Positions 1-64,000 of a DNA stretch of 64,000 nucleotides are shown here, in pieces (positions within the stretch are counted from its first letter, which is position 1; the number at the start of each line of letters is the position of its first letter). Source of the DNA: Alcanivorax limicola (lineage in GTDB: Bacteria > Pseudomonadota > Gammaproteobacteria > Pseudomonadales > Alcanivoracaceae); NCBI RefSeq assembly GCF_019931215.1, contig NZ_JAIOUB010000002.1, forward strand, positions 496,001-560,000, in the 5' to 3' direction. The notes under the pieces were generated by a model, which had not been told where the DNA came from, made no database searches, and saw only the letters and a list, made by a program, of their open reading frames with translations. The position numbers and the translations under genes are program-made.

Positions 1-317
<317 letters not shown>

Positions 318-2813
318 CTAAAAAGGCAGTTTCAGTTTCGGTTCGATACTTTGCAGTTCTGTGCGGAACAGGGCAACGATGCGTTGCAGTGCTGCCTTGT
401 CGCGGCCTTCGAAGCGCGCGGTCAGCGCCGGTGTGGTGTTGGAGGCACGCACCAGGCCCCAGCCGTCCTCAAAGTCTACGCGCAGACCGTCCAGTGTGGA
501 GATATTGCCGTCGGCAAAGGCGGCCTGTCGTGCAATCAGGCGCTCCACCAGCGCAAATTTGCTCTGCTCGCTGGCGGGGATCAGCAGCTCGGGTGTGGTG
601 ACGCCGGTGGTCAGGCGGTCGAACAGCACATCGGCGCTGTGGCTCTCCAGGGCCAGAATTTCCAGCAACCGGGCAGCGGCGTAAAGCGCATCGTCAAAGC
701 CGTACCAGCGATCGGCAAAGAACATGTGACCGCTCATCTCGCCTGCCAGTGGTGCGCCGGTCTCACGCATGCGGGCTTTCATCAGGGCGTGCCCGGATTT
801 GCCCATCAGGGGCCGACCGCCCATGCGGCTGATCAGTTTGGCGAGTTCGCGACTGCACTTCACATCAAACAGGATGTCGGCGCCGGGTGAGCGGGACAAC
901 AGGTCCCGCGCAAACAGCATCAACAATCTGTCGGGCCAGATGATCTCGCCCTTGGGTGTCACGATGCCGAGGCGGTCGCCGTCACCGTCGAAGGCGATGC
1001 CGATGTCCGCGTTATGCTGCGTCACCGCCTGAATCAATGCATGCAGGTTTTCCGGGCGGCTCGGGTCCGGGTGATGATTGGGGAAGTGGCCGTCGACCTC
1101 GGCGAACAAGGGCATGACCTCGCAGCCCAGGCTGCGAAACAACTGGGGCGCCATGGCGCCAGTGATGCCATTGCCGCAATCGATCACGACCTTTAATGGC
1201 CGTGCCAGGGCGATGTCTTCGGCCAGGGCATGCTGGTAGCGCTCGCGGATATCGCGCTGGTCGGCGCGCCCCTGGCCCTCACTGAAGCGCGCTTCGGTAA
1301 TCCGCTGGTACAGATTGCGGATGCGTTCGCCGCTGAGGGTTTCGCCGCCGATAACCACCTTGACGCCATTGTAGGTTGATGGGTTGTGGCTGCCTGTGAC
1401 GACGACGCCGGATTGTACGTCCATCACCGCCGTGCCGTAGTACAGCACCGGTGTCGGCACGGCGCCGATGTCGATCACGTCGCGGCCGCTGGCGAGCAGG
1501 CCTTTTGTCAGCGCCTCCGTCAGTTCGTCGGAAGAGGTGCGGCCATCCCGCGCCACCAGCAGTGTCTGCTGGCCGGCGTCGCCCGCCTCTGAGCCAATGG
1601 CGCGGCCAATCAGCGTCATGATCTCGGTGTTGAGCGTCTTGCCGACGATGCCGCGAATGTCGTACTCGCGGAAGATTTCTTCCGGCACCTGGATCTGTGG
1701 CGTGGCCTCAGGCGTGCCGTCCTCGATCAACAGACTGGTATCTTCCTCCACCAGGATGTCCATGAACGCATCCATGGGCGCCGCCGGTCGGGGGCGGCCG
1801 CCGCCGCTGCGGGGATTGGCCTGACTGGCTGCGCGCTTGTCGAGGGCGGCCCTGGCCTCGGCGAGGGCGCTGAAGGCAAACCGGGGTGAACCCTGGGTGT
1901 TGAGCAGGCTGGCGTCGCGGGTGATGCGATGCCCGATGTCACGAATGATCATCACGACGGCAGCCAGCAACAGCACCAGTGCGGTCCCGGCCAGAATCAG
2001 GAACAGGGTGCGCGATGTGTTGATCGGTGCGGGCAGGCCGCGATAGGTCAGGGTCAGGTCGCCACTGGCGCGCCGCGTCGCCAGGGCGTCACCGGAGGGC
2101 TGGCCGATGGATATCAGAACGGTGCTGTTGTCATCCTGGCGAATTTCGATGCCGCCACCGTTCAGGGTGATGCGTCGCAGTTGCGAGGCCAGGGTGTCGA
2201 AGGTCTGTTCCATCAGTACAACGCCCAGCGCATTGCCGCTGCCGTCGTCCGCGGTGCGAGCCGCCAGCAGACGCAGTGGCGAGCCCGGGAGCAGCACCAT
2301 GGGGGGTATCGGGTTGTCCCGGGCCTGCTTGACCATGTCCCGCGCGCTGAATGAAAGCGCATGGGTGCTCTGTGAGTCCTGATGGGCAACCAGTGTGATG
2401 CGCGTATGGGGCAGCTGCTGGCTCAAGCGCAGCGCCGTGGTGTCCGGGTCACCGTTTGCGAAAGCCTGCCGCACCGTATGGCTGTCGACCAGCGCCGCCA
2501 GCTGTGCTTCGCTGAGGGCCATCTGCTGATTGATCAGCGCGGCGGGTTGTTGCAGCAGCGTTTCCGCCAGTGACACGCTGCGCTGTGTCTGCTCCGGGCC
2601 GTACAGCAACCAGGCGCTGGCTGCCGTCATGGCGCCCAGGATGACGAGTACGCTCACCGTGGCGGCGACAAGATGTTGTGTGAGGCCGCCGGTTACCGGT
2701 GGGGCCGAGTTGCGAGGGGCGGCTTTTTTGCTGCCCTTGCTTTTCTTCTTGTCGTCGGGGGCCCGGTCCGGTTTTTCCGGCTTCTTGCGGGCCGCCTTGT
2801 CTTTTTTGCTCAT
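318..2813 (-). CDS. algC: Phosphomannomutase/phosphoglucomutase with membrane-anchored N-terminal extension
   Basis: Interconverts mannose/glucose 6- and 1-phosphates for LPS and exopolysaccharide precursors. The C-terminal ~455 residues are a full alpha-D-phosphohexomutase: it opens with IFREYDIRGIVG (about 379-391), carries the phosphoserine loop TGSHNP (473-478), the Mg loop DGDGDR (609-614), the sugar-binding loop GEMSGH (691-696) and the phosphate loop RASNTTPALTARFEG near the end. The first ~375 residues are extra compared with the ~460-residue P. aeruginosa AlgC: a Lys-rich cytoplasmic head (1-36), a membrane helix (about 47-71), a probable periplasmic domain, a second membrane helix (about 268-292) and a low-complexity linker. 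The topology predicts a cytoplasmic catalytic domain tethered to the inner membrane. The function of the sensor-like N-terminal part is unknown to me. Confidence 0.93.
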   Translation of the reverse strand: MSKKDKAARKKPEKPDRAPDDKKKSKGSKKAAPRNSAPPVTGGLTQHLVAATVSVLVILGAMTAASAWLLYGPEQTQRSVSLAETLLQQPAALINQQMALSEAQLAALVDSHTVRQAFANGDPDTTALRLSQQLPHTRITLVAHQDSQSTHALSFSARDMVKQARDNPIPPMVLLPGSPLRLLAARTADDGSGNALGVVLMEQTFDTLASQLRRITLNGGGIEIRQDDNSTVLISIGQPSGDALATRRASGDLTLTYRGLPAPINTSRTLFLILAGTALVLLLAAVVMIIRDIGHRITRDASLLNTQGSPRFAFSALAEARAALDKRAASQANPRSGGGRPRPAAPMDAFMDILVEEDTSLLIEDGTPEATPQIQVPEEIFREYDIRGIVGKTLNTEIMTLIGRAIGSEAGDAGQQTLLVARDGRTSSDELTEALTKGLLASGRDVIDIGAVPTPVLYYGTAVMDVQSGVVVTGSHNPSTYNGVKVVIGGETLSGERIRNLYQRITEARFSEGQGRADQRDIRERYQHALAEDIALARPLKVVIDCGNGITGAMAPQLFRSLGCEVMPLFAEVDGHFPNHHPDPSRPENLHALIQAVTQHNADIGIAFDGDGDRLGIVTPKGEIIWPDRLLMLFARDLLSRSPGADILFDVKCSRELAKLISRMGGRPLMGKSGHALMKARMRETGAPLAGEMSGHMFFADRWYGFDDALYAAARLLEILALESHSADVLFDRLTTGVTTPELLIPASEQSKFALVERLIARQAAFADGNISTLDGLRVDFEDGWGLVRASNTTPALTARFEGRDKAALQRIVALFRTELQSIEPKLKLPF

Positions 2814-2892
2814 GACTGTGTTCCCCCAGTAATGCCCCAGTAATGCCTTGCTATGCTTGGTGCCATGCTATTTGCGGCAGGTCGGCCGGGCG

Positions 2893-3342
2893 TCAGCGCC
2901 CGGTGTGACCAAAGCCGCCGCTGCCGCGCTCGCTGGTGTCAAATGTCTCCACTTGCTCCAGGGCAACCTGCATCACCGGCACAATGACCAGCTGCGCGAG
3001 GCGGTCGCCGGGTTCCAGCGTGAAGGCGGCGTGGCCCCGGTTCCAGCAAGACACCATCAGTTCGCCCTGGTAGTCCGAATCAATCAGACCGACGAGATTG
3101 CCCAGCACGATGCCGTGTTTATGGCCCAGCCCGGAGCGCGGCAGAATAAGACCCGCGTAACCCGGATCGGCAATGTGGATCGCCAGCCCGGTGGGAATCA
3201 GTACCGTCTGCCCTGGCTCGATGACCAGTGATGCCTCAACCATGGCGCGCAGATCAAGCCCGGCGGAGCCATCAGTGGCGTAGGCGGGTAACGGAAAGGT
3301 CTCGCCCAGAAGCGGATTGAGTACTTTGTATTGCAGTTTCAT
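2893..3342 (-). CDS. dut: Deoxyuridine 5'-triphosphate nucleotidohydrolase
   Basis: Hydrolyses dUTP to dUMP and pyrophosphate, keeping uracil out of DNA and feeding thymidylate synthesis. The 149-residue protein has the trimeric dUTPase motifs in order: AGLDLRA (motif 1), [11 protein letters not shown] (motif 2), [13 protein letters not shown] (motif 3 with the catalytic Asp), an [10 protein letters not shown] stretch (motif 4) and the C-terminal Gly-rich [11 protein letters not shown] (motif 5). Length is normal. It starts 5 bases after the coaBC stop, so it is almost certainly translated from the same mRNA. Confidence 0.97.
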
Positions 3343-3347
3343 TCAGG

Positions 3348-4547
3348 TCACCGCTTGTAGCGAATGGCGATCAGTTCGATCAGCTGTTTGGCAATCTGCC
3401 GTTTGGCGGCCAGCGGCAGTACCTTGTGTCCGCCCGGCCAGATTACGGTCAGCGCATTGTTATCACTGTTGAAGCCGACGTTCTCCCCCGAGACGTCGTT
3501 GGTGGCGATCATGTCCAGCTTCTTGTTCTCCAGCTTGGCCTGCGCATAGGTCATCACGTCGCGGGTTTCTGCGGCGAAACCGACAGTAAAGGGCCGTCGA
3601 TCGTGGGCAGAGACGGAGGCGACGATGTCCCGGTTCTTGACCAGCGTGAGGTGAATTTCCTCGGTGGATTTCTTGATCTTGTGATCTGCCGTGACGGTGG
3701 GCCGGTAATCGGCCACCGCTGCGGTGGCGATGAAGATGTCGCAGCCCTGATCCACCGCGCTGAGACAGGCATCAAACATCTCTTCGGCGCGGATCACGTC
3801 TGTGCGCTTGACCCGGGTCGGCGTCGGCAGGTTGACCGGCCCGCTGATCAGGGTCACGCGGGCGCCCGCTTCCGCTGCGGCCTCGGCGATGGCAAAGCCC
3901 ATTTTGCCGGAGCTCTGGTTGGTGATGTAGCGCACCGGATCAATGGCTTCCCGGGTGGGCCCGGCGTTGATCACCACATGCAGGCCGGTGAGCAGGTCGT
4001 GGTCGAAGACTTCGGCCGCCATCTGTGCAATCTCGGCGGGCTCGAGCATGCGGCCGGGGCCGACTTCGCCGCAGGCCTGGCTGCCGGAACCGGGGCCGAA
4101 CAGACGCACGCCCTTTTCCTGCAGGATCAGCAGGTTCTTCTGGGTGGCCGTGTCGGCCCACATCTGCTGGTTCATGGCGGGCGCCAGGGCAATCGGCGCG
4201 CCGGTGGCCAGGCACAGGGTGGTGAGCAGATCGTTGCCGTGGCCGTGGGCCATGCGCGCCATGAAATTGGCGGATGCTGGCGCAATCAGGACCAGATCGG
4301 CCCAGCGCGCCAGCTCGATATGCCCCATCGCCGCTTCGGCACGGGGGTCCAGCAGATCGGTATGTACCGGGTGCCCGGACAGGGCCTGCATGGTCAGCGG
4401 CGTGATGAACTCGCAGGCGCCAGCGGTCATGACCACGCGCACTTCAGCCCCGGCATCCTGCAGGCGGCGGACCAGATCGGCACTCTTGTAGGCGGCAATC
4501 CCGCCCGTCACACCCAGCAGGATGCGTTTATTGACCAGTCGTTCCAT
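3348..4547 (-). CDS. coaBC: Bifunctional phosphopantothenoylcysteine decarboxylase / phosphopantothenate-cysteine ligase
   Basis: Carries out two consecutive steps of coenzyme A synthesis. The 399-residue product begins [20 protein letters not shown], with the flavin-binding Gly-rich start of the CoaC half; APAMNQQMW is the CoaC active-site loop, and [19 protein letters not shown] marks the start of the CoaB ligase half (about residue 190). I chose the ATG at 4547: upstream in-frame codons would add 107 residues that run antisense into radC and do not resemble CoaBC, and the chosen length matches the E. coli protein (about 406). It is divergent from radC across about 110 bases. Confidence 0.95.
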
Positions 4548-4658
4548 AGTGCTTATTGTCTCCGATACTGCGCCACGGAAGGCGCCAAGAGTAGCACCGT
4601 TAGGCGGTGGAGTAACTGCCCACTCCTGCGGGCGATTAACTGACACAAGGAATGTGCC

Positions 4659-5339
4659 ATGTCGATTCATGCCTGGCCCGAGAGCCAGCGCCCTCGCGAA
4701 AAACTGCTGGCCCGTGGCGCCGACAAACTCAGCGATGCTGAACTGCTTGCCCTGTTCCTGGGCTCCGGTCTGGCGGGATGCAATGCGGTGGAGACGGCGC
4801 GTCGCGTCCTGCATGACGCTGGTGGACTGCGCGCCTTGCTGGAAATGCCGCCGCCCCGCCAGCGTCAACTACCGGGTATCGGCCCTGCCCGGCAGGCGCT
4901 GCTGAGTGCGTCACTGGAGCTGGGGCGCCGCTATCTGGGCGAGCCCCTGACCCGTGGCAAGGCCCTGACACAGCCCGCAGATGCCGCCCAGTATCTGAAT
5001 GCCTGCCTGCGGGGCCATCGGCACGAGGTGTTTGCCTGTCTGTTCCTGGACAACAAGCACCGGATGCTGGCGTATGAGGAGATCTTTCATGGGACCATCG
5101 ACAGCGCCGCCGTCTATCCCAGGGAGGTGCTGCGCCGCGCGATGGTGCACAATGCTGCAGCGGTGATATTGGCCCACAACCACCCTTCGGGTGTGGCGGA
5201 GCCCAGCGAAGCCGATCGCAGTATTACGGAGAAGCTGATCCGGACGCTGGATATGGTGGATGTCCGGGTGCTGGATCATCTGATCATCGGAGATGGCATC
5301 TGGACGTCGTTGCGGGAGCGTGACTGGCCGGTTTGCTGA
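4659..5339 (+). CDS. radC: RadC-family JAMM-domain protein
   Basis: Member of the RadC (MPN+/JAMM) family; its real biochemical role in bacteria is unsettled. The 226-residue protein has an N-terminal helix-hairpin-helix-like part ([19 protein letters not shown], about 65-83) and a C-terminal JAMM domain with zinc-ligand pattern H173-x-H175...D186 in [15 protein letters not shown]. Start is the ATG at 4659, preceded by CAAGGA. Position between coaBC (divergent) and rpmB is the same as in E. coli and Pseudomonas. Confidence 0.93.
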
Positions 5340-5387
5340 GAAGGACCGGTTTTTTGGGCCGGTTTGGCCTTATTTGGGCGGATAACC

Positions 5388-5416
5388 TTGCCTGAGGCGG
5401 CGGCCTCTGGTATAAA
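5388..5416 (+). promoter_or_regulatory. Sigma-70 promoter for rpmB-rpmG
   Basis: A -35 box TTGCCT (5388-5393) and a -10 box TATAAA (5411-5416) are separated by 17 bases, and lie about 70 bases before the rpmB start. Both hexamers match consensus in 4-5 of 6 positions with ideal spacing. It overlaps no coding sequence. Confidence 0.72.
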
Positions 5417-5488
5417 TCGCCGCCTTATTCCGCAGTGGGGCCGAGTTATGCCTGCCGCTGCGAGCACACGATTCTCTGGAGCACGATC

Positions 5489-5725
5489 ATGTCCAAGGTT
5501 TGCCAGGTTACCGGTAAGCGCCCCATTACGGGTAACAACGTATCGCACGCCAACAACAAGACGAAGCGTCGTTTCGAGCCGAATCTGCACTACCACCGTT
5601 TCTGGGTGGAAGCAGAGAAGCGCTTCGTGCGGCTGCGGGTGTCAGCCAAGGGCATGCGGATCATTGATAAAGTCGGTATCGACAAAGTGTTGGCGGACGT
5701 TCGCGCCAGCGGCCAGAAAGTCTGA
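5489..5725 (+). CDS. rpmB: 50S ribosomal protein L28
   Basis: Large-subunit ribosomal protein. The 78-residue protein [20 protein letters not shown]... has the typical L28 N-terminus, the [12 protein letters not shown] basic segment and normal length. The start at 5489 is chosen over an upstream in-frame ATG at 5435, which would add 18 unrelated residues. It is followed after 14 bases by rpmG, the usual pair. Confidence 0.97.
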
Positions 5726-5739
5726 CGGAGGCCTGAGTC

Positions 5740-5910
5740 ATGGCGGGTAAAGCAGTTCGCGAGAAGATCAAGCTCGTGTCCAGTGCGGGCACAGGGCACT
5801 ACTACACCACCACCAAGAACAAGCGGAATCATCCCGAGAAAATCGAGACCCGCAAGTACGATCCGGTGGTGCGTCAGCACGTCGCCTACAAGGAAGCCAA
5901 GATCAAGTAA
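5740..5910 (+). CDS. rpmG: 50S ribosomal protein L33
   Basis: A 56-residue protein, [20 protein letters not shown]..., ending [17 protein letters not shown], matches L33. It has no cysteines, so it is the zinc-independent (C-minus) form. Preceded by ACGGAGG as ribosome binding site and followed by an intrinsic terminator 27 bases after the stop. Confidence 0.96.
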
Positions 5911-5936
5911 GTTCTGATCTGTCTGGCAACCCCTGA

Positions 5937-5961
5937 AAACCCGGCTTCGGCCGGGTTTTTT
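5937..5961 (+). terminator. Intrinsic terminator after rpmBG
   Basis: AAACCCGGC, loop TTCG, GCCGGGTTTTTT: an 8-9 bp GC stem with a stable tetraloop and a six-T run, 27 bases after the rpmG stop. This is a textbook rho-independent terminator separating the ribosomal genes from the tad locus. Confidence 0.93.
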
Positions 5962-6242
5962 GTGCCTGGTGATCCAGCGAGCGCCGGCGGGAGGGCATAG
6001 AGAGGGGTGTTGGGTCGGAGGTAGCAGCAAGGACAGGCTTGACGGAACAGATTGTTGACAGGCGCCACTATGGGGTTAACGTAGACAAGAGTGAACGCTG
6101 GGTTGCCTGATGGCATCGAGCGCCACGATACAGTCACGTTTTGAAAACATAACGAAACTGTGAACTGCGTCGTGATTCTTTACACTGCTGGGTGCTTCTG
6201 ATAAAAACTGACTAGATGCCAACTACGAAAAAGGGGTTAGCC
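5962..6242. other. Intergenic region before the tad operon
   Basis: About 280 bases without a credible gene. It must hold the tad operon promoter. Candidates are a perfect TTGACA at 6055-6060 with a weak TAACGT at 6077-6082 (16-base spacing), and a TACACT at 6181-6186 with a poor -35. The stretch around 6130-6180 is noticeably more AT-rich than the surroundings. I see no clear regulator operator. Confidence 0.5.
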
Positions 6243-6467
6243 ATGGATAAGCAATCCGCACACGAGTCAAGACAGACGGACACTGTCTCAGCAGTGGCCA
6301 GCACTGCGGGACGTAAGTCCCAAAAAGGCGCGAGCGCTATCGAGTACGTCATGATCATCGCGGTGATCGTGATCGCCATTGCCCTGGCCTTCACACAGAC
6401 CGGACTGGGGCCTGCGGTAACGTCTGTGTTCACCGAAATGGGTGAACAGCTTGATACCGGGGATTAA
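6243..6467 (+). CDS. flp: Flp-family type IVb pilin
   Basis: Major subunit of the Tad/Flp pilus. The 74-residue prepilin has a 29-residue hydrophilic leader ending in Gly29, then A-S-A-I-E34-Y35 followed by a hydrophobic helix VMIIAVIVIAIALAF. This is the G|XXXXEY processing motif with Glu at +5 and the Flp-specific Tyr at +6. The ATG at 6243 is preferred over the in-frame ATG at 6216 because it follows AAGGGG at normal spacing. It is the first gene of the tad cluster. No prepilin peptidase (tadV/cpaA) is present in the window, so processing depends on a gene elsewhere. Confidence 0.93.
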   Translation: MDKQSAHESRQTDTVSAVASTAGRKSQKGASAIEYVMIIAVIVIAIALAFTQTGLGPAVTSVFTEMGEQLDTGD

Positions 6468-6980
6468 GTGCACACCGGGTGCCTCGTGCAGAGTGCATCT
6501 GTGAAGCGCGTCGCTGCGCCAGATCGGGCGCAGCAACAGCGGGGGGCCGTAGCATTGGAATTCGTGCTGCTGTTCCCGTTCTTTATCCTGGTAGTGCTCG
6601 GCGCGCTTTACTTCGCTTCTGCGTTCAACACGCAGCGTGGCCTGTTGTTTGCCGCCCAGAGCGGTGGCGATGCGGCGCTGCGGGTGGACCGCAGCCAGTT
6701 CACGCTCCCGGGTGAAGCCATCGCGTATATGGACCGGGTGCGGGCGGAAGCCTGCCCCGTGATCACGGCGGCGCTGCGCCGGCAATCGCGGGATGTGGCG
6801 GAGAAGCTGGGTGATTCGGCCTGTCCGGAAGAGGCGGCCGGTACCGATTTCGTCAGCATTTCCCTGGATACCGGGCAGCCCGCTATCCTGATTGTTATCG
6901 GCTATGAGCCGGACTGGCGGCCGCCGTTGCTGGGGCAATTTGTACCGAGCATTTCAGCCACGGCCTCCGTGCCTTTCTGA
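6468..6980 (+). CDS. TadE-like pseudopilin
   Basis: Probable minor pseudopilin of the Flp pilus. The 170-residue product (GTG start directly abutting the flp stop) carries RG26|AVALE31FVLLFPFFILVVLGAL, the TadE N-terminal signature: prepilin-type cleavage after Gly, Glu at +5, then a membrane helix (about 32-50). The remainder is a periplasmic domain with two cysteines (in EACPVI and SACPEE) that could pair. The start is uncertain: a GTG about 33 bases downstream would also leave the signature intact. Confidence 0.82.
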   Translation: MHTGCLVQSASVKRVAAPDRAQQQRGAVALEFVLLFPFFILVVLGALYFASAFNTQRGLLFAAQSGGDAALRVDRSQFTLPGEAIAYMDRVRAEACPVITAALRRQSRDVAEKLGDSACPEEAAGTDFVSISLDTGQPAILIVIGYEPDWRPPLLGQFVPSISATASVPF

Positions 6981-7119
6981 GGCGTTCGGGGTCTGGTGAA
7001 TCGCGGGGCCGGGTCAGCGGATGATAGAGGCTTGTCTGTCGGCGCAGATTCCGGCAGCGTTTCACATGAACAGGGATGATAATAATCGGCGTTGTTGAAA
7101 CCATGACGCCAGCGAGGGA

Positions 7120-8013
7120 ATGATGTCATCTTCAAGAGCTATCTATATGTTGCCGGCGCTGGTCCTCAGTGTACTGGCTATCGTGCTTGCCATTATCGGG
7201 TTGAGTCGGGAGCCGACGCCAGCGGAGCCTGAGGTGCTGCAGGTGGGCGATGCAACGCCGCAGGCCGAGCTTCTGCAGGAACGACATCGGTATTGGGCGC
7301 TGTCGCGATCCGTGGAGGCCGGTACGGCGCTCACCGAGGAGCAGCTTCTGGTGATGCGCTCTTCGCAGGCGATTCCGGGTGCGGTGAGTGCGGACGATGA
7401 GGCTGTCGGTCTGACGGTGCGCCGCAATGTGCGTGCCGGCGAAATTCTGTCTGGTCGTCATCTGGAAGCCGGTGGACCATTGGCCAACGCCCTGCTCCCT
7501 GGCTTTCGCGCCATCGCCATACCGGTTGATGATGTATCGGCTGTCGGCGGCTTGCTTGAGCCAGGCGATATGGTGGATGTCCTGGCGACGTTTCGCGCCG
7601 CAGAAGACCAGCGTGGTGATCCCACCGCCATGCTGCTGATGCGCGATGTGGAACTGCTGGCGATTGGCGGCCTCATGGATGCCGCCGACGCCGACCCGGC
7701 CAATCGCGATCGCCGTGGACGTGGCAATACGGCGGTGCTGGCGGTGCCGGAGAAAACGGTGTCGCGCTTGCTGCTGGCGGCGGCCAACGGGTCGCTGCGT
7801 CTCAGCGCGGTATCCGCGCAGGACATGGCCGACATGGCGGATATGGATGAGCGCATCGAGCGTGTCGCCGTGCAGCCTGGCGAAGGGTTGGTTCGCTATC
7901 GCGAGCTCTTCCCTGCGCCCCCTCCGCCGCCGCGGGCTGCGCCACGCCCTCGCGGCCATCAGGTGGAGATCATCGAGGGTTCGGAAACAAGGAGTGTCAA
8001 TGTACGCCCGTGA
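7120..8013 (+). CDS. cpaB: Flp pilus assembly protein CpaB/RcpC
   Basis: Periplasmic/outer-membrane-associated assembly factor of Tad pili. The 297-residue protein has an N-terminal membrane anchor (MLPALVLSVLAIVLAIIGL, about 10-28), then a SAF domain (about 60-125, from YWALSRSVEAGTALTEEQLL to VGLTVRRNVRAGEIL) and an RcpC-type region with IPVDDVSAVGGLLEPGDMVDVLATF. The end is proline-rich (PPPPPRAAPRPRG). Two adjacent ATGs (7120, 7123) are possible. Its 3' end overlaps the secretin gene by 14 bases. Confidence 0.9.
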   Translation: MMSSSRAIYMLPALVLSVLAIVLAIIGLSREPTPAEPEVLQVGDATPQAELLQERHRYWALSRSVEAGTALTEEQLLVMRSSQAIPGAVSADDEAVGLTVRRNVRAGEILSGRHLEAGGPLANALLPGFRAIAIPVDDVSAVGGLLEPGDMVDVLATFRAAEDQRGDPTAMLLMRDVELLAIGGLMDAADADPANRDRRGRGNTAVLAVPEKTVSRLLLAAANGSLRLSAVSAQDMADMADMDERIERVAVQPGEGLVRYRELFPAPPPPPRAAPRPRGHQVEIIEGSETRSVNVRP

Positions 8014-9187
8014 CCGCATTGCCCATAGCCATCGTCATGCCGCCTGGCTGGCCCCCCTGACAGTGCTGCTGGCGCTGTGTTACCCGGCGTTGCTGTCGGC
8101 CAGCGATGCCAGTGTGGATACGCTGCGCCTTGCCAGCGGCGAGCAACAGATACTGTTTTATCCCGACGGCATCAGCAAGGTTGCGACCTCTGCGCCGGAG
8201 GTGCTTGCCGTGACCGTCAGTCAGTCCCGTGAACTGGTGCTGACAGGCAAGGAGGCGGGCTCTGCGATTCTGTCGGTGTGGCCTCGTGGCGCGGATCGTC
8301 CCGAGCGCACCACCGTCGTGGTGTCGCCCACCAGCGGTGCCAGGATGCCCTTCGGCACGCAGGTGCAGACCGACATCCGTATCGTGGAAGTCAGCCGTAC
8401 GCAGCTCAATGCTGCCGGCATTTCCTATGGCAAGACGCGCGGTAGCAGCCAGTTCGGCGTTTCTGCGCCCGGCAGTAACTTTCTTCGCGCGCCGACGGAC
8501 GTGACGCCTCTGGGCGGTGACACGTTCAATATCTTCCGTATCGGGAACAGCAGCCTGACGGCCATCTCGGCACTGGAAGCCGGCGGCTTTGCCTACACGC
8601 TGGCGGAACCGAGCCTGACCAGTCTGAGCGGGCAGAATGCGACGTTCCTGTCCGGCGGGGAGTTCCCGGTGCCGACACGCAGCGACGTCTCCGGCACGCA
8701 GATCGAGTTCAAGGAGTTTGGTGTCGGTCTGGCGCTGACGCCGACGGTCATCAGTGCGGAGCAGATCATCTTGCGGGTGGCGCCGGAAGTCAGTGAGCTG
8801 GATTTCAGTGCCGGTATTGCCTCCGGTGGCGTGCAGGTGCCAGCGCTGCGCGTGCGCCGTTCCGAAACCACCGTGTCGCTCGCGCCGGGCGAAACGTTCA
8901 TCATCAGCGGGCTGGTAAGCCGCAACACCATCAACGCCAGTGATCGCCTCCCGGGGCTCGGCAACTTGCCGATTCTGGGCGCGTTTTTCCGGTCCAGCCG
9001 TATCGAACGGGAAGACAAGGAACTGATCATGCTGGTGACGCCTTACATCGTATCGCCGGCGGAGGTCGGCGCGCCGCCGCCTTCGTTGCCGGGGGCCGCT
9101 GAGGACGCCAGTAGCATGGGCTGGCTCGACATGATGCTGGAAACACAGCGCGGGTCGGCGCCGGTTCGACACGGACTAAGTTGGTAA
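8000..9187 (+). CDS. rcpA: Tad secretin (CpaC/RcpA family)
   Basis: Forms the outer-membrane channel for the Flp pilus. The 395-residue product has a signal peptide (hydrophobic APLTVLLALCYPALLSA), an N-terminal pilus-formation domain (ASGEQQILFYPDGISKVATS...ILSVWPRGADRPERTTVVV) and a C-terminal secretin domain with the hallmark stretches LAEPSLTSLSGQNATFLSGG, GVGLALTPTVI, and RLPGLGNLPILGAFFRS ending in ELIMLVTPYIV. I chose ATG 8000, preceded by AAGGAG, rather than a longer open frame upstream. It lies on the short side for CpaC. Confidence 0.92.
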   Translation: MYARDRIAHSHRHAAWLAPLTVLLALCYPALLSASDASVDTLRLASGEQQILFYPDGISKVATSAPEVLAVTVSQSRELVLTGKEAGSAILSVWPRGADRPERTTVVVSPTSGARMPFGTQVQTDIRIVEVSRTQLNAAGISYGKTRGSSQFGVSAPGSNFLRAPTDVTPLGGDTFNIFRIGNSSLTAISALEAGGFAYTLAEPSLTSLSGQNATFLSGGEFPVPTRSDVSGTQIEFKEFGVGLALTPTVISAEQIILRVAPEVSELDFSAGIASGGVQVPALRVRRSETTVSLAPGETFIISGLVSRNTINASDRLPGLGNLPILGAFFRSSRIEREDKELIMLVTPYIVSPAEVGAPPPSLPGAAEDASSMGWLDMMLETQRGSAPVRHGLSW

Positions 9188-9208
9188 TCGCCATGCAGGA
9201 CGATCCTT

Positions 9209-10411
9209 ATGCAGGACTATGATGTTGTACTCGGCGTGCTGGATGACGAGGGCCTGCGCGGTTGGCTGAAGGGTCTGTTTGACGAAAGTCTGCGCCTTGA
9301 GGAAGTCTCGCGTTCGGATATCTCGCGCATTCTGCGCATGCTGGAAGCGACCAACGCGCATATTGCCATGGTTGAAGTGGATGAGGCGGGCCTCAACCAG
9401 GCGCTGGCCATCATCATGGCAATCAGTACCGCGCGCCCCTGGGTGACCGTGGTTGCTGTCTGCCGCTCGCCGCATCAGGAACTCCTGTTGCAATGCATGC
9501 GTGCCGGGGCTCGTGACTGCCTCGCGGCGGGCACCGACGCCGCCGAGGTGCGTGAGCGCTTGCGCCGGCATCAACTGGTACGACCGCCATCACTGACCGC
9601 CCATGCCAGTGTCAGCAATCTGATTGTGGTGTCCGGTGCGGATCCGTTGGTGGACACCGCTTTCTTTACCCAGAATCTGGGCGTGGCGCTGGCGGCGCGC
9701 GTGCGCGGACAGCGCACATTGGCCATTGACGCTGTTCCGCGCGGTAACGGTCTGTTCTATGTGGATGCGCGCACGGATTTCGGCCTTGAAAACCTGTTGG
9801 CGAATCCGGAATCCCTTGATGAAAAAATGATTGATACCGCTCTGGACGAGTTCAGGCCGGGGTTGCGCTTGTTGAACGGCGGCGTGGAACGGGCCCAGGT
9901 CTCTGGCGACAGGGCCGCGGATCTTTTCATTGCGCTCAATCGTCTCATGAATGTGTTTGATGTGGTGATTATCAATGCCGGCGGCCCCGGGCAGTGCGGC
10001 TGGATTCATCATCTGGGTATTCATACCCGGCAATTGATTTTGCTGGCAACGCCGGAAGTGCATCAGATTCAACGGTTGCGCGGCATTGCCAATGACTGGA
10101 AGCCGCATCTTTCTGCCAGCACCGAAATGAGCCTGGTGCTGGACGGCTATGAGCCGACCATCACGCCAACAAATGATGAGATAACCGAGCTGACCGGGGT
10201 TGGTATTGCGGCCAGGTTGCCGATGGACTGGCGCCATCGCCTGGAGGCCATGAACCTGGGTATGCCGATGTGCGAGACGGCGTCGCGCTCTGCGTACTGC
10301 CGTCAGCTGGAAACATTGGTAGACCGGATTACCGGTACACGACTCAGTGGCAGTCTGCTGGATCGCATCAAGGGGTCTGTCGGCAAGCGTCAGGCCGGTA
10401 GCGGGAAGTAG
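9209..10411 (+). CDS. tadZ: TadZ/CpaE-like localisation ATPase
   Basis: Directs Tad machinery to a cell site. The 400-residue protein has an N-terminal receiver-like domain (MQDYDVVLGVLDDEG... through ECMRAGARDCLAAG-type loop, about 1-120) and a C-terminal MinD/ParA-like domain from about residue 135 (NLIVVSGADPLVDTAFFTQN). The canonical deviant Walker A (KGGxGKT) is not visible: the equivalent position reads SGADPLVDT, so ATP binding may be weak or lost, as reported for several TadZ proteins. It sits between the secretin and tadA, as usual. Confidence 0.87.
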   Translation: MQDYDVVLGVLDDEGLRGWLKGLFDESLRLEEVSRSDISRILRMLEATNAHIAMVEVDEAGLNQALAIIMAISTARPWVTVVAVCRSPHQELLLQCMRAGARDCLAAGTDAAEVRERLRRHQLVRPPSLTAHASVSNLIVVSGADPLVDTAFFTQNLGVALAARVRGQRTLAIDAVPRGNGLFYVDARTDFGLENLLANPESLDEKMIDTALDEFRPGLRLLNGGVERAQVSGDRAADLFIALNRLMNVFDVVIINAGGPGQCGWIHHLGIHTRQLILLATPEVHQIQRLRGIANDWKPHLSASTEMSLVLDGYEPTITPTNDEITELTGVGIAARLPMDWRHRLEAMNLGMPMCETASRSAYCRQLETLVDRITGTRLSGSLLDRIKGSVGKRQAGSGK

Positions 10412-10441
10412 TCAAGCGAGTAAAAGTAGTCAAGCGAGTAA
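10406..10441 (+). repeat. Perfect 18-bp tandem duplication at the tadZ-tadA junction
   Basis: AAGTAGTCAAGCGAGTAA occurs twice head to tail (10406-10423 and 10424-10441). The first copy contains the tadZ stop TAG; the second ends 4 bases before the tadA ATG, so the GCGAG of copy 2 is the only purine-rich element positioned as a tadA ribosome binding site. Confidence 0.95.
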
Positions 10442-10445
10442 TAGC

Positions 10446-11624
10446 ATGGCGGGACGGATCGACGACGAATACCAGGCGCTCAAGGCCCGTGCTCATCAGA
10501 CGGTTGTCGAGCGGCTGGATGAAGAAGGCATTGAGGTCGGTCGGGTCTCACGCGAGCGCCTGGTGGAGTTCATTCGTGCGGCTGCCAGCAAGTACATTGC
10601 CCAGAGCCGTATTCCCCTGAGCAACCGCGACGTCAGTCAGCTCAGCAGTGATCTCGTCGATGAAGTGACAGGTTATGGCCCCCTGGAACCGCTGCTGGCA
10701 GATGTGCGCGTCAACGACATTCTCGTCAATGGCCCGGATTCCGTGTACACGGAAGTTTCCGGGGTGCTGCAGAAAGCCGCCGTCCGCTTTATTGATGATG
10801 CGCATGTGATGCGCATCATTCGCCGGATTCTCGCGCCGCTGGGTCGGCGCCTGGACGAATCAAGCCCCATGGTAGATGCCCGCCTGCCGGACGGCTCTCG
10901 GGTCAACGCCATCATTCCCCCGCTGGCACTTGATGGCCCGTCCATTTCAATTCGGAAGTTTTCACAGGACATGCTGACGGCGGACCAGTTGCTGGCCAAT
11001 GGTTCCATGACCCAGGAGTGCCTGCAGGTGCTCAAGCAGGCGGTCGAGGAACGTCGCAATATCATCATCAGCGGCGGCACCGGGACCGGCAAGACAACGA
11101 TGCTGAACATGATCAGCCATTATATTCCCCGCAATGAGCGCATTCTCACCATCGAGGATTCCGCCGAGCTGAGCCTGCGTCATCCGCATGTGGTGAGGCT
11201 GGAGACCCGCCCGCCGAATACGGAAGGCAAAGGTCGCGTCACCTCCCGGGATCTGGTGGTGAATGCCCTGCGTATGCGTCCGGACCGCATCATTGTCGGC
11301 GAAGTGCGATCCAGCGAAATCATCGAACTGCTACAGGCCATGAACACCGGCCATGACGGTTCCATGAGCACGCTTCACGCCAACAGTTCCAGAGATGCGT
11401 TGGTGCGCATCGAGACGCTGCTGGCAATCAGTGGCTATGAAGCCAGCGAACAATCGATTTCGCGGCTTATCGCATCGGCAGTGGATCTGATTGTGCAGCT
11501 GGTGCGCACTGCAGATGGCCGGCGCATGGTCAGAGAGGTCGTGGCGGTGGAACAGGATGATCAGTTCCGCTGTGTACTCAAGCCCATCTATCGGAGTGAG
11601 GATGACACGCGAATGGTTCCTTGA
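10446..11624 (+). CDS. tadA: Tad pilus assembly ATPase TadA/CpaF
   Basis: Secretion ATPase powering pilus assembly. The 392-residue protein has an N-terminal helical domain (1-60), the conserved [20 protein letters not shown] region, Walker [10 protein letters not shown] (210-218), Asp box [10 protein letters not shown], Walker B region [14 protein letters not shown] and the His box [14 protein letters not shown] 10446 is chosen; a longer frame from 10347 overlaps tadZ and adds unrelated residues. The tadB start overlaps its 3' end. Confidence 0.96.
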
Positions 11625-12534
11625 TTCGGCGTTCACCCTCGCGGTGCTGGCGGGGGGGCTGATACTGGTGCAGCTGGTCTGGACCCTGGTGCGAGACAGC
11701 CGTGCCCGGCGCACCCATGTCAGTACGCGGGTGGGCGCGGTACCCATGATGGATGACCTGGGCGACGACAAGGCCACTCGCAAGCTGGTCACCGATTCAC
11801 GCCTGCAACGTATCATGCTGCGGGGCAACATTACGGTGACGGAATCCCTGTTCCGGACGTTGTTGTTTGGCGGCCTGTCATCCCTCGTGCTGGTGCTGCT
11901 GGCTTGGGGTGTGATCGCGGCGGTGTTGTTGGCCAGCACCGCCGGTGTGGCGCTCTGGGTTTACTGGTTCCGTCGCTACAGCGCCCGACGCCTCGAAATC
12001 AATGAAACGTTGCCGGGCATCGCTGATGCCATGGTACGGGCGATGAATGCCGGCCGTACTCTGGATACAGCGGTGGTGCGGGCGCTGGACGAAGCGCCGC
12101 CAATTTATGCACCGCTGGCTTTCCGGGTGCGCTCTGCGGTGGAGTCCGGCCGGGATTACGTGGATCTGTTTGAAGACTTCGCGGACCTGTACCAGACCCC
12201 TGCTCTGCTGCAGATATCCATCGCGCTCGCCACCGGACAGCGGCAAGGTGCATCGGTAAGGCCGGTGCTGGAACAACTCGCCGACGGGCTGCGCGGTCAG
12301 CAACAGCTGCGCCGGGATTTTATGGCCATGACGGGGGAAACCCGGGTCAGCGCTGTATTGTTTGCAGTGGTGCCGATAGTGCTTGGTGCCTACCTGATGC
12401 TGGCCAATGAAGAATATCTGCAAGTGCTGTTGTATACGCCGCAGGGTAACAAGATGCTCATTGCCGCCATCGTATTCGAGGTGGTCGGTGTGGTCTGGCT
12501 ATATCGCATGGTGCAGGGGGTGGGCCGTGTCTGA
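11602..12534 (+). CDS. tadB: Tad inner-membrane platform protein TadB
   Basis: Polytopic platform protein interacting with TadA. The 310-residue product starts [20 protein letters not shown], with membrane segments near the N-terminus, around 95-130, and two near the C-terminus (SAVLFAVVPIVLGAYLML and MLIAAIVFEVVGVVWLY). The T2SSF (GspF) domain lies between, with NETLPGIADAMVRAMNAGRTL. ATG 11602 is preceded by GGAGTGAGG inside the tadA 3' end; the genes overlap by 23 bases. Confidence 0.93.
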   Translation: MTREWFLDSAFTLAVLAGGLILVQLVWTLVRDSRARRTHVSTRVGAVPMMDDLGDDKATRKLVTDSRLQRIMLRGNITVTESLFRTLLFGGLSSLVLVLLAWGVIAAVLLASTAGVALWVYWFRRYSARRLEINETLPGIADAMVRAMNAGRTLDTAVVRALDEAPPIYAPLAFRVRSAVESGRDYVDLFEDFADLYQTPALLQISIALATGQRQGASVRPVLEQLADGLRGQQQLRRDFMAMTGETRVSAVLFAVVPIVLGAYLMLANEEYLQVLLYTPQGNKMLIAAIVFEVVGVVWLYRMVQGVGRV

Positions 12535-13408
12535 GCTTGCCTGGTTCGTGCTTTCTGCTGCGCTGGCGACGCTGTCCATCTGGGCCGTGTTTTTCCTGGC
12601 GCCCGCCTGGGCACGGCGCGATCGCATCAGCCGGCGCATGATGCGCCACCACGGGCTCACCGGAGAAGAAGAGTCAGCAGAGGGAGATGGCTGGTTGCTA
12701 CGGGTGCTGGAGCGTGCGCTGGGCTCCGGTTTCTTTGCCAGTGATTTCAGGGAAATTGATGAGGCGCTGTCGCTGACGGCGATGCCGCGGGAACGCATTG
12801 TGAGTATCTATGCGCTGGCGTGTTGGGCGTTGCCCCTGGTCGTCGGTGCGCTGATGCTGGGGCTTTATGGCGCCTTGCAGGGGGCGGCCGTACTGGCGTT
12901 GCTGTTTGTCCTGGTGCGACGTTTTATTCGCACGCATGGTCGCCAGGCAGAAGCGCAGATGAACCGTGAAGCGGTGGCGCTGTGCCAGCTGATGCGCATG
13001 TTTCTGGAGACGGGCATGACGCTGGAGCGCAGCCTGCGCATTGTGGCACAGCAGGCGGGTGCGTTGATGCCGGTACTGATTCGGCACATCGACACATTCA
13101 ACCGGCGTGTAGATGCCGGTGTTGATCGCAGCGTAGCGCTGGTGGAGCTGGGCAGTAATCGCAACGTACCGGTACTGCATGACCTGACAGTGATATTGCG
13201 GCAAACGGGGATTCTGGGAACAGGCGCGGGCGATGCCATCAACGCACTGATTCGTCAGGCCAATGATATGGAGCGTTCACGGTTGCAGGAAGCAGCCAGC
13301 AAGGTGAGTGCAAAAATGTCAGCAGTGATGGTGCTGTGTATGTTGCCGGCACTGATGATTCTCATAGCAGGGCCCGGACTGGTTTCCCTTTCCGAGCTGC
13401 TCCGATGA
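12527..13408 (+). CDS. tadC: Tad inner-membrane platform protein TadC
   Basis: Second platform protein. It starts at a GTG (12527) inside the tadB 3' end (8-base overlap) and encodes 293 residues beginning VSELAWFVLSAALATLSIWA. It shows a T2SSF domain (ALCQLMRMFLETGMTLERSLRIVA...) and flanking membrane helices, ending MSAVMVLCMLPALMILIAGPGLV. The paired tadB-tadC arrangement is universal in tad loci. Confidence 0.92.
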   Translation: MSELAWFVLSAALATLSIWAVFFLAPAWARRDRISRRMMRHHGLTGEEESAEGDGWLLRVLERALGSGFFASDFREIDEALSLTAMPRERIVSIYALACWALPLVVGALMLGLYGALQGAAVLALLFVLVRRFIRTHGRQAEAQMNREAVALCQLMRMFLETGMTLERSLRIVAQQAGALMPVLIRHIDTFNRRVDAGVDRSVALVELGSNRNVPVLHDLTVILRQTGILGTGAGDAINALIRQANDMERSRLQEAASKVSAKMSAVMVLCMLPALMILIAGPGLVSLSELLR

Positions 13409-13424
13409 AAAGGCAGATAAGACA

Positions 13425-14102
13425 ATGATGAAACGCGTATGGATACCGTTGTTGGGATTGGCGCTCACAGGCTGCGCCAGCATGAACAATCTGGTCAGTC
13501 GTACGGATGACGGGCTGCCGGGGCGAATCAGTTGCAGCGAACGGGTGCAGCCTGCTGACCGGGTGCATCTGGAGTTGGTGGACAGCCAGTCTGCGGAAGG
13601 GCGTCGCTACGCCGCACTGGCGCAACTGGAAAGTCGCCCTTTGGCTGCCCTGCCCCACTGGCTGCGTTACGGGCAGCTGAAGGCCGGCGTCGGTGAAATG
13701 GATCAGGCAGAGCATGTATTTCGCGAGCTTGTCCGGCGCTGCGGGGCCGGCGAGGCCTATCACGGCCTGGGGCTGGTGATGCTGAAAATGGAGCGGCGCG
13801 GAGAGGGCCTGGGTAATTTGCAGACGGCTCGCCAATTGCTGCCGGCGTCAGCAAACATTCGCAATGATCTGGGTTATGCCCTGATGCTGGACGGCGATTA
13901 CCAGGGTGCTGAGCGCGAACTCTGGACGGCGCTGGAGCTCAACGATGGCAATGGCCCCGCCCGACAGAATCTGCTTACCAACTATTTTCTCATGGGGGAG
14001 CGCGACAGTCTCAACTCGTTTATCCGTAGCCAGAACATCCCTGAAAAAGACGTGCAGCAAGCACAAGCTCTGGCCACTGACATACGCACAGGCTCGTTAT
14101 GA
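13425..14102 (+). CDS. tadD: TadD-like TPR lipoprotein
   Basis: Pilotin-like lipoprotein of the Tad system. The 225-residue protein has a lipoprotein signal with lipobox LTGC (WIPLLGLALTGCASM) and TPR-like repeats in the second half (AEHVFRELVRRCGAGEAYHGLGLV; ANIRNDLGYALMLDGDYQGAERELWTALELNDGN). Starts at one of two adjacent ATGs. Its stop overlaps the next start (ATGA) inside a 15-bp tandem repeat. Confidence 0.88.
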   Translation: MMKRVWIPLLGLALTGCASMNNLVSRTDDGLPGRISCSERVQPADRVHLELVDSQSAEGRRYAALAQLESRPLAALPHWLRYGQLKAGVGEMDQAEHVFRELVRRCGAGEAYHGLGLVMLKMERRGEGLGNLQTARQLLPASANIRNDLGYALMLDGDYQGAERELWTALELNDGNGPARQNLLTNYFLMGERDSLNSFIRSQNIPEKDVQQAQALATDIRTGSL

Positions 14103-14150
14103 AGAGGCTCGTTATGAAAAGCATCGTTATGAAGACGCACGTTGTAAAAA
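14091..14150 (+). repeat. 15-bp tandem repeats across the tadD / DUF3613 gene junction
   Basis: Three near-identical units, GGCTCGTTATGAAGA, GGCTCGTTATGAAAA and GCATCGTTATGAAGA (14091-14135), followed by a degenerate fourth (14136-14150). The first unit holds both the tadD stop and the start of the next gene; units 2 and 3 each supply another in-frame ATG, so the downstream protein begins with a repeated V-M-K pattern. Confidence 0.9.
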
Positions 14151-14410
14151 AAGCGCTGTGTGCGGCTCTCGTCATGTTCGCGGCACCGGCATTGGCAGAA
14201 ACCACCACCCCGGCGGGTTTTTCTGATCAGATCATTCGCAGTGAGCCGCGCACTGAAACGTCGCGTCTGCTTGACCGGCAGCGCGCCGCGGAAGCGCCGC
14301 AAGAAAGTGAAGTGCCGGCCTCTGTCTATGTGGATTCGCAGCGACGTCTGACGGAAACTTTCCGTCGCCCCGTGCCGGAGACGCTGCGGGAAGAGACGAC
14401 ACGACGGTGA
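14099..14410 (+). CDS. DUF3613-type small periplasmic protein of the tad locus
   Basis: The 103-residue product has a signal peptide (AALVMFAAPALAETT) and a charged periplasmic tail with SRLLDRQR and QRRLTETFRRPVP, resembling the short DUF3613 proteins found in tad clusters; function unknown. The family assignment is from memory of context and sequence flavour. Three in-frame ATGs (14099, 14114, 14129) created by the 15-bp repeat are possible starts. It overlaps both neighbours by 4 bases, so it is translationally coupled into the operon. Confidence 0.75.
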   Translation: MKRLVMKSIVMKTHVVKKALCAALVMFAAPALAETTTPAGFSDQIIRSEPRTETSRLLDRQRAAEAPQESEVPASVYVDSQRRLTETFRRPVPETLREETTRR

Positions 14411-16173
14411 ACACGTCGCGCTCCAGCCAGCGAGGCGCTTACAGCTTCCTGTTCCTGGTGATTCTGATTGCCGGGGGGCTGCTGGTGTTTGCGCTTGCGG
14501 CAGATGGTGCGCGTCTGTACGCACAGCAACGTATTCTGCAGCAGCATGCTGATGCTGCCGCGTTAGGCGCTGCACAAGGCACGCAAGCTTGTGGGGGCGA
14601 GGGTGTAACGTTAGCCGACATCTGCACCCGGGCGCAGATGTCGGCTGACGCGGCCGGGTTTGAAGGCGAGCTGGACTGTGCCGGCATTACCACCGGGGTG
14701 CTGGAAACCGGGGTGGATGGCATTTCCCGGTTCCGGGTGGCCGGGCTGGCGCAGAGCAATGCCGTGAGGGCGCGCCTGCAGCGCTCAGTGCCGCGCTCAT
14801 TGCTGCTGCCGGGTCGTCTGGTGGGAGATCTCAGCCTGGCCGCAGATGCGGTAGCGCAGAAAGAGGTGGTCGCCACATTCTCTGGTGGCGGCAGCACAGC
14901 GGTGTTGGGGTCAAGCACCAATGAGGCATCGCTGTTGGGCGATTTGCTCGGCGTCATTCTTCTGGGTCCCGGAAACAGTTTTGCGCTCAATCCCACGGAT
15001 CTCAGCAGCCTGGCGAATACGACGGTGGCCCTGGGAGATCTGCTGACAGAGCTGGGGGTTAATTCTCTGGCGGAACTCCTGCCGCTCACAGGCGGCGATC
15101 TGGCCGCCGCATTGGGTGAAGTGGCGACGCTGGGAGCCAACGCGACCGCGATACTGGATGCCGTGATCGCCAATGCGGGTGTCGATACCATCGCGTTGAC
15201 GGACGTGATTAATGTGGTGGGCGATGCCGCGGTACCGCCGAACAGCGAGTTTCCGGTCTATGATGTGTTGATCGGTCTGGTGCTGAATCTCGCGGAAGGG
15301 CAATTGTTCAATCTGCCGCAGACGCGTGTTTCTATTGGCGGTGTTGTGACCTCTAGCATCGACATTTTTATTCAAGGCGCTCCGGCCATTGTTATTGGGC
15401 CTGCACGGCAGGGTCAGGATGGGCAGTGGTTGACCCGTCTGGAAGCGCCGGATATTCGATTGGTAGTGAATAATAGTATTGACTTGGGCACTATTCCTTT
15501 GCTGATAGGAACTCTTCAGCTTGGCACAGTTGATCTGCCGCTTCTGGTAGATACGGGCGCAGGTGTCGGGGAGCTGGTCGCTGCTGATTGCTCGGCCGGT
15601 TTGAGTAACGATGTGAGATTTCTGCTGGAATCCAGCGTTTCCGTTGCGCGGATTGGTGCTGGTTCCGTCGACGTATCAGGAAATGTATCAATTAGTACAA
15701 TTAATGCCGACATCGGTCGGCTTGTGCTGTTTCCGTTGCCGCTACTTGGAAGTATCACGATTGATCCGGCACTTGGCTTATCAACGGGGCTTGATTTATC
15801 GATTCCCGGGGCTTCGGAAGACTTCGAGTTCTCTGCAGTTTTGGTAGCAGATCCGGTGGATAAGACGTCTGCCAACGGGTATTTTACAGAGCAGCTTATT
15901 CCCGGTGGGGCAGATGGTTTGGATATTTCCTTGCAGCCGCCACCAAGCCTGACATTGTTGGGGGGCTTGCCGTTAGGTCTGACGCTTGATCTTGGGCCGA
16001 TTGGCAACACGATTACCGGGGCCCTTAATCCGATACTGAGCGAGGTTGTCCAGTTGGTGGTGACGCCGTTATTGCAATCTCTTGGTGTGGAGCTGGGCGG
16101 ATTTTCGGCGACGCTTACGGATGCGAGCCAGGATTCCGTGCGCTTGATCCGAAACGTGGAGTTCGTCGACTGA
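14407..16173 (+). CDS. tadG: TadG-like pilus-assembly protein with long exported domain
   Basis: Last gene of the tad operon; GTG start overlapping the previous stop (GTGA). The 588-residue protein begins with the TadE/TadG N-terminal signature, SQRGAYSFLFLVILIAGGLL followed by LYAQQRILQQHADAAALGAAQG, i.e. a single membrane anchor and the conserved Asp/Ala-rich segment. The rest is a long Leu/Val/Gly-rich, probably beta-rich periplasmic region with few charges (GDLLGVILLGPG, LTGGDLAAALGEV). TadG proteins often carry a VWA domain here; I do not see a DxSxS MIDAS motif. The 3' third (about 15350-16150) is clearly richer in A+T than the rest of the operon. Confidence 0.8.
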   Translation: MNTSRSSQRGAYSFLFLVILIAGGLLVFALAADGARLYAQQRILQQHADAAALGAAQGTQACGGEGVTLADICTRAQMSADAAGFEGELDCAGITTGVLETGVDGISRFRVAGLAQSNAVRARLQRSVPRSLLLPGRLVGDLSLAADAVAQKEVVATFSGGGSTAVLGSSTNEASLLGDLLGVILLGPGNSFALNPTDLSSLANTTVALGDLLTELGVNSLAELLPLTGGDLAAALGEVATLGANATAILDAVIANAGVDTIALTDVINVVGDAAVPPNSEFPVYDVLIGLVLNLAEGQLFNLPQTRVSIGGVVTSSIDIFIQGAPAIVIGPARQGQDGQWLTRLEAPDIRLVVNNSIDLGTIPLLIGTLQLGTVDLPLLVDTGAGVGELVAADCSAGLSNDVRFLLESSVSVARIGAGSVDVSGNVSISTINADIGRLVLFPLPLLGSITIDPALGLSTGLDLSIPGASEDFEFSAVLVADPVDKTSANGYFTEQLIPGGADGLDISLQPPPSLTLLGGLPLGLTLDLGPIGNTITGALNPILSEVVQLVVTPLLQSLGVELGGFSATLTDASQDSVRLIRNVEFVD

Positions 16174-16191
16174 CGGGCTCCACGTTTCGGA
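16148..16191. repeat. 14-bp inverted repeat over the tadG stop codon
   Basis: TCCGAAACGTGGAG (16148-16161) and CTCCACGTTTCGGA (16178-16191) are perfect reverse complements with a 16-base loop containing the tadG TGA. No T-run follows directly. A second hairpin, ACGGGCGC-TGAT-GCGCCCGT (16198-16217), follows. Together they separate the convergent tadG and desaturase genes and may act as a bidirectional 3' stabiliser or weak terminator. Confidence 0.75.
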
Positions 16192-16249
16192 TAGCAAACG
16201 GGCGCTGATGCGCCCGTGTCATTTATCGCCTGTCAGCAATGTGCAAACG

Positions 16250-17440
16250 TCAGGCCGGCATCGCGTCTTTCTGCGGCACCGTATAAGCCCGCAACTTCTG
16301 TGCGAACTCCTGCAATGCCTGGATGCCGCTTTCTTCGGCTTCCCGGCACCACTGCTTCAATGCTTCCAGCATTTCCGCCGAGCTGCGGCTGGTGCGTGAC
16401 CAGATTTCCTGCAAGCGCAGGCGGTGCTGATAAATGGCTGCCAGCGCTTCGTTGTGCGCGGTGAGCCGTTCCAGCCGCTGGCGCAGGCGCTCGTTGATCA
16501 GGGTGTCATCGCGATACAGCAGTGCCTTGGCGCGGCTGAACATGACCGCAGTGGCTTCGCAGGCGCGCGCCTTCTCTTCCCGAAATACCGGCGTGATCAC
16601 TTCCTTGCGGTAACGGGCCATGACCTGAAAGCGATTTGCCATCAGGGCGCGCAGCGTATCCAGGTCCAGCGCGGTCTTGTCAGCAGCAATGACGGGGCGT
16701 GGCGGTACCTTGTTGACCTTGGCCAGGCGCAAGGTTTCCAGCACACGAATCCAGAACCAGCCAGCATCGAACTCGAAGCGACGCACCGACAGCTTGGCCG
16801 AGTTCGGATAAGTGTGGTGGTTGTTGTGCAATTCTTCGCCGCCGATCAGGATGCCAATGGGCGAAATGTTGCGTGAAGCGTCTTTGCTTTCGAAATTGCG
16901 GTAGCCCCAGAAATGGCCGAGGCCGTTGATCACACCGGCGGCGAAAACCGGAATCCACAGCATCTGCACGGCCCACACGGTGATGCCGATGGCGCCGAAG
17001 CAGGCAATGTTAATCGCCAGCATCAGGTAGATGCCGACATAGGTGTGGCGGGTGTAGACATTGCGCTCGAGCCAGTCGTCCGGGGTGCCGGCGCCGTAAC
17101 GGTCCAGCGTTTCCTGATTGGCGGCCTCGGCACGATACAGCTCTGCGCCTTCGCGCAGTACTTTGCCAATGCCGAAGTAGACCGGGCTGTGGGGATCTTC
17201 CGGCGTTTCACAGCGTGCATGATGCTTGCGGTGAATGGCGGTCCATTCCTTGGTCACGGTGGCCGTGGTCAGCCACAACCAGAAGCGGAAAAAATGCGCG
17301 ACTGCCGGATGCAGGTCCAGCGCGCGGTGGGCGCTGTGGCGGTGCAGGTAAATGGTCACGCTGACAATCGTGACGTGCGTCAGTGCCAGCGTGATCAGGA
17401 TCAGCTGCCAGATAGCGGGGTCGAACAGGCCGTTCCACAT
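16250..17440 (-). CDS. Acyl-CoA delta-9 desaturase family protein
   Basis: Integral membrane di-iron desaturase inserting a double bond into saturated acyl chains. The 396-residue protein has the three histidine boxes HRHSAH, HRKHH and HNNHH, with membrane helices before the first box (LILITLALTHVTIVSVTIYL), after it and around ILVLMLAINIACFGAIGITVW. The C-terminal ~130 residues (KVITPVF... to the end) form a charged helical extension beyond the catalytic core. Convergent with tadG. Likely role: membrane fluidity or handling of alkane-derived acyl-CoA; the exact regiospecificity cannot be read from sequence. Confidence 0.9.
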   Translation of the reverse strand: MWNGLFDPAIWQLILITLALTHVTIVSVTIYLHRHSAHRALDLHPAVAHFFRFWLWLTTATVTKEWTAIHRKHHARCETPEDPHSPVYFGIGKVLREGAELYRAEAANQETLDRYGAGTPDDWLERNVYTRHTYVGIYLMLAINIACFGAIGITVWAVQMLWIPVFAAGVINGLGHFWGYRNFESKDASRNISPIGILIGGEELHNNHHTYPNSAKLSVRRFEFDAGWFWIRVLETLRLAKVNKVPPRPVIAADKTALDLDTLRALMANRFQVMARYRKEVITPVFREEKARACEATAVMFSRAKALLYRDDTLINERLRQRLERLTAHNEALAAIYQHRLRLQEIWSRTSRSSAEMLEALKQWCREAEESGIQALQEFAQKLRAYTVPQKDAMPA

Positions 17441-17572
17441 ACAGTGTTCTCATGGCTTCAAAGCGGTAGATCTTTCCATTCTACTCCCCCGTAGCCCTCC
17501 GGGCACAGGGTTGTTCGCGCCATACCGCTGGCGCGAGGGCCACTGACGTAGCGTGGCCGTATCATTGCCGCG

Positions 17573-19561
17573 TCAGAGACGTTGGAGCAGCAGATCGCCA
17601 CTGTCCAGACAGTTCAGCTGCCACCCGGGTGCAACCCAGGTCGTGGCGACAGCCTCGGTGATGATCAGGGGCCCGCTGAGGGGATACAGGGGGTGCCCGG
17701 GAGGTGGCAAGGCGTCCCTGGGCCAGACCGGTGTTGCGCCCGGACCGGCGACTTCCGTGGTGCCGGGCTCGCCCGGCGGCGTCGCGTCCGGTGGCGGCAG
17801 CGACGGCAGGGGCTCTCGCGAGGTTACCTGGACGCGCACGTTGATCCAGGCCACTGGCAGCGTCAGGCGATGGCCGTAGCGGGCCTCGTGCAACTGATGA
17901 AAGGTGGCCTCGGCGGCCTCGGGGTCGCCTTCCCAGGGCACGGTGAGGGGAAACGACTGGCCGCGATAGCAGAGATCCACGCTCACGTGCGTGGCGAGAT
18001 CTGCTTCACGCACGCCCTCGGCGGTCAGTGCAGCGTGCCCGTACTCCTGCAATGTTCTGGCCAGGGCGTCTACGACCTCCGGGTTTGCGTCTGCGGGCAG
18101 GGCCCGGATCAGTTCCCGTTGACGGGGTGAGCGCACCAGGCCCTGGGCGGACAGGACGCCGCTGTTGCGAGGCACCAGGGCCTGACGCATGCCGAGCATG
18201 TCTGCCAGGGCACAGACATGCAGCCCGCCAGCACCGCCAAAGCTCATGAGCACGAAATCCGCCGGGTCATAGCCTTTCTGGATCGAGATGACGCGCAGCG
18301 CCTGGGCCATGTGCTCGTTGGCGAGCGCCAGCACGCCGCGAGCGGCCTCTTCTGCCGAGCAGTCCAGTGCGCGGGCCAGCGTGTCCAGGGCGGCACAGGC
18401 GGCGGCCCGGTCCAGCGCCATATGGCCGCCGAGGGTCTGGCTGGCGGGCAGGTGGCCAAGCACCAGGTTGGCATCAGTCACGGTAACCCGGGTGCCGCCG
18501 CGCCCATAGCAGGCCGGGCCGGGGTCGGCGCCGGCCGATTCCGGGCCCACATGCAGCATACCGGCGGCGTCCACGTAGGCCAGGGAGCCACCGCCGGCGC
18601 CGATGGTATGCATGTCCACCATCGGCACGGCGACCGGCCAGTGGCCGATGCGGCCTTCCAGGGTCAGACGGAAGCCGTGATCCAGCAGGGCCACATCCGT
18701 GGAGGTGCCGCCCATGTCGAAGGTCATCAGGCGGGGCATGTTCAGTTGCTCACCAATGGCCCTGGCGGCGTTGAGACCACCGGCAGGGCCGGACAGCAGC
18801 AGGTTTACGGCGCGCCGTGCGGCGGCATCCAGCGACAGGGTGCCGCCGCTGGACTGCATGATGCTGACCCGACTCGGCGCCGCGCCCTTGCCCAGACGGT
18901 CGAGGTAATCTGCGACGCCGGGGCCCAGCCAGGCGTTGAGCCAGGTGGCGAGGCCGCGTTCGTATTCCCCGGTCAGCGGCAGCACCTCGGCGGAGCGGCA
19001 GATAAACACGTCGCTGTCTGCCAGTGCGGCGCGCAGGGCGTCTTCAAGCGCTTCTTCATGGGCGGGGTTGAGATAGCTGAACAGCAGGCTGATCGCCACG
19101 GCCTCCGGTTTCAGGGCCTGTACGCGCGCCACCAGCTCGGCGACAGCCTGCGGGTCCAGCGGGCGGATTTCCTTGCCCCGGGCGTCCAGACGGCTGGGCA
19201 CGCCAAGAATGTGCTGGCGCTGCAGGGGCTCCGGCACGGCCGTGGGGGTGAGATCATAGAGCGCCTGACGTGTCTGGCGGCCAATGAGCAGCACGTCTTC
19301 CAGCCCCTCGTTGGTGATCATCAGGGTGCGGGCACCCTTGCCTTCCAGTGCGGCATTGGTGGCAACGGTGGTGCCATGCACGATGACCAACTCGCCAGCA
19401 GCCAGCGCGGCCGAAAGACCCAGCTCCTCGATACCGCGGAAGATCGCCTGCTCCGGTGCCCCGGGCGTTGACAGCACTTTATGGATGCGTTGGCTATTGT
19501 CGCCAAGCACGACGAAATCGGTGAAGGTGCCACCGGTATCGACACCGAGCCAGCATGTCAT
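17573..19561 (-). CDS. Hydantoinase/5-oxoprolinase A-type subunit (HyuA), solitary
   Basis: ATP-dependent cyclic-amide hydrolase family. The 662-residue product begins MTCWLGVDTGGTFTDFVVLG, the ASKHA phosphate loop of HyuA, followed by VVHGTTVATNAALEGKGA and MQSSGGTLSLDAAARRAV; MTFDMGGTSTDVALL and IGAGGGSLAYVD are the second phosphate and adenosine regions. I start at ATG 19561; the frame stays open 287 codons further but runs antisense through mutM. The usual HyuB partner (about 500-600 residues) is not adjacent, and the protein is much shorter than the fused eukaryotic 5-oxoprolinase. Substrate unknown. Confidence 0.87.
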   Translation of the reverse strand: MTCWLGVDTGGTFTDFVVLGDNSQRIHKVLSTPGAPEQAIFRGIEELGLSAALAAGELVIVHGTTVATNAALEGKGARTLMITNEGLEDVLLIGRQTRQALYDLTPTAVPEPLQRQHILGVPSRLDARGKEIRPLDPQAVAELVARVQALKPEAVAISLLFSYLNPAHEEALEDALRAALADSDVFICRSAEVLPLTGEYERGLATWLNAWLGPGVADYLDRLGKGAAPSRVSIMQSSGGTLSLDAAARRAVNLLLSGPAGGLNAARAIGEQLNMPRLMTFDMGGTSTDVALLDHGFRLTLEGRIGHWPVAVPMVDMHTIGAGGGSLAYVDAAGMLHVGPESAGADPGPACYGRGGTRVTVTDANLVLGHLPASQTLGGHMALDRAAACAALDTLARALDCSAEEAARGVLALANEHMAQALRVISIQKGYDPADFVLMSFGGAGGLHVCALADMLGMRQALVPRNSGVLSAQGLVRSPRQRELIRALPADANPEVVDALARTLQEYGHAALTAEGVREADLATHVSVDLCYRGQSFPLTVPWEGDPEAAEATFHQLHEARYGHRLTLPVAWINVRVQVTSREPLPSLPPPDATPPGEPGTTEVAGPGATPVWPRDALPPPGHPLYPLSGPLIITEAVATTWVAPGWQLNCLDSGDLLLQRL

Positions 19562-19610
19562 GACGCAGAACCCTGCAAATTTATGGTGCGAGCAGGCTAC
19601 CATGTTGGCG

Positions 19611-19640
19611 AGAACTTGAAAGAACCTGAGAGAACCTGAA
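19611..19640 (+). repeat. 10-bp tandem triplication upstream of mutM
   Basis: AGAACTTGAA, AGAACCTGAG and AGAACCTGAA follow each other directly (consensus AGAACYTGAR), ending 14 bases before the mutM ATG. The repeat lies in the 5' untranslated region between the divergent hyuA and mutM genes. Confidence 0.88.
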
Positions 19641-19654
19641 AAGAGACGTTCACC

Positions 19655-20464
19655 ATGCCCGAACTTCCGGAAGTCGAGACCACCCGGCGCGGTATCACGC
19701 CACACCTGCGCGATCGTCACATCGCCAGCGTGGTATTGCGCCAGCGCCAACTGCGCTGGCCGGTACCGGATGAGGTCGCCGGGTTGCGCGATGCGGCGGT
19801 CGCCGCCGTGACCCGGCGGGCCAAGTTCCTGCTGGTGGATTTGCCCGGCGGACAGATGCTGATGCACCTGGGCATGTCCGGGACCCTGCGCGTGCTGCCA
19901 GCGAATACGCCACCCGGCAAACACGATCATGCGGATTTCCTGCTCGACAGCGGCCGCATCCTGCGCTTCAACGACCCCCGTCGCTTTGGCGCCCTGTTGT
20001 GGACGGCCACGCCGGGCGCGCATCCGCTGCTGGATCACCTGGGCCCTGAGCCGCTGGGGCCGGACTTCGACGGCGCCCTGCTCTACCGGCGCTCGCGCGG
20101 CCGCAAGCAGAGCATCAAGACTTTCATTATGGATAATCGCACGGTCGTCGGGGTGGGCAATATCTATGCGCAGGAAAGCCTGTTTCTGGCGGGCATCCAT
20201 CCGTCGCGCCCCGCAGGGCGCGTCAGCGCCGCGCGCTACGACCGCCTGGCAATGGCGATACGGGATGTCCTGACCCGCGCCATTGCGGCGGGCGGCACGA
20301 CGTTGCGTGATTTCAGCAGTGCCGAGGGCAAACCGGGTTACTTCAGCCAGGCGCTGGCGGTGTATGGCCGTGACGGGCTGCCCTGTCAGCGTTGTGGTGC
20401 GGTATTGCGGCTGGCGCGCCACGGACAGCGCAGCACGACCTACTGCGCCGTCTGTCAGACGTGA
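19655..20464 (+). CDS. mutM: Formamidopyrimidine-DNA glycosylase
   Basis: Removes 8-oxoguanine and formamidopyrimidines and nicks the abasic site. The 269-residue protein starts with the catalytic PELPEVETTRRG (Pro2 nucleophile after Met removal, Glu3), contains the H2TH region and IYAQESLFLAGIHPSRPAG, and ends with the four-cysteine zinc finger C-x2-C-x16-C-x2-C (CQRCG...CAVCQ). Length is normal. Divergent from hyuA. Confidence 0.97.
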   Translation: MPELPEVETTRRGITPHLRDRHIASVVLRQRQLRWPVPDEVAGLRDAAVAAVTRRAKFLLVDLPGGQMLMHLGMSGTLRVLPANTPPGKHDHADFLLDSGRILRFNDPRRFGALLWTATPGAHPLLDHLGPEPLGPDFDGALLYRRSRGRKQSIKTFIMDNRTVVGVGNIYAQESLFLAGIHPSRPAGRVSAARYDRLAMAIRDVLTRAIAAGGTTLRDFSSAEGKPGYFSQALAVYGRDGLPCQRCGAVLRLARHGQRSTTYCAVCQT

Positions 20465-20632
20465 GGTGCGCCTGACAGAGCGCTAAGCCGGTTTTCGGGG
20501 GTTCAGTTGCCGGTTTCACACCAAAGGTGTAGATTGTGACGCAATTGCCTGTATATTAACCACTTAGCTGACACACTGATGGCAGCACATTAACTATAAC
20601 AAGCATTTAACAGACTTTAAGAGGGATTGATC

Positions 20633-20992
20633 ATGCAGCGAGCCAAGCGCCCGGTCCTCTCCGGCATTCTTGCCGCCTCCCTGATCATGGTGGGAATGGC
20701 GCCGATGACGGGGCAGGCGAGCAGCGTTTACGCCGAGGAACGCCCCGGCGAGCTGGCCACCATCGGTGATGCGATTTTCGTGCGTCCTGTCATGGTGGTT
20801 GTCACCGGACTGGGGTTGGTGGCTTTCACTGCATCACTGCCCTTCAGTGCACTGGGCGGTAACGTGGACGAAGCGGGCGAGCGTCTGGTGAAAGCGCCGG
20901 CACGGTCCACCTTCCTGCGCTGCCTGGGCTGCACACCGGCGCAACATGAACAGCGTCGCGCGGAACGCCGTACTGAACGCGCCAACAGATAA
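20633..20992 (+). CDS. Small exported hypothetical protein
   Basis: About 119 residues. A signal peptide (PVLSGILAASLIMVGMAPMTGQAS) is followed by a short polar segment, a hydrophobic helix FVRPVMVVVTGLGLVAFTASLPF (about 50-72), and a basic C-terminal tail with a CLGC pair and ERRAERRTERANR. It could be a periplasmic or inner-membrane protein; I do not recognise a characterised family. ATG 20633 follows GAGGGATTGATC; a TTG at 20627 in the same frame is less likely. Preceded by about 170 bases of intergenic sequence with TATATT at about 20552, a possible -10 box. Confidence 0.72.
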   Translation: MQRAKRPVLSGILAASLIMVGMAPMTGQASSVYAEERPGELATIGDAIFVRPVMVVVTGLGLVAFTASLPFSALGGNVDEAGERLVKAPARSTFLRCLGCTPAQHEQRRAERRTERANR

Positions 20993-21019
20993 GTCATGTT
21001 TGTGTCGGGAGACTCGATA

Positions 21020-21565
21020 ATGAAAAAAACAGGCGCAATACTGCTTTCCGGAATGTTGCTGGCAACCGGTGCAGCCGCGCATGCAGAGCAGCGTATGCAG
21101 GGCTATGTCGGTATCAGTTACGCGGAGCTCGAACAATACGACCGCTTCTTCGGTCAGGACCGCTATGACACCGGTGAAGTCTTTGCCCGTATCGGCGGCC
21201 ATCTCAACGAGATTTTCACTTCCGAGCTGCGAATCGGCACCACGCTGAATGACAAAAGCGGCACGTCACCGGTAGGTGTGCGTGATTATCGCCATGACTA
21301 CATCATCACGATGATGCTGCAGGCGGGTTATCAAGTGGGCATTTTTCGCCCCTATGTCGGTGCAGGGTATTCCTATGTGCGCGAACGCGTAACACTGGTA
21401 GGTGGCGGCGAAGTGACCGGCTCCTTTGACGACACCACCGTGGCAGGCGGCGTCGATATTTATCTTGGTGATCGCCTGGGCCTGAACCTGGAATTCACAC
21501 AATACTACGACACGAACACGCTGCGTCTGAAAGGGCCCTCTGCGGGGCTGATCTGGCGCTTCTGA
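21020..21565 (+). CDS. Outer-membrane beta-barrel protein
   Basis: The 181-residue product has a signal peptide (MKKTGAILLSGMLLATGAAAHA) then alternating amphipathic strands (GYVGISYAELE, FARIGGHLNE, TSELRIGTTLN, FRPYVGAGYSYVRE, DIYLGDRLGLNLEFTQY) and a C-terminal GLIWRF ending in Phe, the outer-membrane insertion signature. It resembles the OmpA-like/porin-family 8-stranded barrels. ATG 21020 chosen for its GGGAGA and the signal peptide. Confidence 0.85.
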   Translation: MKKTGAILLSGMLLATGAAAHAEQRMQGYVGISYAELEQYDRFFGQDRYDTGEVFARIGGHLNEIFTSELRIGTTLNDKSGTSPVGVRDYRHDYIITMMLQAGYQVGIFRPYVGAGYSYVRERVTLVGGGEVTGSFDDTTVAGGVDIYLGDRLGLNLEFTQYYDTNTLRLKGPSAGLIWRF

Positions 21566-21602
21566 CAAGGAAAAAAACAGAAAAACCTATCGGGGGTAAG
21601 CG

Positions 21603-23303
21603 GTGAAGGGGACAGGATATTTTTGCGTCGCGCTGGCAGCGCTGCTCGTGGGTTGCGGTGGTTCATCCAGTGGTGGCGGGGGCGTCACCTTTGCGCGTCC
21701 GGCGGTTCAGGCCTCAGGTCTGAACCCGGGGCAGACAGTGAGTGTCAGTCTCAACGGCGGGCAGGTGATCACCTTCACGAGCGACGGGCGTCAGGCATTC
21801 AGCGAGCAGTTGGCGAACGGGGACCGTTACAATCTGGCGATTACCGCGACTTCAGGGGGCGCTGATTGCCGATTCAGTAATGGCCAGTTGACGATTTCAC
21901 GCACCACCGTTACCCAGGATACTCCGCTGACCTGTGGCGAGCCTGATCCTGGCGACCCGACTGACCCCACGGACCCGACTGACCCGGTGACGCCGACGGA
22001 TCCCGACGGTGGAACGGGAGAACTGCGCCTTCTTATGGCGGCAGGTGCAGAGCCCTCCATGGTGTCCATGGCAATCCGTGTCGTGCGAGACAGTGGGCCT
22101 TACACCGGACCGATGAGTGCTTCTGACTTGCGCGTGCTGCGTGACGGGCTGGATGTGGCCGGAGGGGGCGAAGAGCATCTGCATCTGGAGTCCGATCCGG
22201 AAAAGCAGCGCGTCATCATCACGCATACGGACGCCAGTGAAAGCATGCGTCTGCACATTCCCGCGATTCAGAACGCTTTGCTGGATCTGCGCGCCTACAC
22301 CCAGGGCGATTTCGATCATCGTCATTACTTTGCCGTGTTCGACAAAGGGCCAGAGACACGTTACATCTATCCGGCGGCCAATGATCTGACTGCAGACGCG
22401 TACCTGAATGGTGTGCTGCGCTACTACCTGCCTCCCGGTGGTGCTTATGAGCCAGGCTCTGATCTGAATAGTGCGATCATGAACGCGGCCTCCAGTTCCG
22501 GGGATACCGTGTCACCGGTGCACTACCAGACGCGTGATGCTGTGGTGATCACGGACGGTCAACACATGGCTGGCTCACTGGATGTGCAGGCTTTGCAACA
22601 GCGGCTTGTGGGCAGACGGGTCACCCTGGTCGGGTATGGTCCGGATGCGGACATGGCTGCGCTCAGGCTGATTGATCCGAATGCCGTCCATGTTTCCAGT
22701 GAAGCGGGTCTGATCGGCGTGCTGCGCGGTCTGGCTGATGCGCAAAATCAACGCGTGCAAGGGATTCGTCTGGTTCACCATGTTGTTGCGGAGACACAGC
22801 GCGCTGACAGTGAAACCTATTCACTGGAGTTGCTCGGCGGGTTGTGCACGACGACGACGGCGGACTGTTCCGCCAGCGCTACGGTGAGTGGTGCCGTCGG
22901 GACTAACAGAGGGACGCTGGTGAAGGCCGGTAATCGCGCACCCTTCAAAGGGGAGCTCACCAAGATCAAAGCGCTGCGCTGGGTTGATAACTGGCTCGGC
23001 GAATCCTGCCCTGGTACGGGTGAGTACGTATGGGCGATACGCACCGGGGAAGACGAGTTTACCCCCATCACGGAGGTTGCCGACTTCGAGGTGTACGATG
23101 CGGATGGCAACCTGGAGCACGAAGGGACAGCAGAAGAGCGTCATGTTTTCGCCCGGACGCCGCAAAGTGAGTATCTGCTGATGCGCCCGGGGCGTCAGGG
23201 CAATGTTGAGCTCTATGTCTCAGAGGGGGGGCAATTTCTGCTCCCGGGTTGCCGCTCAAGCGTGACCATTAATGCGCAGAAAGCGGATCCCTTCCAGGGG
23301 TAA
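21603..23303 (+). CDS. Lipoprotein with von Willebrand factor A domain
   Basis: 566 residues from a GTG preceded by GGGGGTAA. A lipobox LVGC puts the lipidated Cys at 18, followed by a Gly/Ser linker. Residues 28-112 look like a small beta domain with two cysteines; 113-137 are a PTDPTDPTDPVTP-type repeat linker; then a VWA domain with a full MIDAS motif D210-A-S-E-S214 and a second acidic strand AVVITDGQH. The C-terminal part (about 420-566) has several cysteines (GGLCTTTTADC, ESCPGTG, PGCRSS). Probably surface-exposed adhesion or protein-binding; ligand unknown. It overlaps the convergent ggt gene by 35 bases. Confidence 0.8.
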   Translation: MKGTGYFCVALAALLVGCGGSSSGGGGVTFARPAVQASGLNPGQTVSVSLNGGQVITFTSDGRQAFSEQLANGDRYNLAITATSGGADCRFSNGQLTISRTTVTQDTPLTCGEPDPGDPTDPTDPTDPVTPTDPDGGTGELRLLMAAGAEPSMVSMAIRVVRDSGPYTGPMSASDLRVLRDGLDVAGGGEEHLHLESDPEKQRVIITHTDASESMRLHIPAIQNALLDLRAYTQGDFDHRHYFAVFDKGPETRYIYPAANDLTADAYLNGVLRYYLPPGGAYEPGSDLNSAIMNAASSSGDTVSPVHYQTRDAVVITDGQHMAGSLDVQALQQRLVGRRVTLVGYGPDADMAALRLIDPNAVHVSSEAGLIGVLRGLADAQNQRVQGIRLVHHVVAETQRADSETYSLELLGGLCTTTTADCSASATVSGAVGTNRGTLVKAGNRAPFKGELTKIKALRWVDNWLGESCPGTGEYVWAIRTGEDEFTPITEVADFEVYDADGNLEHEGTAEERHVFARTPQSEYLLMRPGRQGNVELYVSEGGQFLLPGCRSSVTINAQKADPFQG

Positions 23304-25014
23304 TCGCAGAAGCCCCCTCACCGCGTGGATCGGAGGCTGCCGAGACAGCACCCGATTCACGATGCCAGTGAATGGCATGCATGTCCCCATAGCCGCGGCC
23401 CACGGATTCCAGTGTGTGGCCGCGCACTTCCAGTTCTTTCGCCAGCGGCGAGTCCATTACCTCGGGTTCCACCTGCACGACGTCGGGTAGATACTGATGG
23501 TGGTAGCGCGGCGTGCTGACCCAGGCCGCCACGGGTTCCCCCGCCAGGGCTTGTTGAATGCCCAGCAACACCATCGTGATGATTCGACTGCCGCCCGGCG
23601 TGCCGAGGATGGCGACCTGATCATCCCATTCCACGAATGTTGGCGTCATGGATGACAACGGGCGCTTGCCTGGCGCAATGGCATTGGCTTCGCTGCCCAC
23701 CAGGCCGTAGGCATTGGGCTTGCCCGGTTTGGCAGAGAAGTCGTCCATTTCGTTGTTCAGCAGAATTCCGGTGCCGGGCACAGTGAAACCGGAGCCAAAC
23801 GGCAGGTTGATGCTGAGGGTGGCGGCCACCCGGTTGCCTTGCGCATCAATAATCGAAAAGTGTGTGGTGTGTGGCCCCTCGGGCTGATCCACAGGCTGTC
23901 CCAGTTCGGCGCTGGGGGTGGGCTGATCCAGACGGATGCTGCGGGCCAGGTCGCGGGCATGGTCCTGGCTGAGCAGGCGCTGCACGGGAATGTCGACGAA
24001 GTCCGGGTCGCCCAGATGGACGGCGCGATCGTAGTAGGCACGGCGCATGGCCTCGACGTTCAGGTGCGGTAGTAGCGCGGGGTCGATGTCACCGTCATTG
24101 AACTCCGCCAGGATGTTGAATATCTGCGCCAGCACGATACCGCCGGAAGATGGCGGCGGCGCGGAGACGATGCGGGCACCACGAAATTCGCTGACAAGGG
24201 GCTCGCGTTCAATAACCCGGTAATCCTTCAGATCCTGCAGATCCCAGATGCCGCCGGCAGCGCGCACGGCGCGCACTAGCTGCTGCGCCACCGGACCTTC
24301 GTAGAACCCGGCGTGGCCCTCTCGCCCGAGTTGGATCATCACGCGCGCGAGATCCGGCTGGCGAATGATGTGGCCCAGCGGCGGCACTTCGCCTTCATGC
24401 AGGAAAATGTCACGGGTGGGCGCAAAGTCCTGCATGGCACTTTCCCGGAAACCGGCGAGCATGCGGTAACGGGCGCTGACCTCGAAGCCTTCTTCTGCCA
24501 GTTGAATGGCCGGGGCCAGCGAGATGCTGAGCGGCAAGGCGCCATACTGTTCGGCCAGGTGTGCCAGTGCAGCGGCCTGCCCTGGAATGGCGGCCGCTGT
24601 GGGGCCGTTGATGGCATGGCCGCGTACCACATCGCCGTGGCTGTCCAGGTACATGTCCGCGCTGGCCCGGCCCGGTGCTCTCTCGCGGGCGTCCAGCATG
24701 GTCTGATAGCCGTCCTCGGCGCGGTGCAGGAGCCAGAAGCCACCGCCGCCCAGGCCGGAGCCGGCGGGCTCGACAACCCCCAGTGCAGCGGCGACGGCGA
24801 TGGCGGCATCGAAAGCATTGCCGCCCAGGGACAGTATTGTCAGGCCGGCTTCTGTGGCCAGGGGATGTGCGCTGGCGATGGCGGCCGGATGTGTTTCCTG
24901 CGCGGAGGCGGTCGCAGTAAGGGGCGTGGTGGCCAGCCCCGTGGCGGAGAATGCCAGTAACAGCAGCAGGCACCTGCGCGTGACGGTGCGGCGAAAGAGA
25001 AGGATTTCAGCCAT
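23269..25014 (-). CDS. ggt: Gamma-glutamyltranspeptidase
   Basis: Periplasmic Ntn-hydrolase cleaving gamma-glutamyl bonds of glutathione. 581 residues with a signal peptide (CLLLLLAFSATGLATTPLTATASA), the large-chain features GGNAFDAAIAVAAALGVVEP and GGGGFWLL, and autoprocessing at the TTHFS motif: Thr383 becomes the N-terminal nucleophile of the small chain. Conserved SSMTPTFV and GTPGGSRI loops follow. The 3' end overlaps the VWA lipoprotein gene tail to tail. coaD lies 18 bases upstream on the same strand. Confidence 0.95.
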   Translation of the reverse strand: MAEILLFRRTVTRRCLLLLLAFSATGLATTPLTATASAQETHPAAIASAHPLATEAGLTILSLGGNAFDAAIAVAAALGVVEPAGSGLGGGGFWLLHRAEDGYQTMLDARERAPGRASADMYLDSHGDVVRGHAINGPTAAAIPGQAAALAHLAEQYGALPLSISLAPAIQLAEEGFEVSARYRMLAGFRESAMQDFAPTRDIFLHEGEVPPLGHIIRQPDLARVMIQLGREGHAGFYEGPVAQQLVRAVRAAGGIWDLQDLKDYRVIEREPLVSEFRGARIVSAPPPSSGGIVLAQIFNILAEFNDGDIDPALLPHLNVEAMRRAYYDRAVHLGDPDFVDIPVQRLLSQDHARDLARSIRLDQPTPSAELGQPVDQPEGPHTTHFSIIDAQGNRVAATLSINLPFGSGFTVPGTGILLNNEMDDFSAKPGKPNAYGLVGSEANAIAPGKRPLSSMTPTFVEWDDQVAILGTPGGSRIITMVLLGIQQALAGEPVAAWVSTPRYHHQYLPDVVQVEPEVMDSPLAKELEVRGHTLESVGRGYGDMHAIHWHRESGAVSAASDPRGEGASAITPGRDPLSAH

Positions 25015-25032
25015 GGCGTCGACTCCTGACAG

Positions 25033-27309
<2,277 letters not shown>

Positions 27310-27313
<4 letters not shown>

Positions 27314-27867
27314 GCGGCAAGTACCTTCTTCGGTGGTCCGGGATAGCCGGTACTGCGGGCGCCCTCTTCCGTGAGATACCAGGCCCACAGCAGCGGCTGG
27401 CTGATGGCCCGCAGGGAAAGGCGTGAGAGTTCGTAGTTGCGCTGCTGCCACTGCGTGACCGTCTCGGTCAGCTCGGCCGTGCTCTGGTTACCGAAATGAC
27501 GCCAGCTGCCGGTGAAGAACCGGCGCATGGGAGCGACTTGCAGCGCATCCAGTAGCTGGTGCAGATCGGCAATGGCGCCCGGCGCAGCGGAATCGAGCAA
27601 TTGATCCATGCCGTGCAGGGTGTGTTCGATATTGTCATCAGTGGGATCGAAAGCACCGACCAGCAGTACCGGCACCAGTGGGCGCAGCAGTGTCAGGTCG
27701 GCATCCCGCAGTTGGCGATAGCCGCTGGCGGGCGTGGTGTTGCTGGCGCAGCCGCTGACTGTGGCCAGGGTGGCGCCGGAGGCGACCACCGCTGAACCGA
27801 TCAGGCCGAAGCGAATAAACGCGCGCCGGCTTTCATTGGCCGGGGCTTGCCCGGCGATGTTGTTCAT
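27310..27867 (-). CDS. Tat-signal small partner subunit of the GMC oxidoreductase
   Basis: 185 residues with a twin-arginine signal (ESRRAFIRFGLIGSAVVASGA) and a Cys in VSGCAS that could serve as a lipobox. The mature part resembles the small subunits (gluconate 2-dehydrogenase gamma-like) that accompany GMC dehydrogenases, with conserved LRPLVPVLL and LDALQVAPMRRFFTG segments. If it is exported while binding the oxidoreductase, it could carry the enzyme to the periplasm. Translationally coupled to the GMC gene by a 4-base overlap. Confidence 0.75.
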
Positions 27868-27874
27868 GCGTGCC

Positions 27875-29317
27875 TCACTTCATCAGGAACTTGTAGATGA
27901 AGTTGTGCATGCGATTACCGAACGGCGGCAGGATATTGCGGGTGGCGTTGATACGTCCCTTGCGGAATACGCCCTTGCCCTTGCTGAAGGTAAAGAAACC
28001 TTCCGGGCCGTGATAATGCCCCATGCCGGAATCGCCGATACCGCCGAAGGGAATGTCATCGATGCCGACGTGGCTCATGGTGTCGTTCAGGCAAGCGCCA
28101 CCGGAATGGGTGTGCGTCATGACGTAATTGGCGCGTTCGCTGTTCCAGTCAAAATAGTACAGCGCCAGCGGACGCGGACGGTCATTGACGAAATTGATGG
28201 CCTGGTCGATGTCGTCATAGGGATGCACGATCATCAGCGGGCCGAAGATTTCGTCCTGGGCGATCTTCATGTCGTCGGTGACATCCAGCACCAGCGTAAA
28301 GGGCATCTTGCGGGTGCTGCTGAAGTCTTCATTGCCCGGATTGACCTCGACGACGCGTGCGCCTTTGGCGCGGGCGTCAGCCAGGTAGCCTTGCAGGCGT
28401 TGATACTGGCGGTCGTTGATGACGCTGGTGACATCCTGATTGTTCACCATGGTCGGGTACATGCTGCCGACCTGAGCACCGAAAGCGTCAATGAACTCAT
28501 CCACGCGTGAGCGTGGGCACATGACGTAATCCGGAGCAACGCAGGTCTGGCCCGCGTTGAAGCATTTGCCGAAGGCGATGCGTTCCACCGCGTCCTGCAT
28601 CGGGAAGTCCGGGCCGATGATGGTCGGGCTCTTGCCGCCCAGCTCCAGGGTAACCGGTGTCAGGTTCTCGGCGGCAGCGCGCATGATGTGACGCCCCACG
28701 GAGGTAGAGCCGGTAAACAGCAGATGATCAAACGGCAGCTTCGAAAACGCCGCGCCGACTTCCACTTCACCGTTGACCACGGCCACATGGTCGGCGCTGA
28801 AGGTCTTGCCGATCAATTCTTCCAGCAGCGCGCCGGCATGGGGGGTGGCCTCGCTCATCTTGATCATCACCCGGTTGCCGGCAGCGAGCGCCGCCAACAG
28901 TGGGCCGATGGCCAGGTACAGCGGATAGTTCCAGGGCACGATCACGCCGACGACGCCGACCGGCTGATAGATCACCTGGGCGGAGCCGGGGAAACCCATG
29001 CTGCCGGTCTTGCGCTTTTGCGGTTTCATCCACTTGCGCAGGCGCTTGCTGTAATACTTGATGCCTTCCAGGCTGGTCAGGACCTCGGCAATTTTTGTTT
29101 CATCCGGGGAGCGGCTGCCGAAGTCCTTGTTCAGGGCATCGGTAATGCGGTCAAGGTTGTCCAGCAGCATCGGCTTGAGACGCGCCAGATGTTCCTTGCG
29201 CTCTTCCGCTGATGGGTAAGGGTGCCGGCGGAAGGCGGCCTTCTGTTGTTCGAACAGTGATTGCAGATGGCTGGTGTCTTCTTGCTGACCGTGCATAGTC
29301 TTGACTTCGGCGACCAT
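27875..29317 (-). CDS. NAD(P)-dependent aldehyde dehydrogenase (coniferyl-aldehyde-dehydrogenase type)
   Basis: Oxidises aldehydes to acids. 480 residues with the ALDH core: PWNYPLYLAIGPLLAALAAGN, NAD loop FTGSTSVGRHIMRAAAENLTPVTLELGGKSP with catalytic Glu225, and catalytic Cys259 in FNAGQTCVAPDYV, then EIFGPLMIV. The lack of an N-terminal extension and the C-terminal hydrophobic-basic end (RMHNFIYKFLMK) recall CalB-type and fatty aldehyde dehydrogenases. A strong ribosome binding site (AGGGAGG) precedes the ATG. First gene of the ALDH, Tat-subunit, GMC unit; divergent from tetR. Confidence 0.9.
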   Translation of the reverse strand: MVAEVKTMHGQQEDTSHLQSLFEQQKAAFRRHPYPSAEERKEHLARLKPMLLDNLDRITDALNKDFGSRSPDETKIAEVLTSLEGIKYYSKRLRKWMKPQKRKTGSMGFPGSAQVIYQPVGVVGVIVPWNYPLYLAIGPLLAALAAGNRVMIKMSEATPHAGALLEELIGKTFSADHVAVVNGEVEVGAAFSKLPFDHLLFTGSTSVGRHIMRAAAENLTPVTLELGGKSPTIIGPDFPMQDAVERIAFGKCFNAGQTCVAPDYVMCPRSRVDEFIDAFGAQVGSMYPTMVNNQDVTSVINDRQYQRLQGYLADARAKGARVVEVNPGNEDFSSTRKMPFTLVLDVTDDMKIAQDEIFGPLMIVHPYDDIDQAINFVNDRPRPLALYYFDWNSERANYVMTHTHSGGACLNDTMSHVGIDDIPFGGIGDSGMGHYHGPEGFFTFSKGKGVFRKGRINATRNILPPFGNRMHNFIYKFLMK

Positions 29318-29392
29318 GATGCGCCTCCCTGGGTTTGAAGCCGGGCCTCGGCGTGTCCGCGGCCCGTGGATTGGGGGATATTGTTGTACTCG

Positions 29393-29421
29393 ATTCTTAG
29401 AGCAATTACTCTAACTGTCAA
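29393..29421 (-). promoter_or_regulatory. ALDH-GMC promoter with palindromic operator
   Basis: On the reverse strand a perfect -35 TTGACA (29416-29421), a 17-base spacer and a -10 AAGAAT (29393-29398). An inverted repeat TTAGAG-N6-CTCTAA (29397-29414) fills the spacer and touches the -10, an ideal position for repression. It lies 80 bases before the ALDH start and 53 before the divergent tetR start, so the TetR product is the obvious candidate binder. Confidence 0.68.
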
Positions 29422-29466
29422 TCAGCTTCCTGTTAACCGGTTTTCCCGCCCAATTTTTGGCTCGAT

Positions 29467-30144
29467 ATGACTAGCACCCGCGAACGCATTCTTGAAACCA
29501 GTCTGATGCTCTTCAACCGTGACGGGGAGCGCAATGTGACCACCAATCACATTGCGGAGGCGTTGGGGATCAGCCCGGGCAATCTGTACTACCACTTCCG
29601 CAACAAGGCCGACATCGTCTTCAGCCTGTTCGAGCGTTACGAGCAGATCGTGACCGGCTTCCTGAGCGTGCCGGAGGATCGGCCGCTGACCTGGGAAGAC
29701 AAGATCGGCTACTTCGAGGCGATTCTGGAGAGCATGTGGGGCGCGCGCTTCTTTCACCGGGACCTGGGGCATCTGCTGAATCAGGACGCGCGTCTGCGCG
29801 AGCGTTACGGGGTCTTTGTCCGGCAAAGTCTGGATCGTGGCCTGCTGGTGTATGAGGGCTTGCGCCGCTCGGCACTGATGGATGCCAGTGATGAGACCCT
29901 GCGTGCCCTGCTGGTCAATACCTGGGTGCTGGCGGCGTCCTGGGCCAGTTTCGTCCACAGCCTGGTATCGCCGGCCCGGCAGAATGAAGCGCTGGACCGC
30001 ACCCTGTTGCGCCAGGGCATCTATCAGATCATCTGCCTCGAGGCGCCCTACCTGCGCGGCGAGGCACAATCCCACCTGGCAATGATGAAGGCCCGCTACA
30101 GTGACCAGGGCACCGACACCATGGCGTTGCTGTTCGGCGCTTGA
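29467..30144 (+). CDS. TetR-family transcriptional regulator
   Basis: 225 residues. The N-terminal helix-turn-helix is clear: TSTRERILETSLMLFNRDGERNVTTNHIAEALGISPGNLYYHFRNKADIVFSLF (split here only by its helices). The C-terminal ligand domain, rich in Trp/Leu (WEDKIGYFEAILESMWGARFFHRDL), is consistent with a hydrophobic ligand such as an acyl compound. Divergent from the ALDH-GMC unit with a palindrome between them, so likely its repressor. Confidence 0.9.
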   Translation: MTSTRERILETSLMLFNRDGERNVTTNHIAEALGISPGNLYYHFRNKADIVFSLFERYEQIVTGFLSVPEDRPLTWEDKIGYFEAILESMWGARFFHRDLGHLLNQDARLRERYGVFVRQSLDRGLLVYEGLRRSALMDASDETLRALLVNTWVLAASWASFVHSLVSPARQNEALDRTLLRQGIYQIICLEAPYLRGEAQSHLAMMKARYSDQGTDTMALLFGA

Positions 30145-30176
30145 GGCCAGCTCCGTTCAGGCGTTCAGGCAGGCGT

Positions 30177-30845
30177 TCAGGCGGCGCGGCCTTCGTCAGC
30201 CGATGTGTCGGCGGCGCCCTGTTTCTGCCGGGCTGCTTTCTCGGCCTCCTGGCGCTGGCGCTCATCCAGACGCCGGAAAGCACCAGGAAAAGCCTTGCGA
30301 CACAGTCGATTGAACGGCTTCTCGATCACCTTTGGCAGAGGAATGCCGAGCGGATTTGATTCCATCAGGTCCGGGCTGGAGACGACCCGGGTGCCCATGA
30401 TGTAGTCGAACCAGGGCCGGGTGACGCACCAGTTGGCGTCCTGATTGGTGTTCATGTGGTGGTCAAAATGCCACGGAATGCGCTTCTTGCCCCACTCGGG
30501 GTCCAGGTGCGAACGCCGGTGCACATAAAAGTAACGCCCGGCGGCGTAGTAGGTGCCCAGGGTGAAGAAAGGCGCCACCGGGAACACCAGGGTGGTCGCC
30601 GCCGTCAGCGCCAGCAACGACACCACCTCATTGCGGGTCCGCCAGTTGGACAAGCCTTCGGCGTAGCCGAGATCCTCGTAGTCCGAGGTGCGCACGATCT
30701 TGTGATGTGCCCAGTGGCTTTTCATGGAGCGGGGTACCGGGCTGTAGCGGCCCTGGCCCTTGCGTGGTGTGCCGTGCAGCACATATTTGTGCGCATACCA
30801 CTCAAAGCCGTTGGCAAATACGAGCGCGATGGGGAATCCGATCAT
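30177..30845 (-). CDS. Fatty acid hydroxylase/sterol desaturase superfamily protein
   Basis: 222 residues. Histidine clusters of the membrane di-iron family are visible: HKYVLH, HWAHH, HRRSH and HFDHHMN. Membrane segments are near the N-terminus (IGFPIALVFANGFEWY) and around ALTAATTLVFPVAPFFTLGTYYAAG. The C-terminal tail is Lys/Arg/Ala-rich and soluble. Substrate is unknown; hydroxylation or desaturation of a lipid is the family role. Located next to the alcohol-oxidation module but on its own. Confidence 0.78.
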   Translation of the reverse strand: MIGFPIALVFANGFEWYAHKYVLHGTPRKGQGRYSPVPRSMKSHWAHHKIVRTSDYEDLGYAEGLSNWRTRNEVVSLLALTAATTLVFPVAPFFTLGTYYAAGRYFYVHRRSHLDPEWGKKRIPWHFDHHMNTNQDANWCVTRPWFDYIMGTRVVSSPDLMESNPLGIPLPKVIEKPFNRLCRKAFPGAFRRLDERQRQEAEKAARQKQGAADTSADEGRAA

Positions 30846-30963
30846 GACGAGGGCCTCGCTGTCTGGAGCGTCTTATTCTGGAATGTCCTGTCATGGTGGC
30901 CCATGGCCGGGGAAGCATATTGACGCTTGGCGCCGTGTTTTTGACATATTGCGCCAGTTTGCG

Positions 30964-31004
30964 GGGGCTTTTGCAGGGACTTTGCAGGGGCTTTTGCAGG
31001 GACT
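30964..31004. repeat. Direct repeat downstream of the YheT-like gene
   Basis: GGGGCTTTTGCAGGGACT occurs at 30964-30981 and again at 30987-31004 (23-base period), with a third partial TTTGCAGGG between them. The second copy runs into the stop codon of the hydrolase gene at 31003. The ~157-base gap here holds nothing else I can support. Confidence 0.9.
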
Positions 31005-32013
31005 ATAACCAGGGCGCGAAGAATGCAGGAATGCGTTGTTCCAGCCAATAAACCGGCGCGTTGAGGTGGCCCGCCACAAAGCCCACATGACCGCCGTGGG
31101 GGCTGATTTCCAGCTGCACCGCCTGGCTCACCGTGTCTGATGTGGGCACCACCGCCGGCGTCATGAAAGGATCGTCTGTGGCATGGATCAGCAGGGTGGG
31201 GGTGCGAACAGCTGTCAGCCTGGGGCCGGCGCTGCAGCGGTCGTAGTAATCATCAGCGCCGGCAAAGCCATGCAGTGGCGCGACAATATAGTCATCGAAA
31301 TCACGAAAGGTGCGGACGCCATCCAGGTGGCCGAGGGCCTCCAGGCGTCGGGCCTGCGCCGGTGCGACCTGGCGCAGATGCGTTTTCTTGGCGTCCAGTT
31401 GCTGCAACAACTCGCGCAGCAGGCGGTTGCGGTAAACGCGCGCGACGCCGCGGTCGAGTTGCGCGGAACACAACGCCAGTTGCAACGGGACTGACACTGC
31501 AACGGCCGCAGGGATGCAACGTGCCGGGGTGTCGGCGAGGTAATTCAGAAGACGGCTGCCGCCAAGAGAGTAGCCCACCGGCAGAATGACGCCGCCCGGA
31601 TTGCGCGTGCGCAGGTCGCTGATCACATCATGCAGGTCTGCGGTTTCGCCCGCGTGGTAGATGCAGGCGCGGTCATTGTGCCGGTGCGCGGTGCCCCGCG
31701 CGTTCATGACAACGCTGGTAACGGATTGTGCGGCCAGGCAGGTCTGCAATCCGCGCGCATAGTGAGAGTCATAACAGCCGGACAGGCCGTGCAGGATCAG
31801 CACGATGGGCCTGCCCTGGCGCGGTGTGGGCCCCGCCCAGGTCAGCCACAGATGATCGCCGTCCCTGAGGGCCAGTTTCTCCTGGCGCTGCTGTAAGGGC
31901 GGGTGATTACGCCACAACGGCCCCCACACCGTCTGCAGGTGGCGTGAGCGCAGCAGTGGGTGGGGCCGGAAGGGCTCGGCCCCGAGTGGTGTTTCAGCGT
32001 TCGAATTGCTCAT
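31003..32013 (-). CDS. YheT-family alpha/beta hydrolase
   Basis: 336 residues with the YheT/EMB8 family pattern: RSRHLQTVWGPLWR near the N-terminus, VLILHGLSGCYDSHYARG (oxyanion loop), MNARGTAHRH, nucleophile elbow GYSLGG, and a catalytic His in SPHGGHVGF. Such proteins are cytoplasmic esterases of uncertain substrate. ATG 32013 is chosen over a TTG at 32016. It overlaps the 3' end of the dienelactone hydrolase gene by 20 bases and is the last gene of a long leftward train. Confidence 0.87.
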   Translation of the reverse strand: MSNSNAETPLGAEPFRPHPLLRSRHLQTVWGPLWRNHPPLQQRQEKLALRDGDHLWLTWAGPTPRQGRPIVLILHGLSGCYDSHYARGLQTCLAAQSVTSVVMNARGTAHRHNDRACIYHAGETADLHDVISDLRTRNPGGVILPVGYSLGGSRLLNYLADTPARCIPAAVAVSVPLQLALCSAQLDRGVARVYRNRLLRELLQQLDAKKTHLRQVAPAQARRLEALGHLDGVRTFRDFDDYIVAPLHGFAGADDYYDRCSAGPRLTAVRTPTLLIHATDDPFMTPAVVPTSDTVSQAVQLEISPHGGHVGFVAGHLNAPVYWLEQRIPAFFAPWL

Positions 32014-32794
32014 CAAGAAACAGATTCATCTGGTCGAAAGCGCGGCCGGCAACCCGGGCATTGTATTCGGCTTCGCCAGGCGCATTGGCAGTGGGGTCCG
32101 TGAAAGAGTGCACGGCACCGCCATAGCTGACAAGCTGCCAATCCACCTCTGCGTTGCGCATTTCGGCTTCGAAGGCGCGCACTTGCTCCGCCGGCACATA
32201 AGGGTCATCGGCGCCATGCAGGACCAGCACCGGCGCGCGGATGGCGCGGGCGTCTTCCGGGTCCGGCGTGTCGAGATTGCCATGGAACGAGACAACGCCG
32301 CCGACATCGGCGCCTGCGCGGGCCAGTTCCAGCACCGAGCCGCCGCCGAAACAGAAGCCGACAGCGCCGATCTTGTGGGCCTGCATCGGCACCTGCTGCT
32401 GTGTGCGCAGCACGTCCAGCGCGGCCAGGGCGCGCTGGCGCTGCAAGGCACGGTCACCGCGCACGGCGCCAGCGGCGGCGGCCGCTTCTTCCGTGTTGCT
32501 TGGCCGTATATCACGGCCATACATGTCCGCGACAAAGACGACGTAGCGGGTGCCGGCTACGCGCGCAGCCTTGCGTGCGGCATTGTCTGTCGGCCCCATC
32601 CAGTTGGGCACCATCAGCAGGCCCGGACGGGGTGTCGTGACGCTGTCGTCGTAGACCAGCATGCCCTCGAACGGCTGGCCGTCGATGTCGTAGGCCACCT
32701 TGCTGGTCACGATGTCAGCATGACTCGCGCCGCTGGTGCCCAGCGCGGCGCTGCAAAGCAGGGATGTTGCGGCAATCAGCGGGACGGCTTTCAT
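31994..32794 (-). CDS. Exported dienelactone hydrolase family protein
   Basis: 266 residues with an apparent signal peptide (VPLIAATSLLCSAALGTSGASHA). DLH features: catalytic Cys in GFCFGGG, Asp in VLVLHGADDPYVP and His in SYGGAVHSFT, with the family's PNWMGPTDNA oxyanion region. Mature enzyme probably periplasmic; many such homologues have no assigned substrate. ATG 32794 is preceded by GAGGAA; the open frame upstream belongs to the antisense side of the redoxin gene. Lies 13 bases after the redoxin stop. Confidence 0.87.
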   Translation of the reverse strand: MKAVPLIAATSLLCSAALGTSGASHADIVTSKVAYDIDGQPFEGMLVYDDSVTTPRPGLLMVPNWMGPTDNAARKAARVAGTRYVVFVADMYGRDIRPSNTEEAAAAAGAVRGDRALQRQRALAALDVLRTQQQVPMQAHKIGAVGFCFGGGSVLELARAGADVGGVVSFHGNLDTPDPEDARAIRAPVLVLHGADDPYVPAEQVRAFEAEMRNAEVDWQLVSYGGAVHSFTDPTANAPGEAEYNARVAGRAFDQMNLFLDEQFER

Positions 32795-32807
32795 GCGGGT
32801 TCCTCGA

Positions 32808-33425
32808 TCAGTATTTAATAGTGCAGCCATAGGGCCGCGTGACAGCCCGGCTGACGTCTTCACCGTCCAGTACCGCGCTGGCGGCGTGGGCCAGATAAGG
32901 CGTGGCGTCGGGGATGTCTGCCGGATCTGCACTGGGGTTGCTGTCGATGCCGCCCATGTAACGCAGTATGCCTTCGCCGTCGATGACATACATGTGCGGT
33001 GTCGTGCGGGCGTCGTAGGCGCGGCCCATGTCGCCGCTTTCATCCAGCAACACGGCGCTGGGGGCGGCCTGGCGCTCCCGGGTCAGGCGATCGGCATCCT
33101 CTGCGGACACGTGGCCCTGCTTGCCCGGCGCGGAGGAGATGACCGTGAGCCAGACGGCACCGGCCTCTGTATAGCGGCGCTGCAGGGTTTGCATGTTGTC
33201 GCTGCCGTAGTGCTTCACCACAAACGGGCACTCATGATTGGTCCACTCCAGAATGACGGTCTGTCCGGCGAAATCATCCAGCGAGTGAGTGGTGCCTGCT
33301 GTATCGGCCACGCTGAACGCTGGCGCGGGCTCACCGACTTTGGGGGCGGCCAGCGCGGTCAGGGGCAGTGTGGCGGCCAGCAACAGTGTTGCGGTGCCGC
33401 TGAGTATCCGGGAAATGCGTGTCAT
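32808..33425 (-). CDS. Exported thioredoxin-like (redoxin) protein with single-Cys centre
   Basis: 205 residues, signal peptide ending ALAAPKVGEPAPAFSV, then an AhpC/TSA-redoxin fold with the active-site segment WTNHECPFVVKHY. Only one cysteine is present there (E-C-P-F), so the usual CxxC is missing; the only other mature Cys is in YGCTIKY near the C-terminus. Probably a periplasmic thiol protein working with the adjacent DsbD-like reductase. Strong ribosome binding site (AAGGAG) before ATG 33425. Confidence 0.85.
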   Translation of the reverse strand: MTRISRILSGTATLLLAATLPLTALAAPKVGEPAPAFSVADTAGTTHSLDDFAGQTVILEWTNHECPFVVKHYGSDNMQTLQRRYTEAGAVWLTVISSAPGKQGHVSAEDADRLTRERQAAPSAVLLDESGDMGRAYDARTTPHMYVIDGEGILRYMGGIDSNPSADPADIPDATPYLAHAASAVLDGEDVSRAVTRPYGCTIKY

Positions 33426-33479
33426 CAACCGTGTCTCCTTTTTACTGAATGTGTGTCGTGAGCGGCGTGGCACTGTGCA

Positions 33480-35597
33480 TCACGGTGCGCCAGCGGCCTC
33501 GGCCAGCGCATCGCTCACCAGCGCAGGTGTCAGCACCTGCGGCAGGATGCGTGGTGCGCCGCCGTCTCGCGGGTAGAGCACATACAATGGCACACCGTTG
33601 CGGCCATAACCGGCAAGATAATCCGTGATGGCCGGGTCCTGTCGCGTCCAGTCCCCCTTGAGATAGGTAACGCCATGGGTCGTCAACGCCTCGCGAACGG
33701 TGTGCGTGTCCAGTGCCACCCGCTCGTTGGCGAGGCAGGTGATGCACCAGTCGGCGGTCATGTTGACCAGCACCGGCTCACCCTCGGCACGCAGTGCCGC
33801 GAGCGTCTCGGCCGACCAGGCGCGCGCGTGGCCCGTGCCGTTGCCCGCGGTCGGGGCCACGGATTGCGTGGCACTCCACAGCGGCCATACGGCCAGTAGC
33901 AGCAAGGCAGCGGCGGCGATCCGCTTGTTGCGGCTGCCCTGCTGCTGGGCGACACCCCACAGCCACAGGGCCAGCGCCAGCACCACCAGCCCCGCGAGCG
34001 CGAGCGCCATGCCGTCGGCGCCAGTCTGGCGGCCCAGCACCCACAAGAGCCAGACGCTGGTCAGGAAAAGCGGGAACGCCATGGCCTGTTTGAACGTCTC
34101 CATCCAGGCGCCGGGCCTGGGCAATGCCCGGGCCAGTGCGGGAATGAAGCCGATCAACAGAAAAGGCAGCGCCAGACCAAGCCCCAGCGCGGCAAAGACA
34201 GACAAGGCCACCGGCGCAGGCTGGGTAACGGCATAGCCCAGGGCGGTGCCCATGAAAGGCGCGGTGCAGGGGCTGGCGACGATCACCGCCAACACGCCGG
34301 TGAAAAAACTGCCGAAGAGACCACTGCTGTGGGTCAGCCGCTGGCCGACACCCATCCAGCCCGCGCCGAGTTGCACCATGCCGGTGAGGCCCAGCCCCAG
34401 CGCAAACATCAGAGACGCCAGGGCGCCGACCACCGGCGGGCTTTGCAACTGGAAGCCCCAGCCAAGGGCCGCGCCCCCGGCGCGCAGGGCCAGCAGCAGG
34501 CCGGCGATGGCGATAAAGCACAGCAATATGCCGGCGGTGTACGCCAGCGCATGCCCGCGATGCGCGCTGCCCTGCGTCAGGCTGAGCGCCTTCAGGGACA
34601 ACACCGGGAACACGCAAGGCATGAGATTGAGCAGCACGCCGCCGCCCAGCGCCAGCAGCAAGGCCAGCCACAGGCCGGTGGGTGCTGGTGCACCGGCGAC
34701 CTCACCGGCCTCAGCGACCAGGGCGTTGTTGCGCGCGTCCAGCAGCCAGGCGCTGGCGCTGGCGCCCGGCGGGTCGTGGCGCAACACGGCAGCGAAGCGC
34801 CCGGGTGTCTGGTTGAAATAAAGATTGAGGGGCTGGCGGATGACCAGCGCCCCCGCCTCGCGGGTCACGCTCTGGGGTTCTGCGTGCTCGACCAGCTCTG
34901 CCGCGCCGGCGAAGAAATGCAGATCTGTGGTCGGCAGATCGTCCGGCGCCTGAATGCGCACTTCCAGGTAGGTGTCGTGGATGACGAAGCGCGTCGGCCA
35001 GTCTGCCGCCTGCGGTTGGCTGTCGCGGCCCTGGCGAAACAACGCCGTGTGCGGTGACAGCTCACTGATATCCGCCACCGGCAGAGTCAGGGACAGGGAG
35101 GCACTGCCGGGGATGCATTCGGCTTCACACACCAGCCAGCTGGCATCGGCGGTCAGCGCAAACGTGTCGGTGTCCGCGCCGAGATCTGCGGGCACGGTAA
35201 TGTCGGTCAGTAACAGGGTGTCGCCCTTGAAGCCGTAGTTGACCAGGTGTTCAACGGCGATGCTTTCCGGTGTCGGCCACTGAATGCCGTCGGCGCTGGC
35301 GCCCTCGGGCAGAGTCCAGTTGATGCGCGTCTCCAGGCCGGAGTCGCCCGGATTCAGCCAGTAGGTGTGCCAGCCTTCGTCGGGTTGCAGTCGCAGCGCC
35401 ACGGTCAGGGTGTCGCCGGGGGCCACGGCACTGACGTCGCTGAACAGTTCGGCCTGAATATGCGGCTGGCTGACGCTGCCGGAGCGGGCCGGATCGCTGG
35501 CGCTGGCCGCAGCGGAAAGCGCAACGGAAAGCAGGGCCGCGCACAGCGCCAGGCAAGTCGTCAGAGCGTGAGCGATGATCCGGCGTTGATGAGGCAT
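33480..35597 (-). CDS. dsbD: DsbD/ScsB-like thiol:disulfide interchange protein
   Basis: Transfers electrons across the inner membrane to periplasmic thiol proteins. 705 residues: signal peptide, an N-terminal periplasmic domain of the ScsB/DsbD-alpha type (EGWHTYWLNPGDSGLETRI...WLVCEAECIPG with a C-x3-C pair), a central eight-helix DsbD transporter (from LWLALLLALGGGVLLNLMPCVFPVLSLK to about residue 580), and a C-terminal thioredoxin domain with NMTADWCITCLANE (CxxC). The companion redoxin lies 54 bases downstream, suggesting a dedicated pathway. Confidence 0.88.
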   Translation of the reverse strand: MPHQRRIIAHALTTCLALCAALLSVALSAAASASDPARSGSVSQPHIQAELFSDVSAVAPGDTLTVALRLQPDEGWHTYWLNPGDSGLETRINWTLPEGASADGIQWPTPESIAVEHLVNYGFKGDTLLLTDITVPADLGADTDTFALTADASWLVCEAECIPGSASLSLTLPVADISELSPHTALFRQGRDSQPQAADWPTRFVIHDTYLEVRIQAPDDLPTTDLHFFAGAAELVEHAEPQSVTREAGALVIRQPLNLYFNQTPGRFAAVLRHDPPGASASAWLLDARNNALVAEAGEVAGAPAPTGLWLALLLALGGGVLLNLMPCVFPVLSLKALSLTQGSAHRGHALAYTAGILLCFIAIAGLLLALRAGGAALGWGFQLQSPPVVGALASLMFALGLGLTGMVQLGAGWMGVGQRLTHSSGLFGSFFTGVLAVIVASPCTAPFMGTALGYAVTQPAPVALSVFAALGLGLALPFLLIGFIPALARALPRPGAWMETFKQAMAFPLFLTSVWLLWVLGRQTGADGMALALAGLVVLALALWLWGVAQQQGSRNKRIAAAALLLLAVWPLWSATQSVAPTAGNGTGHARAWSAETLAALRAEGEPVLVNMTADWCITCLANERVALDTHTVREALTTHGVTYLKGDWTRQDPAITDYLAGYGRNGVPLYVLYPRDGGAPRILPQVLTPALVSDALAEAAGAP

Positions 35598-35642
35598 AGC
35601 GCTTGCTCGTTATGGTTGCGACAGTCAGAGTGGTTGCGACGG

Positions 35643-36224
35643 TCAGATCTGTTTGTAAAGCCGGGCGCGCACGTCGCCGCCCTCCTTTTCCTTTTCCAGT
35701 ATCCAATGGGCCGGAACCGTCGGGGCGGGGTCATGGCGCCGGGATTCAACATAAACCAGAGCGCCCGCGCTGAGCCAGCCGGGGGCGTCGAGTGCCGCGC
35801 AGGCGCTCCCTGCCAGGCCCAGATCATAAGGTGGATCGACGAACACCAGATCGAAGGGCGTGGCGGGCGTTTCGCGCTGCAGCCATGTCAGCGCGTCGGC
35901 ACACTGGATATGAATGCGGGTGTCGAAGATCGGCTTCAGCTGGCGCGACAGGTCTGCGGCGCGCTCCCGTTTCTTCTCCACCAGCACGGCATGGCCGGCG
36001 CCCCGCGACAGCGCTTCGGCGCCGAGCACGCCTGAACCGGCAAACAGATCCAGCACCCGGCGTTGGTGCAGCCCGTAGTGCTGCAACCAGTTGAACAGGG
36101 TTTCGCGCATGCGGTCACCGCTGGGGCGCAGGTCGCCGCCCTGGTCGATGAAATGCAGACGGCGACCACGGTGGGTGCCGCCGATGATGCGCACACTGCC
36201 CTTACTGGTCGCCACGGGCGCCAT
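35643..36224 (-). CDS. rsmD: 16S rRNA (guanine-966 N2)-methyltransferase
   Basis: Methylates G966 of 16S rRNA. 193 residues with the RsmD N-terminus RIIGGTHRGRRLHF, RPSGDRMRETLFNWL, SAM loop VLDLFAGSGVLGAEALSRG and catalytic FVDPPYDLG. The start overlaps the end of the upstream M16 gene by 23 bases. In many genomes rsmD neighbours ftsY, as here across the M16 pair. Confidence 0.95.
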   Translation of the reverse strand: MAPVATSKGSVRIIGGTHRGRRLHFIDQGGDLRPSGDRMRETLFNWLQHYGLHQRRVLDLFAGSGVLGAEALSRGAGHAVLVEKKRERAADLSRQLKPIFDTRIHIQCADALTWLQRETPATPFDLVFVDPPYDLGLAGSACAALDAPGWLSAGALVYVESRRHDPAPTVPAHWILEKEKEGGDVRARLYKQI

Positions 36225-37653
36225 CCTCGTCCTCGGGCAACCGTGCTTCCGGCTGACGTGGGCCGATACTGGCGATCACGACCCGCTGCGGATCAAGGTG
36301 GCGGCGCAGGGCGTCGCGAATCTGCGCAGGCGTCACCGCAGCGATATCACGCTGGAATCGGTCCATGTAATCCAGCGGCAGATCGTAGAAGCCCATGGAG
36401 CCAAGTTGGCCGACAATCGCGCTGTTGGAGGCGGTGCTCATGGCGAAACTGCCGGTGAGATAGTCCACCGCCAGCTCAACCTGTTCTGCGGTGGGGCCGT
36501 CAGCGACAAAATCTGCCAGCAGATCCAGCGTCAGGCCGAGCGCTTCGTCCGCATTGCTGTTGGCGGTTTGCAGCGCGATGGTGAAGGGCGCGGCCGCCGC
36601 CATGGGCGACAGGGAGGAACTGACGCCGTACACCAGCCCGCGCTTCTGCCGCACTTCGTCCATCAGGATGGCGTTGAAACCGCCGCCACCGAAAATATGG
36701 TTGCCCACGTACAGCGCGACATAGTCTTCATGGTCCCGGCGCACCAGCTGCGTGCCGATATGGATATGGGTCTGGGACGACGCGAAATCCACGTGGGTCT
36801 GTGTCTTCTCGCCGGGAATGGCCGCCTGCGGCAGCGCCGGGGCGCGCTCGCCGGCCGGCAGGGCGTCACTGAGTTGCTCGGCAATCTGCCGCGCCTCGTC
36901 CTCTTTCACTGCGCCGACAAGGGCAATCACGGCATTGCCGGCGGTGTAGTAGCGCTGATAGAACGCGGCAACGGCTTCCGGCGTGATGCGCGGCAGGCTC
37001 TCCGGCGAACCACCGGCATGGATGCCGTAGGGGTGCGCGCCGAACAGGGCGTTGTTATAGGCCCGGGCGACTTGCGGGCCGGGCACCTGTTGCTGCATCA
37101 GCAGACTCTGCAGCATCTGCGTGCGGATGCGTCCCAGAGCATCTTCCGGAAAATCCGGGCTGCGCAGGATGCGTGTCGCCAGTGCCAGCGCGGGTGTGCG
37201 GAATTCGTCATCGCTGAGGGTGGTCAGGCTGACCAGCCCCATGTCCCGGTGACTGCTGGTGCCGAAACGTGCCCCCATATCCTCGAATTCGCGGGCGATA
37301 TCGTCCACATCAAGGCCGTCTGCGCCCTGATCCAGCAGCGCATTGGTGAGGCTGGCCAGGCCCGCCAGATCATCGTCCCGGGCGCTGCCGGCATTGAATA
37401 CCAGGCGCACGTCGAGCATGGGCAGCTGATCGGTGTGGACGAACAGCACGCGGCTCCCGGCGTCGGTCTGCCATTGCTGTATCGACAGTTCGCGGCGACC
37501 CGGTTCGGCGGCACGGACTTCCGCCAGCGAGGTGGGGAAGTGCGCCGCGTCGGTTTGTGCCTGTGAGGACGTTGCGGGCCAGTTGATGACAAAAGCCAGC
37601 GCGATGAGCGCGAGCACGGCGCACAGTGCGATGAAAAAACGGCGGTCACTCAT
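36202..37653 (-). CDS. M16-family peptidase-like protein, non-catalytic partner
   Basis: 483 residues with an N-terminal membrane/signal segment (FFIALCAVLALIALAFVINW). It has the M16 fold (LFNAGSARDDDLAGLASLTNALLDQGADG) but lacks the zinc-binding HxxEH: the equivalent stretch reads SLTNALL. Typical inactive half of an M16B pair that binds with the active partner encoded directly upstream (8-base overlap). ATG 37653 is preceded by GGAGACAGCTG. Position next to rsmD-ftsY is conserved in many gammaproteobacteria. Confidence 0.88.
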   Translation of the reverse strand: MSDRRFFIALCAVLALIALAFVINWPATSSQAQTDAAHFPTSLAEVRAAEPGRRELSIQQWQTDAGSRVLFVHTDQLPMLDVRLVFNAGSARDDDLAGLASLTNALLDQGADGLDVDDIAREFEDMGARFGTSSHRDMGLVSLTTLSDDEFRTPALALATRILRSPDFPEDALGRIRTQMLQSLLMQQQVPGPQVARAYNNALFGAHPYGIHAGGSPESLPRITPEAVAAFYQRYYTAGNAVIALVGAVKEDEARQIAEQLSDALPAGERAPALPQAAIPGEKTQTHVDFASSQTHIHIGTQLVRRDHEDYVALYVGNHIFGGGGFNAILMDEVRQKRGLVYGVSSSLSPMAAAAPFTIALQTANSNADEALGLTLDLLADFVADGPTAEQVELAVDYLTGSFAMSTASNSAIVGQLGSMGFYDLPLDYMDRFQRDIAAVTPAQIRDALRRHLDPQRVVIASIGPRQPEARLPEDEDGARGDQ

Positions 37654-39037
37654 CAGCTGTCTCCTGCGCTGTGTCTGGTGCAACGTGCGGCTCGACAAAA
37701 GCCACCGCACGACGTTCGCGGGTGAGATAGCGGCGCGCCACCGCGCTGACGTCTTCCGGGGTGACGGCCGCCAGGGCCTCGGCCATGCCGGCACGCAGGC
37801 GCCAGTCGATGCCCAGCACAGACAGATAGCCCAGCTCCATCGCTTGCCCGAACAGGGAGTCCTGCCCGAAAACATGGCTGGAAAGCACCTGGGCGCGCAC
37901 GCGATCCAGCTCCGCGACGTCCGGCGGCGTTTCGACAATAGCGCGTATTTCTGCTTCGACGGCGGCTTCCAGTTGATCCAGGCTGGTGCCCGGTGTGGGA
38001 GTGCCACTGACGATAAAGGCGCCGTCGCCCCGGGCGAGGCCGCGATAGTTGGCGCTGACACCTGCGGCCAGGCGCGGCCCGCGCACCAGATTACGCTGAA
38101 AACGTGCGCTGCGGCCGCCGTCCAGAATGCCGCTGAGCATGCTCAGGGCGTAAAACTCGTGGGTGTCTTCGGCGGTCAGCAGCGAGGGCAGGTTCCAGCC
38201 CATATACAGGGTTGGCACCTGGACCGGCATGACCAGATTCAGGCGGCGCTCCCCGGCGATGTCGGCTTGCCGGGGTTCTGGCCGGGCGGGCACATCGCGG
38301 GCCGGGATGGCGCCAAAGAAGCGCTCCGTGAGAGCGCGCACTTCATCAACGTCCACATCACCCGCCACGACCAGTGTGGCGTTGCCGGGCATGTACCAGC
38401 GCTCATACCAGTGCTCGGCCATTTCCGGTTGATACTGCTGTATCTCCTGGCGCCAGCCGATGATCGGGTGGGCATAGCCCTGGCCGGGGCTGAGAATGCC
38501 GGTGAATTTTTCCCAGGCCAACGCGTTGGGATTGTCGTCGGTGCGCTGGCGCCGCTCTTCAAGCACCACCTGCAGCTCGCGAAAGAATTCATCATCGTCG
38601 ATGCGCAAATGGGCCATGCGCTCGGCTTCCAGCTCCAGCGCCAGGGGCAGGCGCGTCGCCTCGTACTGCTGGTAATAGCCGGTGTACTCGTAGGCGGTAA
38701 AGGCGTTCGACTGGCCGCCGAAACGGGCCACGAGACTGGAGTAATCCCCCGGCGACAGGTGTTTGGTGTCCTTGAACAGCATGTGCTCGAGCATGTGGCT
38801 GATGCCGGTCATGCCCGGCGGTTCGTCAATGCTGCCGACCTTGTACCACACCATGACCACGGCGACCGGGGCGCGGTGGTCTTGCCGCACCAGCACGCGC
38901 AGGCCGTTATCGAGCGTGAATTCATGTGTCGGCGGCACCAGATCGGCGGACCAGACGCTGGTGGGCAGGCACAGCGTTGTTGCCAGCGCGAGGAGGCGCA
39001 GTCCGCGTAACGTCAAAAGGCGTATCATCGAGTGCAT
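37646..39037 (-). CDS. M16-family zinc peptidase (active partner)
   Basis: About 463 residues. It carries the inverted zinc motif HMLEH in GISHMLEHMLFKDT, with the second Glu ligand in VVLEERRQRTDDNP. A signal peptide (LRGLRLLALATTLCLPTSVWSA) indicates export; the mature protein likely cleaves short peptides in the periplasm together with the following non-catalytic partner. Start uncertain: the frame reads upstream to a TTG at 39082 and no ATG candidate has a convincing ribosome binding site. Divergent from ftsY. Confidence 0.87.
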   Translation of the reverse strand: MHSMIRLLTLRGLRLLALATTLCLPTSVWSADLVPPTHEFTLDNGLRVLVRQDHRAPVAVVMVWYKVGSIDEPPGMTGISHMLEHMLFKDTKHLSPGDYSSLVARFGGQSNAFTAYEYTGYYQQYEATRLPLALELEAERMAHLRIDDDEFFRELQVVLEERRQRTDDNPNALAWEKFTGILSPGQGYAHPIIGWRQEIQQYQPEMAEHWYERWYMPGNATLVVAGDVDVDEVRALTERFFGAIPARDVPARPEPRQADIAGERRLNLVMPVQVPTLYMGWNLPSLLTAEDTHEFYALSMLSGILDGGRSARFQRNLVRGPRLAAGVSANYRGLARGDGAFIVSGTPTPGTSLDQLEAAVEAEIRAIVETPPDVAELDRVRAQVLSSHVFGQDSLFGQAMELGYLSVLGIDWRLRAGMAEALAAVTPEDVSAVARRYLTRERRAVAFVEPHVAPDTAQETADE

Positions 39038-39203
39038 GACAGGGGCTGGCCGGGTGTGGCGGGTTGTTCGCATCAGCATCAAATAGGACTCGTCTCTTCA
39101 ATATGTCTCAGTGTGGCCGTGTGCCGCTGCATTTCTCTGCCTGAGGCGGGATGATAGGATAGCGCGGCCTCCATACCATCACCACACAGTGGAAAGACCC
39201 GGC

Positions 39204-40295
39204 ATGACTGATGAAGTTTCCAGCAAACCTGATTCCGACAAGGACGATGAGCGCAAGGACGGGGGGCTGTTCTCCCGCATGTTCCGTCGTCGGCAGGATG
39301 AGGCGGATAACGCAGCCGACAGCGTAGCACCTGCACCGTCGGCGGCTGGTGAATCATCGCAGGAGGAGAACCTCTGGACGCGGATGAAAACCGGGCTGGG
39401 CAAAACGCGCCAGAATTTCGGCAAGGGCCTGGCAGACCTGCTGGTGGGCGCCAAGGAAATTGATGACGAGATTTTCGAAGAGATTGAAACCCAGCTGCTG
39501 GTCGCCGATGTCGGGGTGGAAGCCACCGATACCATCGTTAATGCCCTGACAGAACGGGTCGGCCGCCAGGAACTGGTGGATGCCGATGCCTTGTATGACG
39601 CGCTGCAGGAAGAACTGCGGCGGCTGCTGATGCCAGTGAACAAACCCCTGGTGATCGAACCGGACAAGAAACCCTACGTGATCCTGATGGTTGGCGTGAA
39701 CGGCGTTGGCAAGACCACGACGATCGGCAAGCTGGCCAAACGGCTGCGCAACGACGGCAAGTCCGTGATGCTGGCAGCGGGGGACACTTTCCGTGCCGCC
39801 GCGGTAGAGCAGCTTCAGGTGTGGGGCGAGCGCAACGATATTCCGGTGATTGCACAGCACACCGGCGCGGACTCCGCCTCGGTGATCTTCGATGGCGTGC
39901 AGGCGGCGGTATCGCGGGGCGTGGATGTCCTGATTGCGGATACCGCAGGCCGGCTGCATACCCGCGGCAACCTGATGGAGGAACTCAGCAAGGTGGTGCG
40001 GGTGATGAAGAAGCTGATCCCCGACGCGCCCCACGAAGTGCTGCTGGTGCTGGATGCCGGCACCGGCCAGAATGCCATCAACCAGGCGCTGGAGTTCCGC
40101 AAGGCGGTAGGCGTCACCGGGTTGGCACTGACCAAGCTGGATGGCACCGCCAAAGGCGGCATTCTGTTCGCGCTGGCACAACGCACCGGTCTGCCGATCC
40201 GCTTTATCGGCGTGGGTGAAAAGCTCGAGGACCTGCGGCCGTTTGATGCCGAGGAATTTGTTCAGGCGCTGTTTGAGGATGTCACCGGGGCTTAG
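39204..40295 (+). CDS. ftsY: Signal recognition particle receptor FtsY
   Basis: GTPase that docks the SRP-ribosome complex at the membrane. 363 residues: acidic/charged N-terminal A domain (about 1-60, with FSRMFRRRQDE), the N domain, and the G domain with VGVNGVGKTTTIGKLA (P loop), DTFRAAAVEQL, DTAGRLH and TKLDGTAKGG. ATG 39204 follows GGAAAG. Followed at 20 bases by ftsE; ftsYEX-rpoH is the classic gammaproteobacterial order. Confidence 0.97.
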   Translation: MTDEVSSKPDSDKDDERKDGGLFSRMFRRRQDEADNAADSVAPAPSAAGESSQEENLWTRMKTGLGKTRQNFGKGLADLLVGAKEIDDEIFEEIETQLLVADVGVEATDTIVNALTERVGRQELVDADALYDALQEELRRLLMPVNKPLVIEPDKKPYVILMVGVNGVGKTTTIGKLAKRLRNDGKSVMLAAGDTFRAAAVEQLQVWGERNDIPVIAQHTGADSASVIFDGVQAAVSRGVDVLIADTAGRLHTRGNLMEELSKVVRVMKKLIPDAPHEVLLVLDAGTGQNAINQALEFRKAVGVTGLALTKLDGTAKGGILFALAQRTGLPIRFIGVGEKLEDLRPFDAEEFVQALFEDVTGA

Positions 40296-40315
40296 TCCGG
40301 GTGCGGAGTCGGTGA

Positions 40316-41002
40316 ATGATACAGCTGGATCGCGTCAGCAAGCGGTATAGCAGCCCGGGCATGGGCAGCAAGGATGCGCTGAAGCAGGTATCGCTGACGC
40401 TGCCTGCGGGCGAGCTGACCTTTCTCACCGGGCACTCCGGCGCGGGCAAAAGCACCCTGTTGAAATTGATCATGATGATCGAGCGGCCCACCGCCGGTGA
40501 GATTCTCGTGGATGGCATTCCGCTCAATCGTGTCGGCCGCAGCGGGATTCCCCTGGTGCGCCGTCGCATTGGCATGGTGCACCAGAATCATCAACTGCTG
40601 TTTGATCGCAGCGTCTATGACAACGTGGCCTTGCCGCTGGTGATCGCCGGTTTCCCCCGGGCAGATATCGGCAAGCGTGTGCGTGCCGCGCTGGACAAGG
40701 TCGGCCTGCTGAGCAAGGAGAAGCTCAACCCGATGATGCTCTCCGGCGGTGAGCAGCAGCGCGTGGGCATCGCCCGTGCCGTGGTCAACAAGCCGCCCCT
40801 GCTGCTGGCGGACGAGCCCACCGGTAATCTTGACCCGGAGCTGTCGGCAGAAATCATGGATCTGTTCAAGGATTTTGCCCGCGTAGGCGTCGCCGTCATG
40901 ATCGCCACCCATGACCTGTCCCTGATTGCCCGTTACAGCCACCGATTGCTGACCCTGCGCGAAGGCCATCTGGTCGCCGACCGGGATGAGACGCCTGTAT
41001 GA
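40316..41002 (+). CDS. ftsE: Cell division ABC transporter ATP-binding protein FtsE
   Basis: ATPase of the FtsEX complex that activates periplasmic murein hydrolases at the divisome. 228 residues: Walker [14 protein letters not shown] loop VHQNHQLL, signature [14 protein letters not shown], Walker [13 protein letters not shown] and switch His in THDLSLI. Normal length; ATGA overlap with ftsX. Confidence 0.97.
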
Positions 41003-42033
41003 CCACGAAGCGCCCCGGCCGTAATGCCACACCGCTGAAACCGAAGCGCGCCGCGCCGGTCACGCCACCGCGTCGCAGCAGTGGCGCCCGCGCCGCCCGC
41101 AGCGCCTGGCGAGACCGCCTCGAGTCCTGGCGCCTGCATCACCGGGATTCGGCACGGGATGCCTTGCTGCGCATGCGCGCCGCGCCTGCCGCAACGGCCA
41201 TGACGGTGCTGGTGATTGCCATTGCCCTGGCGCTGCCAGCGGGCATCACGGTGTTGCTGGAAAACGCCCAGGCCGCGACGCGCGGTTGGGATGGCAACGC
41301 CCATCTGTCGGTATTTCTGAAGGACGACGTGGATAGCGACCAGCAGCGTGCGCTGGCGGCGACCTGGCAAGCGCGTGATGATGTGGCGCGCACCCAGTCC
41401 GTCACGCGGGAGCAGGCGCTGGCGGAATTCCGCGAGCTGTCCGGCTTTGGCGATGTGCTGGACGCGCTGCCGGACAACCCGTTGCCGCCGCTGATCATGG
41501 TGTATCCCGTGGACGCCCACCCGGATCAGCTGGCCGCCCTGCAATCCGCCCTGAACGCCATGCCCGAGGTGGATCTGGCGCAACTCGATGTGCTCTGGGT
41601 GCAGCGGCTGCACGCCATGATCGAGTTGGCCGGCCGTATTGTCGGGGCACTGACACTGGCGTTGGCGCTCGCTGTGGTGCTGGTGGTGGTCAATACCATC
41701 CGCCTGGCCATCGAAAGCCGCCGCGAGGAAATCGTGGTGATCAAGCTGGTGGGCGGCACCGACGGTTTTGTGCGCCGCCCGTTTCTGTATACCGGTTTCT
41801 GGTTCGGGCTGGCAGGCGGGCTGGTGTCCGTAGTGCTGGTGCAGATCGCCCTGCTGTGGATCGGTTCACCCATTGATGAGCTGACGGCACTGTACGATAG
41901 TGAGTACTCGCTAGTCGGCATCGGCTTTGTGAACGTGCTGGTGCTGCCGCTGTTTGCGGGTCTTCTGGGGCTGATGGGCGCCTGGCTGGCGGTCTCCCGC
42001 CACCTCAATGACATCGACCCGCAGCTTCTCTGA
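40999..42033 (+). CDS. ftsX: Cell division protein FtsX
   Basis: Membrane partner of FtsE. 344 residues: basic cytoplasmic N-terminus with many Arg/Pro, first membrane helix around AATAMTVLVIAIALALPAGIT, a periplasmic domain (STVFLKDDVDSDQQRALA-like stretch, then PDNPLPPLIMVYP), and three C-terminal helices (LTLALALAVVLVVVNTIRLA; FLYTGFWFGLAGGLVSVVL; LPLFAGLLGLMGAWLAV) of the FtsX/MacB type with the ESRREEIVVIKLVGGTDGFVR loop. Confidence 0.96.
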   Translation: MTTKRPGRNATPLKPKRAAPVTPPRRSSGARAARSAWRDRLESWRLHHRDSARDALLRMRAAPAATAMTVLVIAIALALPAGITVLLENAQAATRGWDGNAHLSVFLKDDVDSDQQRALAATWQARDDVARTQSVTREQALAEFRELSGFGDVLDALPDNPLPPLIMVYPVDAHPDQLAALQSALNAMPEVDLAQLDVLWVQRLHAMIELAGRIVGALTLALALAVVLVVVNTIRLAIESRREEIVVIKLVGGTDGFVRRPFLYTGFWFGLAGGLVSVVLVQIALLWIGSPIDELTALYDSEYSLVGIGFVNVLVLPLFAGLLGLMGAWLAVSRHLNDIDPQLL

Positions 42034-42097
42034 GAGGCCTGCTGCCCACAAACACGTCTGCATAGCCTGGGCCTATCAGGGGAACAAATGCACACCC

Positions 42098-42124
42098 TTA
42101 GCACTCCAAGGCAACGAGTGCTAA
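42098..42124 (+). promoter_or_regulatory. Perfect CIRCE element (HrcA operator) upstream of rpoH
   Basis: TTAGCACTC (42098-42106), nine bases, GAGTGCTAA (42116-42124): an exact match to the CIRCE consensus, with the standard 9-base spacer. The right arm overlaps a -10-like TAATAT (42122-42127), so bound HrcA would block transcription of rpoH, whose ATG is 65 bases further on. hrcA itself is not in the window. Confidence 0.93.
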
Positions 42125-42189
42125 TATCCTGCTCAAAGCGCGTATCAGCTGAGGCTGAGCGACGAGCTACCCGGATAAGGAACAAGACC

Positions 42190-43050
42190 ATGCAACTGCA
42201 GAAATTTGATGCCTTGCAACTGATGAATGTGCCCGGCGGCAGCCTGGACAGCTACATCTCGGCAGCCAGTGCCGTGCCGATACTGAGCGCGGAAGATGAG
42301 CGTGCCCTGGCAGAGCGGTTGTTCTACGAGGATGATATCGATGCAGCGCGCAGCCTGGTGCTCTCGCACCTGCGCTTCGTGGTGCATATTGCCCGCAGCT
42401 ACACCGGCTACGGGCTGCCGCTGGGCGATCTGGTCCAGGAAGGCAATGTCGGTCTGATGAAAGCGGTGCGCCGGTTCGACCCGAATGTGGGCGTGCGGCT
42501 GGTCAGCTTCGCCGTACACTGGATCAAGGCTGAAATTCACGAGTTCGTGTTGAAGAACTGGCGCATCGTCAAGGTGGCTACCACCAAGTCGCAGCGCAAA
42601 CTGTTCTTCAACCTGCGCGGTGCCAAGAAACGTCTGGCACGACTGACCCCGGAAGAGACCCAGCGCGTGGCGGATGACCTCGGCGTCAGTACCCGCGATG
42701 TGCGGGAAATGGAAGGCCGCCTGGCGGCCTTTGATGCGTCTTTCGACGGCCCCATGGACGACGATGATGACAGCCCGGTGGTATCGCCCGCCCAGTACCT
42801 TGAAGCGGACGGCGGCGACCCGGCGGACATTCTGGCCGATCAGGACTGGCAGGAGCAGAGCAGCCGGCGTCTCGGCTCGGCGATGCTGAGCCTGGATGAG
42901 CGCAGCCGCGACATCCTCGAGCGCCGCTGGCTTGCCGAAGACAAGACCACCCTGCAGGATCTGGCCAACCATTATGGCGTTTCCGCAGAGCGCATCCGGC
43001 AGCTGGAAAACGCAGCGATCGGCAAGTTGCGCAATGCCATGGTGGCGTGA
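42190..43050 (+). CDS. rpoH: Heat-shock sigma factor sigma-32
   Basis: Directs RNA polymerase to heat-shock promoters. 286 residues: N-terminal [21 protein letters not shown], region 2 ([33 protein letters not shown]), the RpoH box QRKLFFNLR (135-143) that distinguishes sigma-32 from other sigma factors, and region 4 HTH ([29 protein letters not shown]). ATG 42190 follows AAGGAACAAGACC; an in-frame ATG at 42088 would lie before the CIRCE element and is rejected. Standard position after ftsX. The CIRCE element implies an extra layer of heat control. Confidence 0.96.
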
Positions 43051-43112
43051 GGTCTGAGCCGTGAGCAATGAGGTATGAGCGCTGAATGCCGGCGCCGATC
43101 TCAGGTAGAATG

Positions 43113-43137
43113 AACGCCGCCCTCGGGCGGCGTTTTT
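43113..43137 (+). terminator. Intrinsic terminator after rpoH
   Basis: AACGCCGCC-CTCG-GGCGGCGTT followed by a five-T run: a 9-bp GC-rich stem with tetraloop, 63 bases after the rpoH stop. Strong rho-independent terminator. Confidence 0.93.
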
Positions 43138-43163
43138 GTGTCCCACTGTTGTGAGCCGTGCTG

Positions 43164-43550
43164 ATGAAGATCCTGTTGATACTGGGTGCCCTGAATGCCG
43201 CGCTGGCCGTGGTGTGTGGTGCCTTTGGTGCCCACGGCCTCAAGGCCCGGGTCGAGGCGGGCCTGCTGGAGGCCGGGCGACTCGATACCTGGGCCACGGC
43301 CAGTGAGTATCATTTTTTCCAGGCCCTGGGCCTGTTGCTGGTGGGCGTGCTGGCAAAACAGTTCAGCGCTGCCGCCGGTATCATTACCGCAGGCTGGATA
43401 CTGTTTGCCGGCATGCTGGTGTTCAGTGGCAGCCTCTATCTGCTGGTGCTGACCGGTCAGCGCTGGCTCGGTGCGGTGACGCCGGTGGGCGGCACCCTGC
43501 TGATTATCGGCTGGGTCTGGCTCGCCTTTTCTCTCTACAAAACGGTCTGA
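43164..43550 (+). CDS. DUF423 membrane protein (YgdD-like)
   Basis: 128 residues with four hydrophobic segments. MKILLILGALNAALAVVCGAFGAHGLK is the DUF423 N-terminus with its conserved AFGAHGLK; YHFFQALGLLLVGVLA and the C-terminal WLGAVTPVGGTLLIIGWVWLAF follow. Function unknown. ATG 43164 preferred to the GTG at 43158. It is directly upstream of thiS. Confidence 0.9.
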   Translation: MKILLILGALNAALAVVCGAFGAHGLKARVEAGLLEAGRLDTWATASEYHFFQALGLLLVGVLAKQFSAAAGIITAGWILFAGMLVFSGSLYLLVLTGQRWLGAVTPVGGTLLIIGWVWLAFSLYKTV

Positions 43551-43555
43551 TAGCC

Positions 43556-43753
43556 ATGCAACTCCAGGTTAACGGCGACACACTTGTTTTCGACGGTGAG
43601 ACCATTGCTGACTTGCTGACCCGTCTCGAGATCAGCGGCCGGCGTCTGGCCGTGGAAGTGAACGGTGATATCGTCCCGAAAGGCGAACACGGCACCTCCC
43701 GGCTGCACGATGGCGATACGATTGAAATTGTCCACGCCATTGGCGGCGGTTGA
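43556..43753 (+). CDS. thiS: Sulfur-carrier protein ThiS
   Basis: Ubiquitin-like sulfur carrier for thiazole synthesis in thiamine biosynthesis. 65 residues, MQLQVNGDTLVFDGETIADL, ending in VHAIGGG: the C-terminal Gly-Gly is the site of adenylation and thiocarboxylation. Immediately precedes thiG. Confidence 0.95.
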   Translation: MQLQVNGDTLVFDGETIADLLTRLEISGRRLAVEVNGDIVPKGEHGTSRLHDGDTIEIVHAIGGG

Positions 43754-43791
43754 GCGACAGTGCGTGTCTATAAGATCCCACAGGAGCAGTA

Positions 43792-44604
43792 ATGAGTGAT
43801 TCACAAGTGTCTGGTGCGCAAGGGCCCGATACCTTTCAGGTAGCGGGCAAGACCTATCAATCACGTCTGTTGATCGGCACCGGCAAGTACCGGGATTTTG
43901 ACGAGACCCGCGCGGCCATCGAAATGAGCGGCGCAGAAATTGTCACGGTGGCGATCCGGCGCACGAACATTGGCCAGAACGCGGGCGAACCGAACCTGCT
44001 GGATTTTATCTCGCCGGACCAGTACACGATTCTGCCGAACACGGCCGGTTGCTACACCGCCGCAGACGCGGTGCGCACCTGCAAGCTCGCCCGGGAACTG
44101 CTGGACGGCCATGACCTGGTCAAACTGGAAGTGCTGGGCGACCAGAAAACCCTGTACCCGCAAATGCGTGAAACCCTGATCGCCGCAGAGCAACTGGTCG
44201 CGGACGGTTTCAAGGTGATGGTTTATACCAACGACGACCCCATCGCGGCGAAGACGCTGGAAGACATGGGCTGCGTCGCGGTCATGCCGCTGGGCTCATT
44301 GATCGGTTCCGGGCTCGGTATTCTCAATCCGCATAACATCCGCATCATCATCGAAGAAGCCAACGTGCCGATCATCGTCGATGCCGGCGTCGGCACCGCC
44401 AGCGATGCCGCGCTGGCCATGGAGCTGGGCTGCGAAGGCGTGTTGATGAACTCGGCGATTGCCCATGCCGGCCAGCCGGTCCTGATGGCCAGCGCCATGA
44501 AAAAAGCCATCGAGGCAGGGCGCGAGGCGTTTCTTGCCGGGCGCATGCCGCGCAAGGCCTATGCCAGCGCGTCCTCGCCGCTGGACGGTGTGAGCAAAGT
44601 CTGA
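43792..44604 (+). CDS. thiG: Thiazole synthase ThiG
   Basis: Forms the thiazole phosphate from deoxyxylulose phosphate, iminoglycine and ThiS thiocarboxylate. 270 residues: TIM barrel with [13 protein letters not shown] near the N-terminus, the Schiff-base lysine in [30 protein letters not shown], and phosphate loops [12 protein letters not shown] and [11 protein letters not shown]. Strong ribosome binding site (AGGAGC). No TPP riboswitch is visible upstream. The stop overlaps the argE start by one base. Confidence 0.96.
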
Positions 44605-45767
44605 TGGATGCCGCGACCGCGCAGGAGCAACTGGCCACGCTGGTGGGTTTCCCCACTGTGTCGCGGGATTCCAATCTGGCATTGATTGATCATGCCGAGG
44701 CGTTGCTGACGCAACATGGCGCCGTCTGCGAGCGTGTTGCCAGTGATGATGGCCGCAAGGCCAATCTGCTGGCGCGCATCGGGCCTGCCGTTGCCGGGGG
44801 CGTTGTGCTGTCCGGGCATACCGACGTGGTGCCGGTGGCGGGCCAGGACTGGCACAGCGATCCGTTTGTGTTGACGCCCGGCGATGACCAGCGGCTGCAC
44901 GGTCGTGGCACCTGTGACATGAAAGGTTTTATCGCCTGCGCGCTGGCGATGCTGCCGGTGTGGTCACAGACCCCATTGCAGCGGCCGATTTATCTGGCGC
45001 TGTCCTACGATGAAGAAGTGGGGTGTCTGGGCGCGCCGCGCATGATCGAGCGATTGCTGGCGGCGCATCCGCGCCCGTCGGCGGTGATTGTCGGCGAGCC
45101 AACGTTGATGCAGCCGGTGGTGGCCCACAAGGGCAGTACCAATCTGCGCACCGTGGTCACCGGCAAGGCGGCGCACTCCAGCCAGATTGATCAGGGCGTG
45201 TCCGCGATCCATCTGGCGGCGCGGCTGGTGACGGCCATCGAAGACGTCATGGCTGATCTGCGCACTGAAGGATGTGTCGATGAGGCGTTCAATATTGCCC
45301 ACTCGACCCTGCATGTGGGCCGTATCCAGGGCGGTATTGCGATCAATGTCATGGCGCCTGAATGCCATTTCGATTGGGAAATCCGCCATTTGCCGACGGA
45401 TCAGTTCGAGGCATTGTTGGCCCGCGTTGAGGCGCGCGCGGACGCACTGGTGGCAGAACATGGTAAAGGTCTGGCAGAGGTGTCAGTGCGCACCGAGCGG
45501 TTGACCGCCACCGTGCCGCCGCTGGCCAATCGCGATAACGGCGCGGCGCTGGCCTTGTGCAACAGGCTGCTGGGTGAATTGCCAACGGAACAGGTGGCCT
45601 ACGCGACCGAAGCGGGCCAGTTTCAACAGGCCGGATTGCCCACGGTTATTTGCGGCCCCGGCAGCATCCGTCAGGCACACCAGCCGGACGAATTTGTCAC
45701 CCTGCCCCAGCTCAAGGCGTGCATGGACTTCATGCATGCGCTCACCGCGCATTTGCAACAGGCTTGA
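44604..45767 (+). CDS. argE: Acetylornithine deacetylase (ArgE-type M20 peptidase)
   Basis: Hydrolyses N-acetylornithine to ornithine in arginine synthesis. 387 residues: metal ligands H72 and D74 in LSGHTDVVP, Asp in GRGTCDMKGF, EE in LSYDEEVGCLGA, and the dimerisation domain (STNLRTVVTGKAAHSS). This pattern is ArgE (rather than DapE). Unusually it follows thiG rather than argAB genes; argB is at the left edge of this same window, about 44 kb away. One-base overlap with thiG. Confidence 0.92.
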   Translation: MDAATAQEQLATLVGFPTVSRDSNLALIDHAEALLTQHGAVCERVASDDGRKANLLARIGPAVAGGVVLSGHTDVVPVAGQDWHSDPFVLTPGDDQRLHGRGTCDMKGFIACALAMLPVWSQTPLQRPIYLALSYDEEVGCLGAPRMIERLLAAHPRPSAVIVGEPTLMQPVVAHKGSTNLRTVVTGKAAHSSQIDQGVSAIHLAARLVTAIEDVMADLRTEGCVDEAFNIAHSTLHVGRIQGGIAINVMAPECHFDWEIRHLPTDQFEALLARVEARADALVAEHGKGLAEVSVRTERLTATVPPLANRDNGAALALCNRLLGELPTEQVAYATEAGQFQQAGLPTVICGPGSIRQAHQPDEFVTLPQLKACMDFMHALTAHLQQA

Positions 45768-45782
45768 TGCGGGCCGGTCAGG

Positions 45783-46127
45783 TCACCGGCCGGGCGGTTC
45801 GAGCAGGCGCTTCCGATATTCCCGAATCAGCTGCACGGACAACAGATAAAGCCAGGTGTCCGGCTTCGCCTTGCCCTGAAAACGGAGACAGCGCGACCAG
45901 TTGTCCCGGGCCAGTTCCCGCAAGACAAAATCGGTGGCGTCCTCGATCAGCAGGGTGTCGCGCCCCAGCATCCGTCGACACAGAATGCGGACGCGGTGTT
46001 TGTGTGCGGTGCCCAGTGCCAGCGGCGCCCAATTGATGACCGCCCCTGTACGGCCCATGCTGCCCGCACTATGTCTATTGCGATGCCTATCGCTATGGCT
46101 GGTACTGGATTGCTGTATCTGGCTCAT
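45783..46127 (-). CDS. Hypothetical protein resembling a stand-alone sigma-70 region 2
   Basis: 114 residues. The N-terminal 40 are polar and low-complexity. From about residue 44 the layout matches sigma-70 region 2: HRVRILCRRMLGRDTLLIED aligns with the region 2.1 helix, ATDFVLRELARDNW with the core-binding helix, and DTWLYLLSVQLIREYRKRLL with the -10-recognition helix. The protein stops there; there is no region 4. A good ribosome binding site (GAGGGA) precedes the ATG. Could be an anti-sigma-like decoy, a degenerate ECF factor or something unrelated; I am unsure. Tail-to-tail with argE. Confidence 0.55.
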   Translation of the reverse strand: MSQIQQSSTSHSDRHRNRHSAGSMGRTGAVINWAPLALGTAHKHRVRILCRRMLGRDTLLIEDATDFVLRELARDNWSRCLRFQGKAKPDTWLYLLSVQLIREYRKRLLEPPGR

Positions 46128-46214
46128 GCGTCATTCCCTCCGCAGTGAGCCTTACGCACGGTGCGGCAGGTGTCGTCCCCCAAATGGGGTACACGACCAG
46201 CCGGGATAAGCCGC

Positions 46215-47396
46215 TCAGATAGACCAGGTACAGGCCGGGCTGGTCAGCACGCAGCGCACCAGATCGGCCTGGCTGTGCGTGCCGGTTTTCAGGAACAGGC
46301 GTTTGAGGTGAGTGCGCACCGTGCTTTCCTGCGTCTGGCTGACGTCGGCGATGCGTTGCACGGAATCCCCCTCGGCGAGCCTGCAGGCGATATGCGCTTC
46401 CCGGGGTGTCAGATCAAAGAGGTGCTGTAGTTGCGCGGAGGAGATGGCCGGGCGTTGCGCTGCCGGTTGCAGCTGCACGACCACGAAAGCCCGGCGGGGT
46501 GTAAACAGCAAGGGCACGTCATCGCCCTGCACGGGCAAAATGCGCAGCCAGATATCCCCGTGTTCCGGACAATGCAGGCGCAGCGGCGGCGCGCCACTTC
46601 GTACACCGTCAGGTGCCGGATCAAAGGCCCGGGCGGCTTCGGTGCAAGCGGTCTGGAAATGATGTTGTGCGGCCGGCGCACAGAGCCGCAGACGGTTCTG
46701 CTGAAGACGCATGACGGTGCTGGCCTGAATCAGGGCTTCGGCACGCGGACTCAGATAGACCACCCTGTGTGAGGCATCCAGCAACAGGAACGGACTGGCG
46801 AGGGTTTCAGCGGAGCGCACCATGGCGCCGCTGCGCAGCTGATTGTCTTCATACAGGCGCCGCAGTTGGCAGACATGCTGCAGGTGTGGCACCAGGGTAT
46901 TCATGGCCCGGGTTTCTTCCCGGCTGAAGTGGCCGGGGCCATCCGTGCGCTGCACCAGCAATTGCACGGTGCAGTCCGGGTCCTGGTAGACGGTGCCGAG
47001 CATGCCGTGGTGGATGCCTTGCGGGCGTGCCCATTCGTTGAAAAAGCGGGATTTCAGAAAATCCGGTTGCCGGCAGGAAAAATCCAGATAAGTGCTGTAA
47101 AGCTGCCCCGATGGCTTCTGTGCCAGCTCGGGCCGCCAGGGGCACAGATTGACGTAGTGATCGACGTATTGCTGATAGTAGTGCTCGCAATGGTTGATCA
47201 CGACACCGGTCTGCACCGATGCGGCCTTGCGATCCAGCACCAGCAGTCGCGCAGAGCGCGCGTCCAGTATCTCCACCAGCTGATGCAGCACCGCTTGCCA
47301 GTGGGCCGGCTCGGCGGCGGCGCGGTACAGGGTGTCGAGCAGCTGCGGCTGATGCTGTGCCAGCCGCTGCGCTGACCCGCTCGGCGATGCGCTCAC
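46215..47396 (-). CDS. LuxR-type helix-turn-helix regulator
   Basis: 393 residues starting at a GTG that overlaps the hydrolase stop (GTGA). The C-terminal LuxR/GerE HTH is clear: LTPREAHIACRLAEGDSVQRIADVSQ followed by ESTVRTHLKRLFLKTGTHSQADLVR. The N-terminal ~310 residues contain two GAF/PAS-like segments (YYQQYVDHYVNLCPWRPEL, and FLLLDASHRVVYLSPRAEALI), so it probably senses a small ligand. No receiver domain. Its coupling to the upstream hydrolase suggests the hydrolase product or substrate is relevant. Confidence 0.85.
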   Translation of the reverse strand: MSASPSGSAQRLAQHQPQLLDTLYRAAAEPAHWQAVLHQLVEILDARSARLLVLDRKAASVQTGVVINHCEHYYQQYVDHYVNLCPWRPELAQKPSGQLYSTYLDFSCRQPDFLKSRFFNEWARPQGIHHGMLGTVYQDPDCTVQLLVQRTDGPGHFSREETRAMNTLVPHLQHVCQLRRLYEDNQLRSGAMVRSAETLASPFLLLDASHRVVYLSPRAEALIQASTVMRLQQNRLRLCAPAAQHHFQTACTEAARAFDPAPDGVRSGAPPLRLHCPEHGDIWLRILPVQGDDVPLLFTPRRAFVVVQLQPAAQRPAISSAQLQHLFDLTPREAHIACRLAEGDSVQRIADVSQTQESTVRTHLKRLFLKTGTHSQADLVRCVLTSPACTWSI

Positions 47397-48202
47397 CTCG
47401 CAGGCCACGCGGCAATGTCTGCGAGCAGATCGCGCAGGTGGGCATTGACCTGGTCGGGGACCTCCATTTGCAGAAAGTGGCCGGTGCCCGGCACCACGAT
47501 CTCGCTCACCCAGGGCGCGCAGCGGGTGCGTGCGCTGTCGGGAATCAGGCTGCCGTTGATGGCGTGGATGGGGCAGTCCAGCTGCGCCAGAGCGTCGGGT
47601 TGCCAGGCGAGCAACGCGGCCCATAACGGCAGGGCCCGGGCGGGGTCCGCGTCAGCCATTTCCCGTTTCAGGCGCGCTTTGAGCGCCACCGGTGTCAGGG
47701 CGGTGCTGGTGTTGTCGATCAGATCCGCCATGGCGGCGCTAAAGTCGGCGCGAAACGGCGCATGGATAGCGCCCTGCGTGTCCGCGTCCAGGCCGCCGTA
47801 ATCAATCACGAAACTGTCCACCAGGATGACGCCCGCAGCCTGAGGCCCCAGTCGGGCAGCGGCTTCCAGCGCTACAGCACCCCCCATGGAATGACCGATC
47901 AGCACCACAGGGCCACTGATGCCCCGGCTGTCCCGACGCAGCGCCTGGATCAGGGTGTCGGCGAGGGTCTCGATGGTGTGTGTCCCACTGGCAGGGCTGT
48001 CGCCATGCCCGGGCAGGTCGGCGACCCACATCGGGTAGTCGCCGCGCAGGGCGTCCACCTGGGCTTGCCAGTAGTCCCGCCGACAGCACCAGCCATGAAT
48101 GAAGACGAGCGTCGGGCGGTTTTCAGGCCCGTGAACAGCGTCGATCACCAGCGCCTGGGCGTCGGTGGCCGGTTTGCCAGCCGGTGCGGCAGTCATGCTC
48201 AT
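47393..48202 (-). CDS. Alpha/beta hydrolase
   Basis: 269 residues. Conserved features: oxyanion-forming LVFIHGWCCRRDYW, the DLPGHGDS loop, nucleophile elbow GHSMGG, and catalytic His in PGTGHFLQMEVP. Resembles BioH/haloperoxidase-type esterases; substrate unknown. ATG 48202 chosen because CCGGGGATC precedes it; an ATG at 48223 is possible. A perfect CRP-type site lies about 23 bases upstream. Confidence 0.83.
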   Translation of the reverse strand: MSMTAAPAGKPATDAQALVIDAVHGPENRPTLVFIHGWCCRRDYWQAQVDALRGDYPMWVADLPGHGDSPASGTHTIETLADTLIQALRRDSRGISGPVVLIGHSMGGAVALEAAARLGPQAAGVILVDSFVIDYGGLDADTQGAIHAPFRADFSAAMADLIDNTSTALTPVALKARLKREMADADPARALPLWAALLAWQPDALAQLDCPIHAINGSLIPDSARTRCAPWVSEIVVPGTGHFLQMEVPDQVNAHLRDLLADIAAWPAR

Positions 48203-48224
48203 TGTTGATCCCCGGAGATGCATT

Positions 48225-48240
48225 TGTGATTTCTATCACA
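48225..48240. promoter_or_regulatory. CRP/Vfr-type binding site
   Basis: TGTGA-TTTCTA-TCACA: both half-sites are perfect matches to the CRP consensus with the 6-base spacer. It lies 23-38 bases before the hydrolase-LuxR unit and about 150 bases before the divergent YCII-ECF gene pair. The intergenic region (48203-48390) shows no other clear signal. Confidence 0.7.
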
Positions 48241-48390
48241 CGTGTTGGACGGCCACAAACGCACTTCTGTATGCCCCTCGTTCGCGGCGTCGATCACACA
48301 GCACGTGAGATGGCGGTCCTCTGTCGAAAGGGCGTGGCGGTGGGCGACCAGAACATGTCGTCAAAACACATCAGAGGGCCCGGAGCCGCT

Positions 48391-48762
48391 ATGCAATATC
48401 TGTGTCTGATCTACGGTGCGTTGCGCCAGCCCTGCATATTGCCGGCCTGTGGGCGGCGAGCCGTTGAGCAAGCGCATCTGGTCTGTGATGATGTGGTGCG
48501 TGCCTCGCGCCATTATCTTGCGGCGGAGGCGCTGGGGGGCGCGTCCGCCACGGCGTCGGTGTTCGTGCGTGAGGGCGTCGGTCAGGTGGTGCCGGGGCCA
48601 CTGGTGTCCGGCAGTGAGCCGCTCACCGGCTTTCTGTTGATTGAGGCCCGGGACCTGAACGATGCGATTCGCGTGGCGAGCCGGGTGCCGTTTGCAGGCG
48701 CCGGCACAGTGGAGGTGCGTCCGATCAGGCCGCTGGCGGAAGAGCGTGAGGGCTTGCCTTGA
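48391..48762 (+). CDS. YCII-like protein with degenerate DGPF motif
   Basis: 123 residues, MQYLCLIYGALRQ..., with the YCII/DGPF fold pattern: SRHYLAAEALGGASATASVFVREG...PLTGFLLIEARDLNDAIRVASRVP...VEVRPIRPL. The position where the second copy (50048-50392) has the family's DGPFAETKEQ reads PGPLVSGSEP here, so the namesake motif is lost. ATG 48391 chosen: the frame is open 207 bases further but upstream residues do not fit. Overlaps the ECF sigma start by 4 bases. Confidence 0.82.
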   Translation: MQYLCLIYGALRQPCILPACGRRAVEQAHLVCDDVVRASRHYLAAEALGGASATASVFVREGVGQVVPGPLVSGSEPLTGFLLIEARDLNDAIRVASRVPFAGAGTVEVRPIRPLAEEREGLP

Positions 48763-50006
48763 CTGATGAGCGCGCTGTGCAAGTACGCATCGAAGCGGTA
48801 TACCGCGCCGAATCCCGGCGCGTGCTGGCAACGCTGATCCGGCTGCTGGGTGATTTTGATCTGGCGGAAGAGGCCTTGCAGGATGCGTTCATCGCGGCGG
48901 TGGAGCAGTGGCCGCGCGATGGCGTGCCCGACAACCCGCGCGCCTGGCTGGTATCTGCCGGACGCTTCAAGGCGATTGACCGCCTGCGCCGCCGTGTGCG
49001 CTTCGATGCCTCGGTGCGCGAGCTGGCGATCCGTCTTGAAGGGCAAGAAGAAGACCCGGTGACCCGCGCACTGGAAGACAGTGTGGAGGACGACCGGCTG
49101 CGTCTCATCTTCACCTGTTGCCATCCCGCGTTGCCGGAGGACGCACAGGTGGCACTCACGTTACGGGAAGTCTGTGACCTGACCACAGAAGAAATCGCCC
49201 GTGCCTTTCTGGTGGGCACGCCGACCCTGGCGCAGCGCATCGTCAGAGCAAAAAACAGAATCCGTGATGCAGGGATACCCTATGCCGTGCCCGAGCGCGC
49301 TGAGTTGGCGGGCAGGCTGGATGCCGTCCTGCGTGTCATCTATCTGGTCTTCAATGAAGGCTATTATGCGAGCTCCGGCAGCGCACTGGTGCGCACGGAT
49401 ATTTCGACGGAGGCGGTGCGGCTGGGTCGTCTGCTGCACGAGCTGCTGCCCGAACCGGAGGTGGCAGGCCTGCTGGCGTTGATGCTGTTGGCGGAGGCCC
49501 GGCGTCCCGCGCGTATGACGCCGGAGGGCGCGCCGATTCTGCTGGCGGATCAGGACCGCACGCTGTGGGACCCGGCATTGATTGCGGAAGGCGAAGCCCT
49601 GGTGGAGACGGCGTTGCGTTCGCGCCGTTTTGGTCCTTATGCGTTACAGGCGGCCATCGCGGCGGTGCATGCGGAGGCGCGCACCGCCGATGAGACAGAC
49701 TGGCCGCAGATCGTCGGTTTGTATGATGTCCTGTTGCGGGCTGCGCCGTCGCCGGTGGTGGCACTGAATCGGGCGGTGGCGGTGGCAATGCGTGACGGAC
49801 CCGACACTGGCCTGGCGCTGATTGATGCGATACTGGAGCGCGGCGATCTGCGCGAGTACAGTCTGGCCCACGCCGCGCGGGCGGACATGTACCGTCGTCT
49901 GGGACGTCGCGCCGAAGCGCGCGATGCCTACGCTGAAGCGCTGGCCTATTCCACGCAACAGGCCGAGCGGGATTTTTTTGCACTGCGTTTACGTGAGCTG
50001 ACCTGA
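48759..50006 (+). CDS. ECF42-type RNA polymerase sigma factor with C-terminal extension
   Basis: 415 residues from a TTG overlapping the YCII stop (TTGA), preceded by GAGGG. Sigma region 2: RVLATLIRLLGDFDLAEEALQDAFIAAVEQWP and PRAWLVSAGRFKAIDRLRRR. Region 4: LTLREVCDLTTEEIARAFLVGTPTLAQRIVRAKNRIRD. The last ~200 residues form the helical DUF6596/TPR-like extension (RVIYLVFNEGYYASSG, LLHELLPEPEVAGLLALMLLAEARRPAR) that typifies ECF42. ECF42 sigma factors are known to be linked to DGPF (YCII) proteins, exactly as here, and need no anti-sigma factor; none is visible. Confidence 0.93.
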   Translation: MTDERAVQVRIEAVYRAESRRVLATLIRLLGDFDLAEEALQDAFIAAVEQWPRDGVPDNPRAWLVSAGRFKAIDRLRRRVRFDASVRELAIRLEGQEEDPVTRALEDSVEDDRLRLIFTCCHPALPEDAQVALTLREVCDLTTEEIARAFLVGTPTLAQRIVRAKNRIRDAGIPYAVPERAELAGRLDAVLRVIYLVFNEGYYASSGSALVRTDISTEAVRLGRLLHELLPEPEVAGLLALMLLAEARRPARMTPEGAPILLADQDRTLWDPALIAEGEALVETALRSRRFGPYALQAAIAAVHAEARTADETDWPQIVGLYDVLLRAAPSPVVALNRAVAVAMRDGPDTGLALIDAILERGDLREYSLAHAARADMYRRLGRRAEARDAYAEALAYSTQQAERDFFALRLRELT

Positions 50007-50047
50007 TGTGGTGCAAGCAGGCGCGGTGAGAAAACAGGAGAGCAAAA

Positions 50048-50392
50048 ATGAAATACCTGTGTCTGGTCTACAGTGATGAGCATTTGCTCCACAGCCTGCC
50101 GGAAAGTCCTGAGGATGCCGAGTGCCACGCCTATGCCGAGGCCGTGGCGCGTAGCGGGAAGATGGTGGCCGCCGAGGCGCTCGAACCTGTGGCCACTGCC
50201 GTGACGGTCAGGGTCCGCGAGGGGCAGGTGTCGGTCACTGACGGCCCGTTTGCGGAAACGAAGGAACAGCTCACAGGGTTCTACCTGATCGAGGCTGACA
50301 ACATGGAAGAGGCCCTCAGGATTGCGGCGGCCATTCCGCCGGCCAGAGTGGGCAGTATCGAAGTGCGCCCTGTCCGCACGTTGGCCGTCTGA
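50048..50392 (+). CDS. YCII/DGPF-domain protein
   Basis: 114 residues: MKYLCLVYSDEHLLHSLPES..., with intact VTDGPFAETKEQLTGFYLIEA and VEVRPVRTLAV-type end. DGPF proteins are small dimeric alpha/beta barrels of unknown function, often targets of the neighbouring ECF42 sigma factor. Strong ribosome binding site (AGGAG). The gap of 41 bases after the sigma gene allows co-transcription. Confidence 0.92.
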   Translation: MKYLCLVYSDEHLLHSLPESPEDAECHAYAEAVARSGKMVAAEALEPVATAVTVRVREGQVSVTDGPFAETKEQLTGFYLIEADNMEEALRIAAAIPPARVGSIEVRPVRTLAV

Positions 50393-50484
50393 ATACCCGT
50401 GCAGTGGCTGTTGGCGTTGTGGCCGGTGTTCAGAAGATGAGGCCGCGCCATCATAATGACAAACAACAGCAGGGGTAGATCACT

Positions 50485-50961
50485 ATGAAACGGAGCATGA
50501 GCGGTAACGCATGGCGTTCTGTGTTGAGAACGTCCGGAAGGGCCATGATGGCCGTGTGGCTGGCTGCGGCCGCTCCGCTGGTCAGTGCCCAGTCGGGCGG
50601 CGTTGTGGGTATGCAGATAGAGGAAGGCGTCAGAATTTTTCTTGGCGGCGGTTATGTGTTGCGCGAATCGCCCCGCTTCGGCGCTCTGGAGGCTGGCGAA
50701 CGGGAGGAGCTGGTGGTGCGCCTGCAGGGTGGGCGGGCCCACGTGATGCTGGCCGCCTGCGACCAGGACTGTGACGATATTGATCTGGTGCTGCGCGATA
50801 GTCGCGGCAATGTCGTCGCCTCGGACCTGCTGGACGACGATTTGCCGGTACTGAACTACACACCGAAGGTTGAAGCGGAGTACCGGGTGTCGGTGATCAT
50901 GGTCAACTGCAGCATCGAGCCGTGTGGCTACGGCCTGGCGGTGATGCTCACCGAGGAGTAA
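50485..50961 (+). CDS. Small exported hypothetical protein
   Basis: 158 residues with a signal peptide (AMMAVWLAAAAPLVSAQSGG). The mature part is beta-rich with an acidic cysteine segment AACDQDCDDIDLVLRDSRGNVV and a second Cys pair NCSIEPCGY, resembling pre-peptidase C-terminal-like bind modules, but I cannot assign a family. Stop is one base from the convergent rdgC end. Confidence 0.7.
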   Translation: MKRSMSGNAWRSVLRTSGRAMMAVWLAAAAPLVSAQSGGVVGMQIEEGVRIFLGGGYVLRESPRFGALEAGEREELVVRLQGGRAHVMLAACDQDCDDIDLVLRDSRGNVVASDLLDDDLPVLNYTPKVEAEYRVSVIMVNCSIEPCGYGLAVMLTEE

Positions 50962-50962
50962 C

Positions 50963-51886
50963 TCAGCGGCTCACAGGGGTGGGCGCCTGGGCCTCGTCGC
51001 CAAAAAACGTGTAAAGCCGATCAAGGATGCTGCGCATCAGTCCGCCCTGCAGGCTGATGTGCGCCATCAGCTCCGCCAGCACATCCTCTTCATCGATGGC
51101 GTCGATATTTTCCCGCAGCATGTCCAGCGGCCGCAGTCGCTTGATCTCCAGCTTGTCTGACAGGTCGAATTCGCAGGCGTCATCCCAGCAGAGATTGAGT
51201 TTGACCACGGCCATGCCGGTCTCCAGGTGGGCGAGAATTTCCTCGCGGCCCAGATCCATCGCCGTGAAACGCACACTGGCGCCAGCGTCGCTGTCAGCCT
51301 TGAGTTCGCAACGGTCGCCCAGCGTCAGCCCGCCTGGCAGGCTGGCCGGGTTGCGGAGCCATTCGGTCATCGCTGCCGCGGGGGCATGCTCTGCGCCGGG
51401 CGGTTTGACCGGCAGATCACCCACGGCCTTGCGGAGCGCGGCGACCACCTGCTCAGCGCGCGCGCCGGAGGCATCAATGATGATGCGATGCCGCATCATG
51501 TCGATCAGAAAGGGAATGCGTCGGGAGCGGGTAAAGGCTTTCGGCATCAGCTCGAAAGTGATCTGATCCTTGAGATCGGCGCGCTCCTTGCGGCCAGGTT
51601 TGCGGCCTTCCTTTGCTTCGATCTGCTGAACGCGCTCTTCCAGCTCTTCCTTGATCACGGCGCCGGGCAACAGCCGGGATGTTTCCTGGTAGGTGGCGAA
51701 GATCAGCCCGTCGGTGTCATGCACCATGCGTTCATCGGTCTTCACCGGCGCGACAAAACCATCAACGCTCAGGGCTTGCTGGGTGATGCTCGGACAGTGC
51801 GCCCGGGACAGCATGTCGTCCAGCTCGGCAGATGACCATTTGAACGGCTGGCTGCTCTGGAACACGGACAGATTTCTGAACCACAT
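50963..51886 (-). CDS. rdgC: Recombination-associated protein RdgC
   Basis: DNA-binding ring protein that restrains RecA. 307 residues beginning MWFRNLSVFQSSQPFKWSSA, with the conserved FVAPVKTDERMVHD, EELEERVQQIEAKEGRKPGRKE charged helix and TEWLRNPASLPGGLTLGDRCEL. Length matches the family. ATG 51886 chosen; 14 extra upstream residues are unsupported. Confidence 0.95.
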   Translation of the reverse strand: MWFRNLSVFQSSQPFKWSSAELDDMLSRAHCPSITQQALSVDGFVAPVKTDERMVHDTDGLIFATYQETSRLLPGAVIKEELEERVQQIEAKEGRKPGRKERADLKDQITFELMPKAFTRSRRIPFLIDMMRHRIIIDASGARAEQVVAALRKAVGDLPVKPPGAEHAPAAAMTEWLRNPASLPGGLTLGDRCELKADSDAGASVRFTAMDLGREEILAHLETGMAVVKLNLCWDDACEFDLSDKLEIKRLRPLDMLRENIDAIDEEDVLAELMAHISLQGGLMRSILDRLYTFFGDEAQAPTPVSR

Positions 51887-51998
51887 AAGGCTATCTCGAA
51901 GGCTGCGGGCGCCCTGGGGAGGGCGCACCGGAAACGGGCCGCAAACCTTAGCCGACCTGCGTCGCTACCTCAATAGCGCAACCGTCGCGTCAGCCCGT

Positions 51999-52910
51999 CT
52001 ATGCGATGCGCCAGACGAGCAGCCCCAGCAATCCGAGCAGGATCAGCCATTTTGTGACGATGTACAGACTCCGATTGCGGTGTTTGATGCGCTTGAGCAG
52101 TGCGCTGTAAGCGAGCACGCCCTTGCCCAGGCGATTGCCGATACCGCTGCGCTGGCTGTCCAGATTGTCGATGGCAAACAGACTGTTGAAAAAACGACCG
52201 AACAGGAAATAGGCGCGCTGCACCCACCGCAGATGCAGGGGGCGATCCACATCCGTCATCAGAATGATGCGCGGCACATCGGTGCGATTGTGCGCAGAGT
52301 GGAAGTAGGTTTCATCGAAGATGATGCTCTGCCCGTCGCGCCAGGTGTAATGTTCGCCGTCGACCACCAGGGCGCAATCTTCGGAGTTGGGCGTGCTCAG
52401 GCCCAGGGAATAGCGCAGCGTATAGGCAAACGGGTCGTGGTGGTTGCTGAGTTTCTTGCCCGGCATCAGCATGGCAAACAGCGCAATGTTGATCGTCGGG
52501 GTCTTGTCCAGCAGCGCCATGGTATTGGGCGCCAATGCGCGGGCCGAGGGGATGTCACTGTCATACAGCTTCAGGTAGAAGCTCTTCCAGCGGCCATTCT
52601 TGTAAAAACTGCTCGCCGGCAGGTCGTCCTTGGCGGCGATATGGCCGTGCTCGTACAGCGCCAGGGCCTCGTCACGAATCACCTCCCAGTTATCCTCGAT
52701 CAGACGCAGCTCCGGGAAATGGTCGGCACTGATGCGCGGTGTCGTGGGCACGCGGGACAACAGGTAGGCGGGCAGGTTGAAGGGCACCATGAAGGTGGAA
52801 AAGTCGGTCAGCTGCCGGGATAGCGGGAAGCTCACACTGGAACGATAACGCACGAACATGATGCAGCCTGCATAGGCGAGCACCACGGCAACGATTAACC
52901 ACAGGCCCAT
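51999..52910 (-). CDS. LpxO-like aspartyl/asparaginyl beta-hydroxylase
   Basis: 303 residues: N-terminal membrane anchor (LWLIVAVVLAYAGCIMFV), a beta-hydroxylase core with metal ligand His in KLSNHHDPFAYTLRYSLGL and second His in ETYFHSAHN, and a C-terminal membrane helix (WLILLGLLGLLVW). LpxO enzymes hydroxylate the 2-position of a lipid A acyl chain using Fe(II) and 2-oxoglutarate; the assignment as LpxO rather than another member is likely but not certain. Good ribosome binding site (GGGAAGG). Confidence 0.82.
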   Translation of the reverse strand: MGLWLIVAVVLAYAGCIMFVRYRSSVSFPLSRQLTDFSTFMVPFNLPAYLLSRVPTTPRISADHFPELRLIEDNWEVIRDEALALYEHGHIAAKDDLPASSFYKNGRWKSFYLKLYDSDIPSARALAPNTMALLDKTPTINIALFAMLMPGKKLSNHHDPFAYTLRYSLGLSTPNSEDCALVVDGEHYTWRDGQSIIFDETYFHSAHNRTDVPRIILMTDVDRPLHLRWVQRAYFLFGRFFNSLFAIDNLDSQRSGIGNRLGKGVLAYSALLKRIKHRNRSLYIVTKWLILLGLLGLLVWRIA

Positions 52911-53168
52911 GAACCTTCCCTCTACGATGTGCGAGCCCGTCGCGGTAGCTGTGGTGCGGGCCCTGTTATGATTCTCGCTGCCCCTCCCCTCAGAGTGCAG
53001 CGGGGTGAGATTCCACCATCTTCAGATGAGAGTCAATCTGCCGTACATCACATCTGCGGCACACGGGTCACGCTGAATGGTCCTGCGGACAAGATGTGTC
53101 AGGATCAATGCAAAGCGTGATGTCAGGCTCTAGAATAGCGGCCCCTCACGCCGGAAAGCGGATTGCGC

Positions 53169-53885
53169 ATGCTCGACTTCATCAAACAGGACAAGGATCC
53201 GGTGACCGGACGTGTGATGCGCAAGGTGCGCAGCTTCGTGCTGCGTGAAGGCCGCCTGACCCCGGGCCAGGAGCGCGCATTGAGAGTGCTGTGGCCGGTG
53301 TACGGCCTGGAGCGCGCCGCTGGCATGCTGGCGTACCCGACGGTATTCGGCCGCGAGGCGCCGCGCGTGCTGGAGATCGGTTACGGCATGGGCGCGTCGC
53401 TGGTGGAGATGGCCAGCGCGGCGCCGGACATGGATTTTATCGGCATCGAGGTGCACCGCCCCGGCGTCGGCGCCCTGTTGATGGCGATTGAAGAGCAGGG
53501 CCTGACGAACCTGCGCAGCTATTGTGATGACGCCGTGGAGGTGTTGGCGGAGTGTGTGCCGGACGGCAGTCTGACACGGGTGCAGCTGTATTTCCCGGAC
53601 CCCTGGCACAAGAAAAAACACCACAAACGACGCATCGTGCAGCCGGAGTTCGTCGCGCTGGTGCTGCGCAAGCTGGCGCCCGGCGGTCTGTTTCATATGG
53701 CCACAGACTGGGAAGACTATGCCGGCCATATGCAGGAGGTGATGCGTGACGCGCCGGGCTGGGAGAATACAGCGGTGGACGGTGATTTTGTGCCGCGCCC
53801 GGCCTGGCGCCCGGAAACCAAGTTCGAGCGGCGCGGCGCGCGGCTGGGGCATGGCGTCTGGGATCTGCTGTACAGGAAGGTGTAA
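53169..53885 (+). CDS. trmB: tRNA (guanine-46 N7)-methyltransferase
   Basis: Methylates G46 in tRNA variable loops. 238 residues: [17 protein letters not shown] motif [31 protein letters not shown], and the catalytic [14 protein letters not shown]-region followed by [17 protein letters not shown] 53169; a TTG at 53163 is possible. The 258 bases upstream are unassigned. Note GYGMG where E. coli has GFGNG. Confidence 0.95.
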
Positions 53886-54237
53886 CAGCGCGCGCTGTGA
53901 ACATCATGCCGCAGGCGCTAATTATTTAGAGTCAGCCAAAAATTAACGCTAAAAGCGTAGAAGAAAACACATCTCATCCTTTCGTATCAGGCTGTGTGAG
54001 TAAGCGTTGTTTCCAGCACCTTTTCGGGTGCTTTTTGTTAACACTGCCCCAACAAAACGACATCAATCTGTACTTCAGTGCAAGCACCCCCTGATGAACA
54101 ATAAAGTCATAACGCTCGACTGGGTCACGTTGTTTGTGAGAAGTCAGTCAATTTGAGCGAAGCGGGGGCTCACTGCGGCACGTTGATGCACGCGGGAGCA
54201 CATAAAAAGAACGCGGCACGACCTGGTGAGAAAGAGA
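53886..54237. other. AT-rich intergenic region after trmB
   Basis: About 350 bases without a credible gene, noticeably more A+T-rich between about 53925 and 54130 than its surroundings. It contains the hairpin terminator at 54015-54036. No tRNA-like, riboswitch-like or repeat structure is evident to me. Confidence 0.6.
54015..54036 (+). terminator. Intrinsic terminator downstream of trmB
   Basis: AGCACC-TTTTCG-GGTGCT followed by TTTTG: a 6-bp stem with a T-run. It is 130 bases after the trmB stop, so it may end a longer trailer or an unrecognised short transcript starting after trmB. Confidence 0.75.
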
Positions 54238-54537
54238 ATGATGCTGTCCAGGCCCATTTATGTTTTCACAATGATTCTGGCGCTGGTGCTGATGCTGGCG
54301 CTTTCCGCCGCTGACAGCCGCCGCAATCTCGCGTTGTCTGGCTCACAGACGGTCATCAGCTGTCACAAGGTCGGGCAGACGGTGGGCCACACCGCGGCCA
54401 TGGCCGGTTTTGATCTGGTCGGCCTCAAGCCTTGTATCGCTGAAGAAAGCGGCGCCCGTCGCAGTGACGGGGATGCCCGCCCGCTGCCGGTGCAGTTGTC
54501 ACTGGAATACTACGATACCGACACCCAGGCGTACTGA
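54238..54537 (+). CDS. Short membrane/exported hypothetical ORF
   Basis: 99 residues (ATG 54238 or 54241, weak purine-rich AAAGAG upstream). One hydrophobic helix (YVFTMILALVLMLALSAADS) followed by a polar tail with two cysteines (ISCHKVG, LKPCIAEE). No family recognised. Ends 8 bases before the convergent MFS gene; preceded by the AT-rich gap. Plausible but unproven gene. Confidence 0.5.
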   Translation: MMLSRPIYVFTMILALVLMLALSAADSRRNLALSGSQTVISCHKVGQTVGHTAAMAGFDLVGLKPCIAEESGARRSDGDARPLPVQLSLEYYDTDTQAY

Positions 54538-54544
54538 GTTAGCG

Positions 54545-55855
54545 TCAGGCCGACACATCCTTGAGTCGGAAAGCGCTGATGGCGCCCGCCAGTCCCATCA
54601 TACCCAGCATGATCAGCACGGCCGCTGTGGAAATCAGTGACGCCAGCGCGCTCAGGCCGCCGGCGGCCAGCAGCAGCACGCCAATCGCCGTGTTGCTGAC
54701 GGCCACATAGTCCGTCCGTTTGTTCCCACCCGCCATATCCACCATGTAGGTCTTGCGACCGATGCGCACGCCCGCGTGGGCCACTGCCAGGACAAAAAAG
54801 GCCGCCGGATAGAACCAGAGCCCGGCCACCAGCGTGCTGTCGATGACGGCGAGGCCGCCGGTCAGCAGGCAGGCCAGGCTGGCCAGGGCGCCGCCCAGCA
54901 CCATGACCCGCCGGCTGGCCGTGTCGGCCATATAACCCCAGAGCGTCGCGCTGATGGCGCTGGCCAGGCTGGCGGCCATGACAAAGCTGCCCAGCGCCAG
55001 GGCGCCCCCACCCTGCTGTTGTGCCAGCACGACCATAAAGGGCGACGCCAGCGCCGATGCCATGAGCAAGGCGCGGGATATCACGAAATGACGGAAGGGG
55101 GCATCGTCGCGCAGCAATGACAGGCTGGCCAACGCGGCCTTGAACGCATTGCCGCCGCCGCTGGTTTCGCCATCGAATTCTTCCACCCGGGCAAACTGCG
55201 CAGCCGCCAGCAGCCACGTGGCTGCGGCGGCCAGCAACACCACCGTGTAGAAACCCGGCCCCGGCTCGGCATTGTCGTGGAATACCACGGCGGCCAGCGC
55301 CAGCGTTATCAGCCCGGAGAGCGTAGCGGCCAGCCCGCTGAGCCGGCCGCGCCGGGATTTGGGGATGCATTTGCCCTGCACGTCTTTCATTGCCACAGAG
55401 CAGAGGCCTCGGGCGAGGCTGAACAGGATCAGCAGGCCAATAATGCCAAGCCCGGCGGCCAGGCCATCGAGCAGCCACACGCACGCGGCCATGCCGGCGA
55501 CGGCCAGCCCTTGCAGGACCGAGCCCAGGACCCAGAAAGATTTGCGTTGCGGATGGCGGCGCACCCAGGCGCCGATGGCCAACTGGGGAATCAGTGAGCC
55601 GGATTCGCGGATCGGTACCAGCCACGCCACCAGCGAGGCCGGCGCGCCCACGGCGCCAATCAGCCAGGCCAGTACGGTTTTCGGGTTGATCAGGAGGTCG
55701 CCGATGCTGGTGAGCACCTGGCTGCTGAGCATGCGGACAAAATTGCCGGGCACCTCACGGCAGGCATCGTCGGAGATGTCGGTACAGACCCGTGCATCTT
55801 CGTCGTTGGCGACAAGCTGATAGAACTTGTCCGCCGCCCGCCGGTTGGTGCCCAT
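54545..55855 (-). CDS. Major facilitator superfamily transporter
   Basis: 436 residues with about 12 hydrophobic helices after a soluble ~60-residue head (MGTNRRAADKFYQLVANDEDARVCTD). Typical segments are VLAWLIGAVGAPASLVAWLV, VLQGLAVAGMAACVWLLDGLAAGLGIIGLLIL and [21 protein letters not shown]. Substrate unknown. It starts 3 bases after the metF stop, so it is likely the last gene of the SAM-cycle train and may export or import a related compound. Confidence 0.85.
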   Translation of the reverse strand: MGTNRRAADKFYQLVANDEDARVCTDISDDACREVPGNFVRMLSSQVLTSIGDLLINPKTVLAWLIGAVGAPASLVAWLVPIRESGSLIPQLAIGAWVRRHPQRKSFWVLGSVLQGLAVAGMAACVWLLDGLAAGLGIIGLLILFSLARGLCSVAMKDVQGKCIPKSRRGRLSGLAATLSGLITLALAAVVFHDNAEPGPGFYTVVLLAAAATWLLAAAQFARVEEFDGETSGGGNAFKAALASLSLLRDDAPFRHFVISRALLMASALASPFMVVLAQQQGGGALALGSFVMAASLASAISATLWGYMADTASRRVMVLGGALASLACLLTGGLAVIDSTLVAGLWFYPAAFFVLAVAHAGVRIGRKTYMVDMAGGNKRTDYVAVSNTAIGVLLLAAGGLSALASLISTAAVLIMLGMMGLAGAISAFRLKDVSA

Positions 55856-55858
55856 GTA

Positions 55859-56689
55859 TTACAGACCCAGATTGTCGAGAATGCGCAAGCTGGCGGCAGA
55901 CTGGTTCATGGTATAGAAGTGCAGCCCCGGCGCACCCAGCGCCAGCAAGCGTTCGCACAACCGGGTTACCACCTCTTCGCCAAAAGCGCGCAGGCTGCCA
56001 TCGTCCGGCTGGTGTTCTGCGCCCTTGCGCACCCAGCGCGGGATGTCCGCACCGCAGGCATCGGAGAAGCGCACCAGATTGGCAAAATTCGTGATCGGCA
56101 TGATGCCCGGCACGACGGGTGCGGTCACCCCCAGCTTGTCCAGCTGTTCCATGTAGTACGCATAGGCATCGGCATTATAGAAATATTGCGTAATGCCGTT
56201 GTTGGCGCCTGCATCAATCTTGCGTTTGAAGTGCGCGATGTCGTCGGTAAAAGAGCGCGCCTGCGGATGCATCTCCGGGTAGGCCGCGACTTCAATGGTG
56301 AAATGATCACCGGTTTCGGCGCGAATCAAGCGCACCAGATCGTCTGCGTACTTCAGCGCGCTCTGGGCATAGCCCATGCCGGACGGCATATCGCCGCGCA
56401 ATGCCACCAGCCGGGTAATGCCGGCGTCGCGGTAGCGGTGAATCAGGTCGGTGACTTCACTCTGGTCCTGACCAATACAGCTCAGGTGCGGCGCAGTATC
56501 CGTGCCGCCCTCGCGGACCTTCATGACCGTGTCCCAGGTGCGGTCGCGGGTGGAGCCGCCAGCACCGAAGGTCACGGAAAAGAATTCGGGGTTTTTCTTG
56601 AGCAGCTTCTGCTGCACGAGCTGCAGCTTTCCCAGGCCCTCGTCCGTCTTGGGCGGGAAGAACTCGAAGCTTATGGCATGTTTTGTCAT
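55859..56689 (-). CDS. metF: Methylenetetrahydrofolate reductase
   Basis: Reduces 5,10-methylene-THF to 5-methyl-THF, the methyl donor for methionine synthesis. 276 residues: MTKHAISFEFFPPKTDEGLGKL, SVTFGAGGSTRD (FAD/substrate loop), HLSCIGQDQ, ARLVALRGDMP-like stretch and FKRKIDAGANNGITQYFYNAD. Length is normal. Separated by 60 bases, including a strong hairpin, from ahcY upstream. Confidence 0.96.
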   Translation of the reverse strand: MTKHAISFEFFPPKTDEGLGKLQLVQQKLLKKNPEFFSVTFGAGGSTRDRTWDTVMKVREGGTDTAPHLSCIGQDQSEVTDLIHRYRDAGITRLVALRGDMPSGMGYAQSALKYADDLVRLIRAETGDHFTIEVAAYPEMHPQARSFTDDIAHFKRKIDAGANNGITQYFYNADAYAYYMEQLDKLGVTAPVVPGIMPITNFANLVRFSDACGADIPRWVRKGAEHQPDDGSLRAFGEEVVTRLCERLLALGAPGLHFYTMNQSAASLRILDNLGL

Positions 56690-56716
56690 GGTTTTTTTCG
56701 TTCCATTTGCCGTGTT

Positions 56717-56743
56717 GCCCCGCAGGTCATCGACCTGCGGGGC
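56717..56743 (-). other. Strong intercistronic hairpin between ahcY and metF
   Basis: GCCCCGCAGGTC-N3-GACCTGCGGGGC: a perfect 12-bp palindrome with a 3-base loop, 6 bases after the ahcY stop. No T-run follows on the reverse strand, so it is not a typical terminator. It may act as an RNA-stability or partial attenuation element that changes the ahcY:metF ratio. Confidence 0.75.
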
Positions 56744-56749
56744 ATGGCA

Positions 56750-58138
56750 TCAGTATTTGTAGTCTTCGGGTTTGAACGGGCCGTCTACCGGCACACCGAT
56801 GTACTCGGCCTGCTTCTCGGTCAACTTGGTGATGACACCACCGAAGCCCTGCACCATGTAGCGTGCGACTTCTTCGTCCAGATGCTTGGGCAGCACCTTG
56901 ACCGTCAGCATGTCTTTTTTCACCGTATCGCTGTGGTTGGCATAGGCCTGATCGAACAGGTACATCTGCGCCAGGACCTGGTTGGCAAACGAACCGTCCA
57001 TGATGCGGCTGGGATGCCCGGTGCCGTTACCCAGGTTAACCAGGCGGCCTTCGGACAACAGCAGCAGGAAGTCGCCCGCAGCCTTGTCGCGCCATACTTT
57101 ATGCACCTGGGGTTTGACTTCTTCCCACTCGAATGCCTTGCGCATGAAAGCGGTGTCGACTTCGTTGTCGAAGTGGCCAATATTGCAGACAACAGCGCCT
57201 TTTTTCAGCGCGCGCAGCATGTTGGCATTGCAGACGTCATAGTTGCCGGTGGTCGTGACCAGCAAATCGGTGGTGCCCAGCAGCGTCTTGTCGATGCAGG
57301 CGTCGGTGCCGGTATTGACGCCGTCGATGAAGGGGCTGACCACTTCATAGCCGTCCATGCAGGCCTGCATGGCGCAGATCGGATCAATTTCCGTGACCTT
57401 CACGATCATGCCTTCCTGACGCAGAGACTGCGCGGAGCCCTTGCCCACGTCACCGTAACCGATGACCAGCGCTTTCTTGCCGGACAGCAGGTGATCGGTG
57501 CCGCGCTTGATGGCATCGTTAAGCGAATGGCGGCAACCGTACTTGTTGTCGTTCTTCGCTTTGGTGACCGAGTCGTTGACGTTGATAGCCGGCACTTTCA
57601 AGGTGCCTTTCCTCAGCATCTCCAGCAGGCGGTGTACGCCGGTAGTGGTTTCCTCGGTGACACCGTGGATGTGCGTGAGCATCTCCGGGTAGGTCTCGTG
57701 GATGTAACCGGTCAGATCGCCGCCGTCATCCAGAATCATGTTGGCGTTCCACAGCTCCCCATCCGGTGTGCGACAGGTCTGCTCGATGCACCACATGTAC
57801 TCTTCTTCTGTTTCGCCCTTCCAGGCAAACACCGGGATGCCGGCAGCCGCGATGGCCGCAGCGGCGTGATCCTGGGTAGAGAAGATGTTGCAGCTGGACC
57901 AGCGCACTTCCGCGCCCAGTGCCTGCAGGGTTTCGATCAGCACGGCGGTCTGAATCGTCATGTGGATGCAGCCGATGATGCGCGCGCCTTTGAGCGGCTG
58001 CTCGGCACGATATTTTTCACGGATGGTCATCAGTGCCGGCATTTCGGTTTCGGCAATTTCGATTTCCCGGCGGCCATAATCGGCCAGCGCGATATCCGCG
58101 ACTTTGTAATCCTGCAGTGCTTTTGCTTTTGCGTTCAT
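56750..58138 (-). CDS. ahcY: Adenosylhomocysteinase (SAH hydrolase)
   Basis: Cleaves S-adenosylhomocysteine to adenosine and homocysteine. 462 residues: [21 protein letters not shown] at the N-terminus, [38 protein letters not shown]-binding [25 protein letters not shown] and C-terminal ...[13 protein letters not shown] (family Lys-Pro-x-x-Tyr-Lys-Tyr-type tail). ATG 58138 is preceded by GGAGAAAGAC and by the SAH riboswitch. Its neighbours metK and metF complete the cycle. Confidence 0.97.
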
Positions 58139-58144
58139 GTCTTT

Positions 58145-58233
58145 CTCCATTCGTTTTTGACGAATGGGCGCCGTTGTCGTGCCACCTGCCTGACCGAGCC
58201 TCGCGGTAATCCGCTGCAGCGCCCCTCGGTCAG
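58145..58233 (-). ncRNA. S-adenosylhomocysteine (SAH) riboswitch upstream of ahcY
   Basis: Read on the reverse strand: P1 5' strand CTGACCGAG (58225-58233), conserved core GGGCGCTGCAGCGG, small P2 loop, P1 3' strand CTCGGTCAG (58190-58198), then ACAACGGCGCCC whose GGCGCCC (58166-58172) can pair back as the pseudoknot. This matches the published SAH aptamer layout (CCGAGG-GCGCUGC...GGCUCGG...CAACGGCGCU). A downstream hairpin CCATTCGT/ACGAATGG (58147-58167) overlaps both the pseudoknot strand and the GGAG ribosome binding site, suggesting SAH binding frees translation (ON switch). Confidence 0.9.
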
Positions 58234-58260
58234 TCAGGCTCAGTAATAGATGTGCGAGTG

Positions 58261-59421
58261 TTACAGGCCTGCGTCCGCTTTCAGCGCGGCAGCCTTGTCG
58301 GTTTTTTCCCAGGTGAAGTTGTCACCGGTGCGACCGAAGTGGCCATAGGCAGCTGTCGCCTGATAGATCGGGCGACGCAGGTCCAGCATCTCGATGATGC
58401 CACGCGGACGCAGATCAAAGTGTTTGCGTACCAGTTCGATGATCACGTCATCGGCAACCTTGCCGGTGCCGAACGTATTCAGCGAGATGGAGGTGGGTTC
58501 TGCCACACCGATGGCGTAGCTCACCTGGATCTCGACCTTCGAGGCCAGCCCGGCAGCAACGATATTCTTCGCCACATAGCGGCCGGCGTAGGCAGCGGAG
58601 CGATCCACCTTCGTGGGATCCTTGCCAGAGAAGGCACCGCCACCGTGACGGGCCATGCCGCCGTAGGTGTCCACAATGATCTTGCGCCCGGTCAGGCCGC
58701 AGTCGCCCATGGGGCCGCCGATAATGAACTGGCCGGTGGGGTTGATATGAAAGCGGGTCTTGTCGTGCAGCCACTCTTTCGGCAACACCGGCAACAGCAC
58801 CTCGTCCATGATCGCTTCACGCAGATCTTTCTGGCTGATGTCCGGGGAATGCTGAGTGGAGAGCACCACGGCATCGATGGCCACCGGCTTGCCATTTTCA
58901 TAGCGCAGGGTGACCTGGCTTTTGGCATCCGGGCGCAGCCACGGCAGCACGCCGTTCTTGCGCAGCTCGGCCTGGCGCTCCACCAGACGGTGAGAGAAGA
59001 AAATCGGTGCGGGCATCAGCGTGTCGGTTTCGTCTGTGGCGAAACCGAACATCAGGCCCTGGTCGCCGGCGCCGATTTCCTTGTCTTCTTTCTCGTCCAC
59101 GCCCATGGCGATATCGCGGCTCTGTTTGCCAATGGCATTCAGTACCGCACAGGTGCTGCCGTCGAAGCCGACGTCAGAACTGTCGTAGCCGATATCCAGA
59201 ATGACCTGGCGGACCACATCTTCCAGATCCACATAGGTGGAGGTGGTTACTTCGCCGGCGATGATCGCCATGCCGGTCTTGACCATGGTTTCCACGGCGA
59301 CGCGGGCATGGGGGTCGTCCTTGATGATCGCGTCCAGTACCGCATCAGAAATCTGATCAGCCATTTTATCCGGATGACCTTCGGATACGGATTCGGACGT
59401 GAAGATGGAATATTCGCTCAT
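58261..59421 (-). CDS. metK: S-adenosylmethionine synthetase
   Basis: Makes SAM from methionine and ATP. 386 residues: [60 protein letters not shown] and [18 protein letters not shown]. Normal length. It follows the ArsR-methyltransferase gene by 33 bases with no evident own promoter, and is followed by the SAH-riboswitch-controlled ahcY. Confidence 0.97.
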
Positions 59422-59454
59422 CGATGCAGTGGCTCCATGGTGATGTGGTCGTTG

Positions 59455-60447
59455 TCAGCTTGTGATGTGATCCAGATGCGCAAAGGTGCGCACCTGAACC
59501 TGAAAACCGTTACGTAATGCTAGGAACTGGCTTTCCAGCAATGTCAGCCCGGCCCGCTCTGCCCAGCCGGTCAGCTCGGCCTCTTCAAAGCCCAGCCACT
59601 GGTCGCCGCAGTTGTCCCGCGTCCAGGCCTGGTCATGGCGGCTCAGCTCGGTGACCAGCAAGACGCCGCCGCGTCGCAGCCGGCGCGCGGCGCTGATGAA
59701 GCTGTCACCCGGCGCCGGCAAATGATGCAGCACCATATTCAACACCACCGCGTCAAACTGACGTGGTGGTGCGGCCTGGGGCCATTCTCCCAGACACAGC
59801 GTGACATTTTTCAGACTGTCGACGCTACGGCGCGCGTGATCCAGCATGGCCCGGGTATTGTCGAGCCCGGTGACCTGCTCGAAGCGGTCCGCCAGCCAGG
59901 CCAGGAAACGGCCATCGCCCGGCCCGATTTCCAGTGCCGCTTCGCCACCTTCCGGCAGTGCCCGCTCCAGCATCTCTGCCGCCAGGTCGCCATACTGATC
60001 AAAGTCCGCGATCAGGTCCTGGCGCGCCGTCAGGTCCCCCGCGTGACGATCAAAGAAGGCCCGGCTCTGCTCCGCCCGGCGTGCCACTACTCCGGCCAGT
60101 CGCTCCGCCACCTCGGTGGCCAATGGCAGCGTATCCAACTCGTCCAGCAGCGCCTGGTGCAGCAGGGCGGGCTCGCCATCGGTGGTCGGCAGCCGGCGTC
60201 GGTAGAAAATGGTATTGCCTTCCCGCCGCTGCTCCACAAGCCCCGCTTTGGCCAGCACCTTCAGATGATGGCTCATGCCGGACTGGCGTACTGCCAGTAC
60301 CTCGCACAGCTCCAGCACCGCAAAGCTGTTGCTGCCCAGCACCTGCAAGACCTGCAGACGCAGGGTGTCCCCGGCGGCACGCAGCAGGCCGGTCAGGGGA
60401 TCAAGCACATGGCCGCCGTCGGGCAGCTGGATCTGTGGCAGAGTCAT
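59455..60447 (-). CDS. ArsR-type HTH / SAM-dependent methyltransferase fusion (SahR-like)
   Basis: 330 residues. The N-terminal ArsR winged helix (about 20-90) reads TLRLQVLQVLGSNSFAVLEL and VRQSGMSHHLKVLAKAGLVEQRREGNTIFYRR. From about residue 150 there is a class I methyltransferase fold with SAM motif ALEIGPGDGRFLAWLADRF, acidic GLDNTR and FDAVVLNMVLHHLP. Proteins of this architecture include SahR, a SAH-responsive regulator of SAM-cycle genes; the location directly upstream of metK-ahcY-metF supports that. No Shine-Dalgarno precedes the ATG; a putative promoter places the mRNA start within a few bases of it. Confidence 0.85.
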   Translation of the reverse strand: MTLPQIQLPDGGHVLDPLTGLLRAAGDTLRLQVLQVLGSNSFAVLELCEVLAVRQSGMSHHLKVLAKAGLVEQRREGNTIFYRRRLPTTDGEPALLHQALLDELDTLPLATEVAERLAGVVARRAEQSRAFFDRHAGDLTARQDLIADFDQYGDLAAEMLERALPEGGEAALEIGPGDGRFLAWLADRFEQVTGLDNTRAMLDHARRSVDSLKNVTLCLGEWPQAAPPRQFDAVVLNMVLHHLPAPGDSFISAARRLRRGGVLLVTELSRHDQAWTRDNCGDQWLGFEEAELTGWAERAGLTLLESQFLALRNGFQVQVRTFAHLDHITS

Positions 60448-60456
60448 AAGGAGGGC

Positions 60457-60506
60457 AGTTTAGGGGATCGGCGCATCTATATCAAAGTTTTTTGATATAG
60501 ATGCGC
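60457..60506 (-). promoter_or_regulatory. Palindromic operator overlapping the promoter of the SAM-cycle train
   Basis: GCGCATCTATATCAAA (60471-60486), 4 bases, then its exact reverse complement (60491-60506): a 16+16-bp perfect inverted repeat. On the reverse strand TTGATA (60480-60485) and TAAACT (60457-60462), 17 bases apart, form a sigma-70 promoter whose -35 lies inside the palindrome. The predicted transcript start is about 60450, only ~3 bases from the regulator's ATG (60447), so the mRNA would be near-leaderless. The palindrome overlaps the 3' end of the S33 peptidase gene. Confidence 0.72.
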
Positions 60507-62148
60507 GGCATTCCGGGCTCGGTCCTGTTTCCTCCGGCTTGTACCCCCAGAAGTCAGCGGTTTCCCGTATCAGCGCATCAAGCGCGTCTGCATCATTGCT
60601 GGCACTGAGGGGGAGGTCGTCAAGGTCACAGTGTGGCGGGGTGGAGGCTCCCGCCCAGAACGCCCGCATTGCGGCGTGGGCACAGGGGTGGCCGAAGGTG
60701 GCGCCGTGAGGCGCGTTGGCAATGACGAGGTGCTGGCTGCGGGAAAGGTATTGCGCCGTGTGTTCTGCGTCGGCCACCGGCGTAACCGGGTCCAGACCCG
60801 CGCTGACGAGCAACGTCGGGATGTCACTCACGGGCGGCTCCCGCCACGCCGGCGTGGCGGGGGACAGCCCCATGCGCGCGCAGGCATTTTCATCGAAATA
60901 GGTGCTGATGAAAGGGGCGTGCTGTGGGTGCGCCGCCCACATGGCTTGCCAGGCTGCAGCGCTCAGGAAGGCGTTGTCCTGGCATTCCACCGCACTGAAG
61001 ATCAGCCTGTTGAACGAGCTGTCCGCTTCAAACGCGAGCAGGTTCCACAGCAGCATATCCAGGGCATCCTCCTCACCGTCCATGAAACGCGCGATCATCA
61101 GCGGCAGGAACGGCAGGGCCTCATTCGTGTATACATCGGCGGCGAGCGCCTCCAGCAGGCGCTGGTCGCTGAAGATGATCTGCTGACGCCGCCCGTCCTG
61201 CCAGCGAATGGTGCGAGTGACCGGGTTTTCGCGGAGCTCATGGGCCAGCGCCAGTATGGGGACGCCGGCCTCGCCGAAGCGCTCGTTGCACCAGGCGCTG
61301 GCTGCGCAGACCTGATCTATCCGGTCCAGCATCAGCGCAAAGAACCGCGGCAGATGCGTGAGGCCGTCCCTGTCAGGCGGGTAGACGCCGTCAAGGACCA
61401 TGGATTCAAGCCAGTCCGGCGCGTGCCGCGAAATCTGCAAGGCGAGCCGGGAGCCGTAGGAGATGCCATGCAGGTGGTAACGCGTATACCCCTGGCTTTG
61501 CTGCAACAGGCGCGCAATGCGATCCACATCATCGACCATCGCGGCGGTGCTGAAGCCGCGCAGATCGGTGCCTTTGGCGTGGATATCCTTGATGCATCGG
61601 GTCAGTGCCAGGGCAAAATCGGCGGCTTCCCTGTTCGGGCCCGAGTGGGCCGTGAGATGCGCCCGACGTTGCTCCCGGAACTGTTCGCATTGTGGATTCG
61701 GGAAGCCCAGGCCTGTCCCCCGGGGATCGAAGACAATCAGGTCCCTGTTGGCATCGACGGATTGCCACCAATCCTGCCAGCCCGCCAGGCCGAACTCCTC
61801 CAGCCAGCCTGAACCGCCGGGGCCGCCGGGGAGATAGATGACAGGCGTGTTGCCGGTGTTGCCGGAGCTGAATACGGCAATGGGTATCCAGATCTCACCG
61901 AGATGCTCGTCGTCAAAGCCCAGCCAGGCACAGCCTATCTCCGTGCCAGCGGGCATGGCAGGGAGCTGGTCGCATTCCTTCCACATGAGCCGCTCGCCCG
62001 TATCGCTGGTGATATCGGCAATGCTCGAAAAGCGGATGTCCTGCTCGTTGCCCTGCCGCTCGGTGGCTGCCGACCAGTAGATGAGGGCCGCAAGCGCGAC
62101 GGCCGCCAGTGTGAGCAGCAATGGCCTGCTGCGGTGATTGCGTGACAT
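60460..62148 (-). CDS. Exported/anchored S33-type alpha/beta hydrolase peptidase
   Basis: 562 residues: N-terminal membrane/signal helix (PLLLTLAAVALAALIYWSA), IYLPGGPGGSGWLEEF (oxyanion loop), VFDPRGTGLGFPNPQCEQ, nucleophile elbow HGISYGSRLAL, and C-terminal TAP-like domain with IPTLLVSAGLDPVTPVADAEH (Asp) and APHGATFGHPCAH (His region). This is the tripeptidyl/prolyl aminopeptidase pattern. ATG 62148 follows AGGGAAAT; a longer frame from 62199 is less likely. Its 3' end carries the palindromic operator of the next gene. Confidence 0.87.
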   Translation of the reverse strand: MSRNHRSRPLLLTLAAVALAALIYWSAATERQGNEQDIRFSSIADITSDTGERLMWKECDQLPAMPAGTEIGCAWLGFDDEHLGEIWIPIAVFSSGNTGNTPVIYLPGGPGGSGWLEEFGLAGWQDWWQSVDANRDLIVFDPRGTGLGFPNPQCEQFREQRRAHLTAHSGPNREAADFALALTRCIKDIHAKGTDLRGFSTAAMVDDVDRIARLLQQSQGYTRYHLHGISYGSRLALQISRHAPDWLESMVLDGVYPPDRDGLTHLPRFFALMLDRIDQVCAASAWCNERFGEAGVPILALAHELRENPVTRTIRWQDGRRQQIIFSDQRLLEALAADVYTNEALPFLPLMIARFMDGEEDALDMLLWNLLAFEADSSFNRLIFSAVECQDNAFLSAAAWQAMWAAHPQHAPFISTYFDENACARMGLSPATPAWREPPVSDIPTLLVSAGLDPVTPVADAEHTAQYLSRSQHLVIANAPHGATFGHPCAHAAMRAFWAGASTPPHCDLDDLPLSASNDADALDALIRETADFWGYKPEETGPSPECRASISKNFDIDAPIP

Positions 62149-62324
62149 ATTTCCCTGTCTCCCAGTAGCGCAAGCGCAGTACATCATGACATGGCCCACC
62201 GGGGAAGCGGTTTGCCGCCAGCCTCAAGCTGGGCGACAATAGCGCCCCTTTACCGGCGCCCCGGTTCCTACCGGCAGGCGCCGTTCTTGATTGACCGTGC
62301 AACAGACAGCTCAGGAGCCGCTTC

Positions 62325-64000
62325 ATGTCCGCTACCCGCCCCGGTTCTCGCGACCTTGCCAACGCCATTCGGGCGTTGAGCATGGATGCCGTGCAGCAGG
62401 CCAATTCCGGTCACCCCGGTGCACCCATGGGCATGGCGGATATCGCCGAAGTGCTCTGGCGCGAATTCCTGTGCCACAACCCGGCAAACCCGAGCTGGCC
62501 CAACCGGGACCGCTTCGTGCTGTCCAATGGCCATGGCTCCATGTTGCTGTACAGCCTGTTGCACCTGAGTGGCTACGACCTGTCCATCGACGACCTGAAA
62601 CGCTTCCGCCAGTTGCACAGCCCGACCGCCGGGCACCCGGAGCATGAAGAGTGCCCGGGCGTGGAGACCACCACCGGCCCCCTGGGCCAGGGCATCGCCA
62701 ATGCCGTGGGCATGGCGCTGGCCGAAAAGATCCTCGCGGCCCAGTTCAACAAGGACGGCTTCCCGGTTGTGGATCATTACACCTACTGCTTCCTCGGCGA
62801 TGGCTGCCTGATGGAGGGTATTTCCCACGAGGTCAGCTCGCTGGCGGGCACCCTGGGCCTGGGCAAACTGATCGCCTTCTATGACGACAACGGCATCTCC
62901 ATCGATGGCGAAGTGGAAGGCTGGTTCACCGATGACACCGTGGAGCGTTTCCGGGCCTACGGCTGGCATGTGATTCCCAACGTGAATGGCCATGAGGCCG
63001 GGGAAGTGCAGGCCGCCATCGAGAATGCCCGCAAGAACCCGGATCAGCCGACGCTGATCTGCTGCAAGACCGTGATCGGCTTCGGTTCCCCCAACAAGCA
63101 AGGCAAGGAAGACTGCCACGGCGCGGCCCTCGGCGATGACGAGATTGCCCTGACCCGCGAGGCGCTGGGCTGGAAGCACGGACCTTTCGAAGTGCCCGCC
63201 AACATCTATGCGGCCTGGGATGCGCGGGAAACCGGCGCGGCCCGGGAATCTGACTGGAAGGCGCTGATGAATGCCTATCGCCAGCAGTACCCGGAACTGG
63301 CGGCGGAGCTGGAACGGCGCCTGAGCGGTGCGCTGCCGGCGGATTTCCTGGACAAGGCAGACGCCTATATTCGCGAGTGCCAGGAAAAACAGGAAAAGGT
63401 CGCCACCCGCAAGGCTAGCCAGAACTGCCTGGACGCCTTCGGCCCCTGGCTGCCGGAACTGATTGGCGGCTCTGCGGATCTGGCCGGTTCCAACAACACC
63501 ATCTGGAAAGGCTCGAAAGCCGTGTCCGCCGGCAATGCCAACGGCAACTATGTGCATTACGGCGTGCGTGAGTTCGGCATGACAGCGGTGATGAACGGCA
63601 TGCAACTGCATGGCGGCGTGCGGCCTTACGGCGGCACCTTCCTGGTGTTCATGGAGTACGCCCGCAACGCCGTGCGCATGGCGGCCCTGATGAAGCAGCC
63701 GACCATTCTGGTCTACACCCACGACTCCATCGGTCTGGGTGAAGATGGCCCGACCCACCAGCCGGTGGAGCAGCTGGCCAACCTGCGCCAGACGCCAAAC
63801 ATGAATACCTGGCGCCCCTGTGACACGGTGGAATCGGCCGTGTCCTGGAAGGCGGCGATTGCCCGCACGGACGGCCCCTCTTCATTGATCTTTACCCGCC
63901 AGGGCCTGCCCTGCATGGCGCGCGATGACGCGACGCTGGCGAACATTGCCCGTGGCGCTTATGTGCTGCATCAGACCGGCGAAGGCCAGCCCGACGCGAT
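62325..64000 (+). CDS. tkt: Transketolase (5' part, cut by window edge)
   Basis: Thiamine-diphosphate enzyme of the pentose phosphate/Calvin-type pathways. The frame from ATG 62325 (preceded by CAGGAGCC) reads [20 protein letters not shown], then [57 protein letters not shown], the ThDP/Mg motif [13 protein letters not shown] with its following Asn-Gly, and [15 protein letters not shown]; it is still open at the window end (about 558 residues seen of roughly 660). Divergent from the S33 peptidase. Confidence 0.96.

Follow-up and report, generated by a model that had tools for sequence, protein, structure and literature searches.

A predicted HrcA operator overlapping candidate core promoters of rpoH in Alcanivorax limicola and its relatives

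The rpoH gene of Alcanivorax limicola, encoding sigma32, is preceded in the window (the whole 64,000-nucleotide stretch of DNA analyzed here) by a perfect CIRCE, both arms of which run into candidate core promoter elements. We consider it probable that this CIRCE functions as an HrcA operator covering the core promoters of rpoH, so that the bound repressor would block both of them, as part of a circuit gated by GroEL. Directly observed were the sequences themselves, the degree to which they are conserved, their association with hrcA and the ways in which they differ from the HrcA sites at groES. The features concerned, all on the forward strand, are as follows.

40999 to 42033, + strand: ftsX, the 5' neighbor of rpoH (TIGR00439, E = 2e-101, above cut-off)
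42081 to 42087, + strand: candidate sigmaE/AlgU -35 element, GGAACAA, with GAAC at a fixed spacing from the CIRCE in relatives
42098 to 42124, + strand: CIRCE (predicted HrcA operator), TTAGCACTC-N9-GAGTGCTAA, both arms perfect
42105 to 42109, + strand: candidate sigmaE -10 element, TCCAA, N17 after GAACAA, its TC ending the left CIRCE arm
42119 to 42127, + strand: candidate sigma70 extended -10 element, TGCTAATAT, made of TGCTAA from the right CIRCE arm plus TAT
42190 to 43050, + strand: rpoH (sigma32), ATG at 42190 (TIGR02392, E = 2.2e-117, above cut-off)

The complete operator (42098-42124, + strand) reads TTAGCACTC-CAAGGCAAC-GAGTGCTAA, which is the exact consensus given in the available text of PMC545781. 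It was the sole match in the window at ≤3 mismatches, and none of 100 shuffled windows contained a match; a chance palindrome was rejected as its source on these shuffles and on the coding-sequence controls given below. A preliminary description of this DNA had placed a perfect CIRCE in the rpoH upstream region, 65 bases before the gene, and this was borne out by the perfect arms, by the profile match of rpoH and by a distance of 65 bases between the CIRCE and the rpoH ATG. The span that it had assigned to the site, 42098-42127, is longer than the CIRCE, which ends at 42124, and takes in the TAT that completes a TAATAT box. By eye, AAGGA at 42177-42181 is the likely ribosome-binding site of rpoH. 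The + strand gene row comprises ftsY-like and ftsE-like genes (assigned by eye), followed by ftsX and rpoH (assigned by profile), and an Rfam scan of 41900-43300 was without a match at E values up to 1. The rpoH reading frame is open upstream as far as an ATG at 42088 (window 42088-42190), and an in-frame GTG lies inside the right CIRCE arm in the window and in several relatives; automatic annotation may therefore place the rpoH start inside or before the operator.

A repressor to use this site is encoded in the same genome. The hrcA gene was found with PF01628 (E = 6.1e-62), and both HrcA Pfam domains scored above cut-off, the DNA-binding domain PF03444 barely so (21.4 versus 21 bits). It is followed by grpE and dnaK, which is where the preliminary description had suggested looking for it. 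Across the whole genome (3,550,985 bases in 10 contigs) two CIRCEs were identified at ≤3 mismatches, the perfect one at rpoH and one with a single mismatch 73 bases 5' of groES, again as anticipated, groESL being the canonical HrcA target. The hrcA-grpE-dnaK locus was without a CIRCE in the same scan (≤3 mismatches). The groES CIRCE is overlapped in three groES regions (L044, L051 and L056) by a second, more degenerate CIRCE with 2 to 3 mismatches; in A. limicola itself (L032:1458-1510) such an overlapping second copy, CTAACACTT-N9-GAGTGCCAG with 5 mismatches, was seen by eye only.

The left arm of the rpoH operator supplies the -10 element of a candidate sigmaE promoter, a signal that the preliminary description had overlooked. 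The AlgU consensus is given in the available part of PMC7641640 as GAACTT-N16/17-TCTNN, to which the window's GAACAA-N17-TCCAA conforms in GAAC, spacing and TC but not in TT and the third -10 base. It is thus a weaker consensus match, with GGAACAA in place of GGAACTT and the longer spacer (N17). The GAAC-N18/19-TC pattern shares its TC with the left arm and has the spacing of the AlgU consensus. The cognate sigma factor is present: algU was found in the genome (TIGR02939, E = 1.8e-93, above cut-off), directly followed by an rseA-type gene (RseA_N, E = 9e-8, above cut-off), and is itself preceded by GGAACTT-N16-TCAGA (L072). On the right arm, TGCTAATAT meets the extended -10 promoter motif TGnTAnnAT but fits TATAAT at only four of six bases. 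The TAATAT box of the preliminary description is therefore present; the plain sigma70 promoter it might imply was not found in a consensus scan of 41900-42250, and from its sequence the box reads better as part of the extended -10 element. A further rpoH promoter may lie inside ftsX.

To place these elements in context, 57 genomes were searched, 36 from the family of the window (Alcanivoracaceae, the window's own genome included) and 21 each representing another family of the order. All 36 family genomes carry hrcA. The family count does not include G011, in whose assembly rpoH was not found, and the 35 groES sites do not include that of G017, which is cut by a contig end. A CIRCE with ≤2 mismatches lies 5' of rpoH in all 35 family genomes with rpoH (kinship ignored), so the palindrome is kept in every close relative that could be assessed, as the preliminary description had proposed to check. 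Its arms are perfect in 34 of 35 cases at rpoH and in 20 of 35 at groES. The column profile of the 35 rpoH sites has three well-kept blocks, namely GGAAC, the CIRCE arms and a TATC directly after them, while most of the CIRCE spacer and the flanks are variable; GGAAC is the strongest block apart from the CIRCE and the adjoining TATC. In one family genome the rpoH gene found by profile search (G030:C17:14776-15579) contains an in-frame TAG, a sequencing error or damage.

The groES sites of the same genomes served as controls. GAAC at -14 to -16 from the CIRCE was found at 35/35 rpoH sites (-15 in 31, -16 in 4) versus 1/35 groES sites, and TGnTAnnAT at the right arm in 33/35 versus 0/35 (kinship ignored in both comparisons). 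TATC follows the right arm at 27 of the 35 rpoH sites and ATC at 33, versus none for ATC at groES. Past its TC the sigmaE -10 is loosely kept (TCnAA in 20/35 rpoH versus 4/35 groES sites). The layout at groES is a different one, with TTGAC at -27 in 35/35 (0/35 at rpoH) and, also in 35/35, a TAnnnT whose last base is the first of the CIRCE (1/35 at rpoH). Being all but absent from the groES CIRCEs, the promoter blocks are a feature of rpoH rather than of HrcA sites in general.

Beyond the family, the site tracks hrcA. In the rest of the order, where each of 21 families was represented by one genome, a CIRCE was found at rpoH in 6/6 genomes with hrcA and 2/15 without. A second set of named genomes was built from the best 80 RpoH loci among the matches listed, chosen by protein likeness and not by CIRCE; one locus with its upstream region cut off (L126) was dropped, leaving 79, and one from a family member (L075, the same genome as G027) was counted in the 79 but left out of the 41 CIRCE-bearing loci outside the family described below. 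Record titles of metagenome-assembled genomes (MAGs) can mislead, as two loci with near-identical RpoH (L111 and L121) bear different titles. Within 400 bases 5' of rpoH, 34 of the 79 loci (best 80 among the matches listed) carry a CIRCE at ≤4 mismatches and 31 at ≤2, whereas the same scan gave 0/79 in 400 coding bases and 0.1/79 in single-base shuffles. The CIRCE was present in 33/37 loci with hrcA and 1/42 without (Fisher P = 1.1e-16, kinship ignored; 79 loci among the matches listed), where some hrcA absences may be assembly gaps, as the 80 named genomes come without completeness values. In an RpoH tree built from the named loci, the genomes of the order and six rows of the family, hrcA undergoes at least 16 changes and the site 18. 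An independent-pairs test yielded four supported pairs (a mean of 2.3 changing the same way, 0 the opposite way and 1.7 with no difference), too few for significance. The CIRCE at rpoH is thus no peculiarity of the A. limicola genome, as many hrcA-bearing relatives share the layout.

Exceptions occur in both directions. A CIRCE at rpoH without a detected hrcA was found in a MAG (L136) and in two relatives from the order (G037, 75% complete; G051, 96% complete), and two loci with hrcA (L106 and L135) have no CIRCE at rpoH. At two further loci with hrcA (L129, Xanthomonas, and L141), inspection by eye shows a degenerate palindrome at the equivalent place, its arms reading CAGTC/GACTG. Replacement of CACTC/GAGTG by CAGTC and/or GACTG was seen in genomes of the Xanthomonas kind more generally (L129, L131, L141 and L143 at rpoH, L186 at groES), a possible shift of HrcA specificity. 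Co-evolution of the variant at rpoH and groES in Xanthomonadales (6 genomes, ≤2 mismatches) was only partly shown: G113 and G125 gave the rpoH site alone, and G111 gave a single site at a contig end, where groES was not found. In another genome (G056) the rpoH upstream region (L176) holds a degenerate CIRCE whose N9 spacer contains GAACTT, with another GAACTT at -15. Genome G038 has, besides its main rpoH with a CIRCE, a second rpoH-like gene without one (L158; 315.7 bits, below the family cut-off), which was not counted.

The promoter elements recur at the 41 CIRCE-bearing rpoH loci outside the family (among the matches listed): 30 have GAAC at -14 to -16 (11 do not) and 32 have the extended -10 (9 do not), with both elements in 22, neither in 1 and GAAC without the extended -10 in 8. 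Seven loci with betaproteobacterial titles (again among the matches listed) comprise one with both elements and six with the extended -10 only (L148, L149, L150, L152, L153 and L154, which lack GAAC). Parts of the arrangement are also found where the operator is not. At 54 rpoH loci for which neither hrcA nor a CIRCE was found (among the matches listed), GAAC-N18/19-TC occurs within 400 bases 5' in 40 (6.5 in shuffles), and eight of the 54 (L076, L091, L100, L115, L127, L128, L155 and L175; 0.05 in shuffles) also carry TGnTAnnnT at about the CIRCE-arm distance from the same GAAC. By these counts, the sigmaE-type promoter reaches beyond the CIRCE, and the promoter pair persists without it in a minority of loci. 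From sequence comparison, this pattern would be compatible with loss of the operator and retention of the sigmaE promoter. Three Pseudomonas rpoH upstream regions in which hrcA was not found (L091, L100 and L127) contain GCAGTGCTAGACTGC or nearly so, a small hairpin-like repeat that contains TGCTA roughly where the right CIRCE arm would be.

The distribution of sigma32-type motifs suggests how the operator would be wired. Such a motif lies 5' of or at the groES CIRCE in 35/35 family genomes, against 0.9 expected in shuffles; A. limicola also has one 5' of grpE (L001:2249) and one 5' of dnaK (L001:2961). It was found in 0/34 family rpoH regions (0.75 expected in shuffles; one row, L028, was dropped because its upstream region was too short), and autoregulation of rpoH by sigma32 is accordingly not proposed. 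From the placement of CIRCEs and motifs, direct action of HrcA would be confined to groESL and rpoH, with grpE and dnaK reached only via sigma32. The preliminary description had envisaged a two-tier circuit in which HrcA controls sigma32; the layout fits such a circuit but not a plain hierarchy, since groESL has its own sigma32-type motif as well as a CIRCE and so stands under both tiers, as in a feed-forward loop. Operator and hrcA, the parts of the proposed master switch, are both present. With a candidate promoter of the sigmaE/AlgU type extending into the CIRCE, however, HrcA would not be the sole switch but would veto an input from envelope stress.

From this layout we infer HrcA binding, use of sigmaE, the start sites, repression and expression at rpoH, and the following sequence of events is proposed. 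At rest, HrcA kept active by GroEL would cover the sigmaE -10 and most of the extended -10, and both promoters would be blocked. With a sigmaE start presumably near 42115 by general promoter geometry, HrcA on the CIRCE would span about -17 to +10, and it would cover six of the nine extended -10 bases. Misfolded protein would then occupy GroEL, HrcA would be released and rpoH would become transcribable; the sigma70-type promoter would give a basal rise of rpoH, and transcription would be strong if envelope stress had also freed sigmaE. The resulting sigma32 would drive grpE, dnaK and groESL, the last also freed directly from HrcA, and GroEL would close the loop. The available text of PMC8533110 reports that GroE stimulates HrcA binding in Campylobacter and discusses GroE titration as a model for Campylobacter and Bacillus. 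For Pseudomonas aeruginosa, the available part of PMC7641640 includes rpoH in the AlgU regulon and describes a heat-shock rise of rpoH that needs algU. Taken together, GroE-HrcA coupling and algU-dependent rpoH would make a gate by which sigma32 is produced when GroEL is busy, and more of it under added envelope stress.

Three other explanations were weighed. HrcA might repress rpoH with only the sigma70-type promoter at the TAATAT box mattering, the view taken in the preliminary description, and the GGAAC block being something else. The breadth of TGnTAnnAT speaks for this (33/35 family sites and 32/41 outside loci, including the six betaproteobacterial-titled ones without GAAC, among the matches listed), but GGAAC is prominent in the family profile and fits both the AlgU consensus and the sequence 5' of the genome's own algU, and we regard this explanation as unlikely. 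Against it also stand the 8/41 outside loci with GAAC and no extended -10 and the 40/54 loci that keep GAAC-N18/19-TC 5' of rpoH where hrcA and the CIRCE were not found (6.5 in shuffles; both among the matches listed).

The site might instead be a relic, or HrcA might bind it to no effect, with rpoH controlled, as in E. coli, chiefly through translation and stability; this would account for the presence of the site without hrcA in three genomes (G037, G051 and L136). Perfect arms in 34/35 family rpoH sites, compared with 20/35 at groES, amid a spacer and flanks that mostly vary are hardly what a relic would leave, and we give this account a slim chance. The CIRCE has an RNA role in Bacillus, a precedent for action at the RNA level, through a 5' hairpin of the rpoH transcript that would alter its stability, in place of action as a DNA operator. 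This is very improbable here, because the starts predicted from the sigmaE and extended -10 elements would leave most or all of the palindrome outside the mRNA, a leader from 42115 folds no better than shuffled sequences (z = 0.33; 126 of 200 folded as well), and the rpoH site tracks hrcA. A DNA operator over both rpoH promoters remains the preferred reading.

A broader proposal, plausible but tentative, is that each arm of the HrcA operator also serves as the -10 element of a different rpoH promoter, the left as that of sigmaE and the right as a sigma70 extended -10, with the repressor vetoing envelope-stress and basal inputs alike. The fused element would be ancient and occur widely among gammaproteobacteria. 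After loss of hrcA it would survive as the HrcA-free sigmaE-type rpoH promoters seen in Pseudomonas and enterobacteria: the palindrome would have faded, but the sigmaE promoter would have been kept, in some cases together with the extended -10. Heat-shock control is usually taught as a choice of alternatives, sigma32 in E. coli and HrcA/CIRCE elsewhere. Here the two systems seem to be wired in series, with GroEL occupancy gating the amount of sigma32 via HrcA, and envelope-stress input seems to arrive through the same few bases as HrcA control. If this is true, the control of translation and stability of sigma32 on which E. coli relies may represent a later state that followed the loss of hrcA.

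A CIRCE at rpoH is not new in kind, as one was predicted by sequence in Geobacter sulfurreducens in 2004 (PMC545781, Table 8, in the available text). In the open literature searched, Geobacter was the only case of a CIRCE at rpoH to come up, and no sigmaE -10 was described within a CIRCE; subscription papers, most of which lie beyond this coverage, may contain earlier beta- or gammaproteobacterial reports. Within the reach of these searches, the wide occurrence of a CIRCE at rpoH among gamma- and betaproteobacteria is new, as is its overlap with -10 elements.

Like A. limicola, G. sulfurreducens has a perfect CIRCE 5' of rpoH (at -51 there), a CIRCE at groESL and an hrcA gene; its hrcA-grpE-dnaK-dnaJ cluster also bears a CIRCE, whereas the hrcA locus of A. 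limicola does not, and the available text, on deltaproteobacteria, describes no sigmaE promoter inside the CIRCE, unlike the candidate here (PMC545781). The AlgU-dependent rpoH of P. aeruginosa resembles that of A. limicola in its promoter of the GAACTT-N16/17-TC type and in the feeding of envelope stress into sigma32 (PMC7641640, available part). Seven Pseudomonas-titled genomes (L081-L084, L091, L100 and L127) have hrcA in 0/7 and no CIRCE, whereas here the candidate -10 lies inside the operator. The rpoH of E. coli has a sigmaE-dependent promoter of the same GAACTT type, likewise feeding envelope stress into sigma32. The Bacillus hrcA locus carries a CIRCE, unlike that of A. limicola. Caulobacter groESL has the same operator, and there HrcA is held active by GroESL (PMC8119881, available text). 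Within the Alcanivoracaceae themselves, the groES CIRCE comes after a sigma70-type promoter, whereas at rpoH the candidate -10 elements lie within the operator arms.
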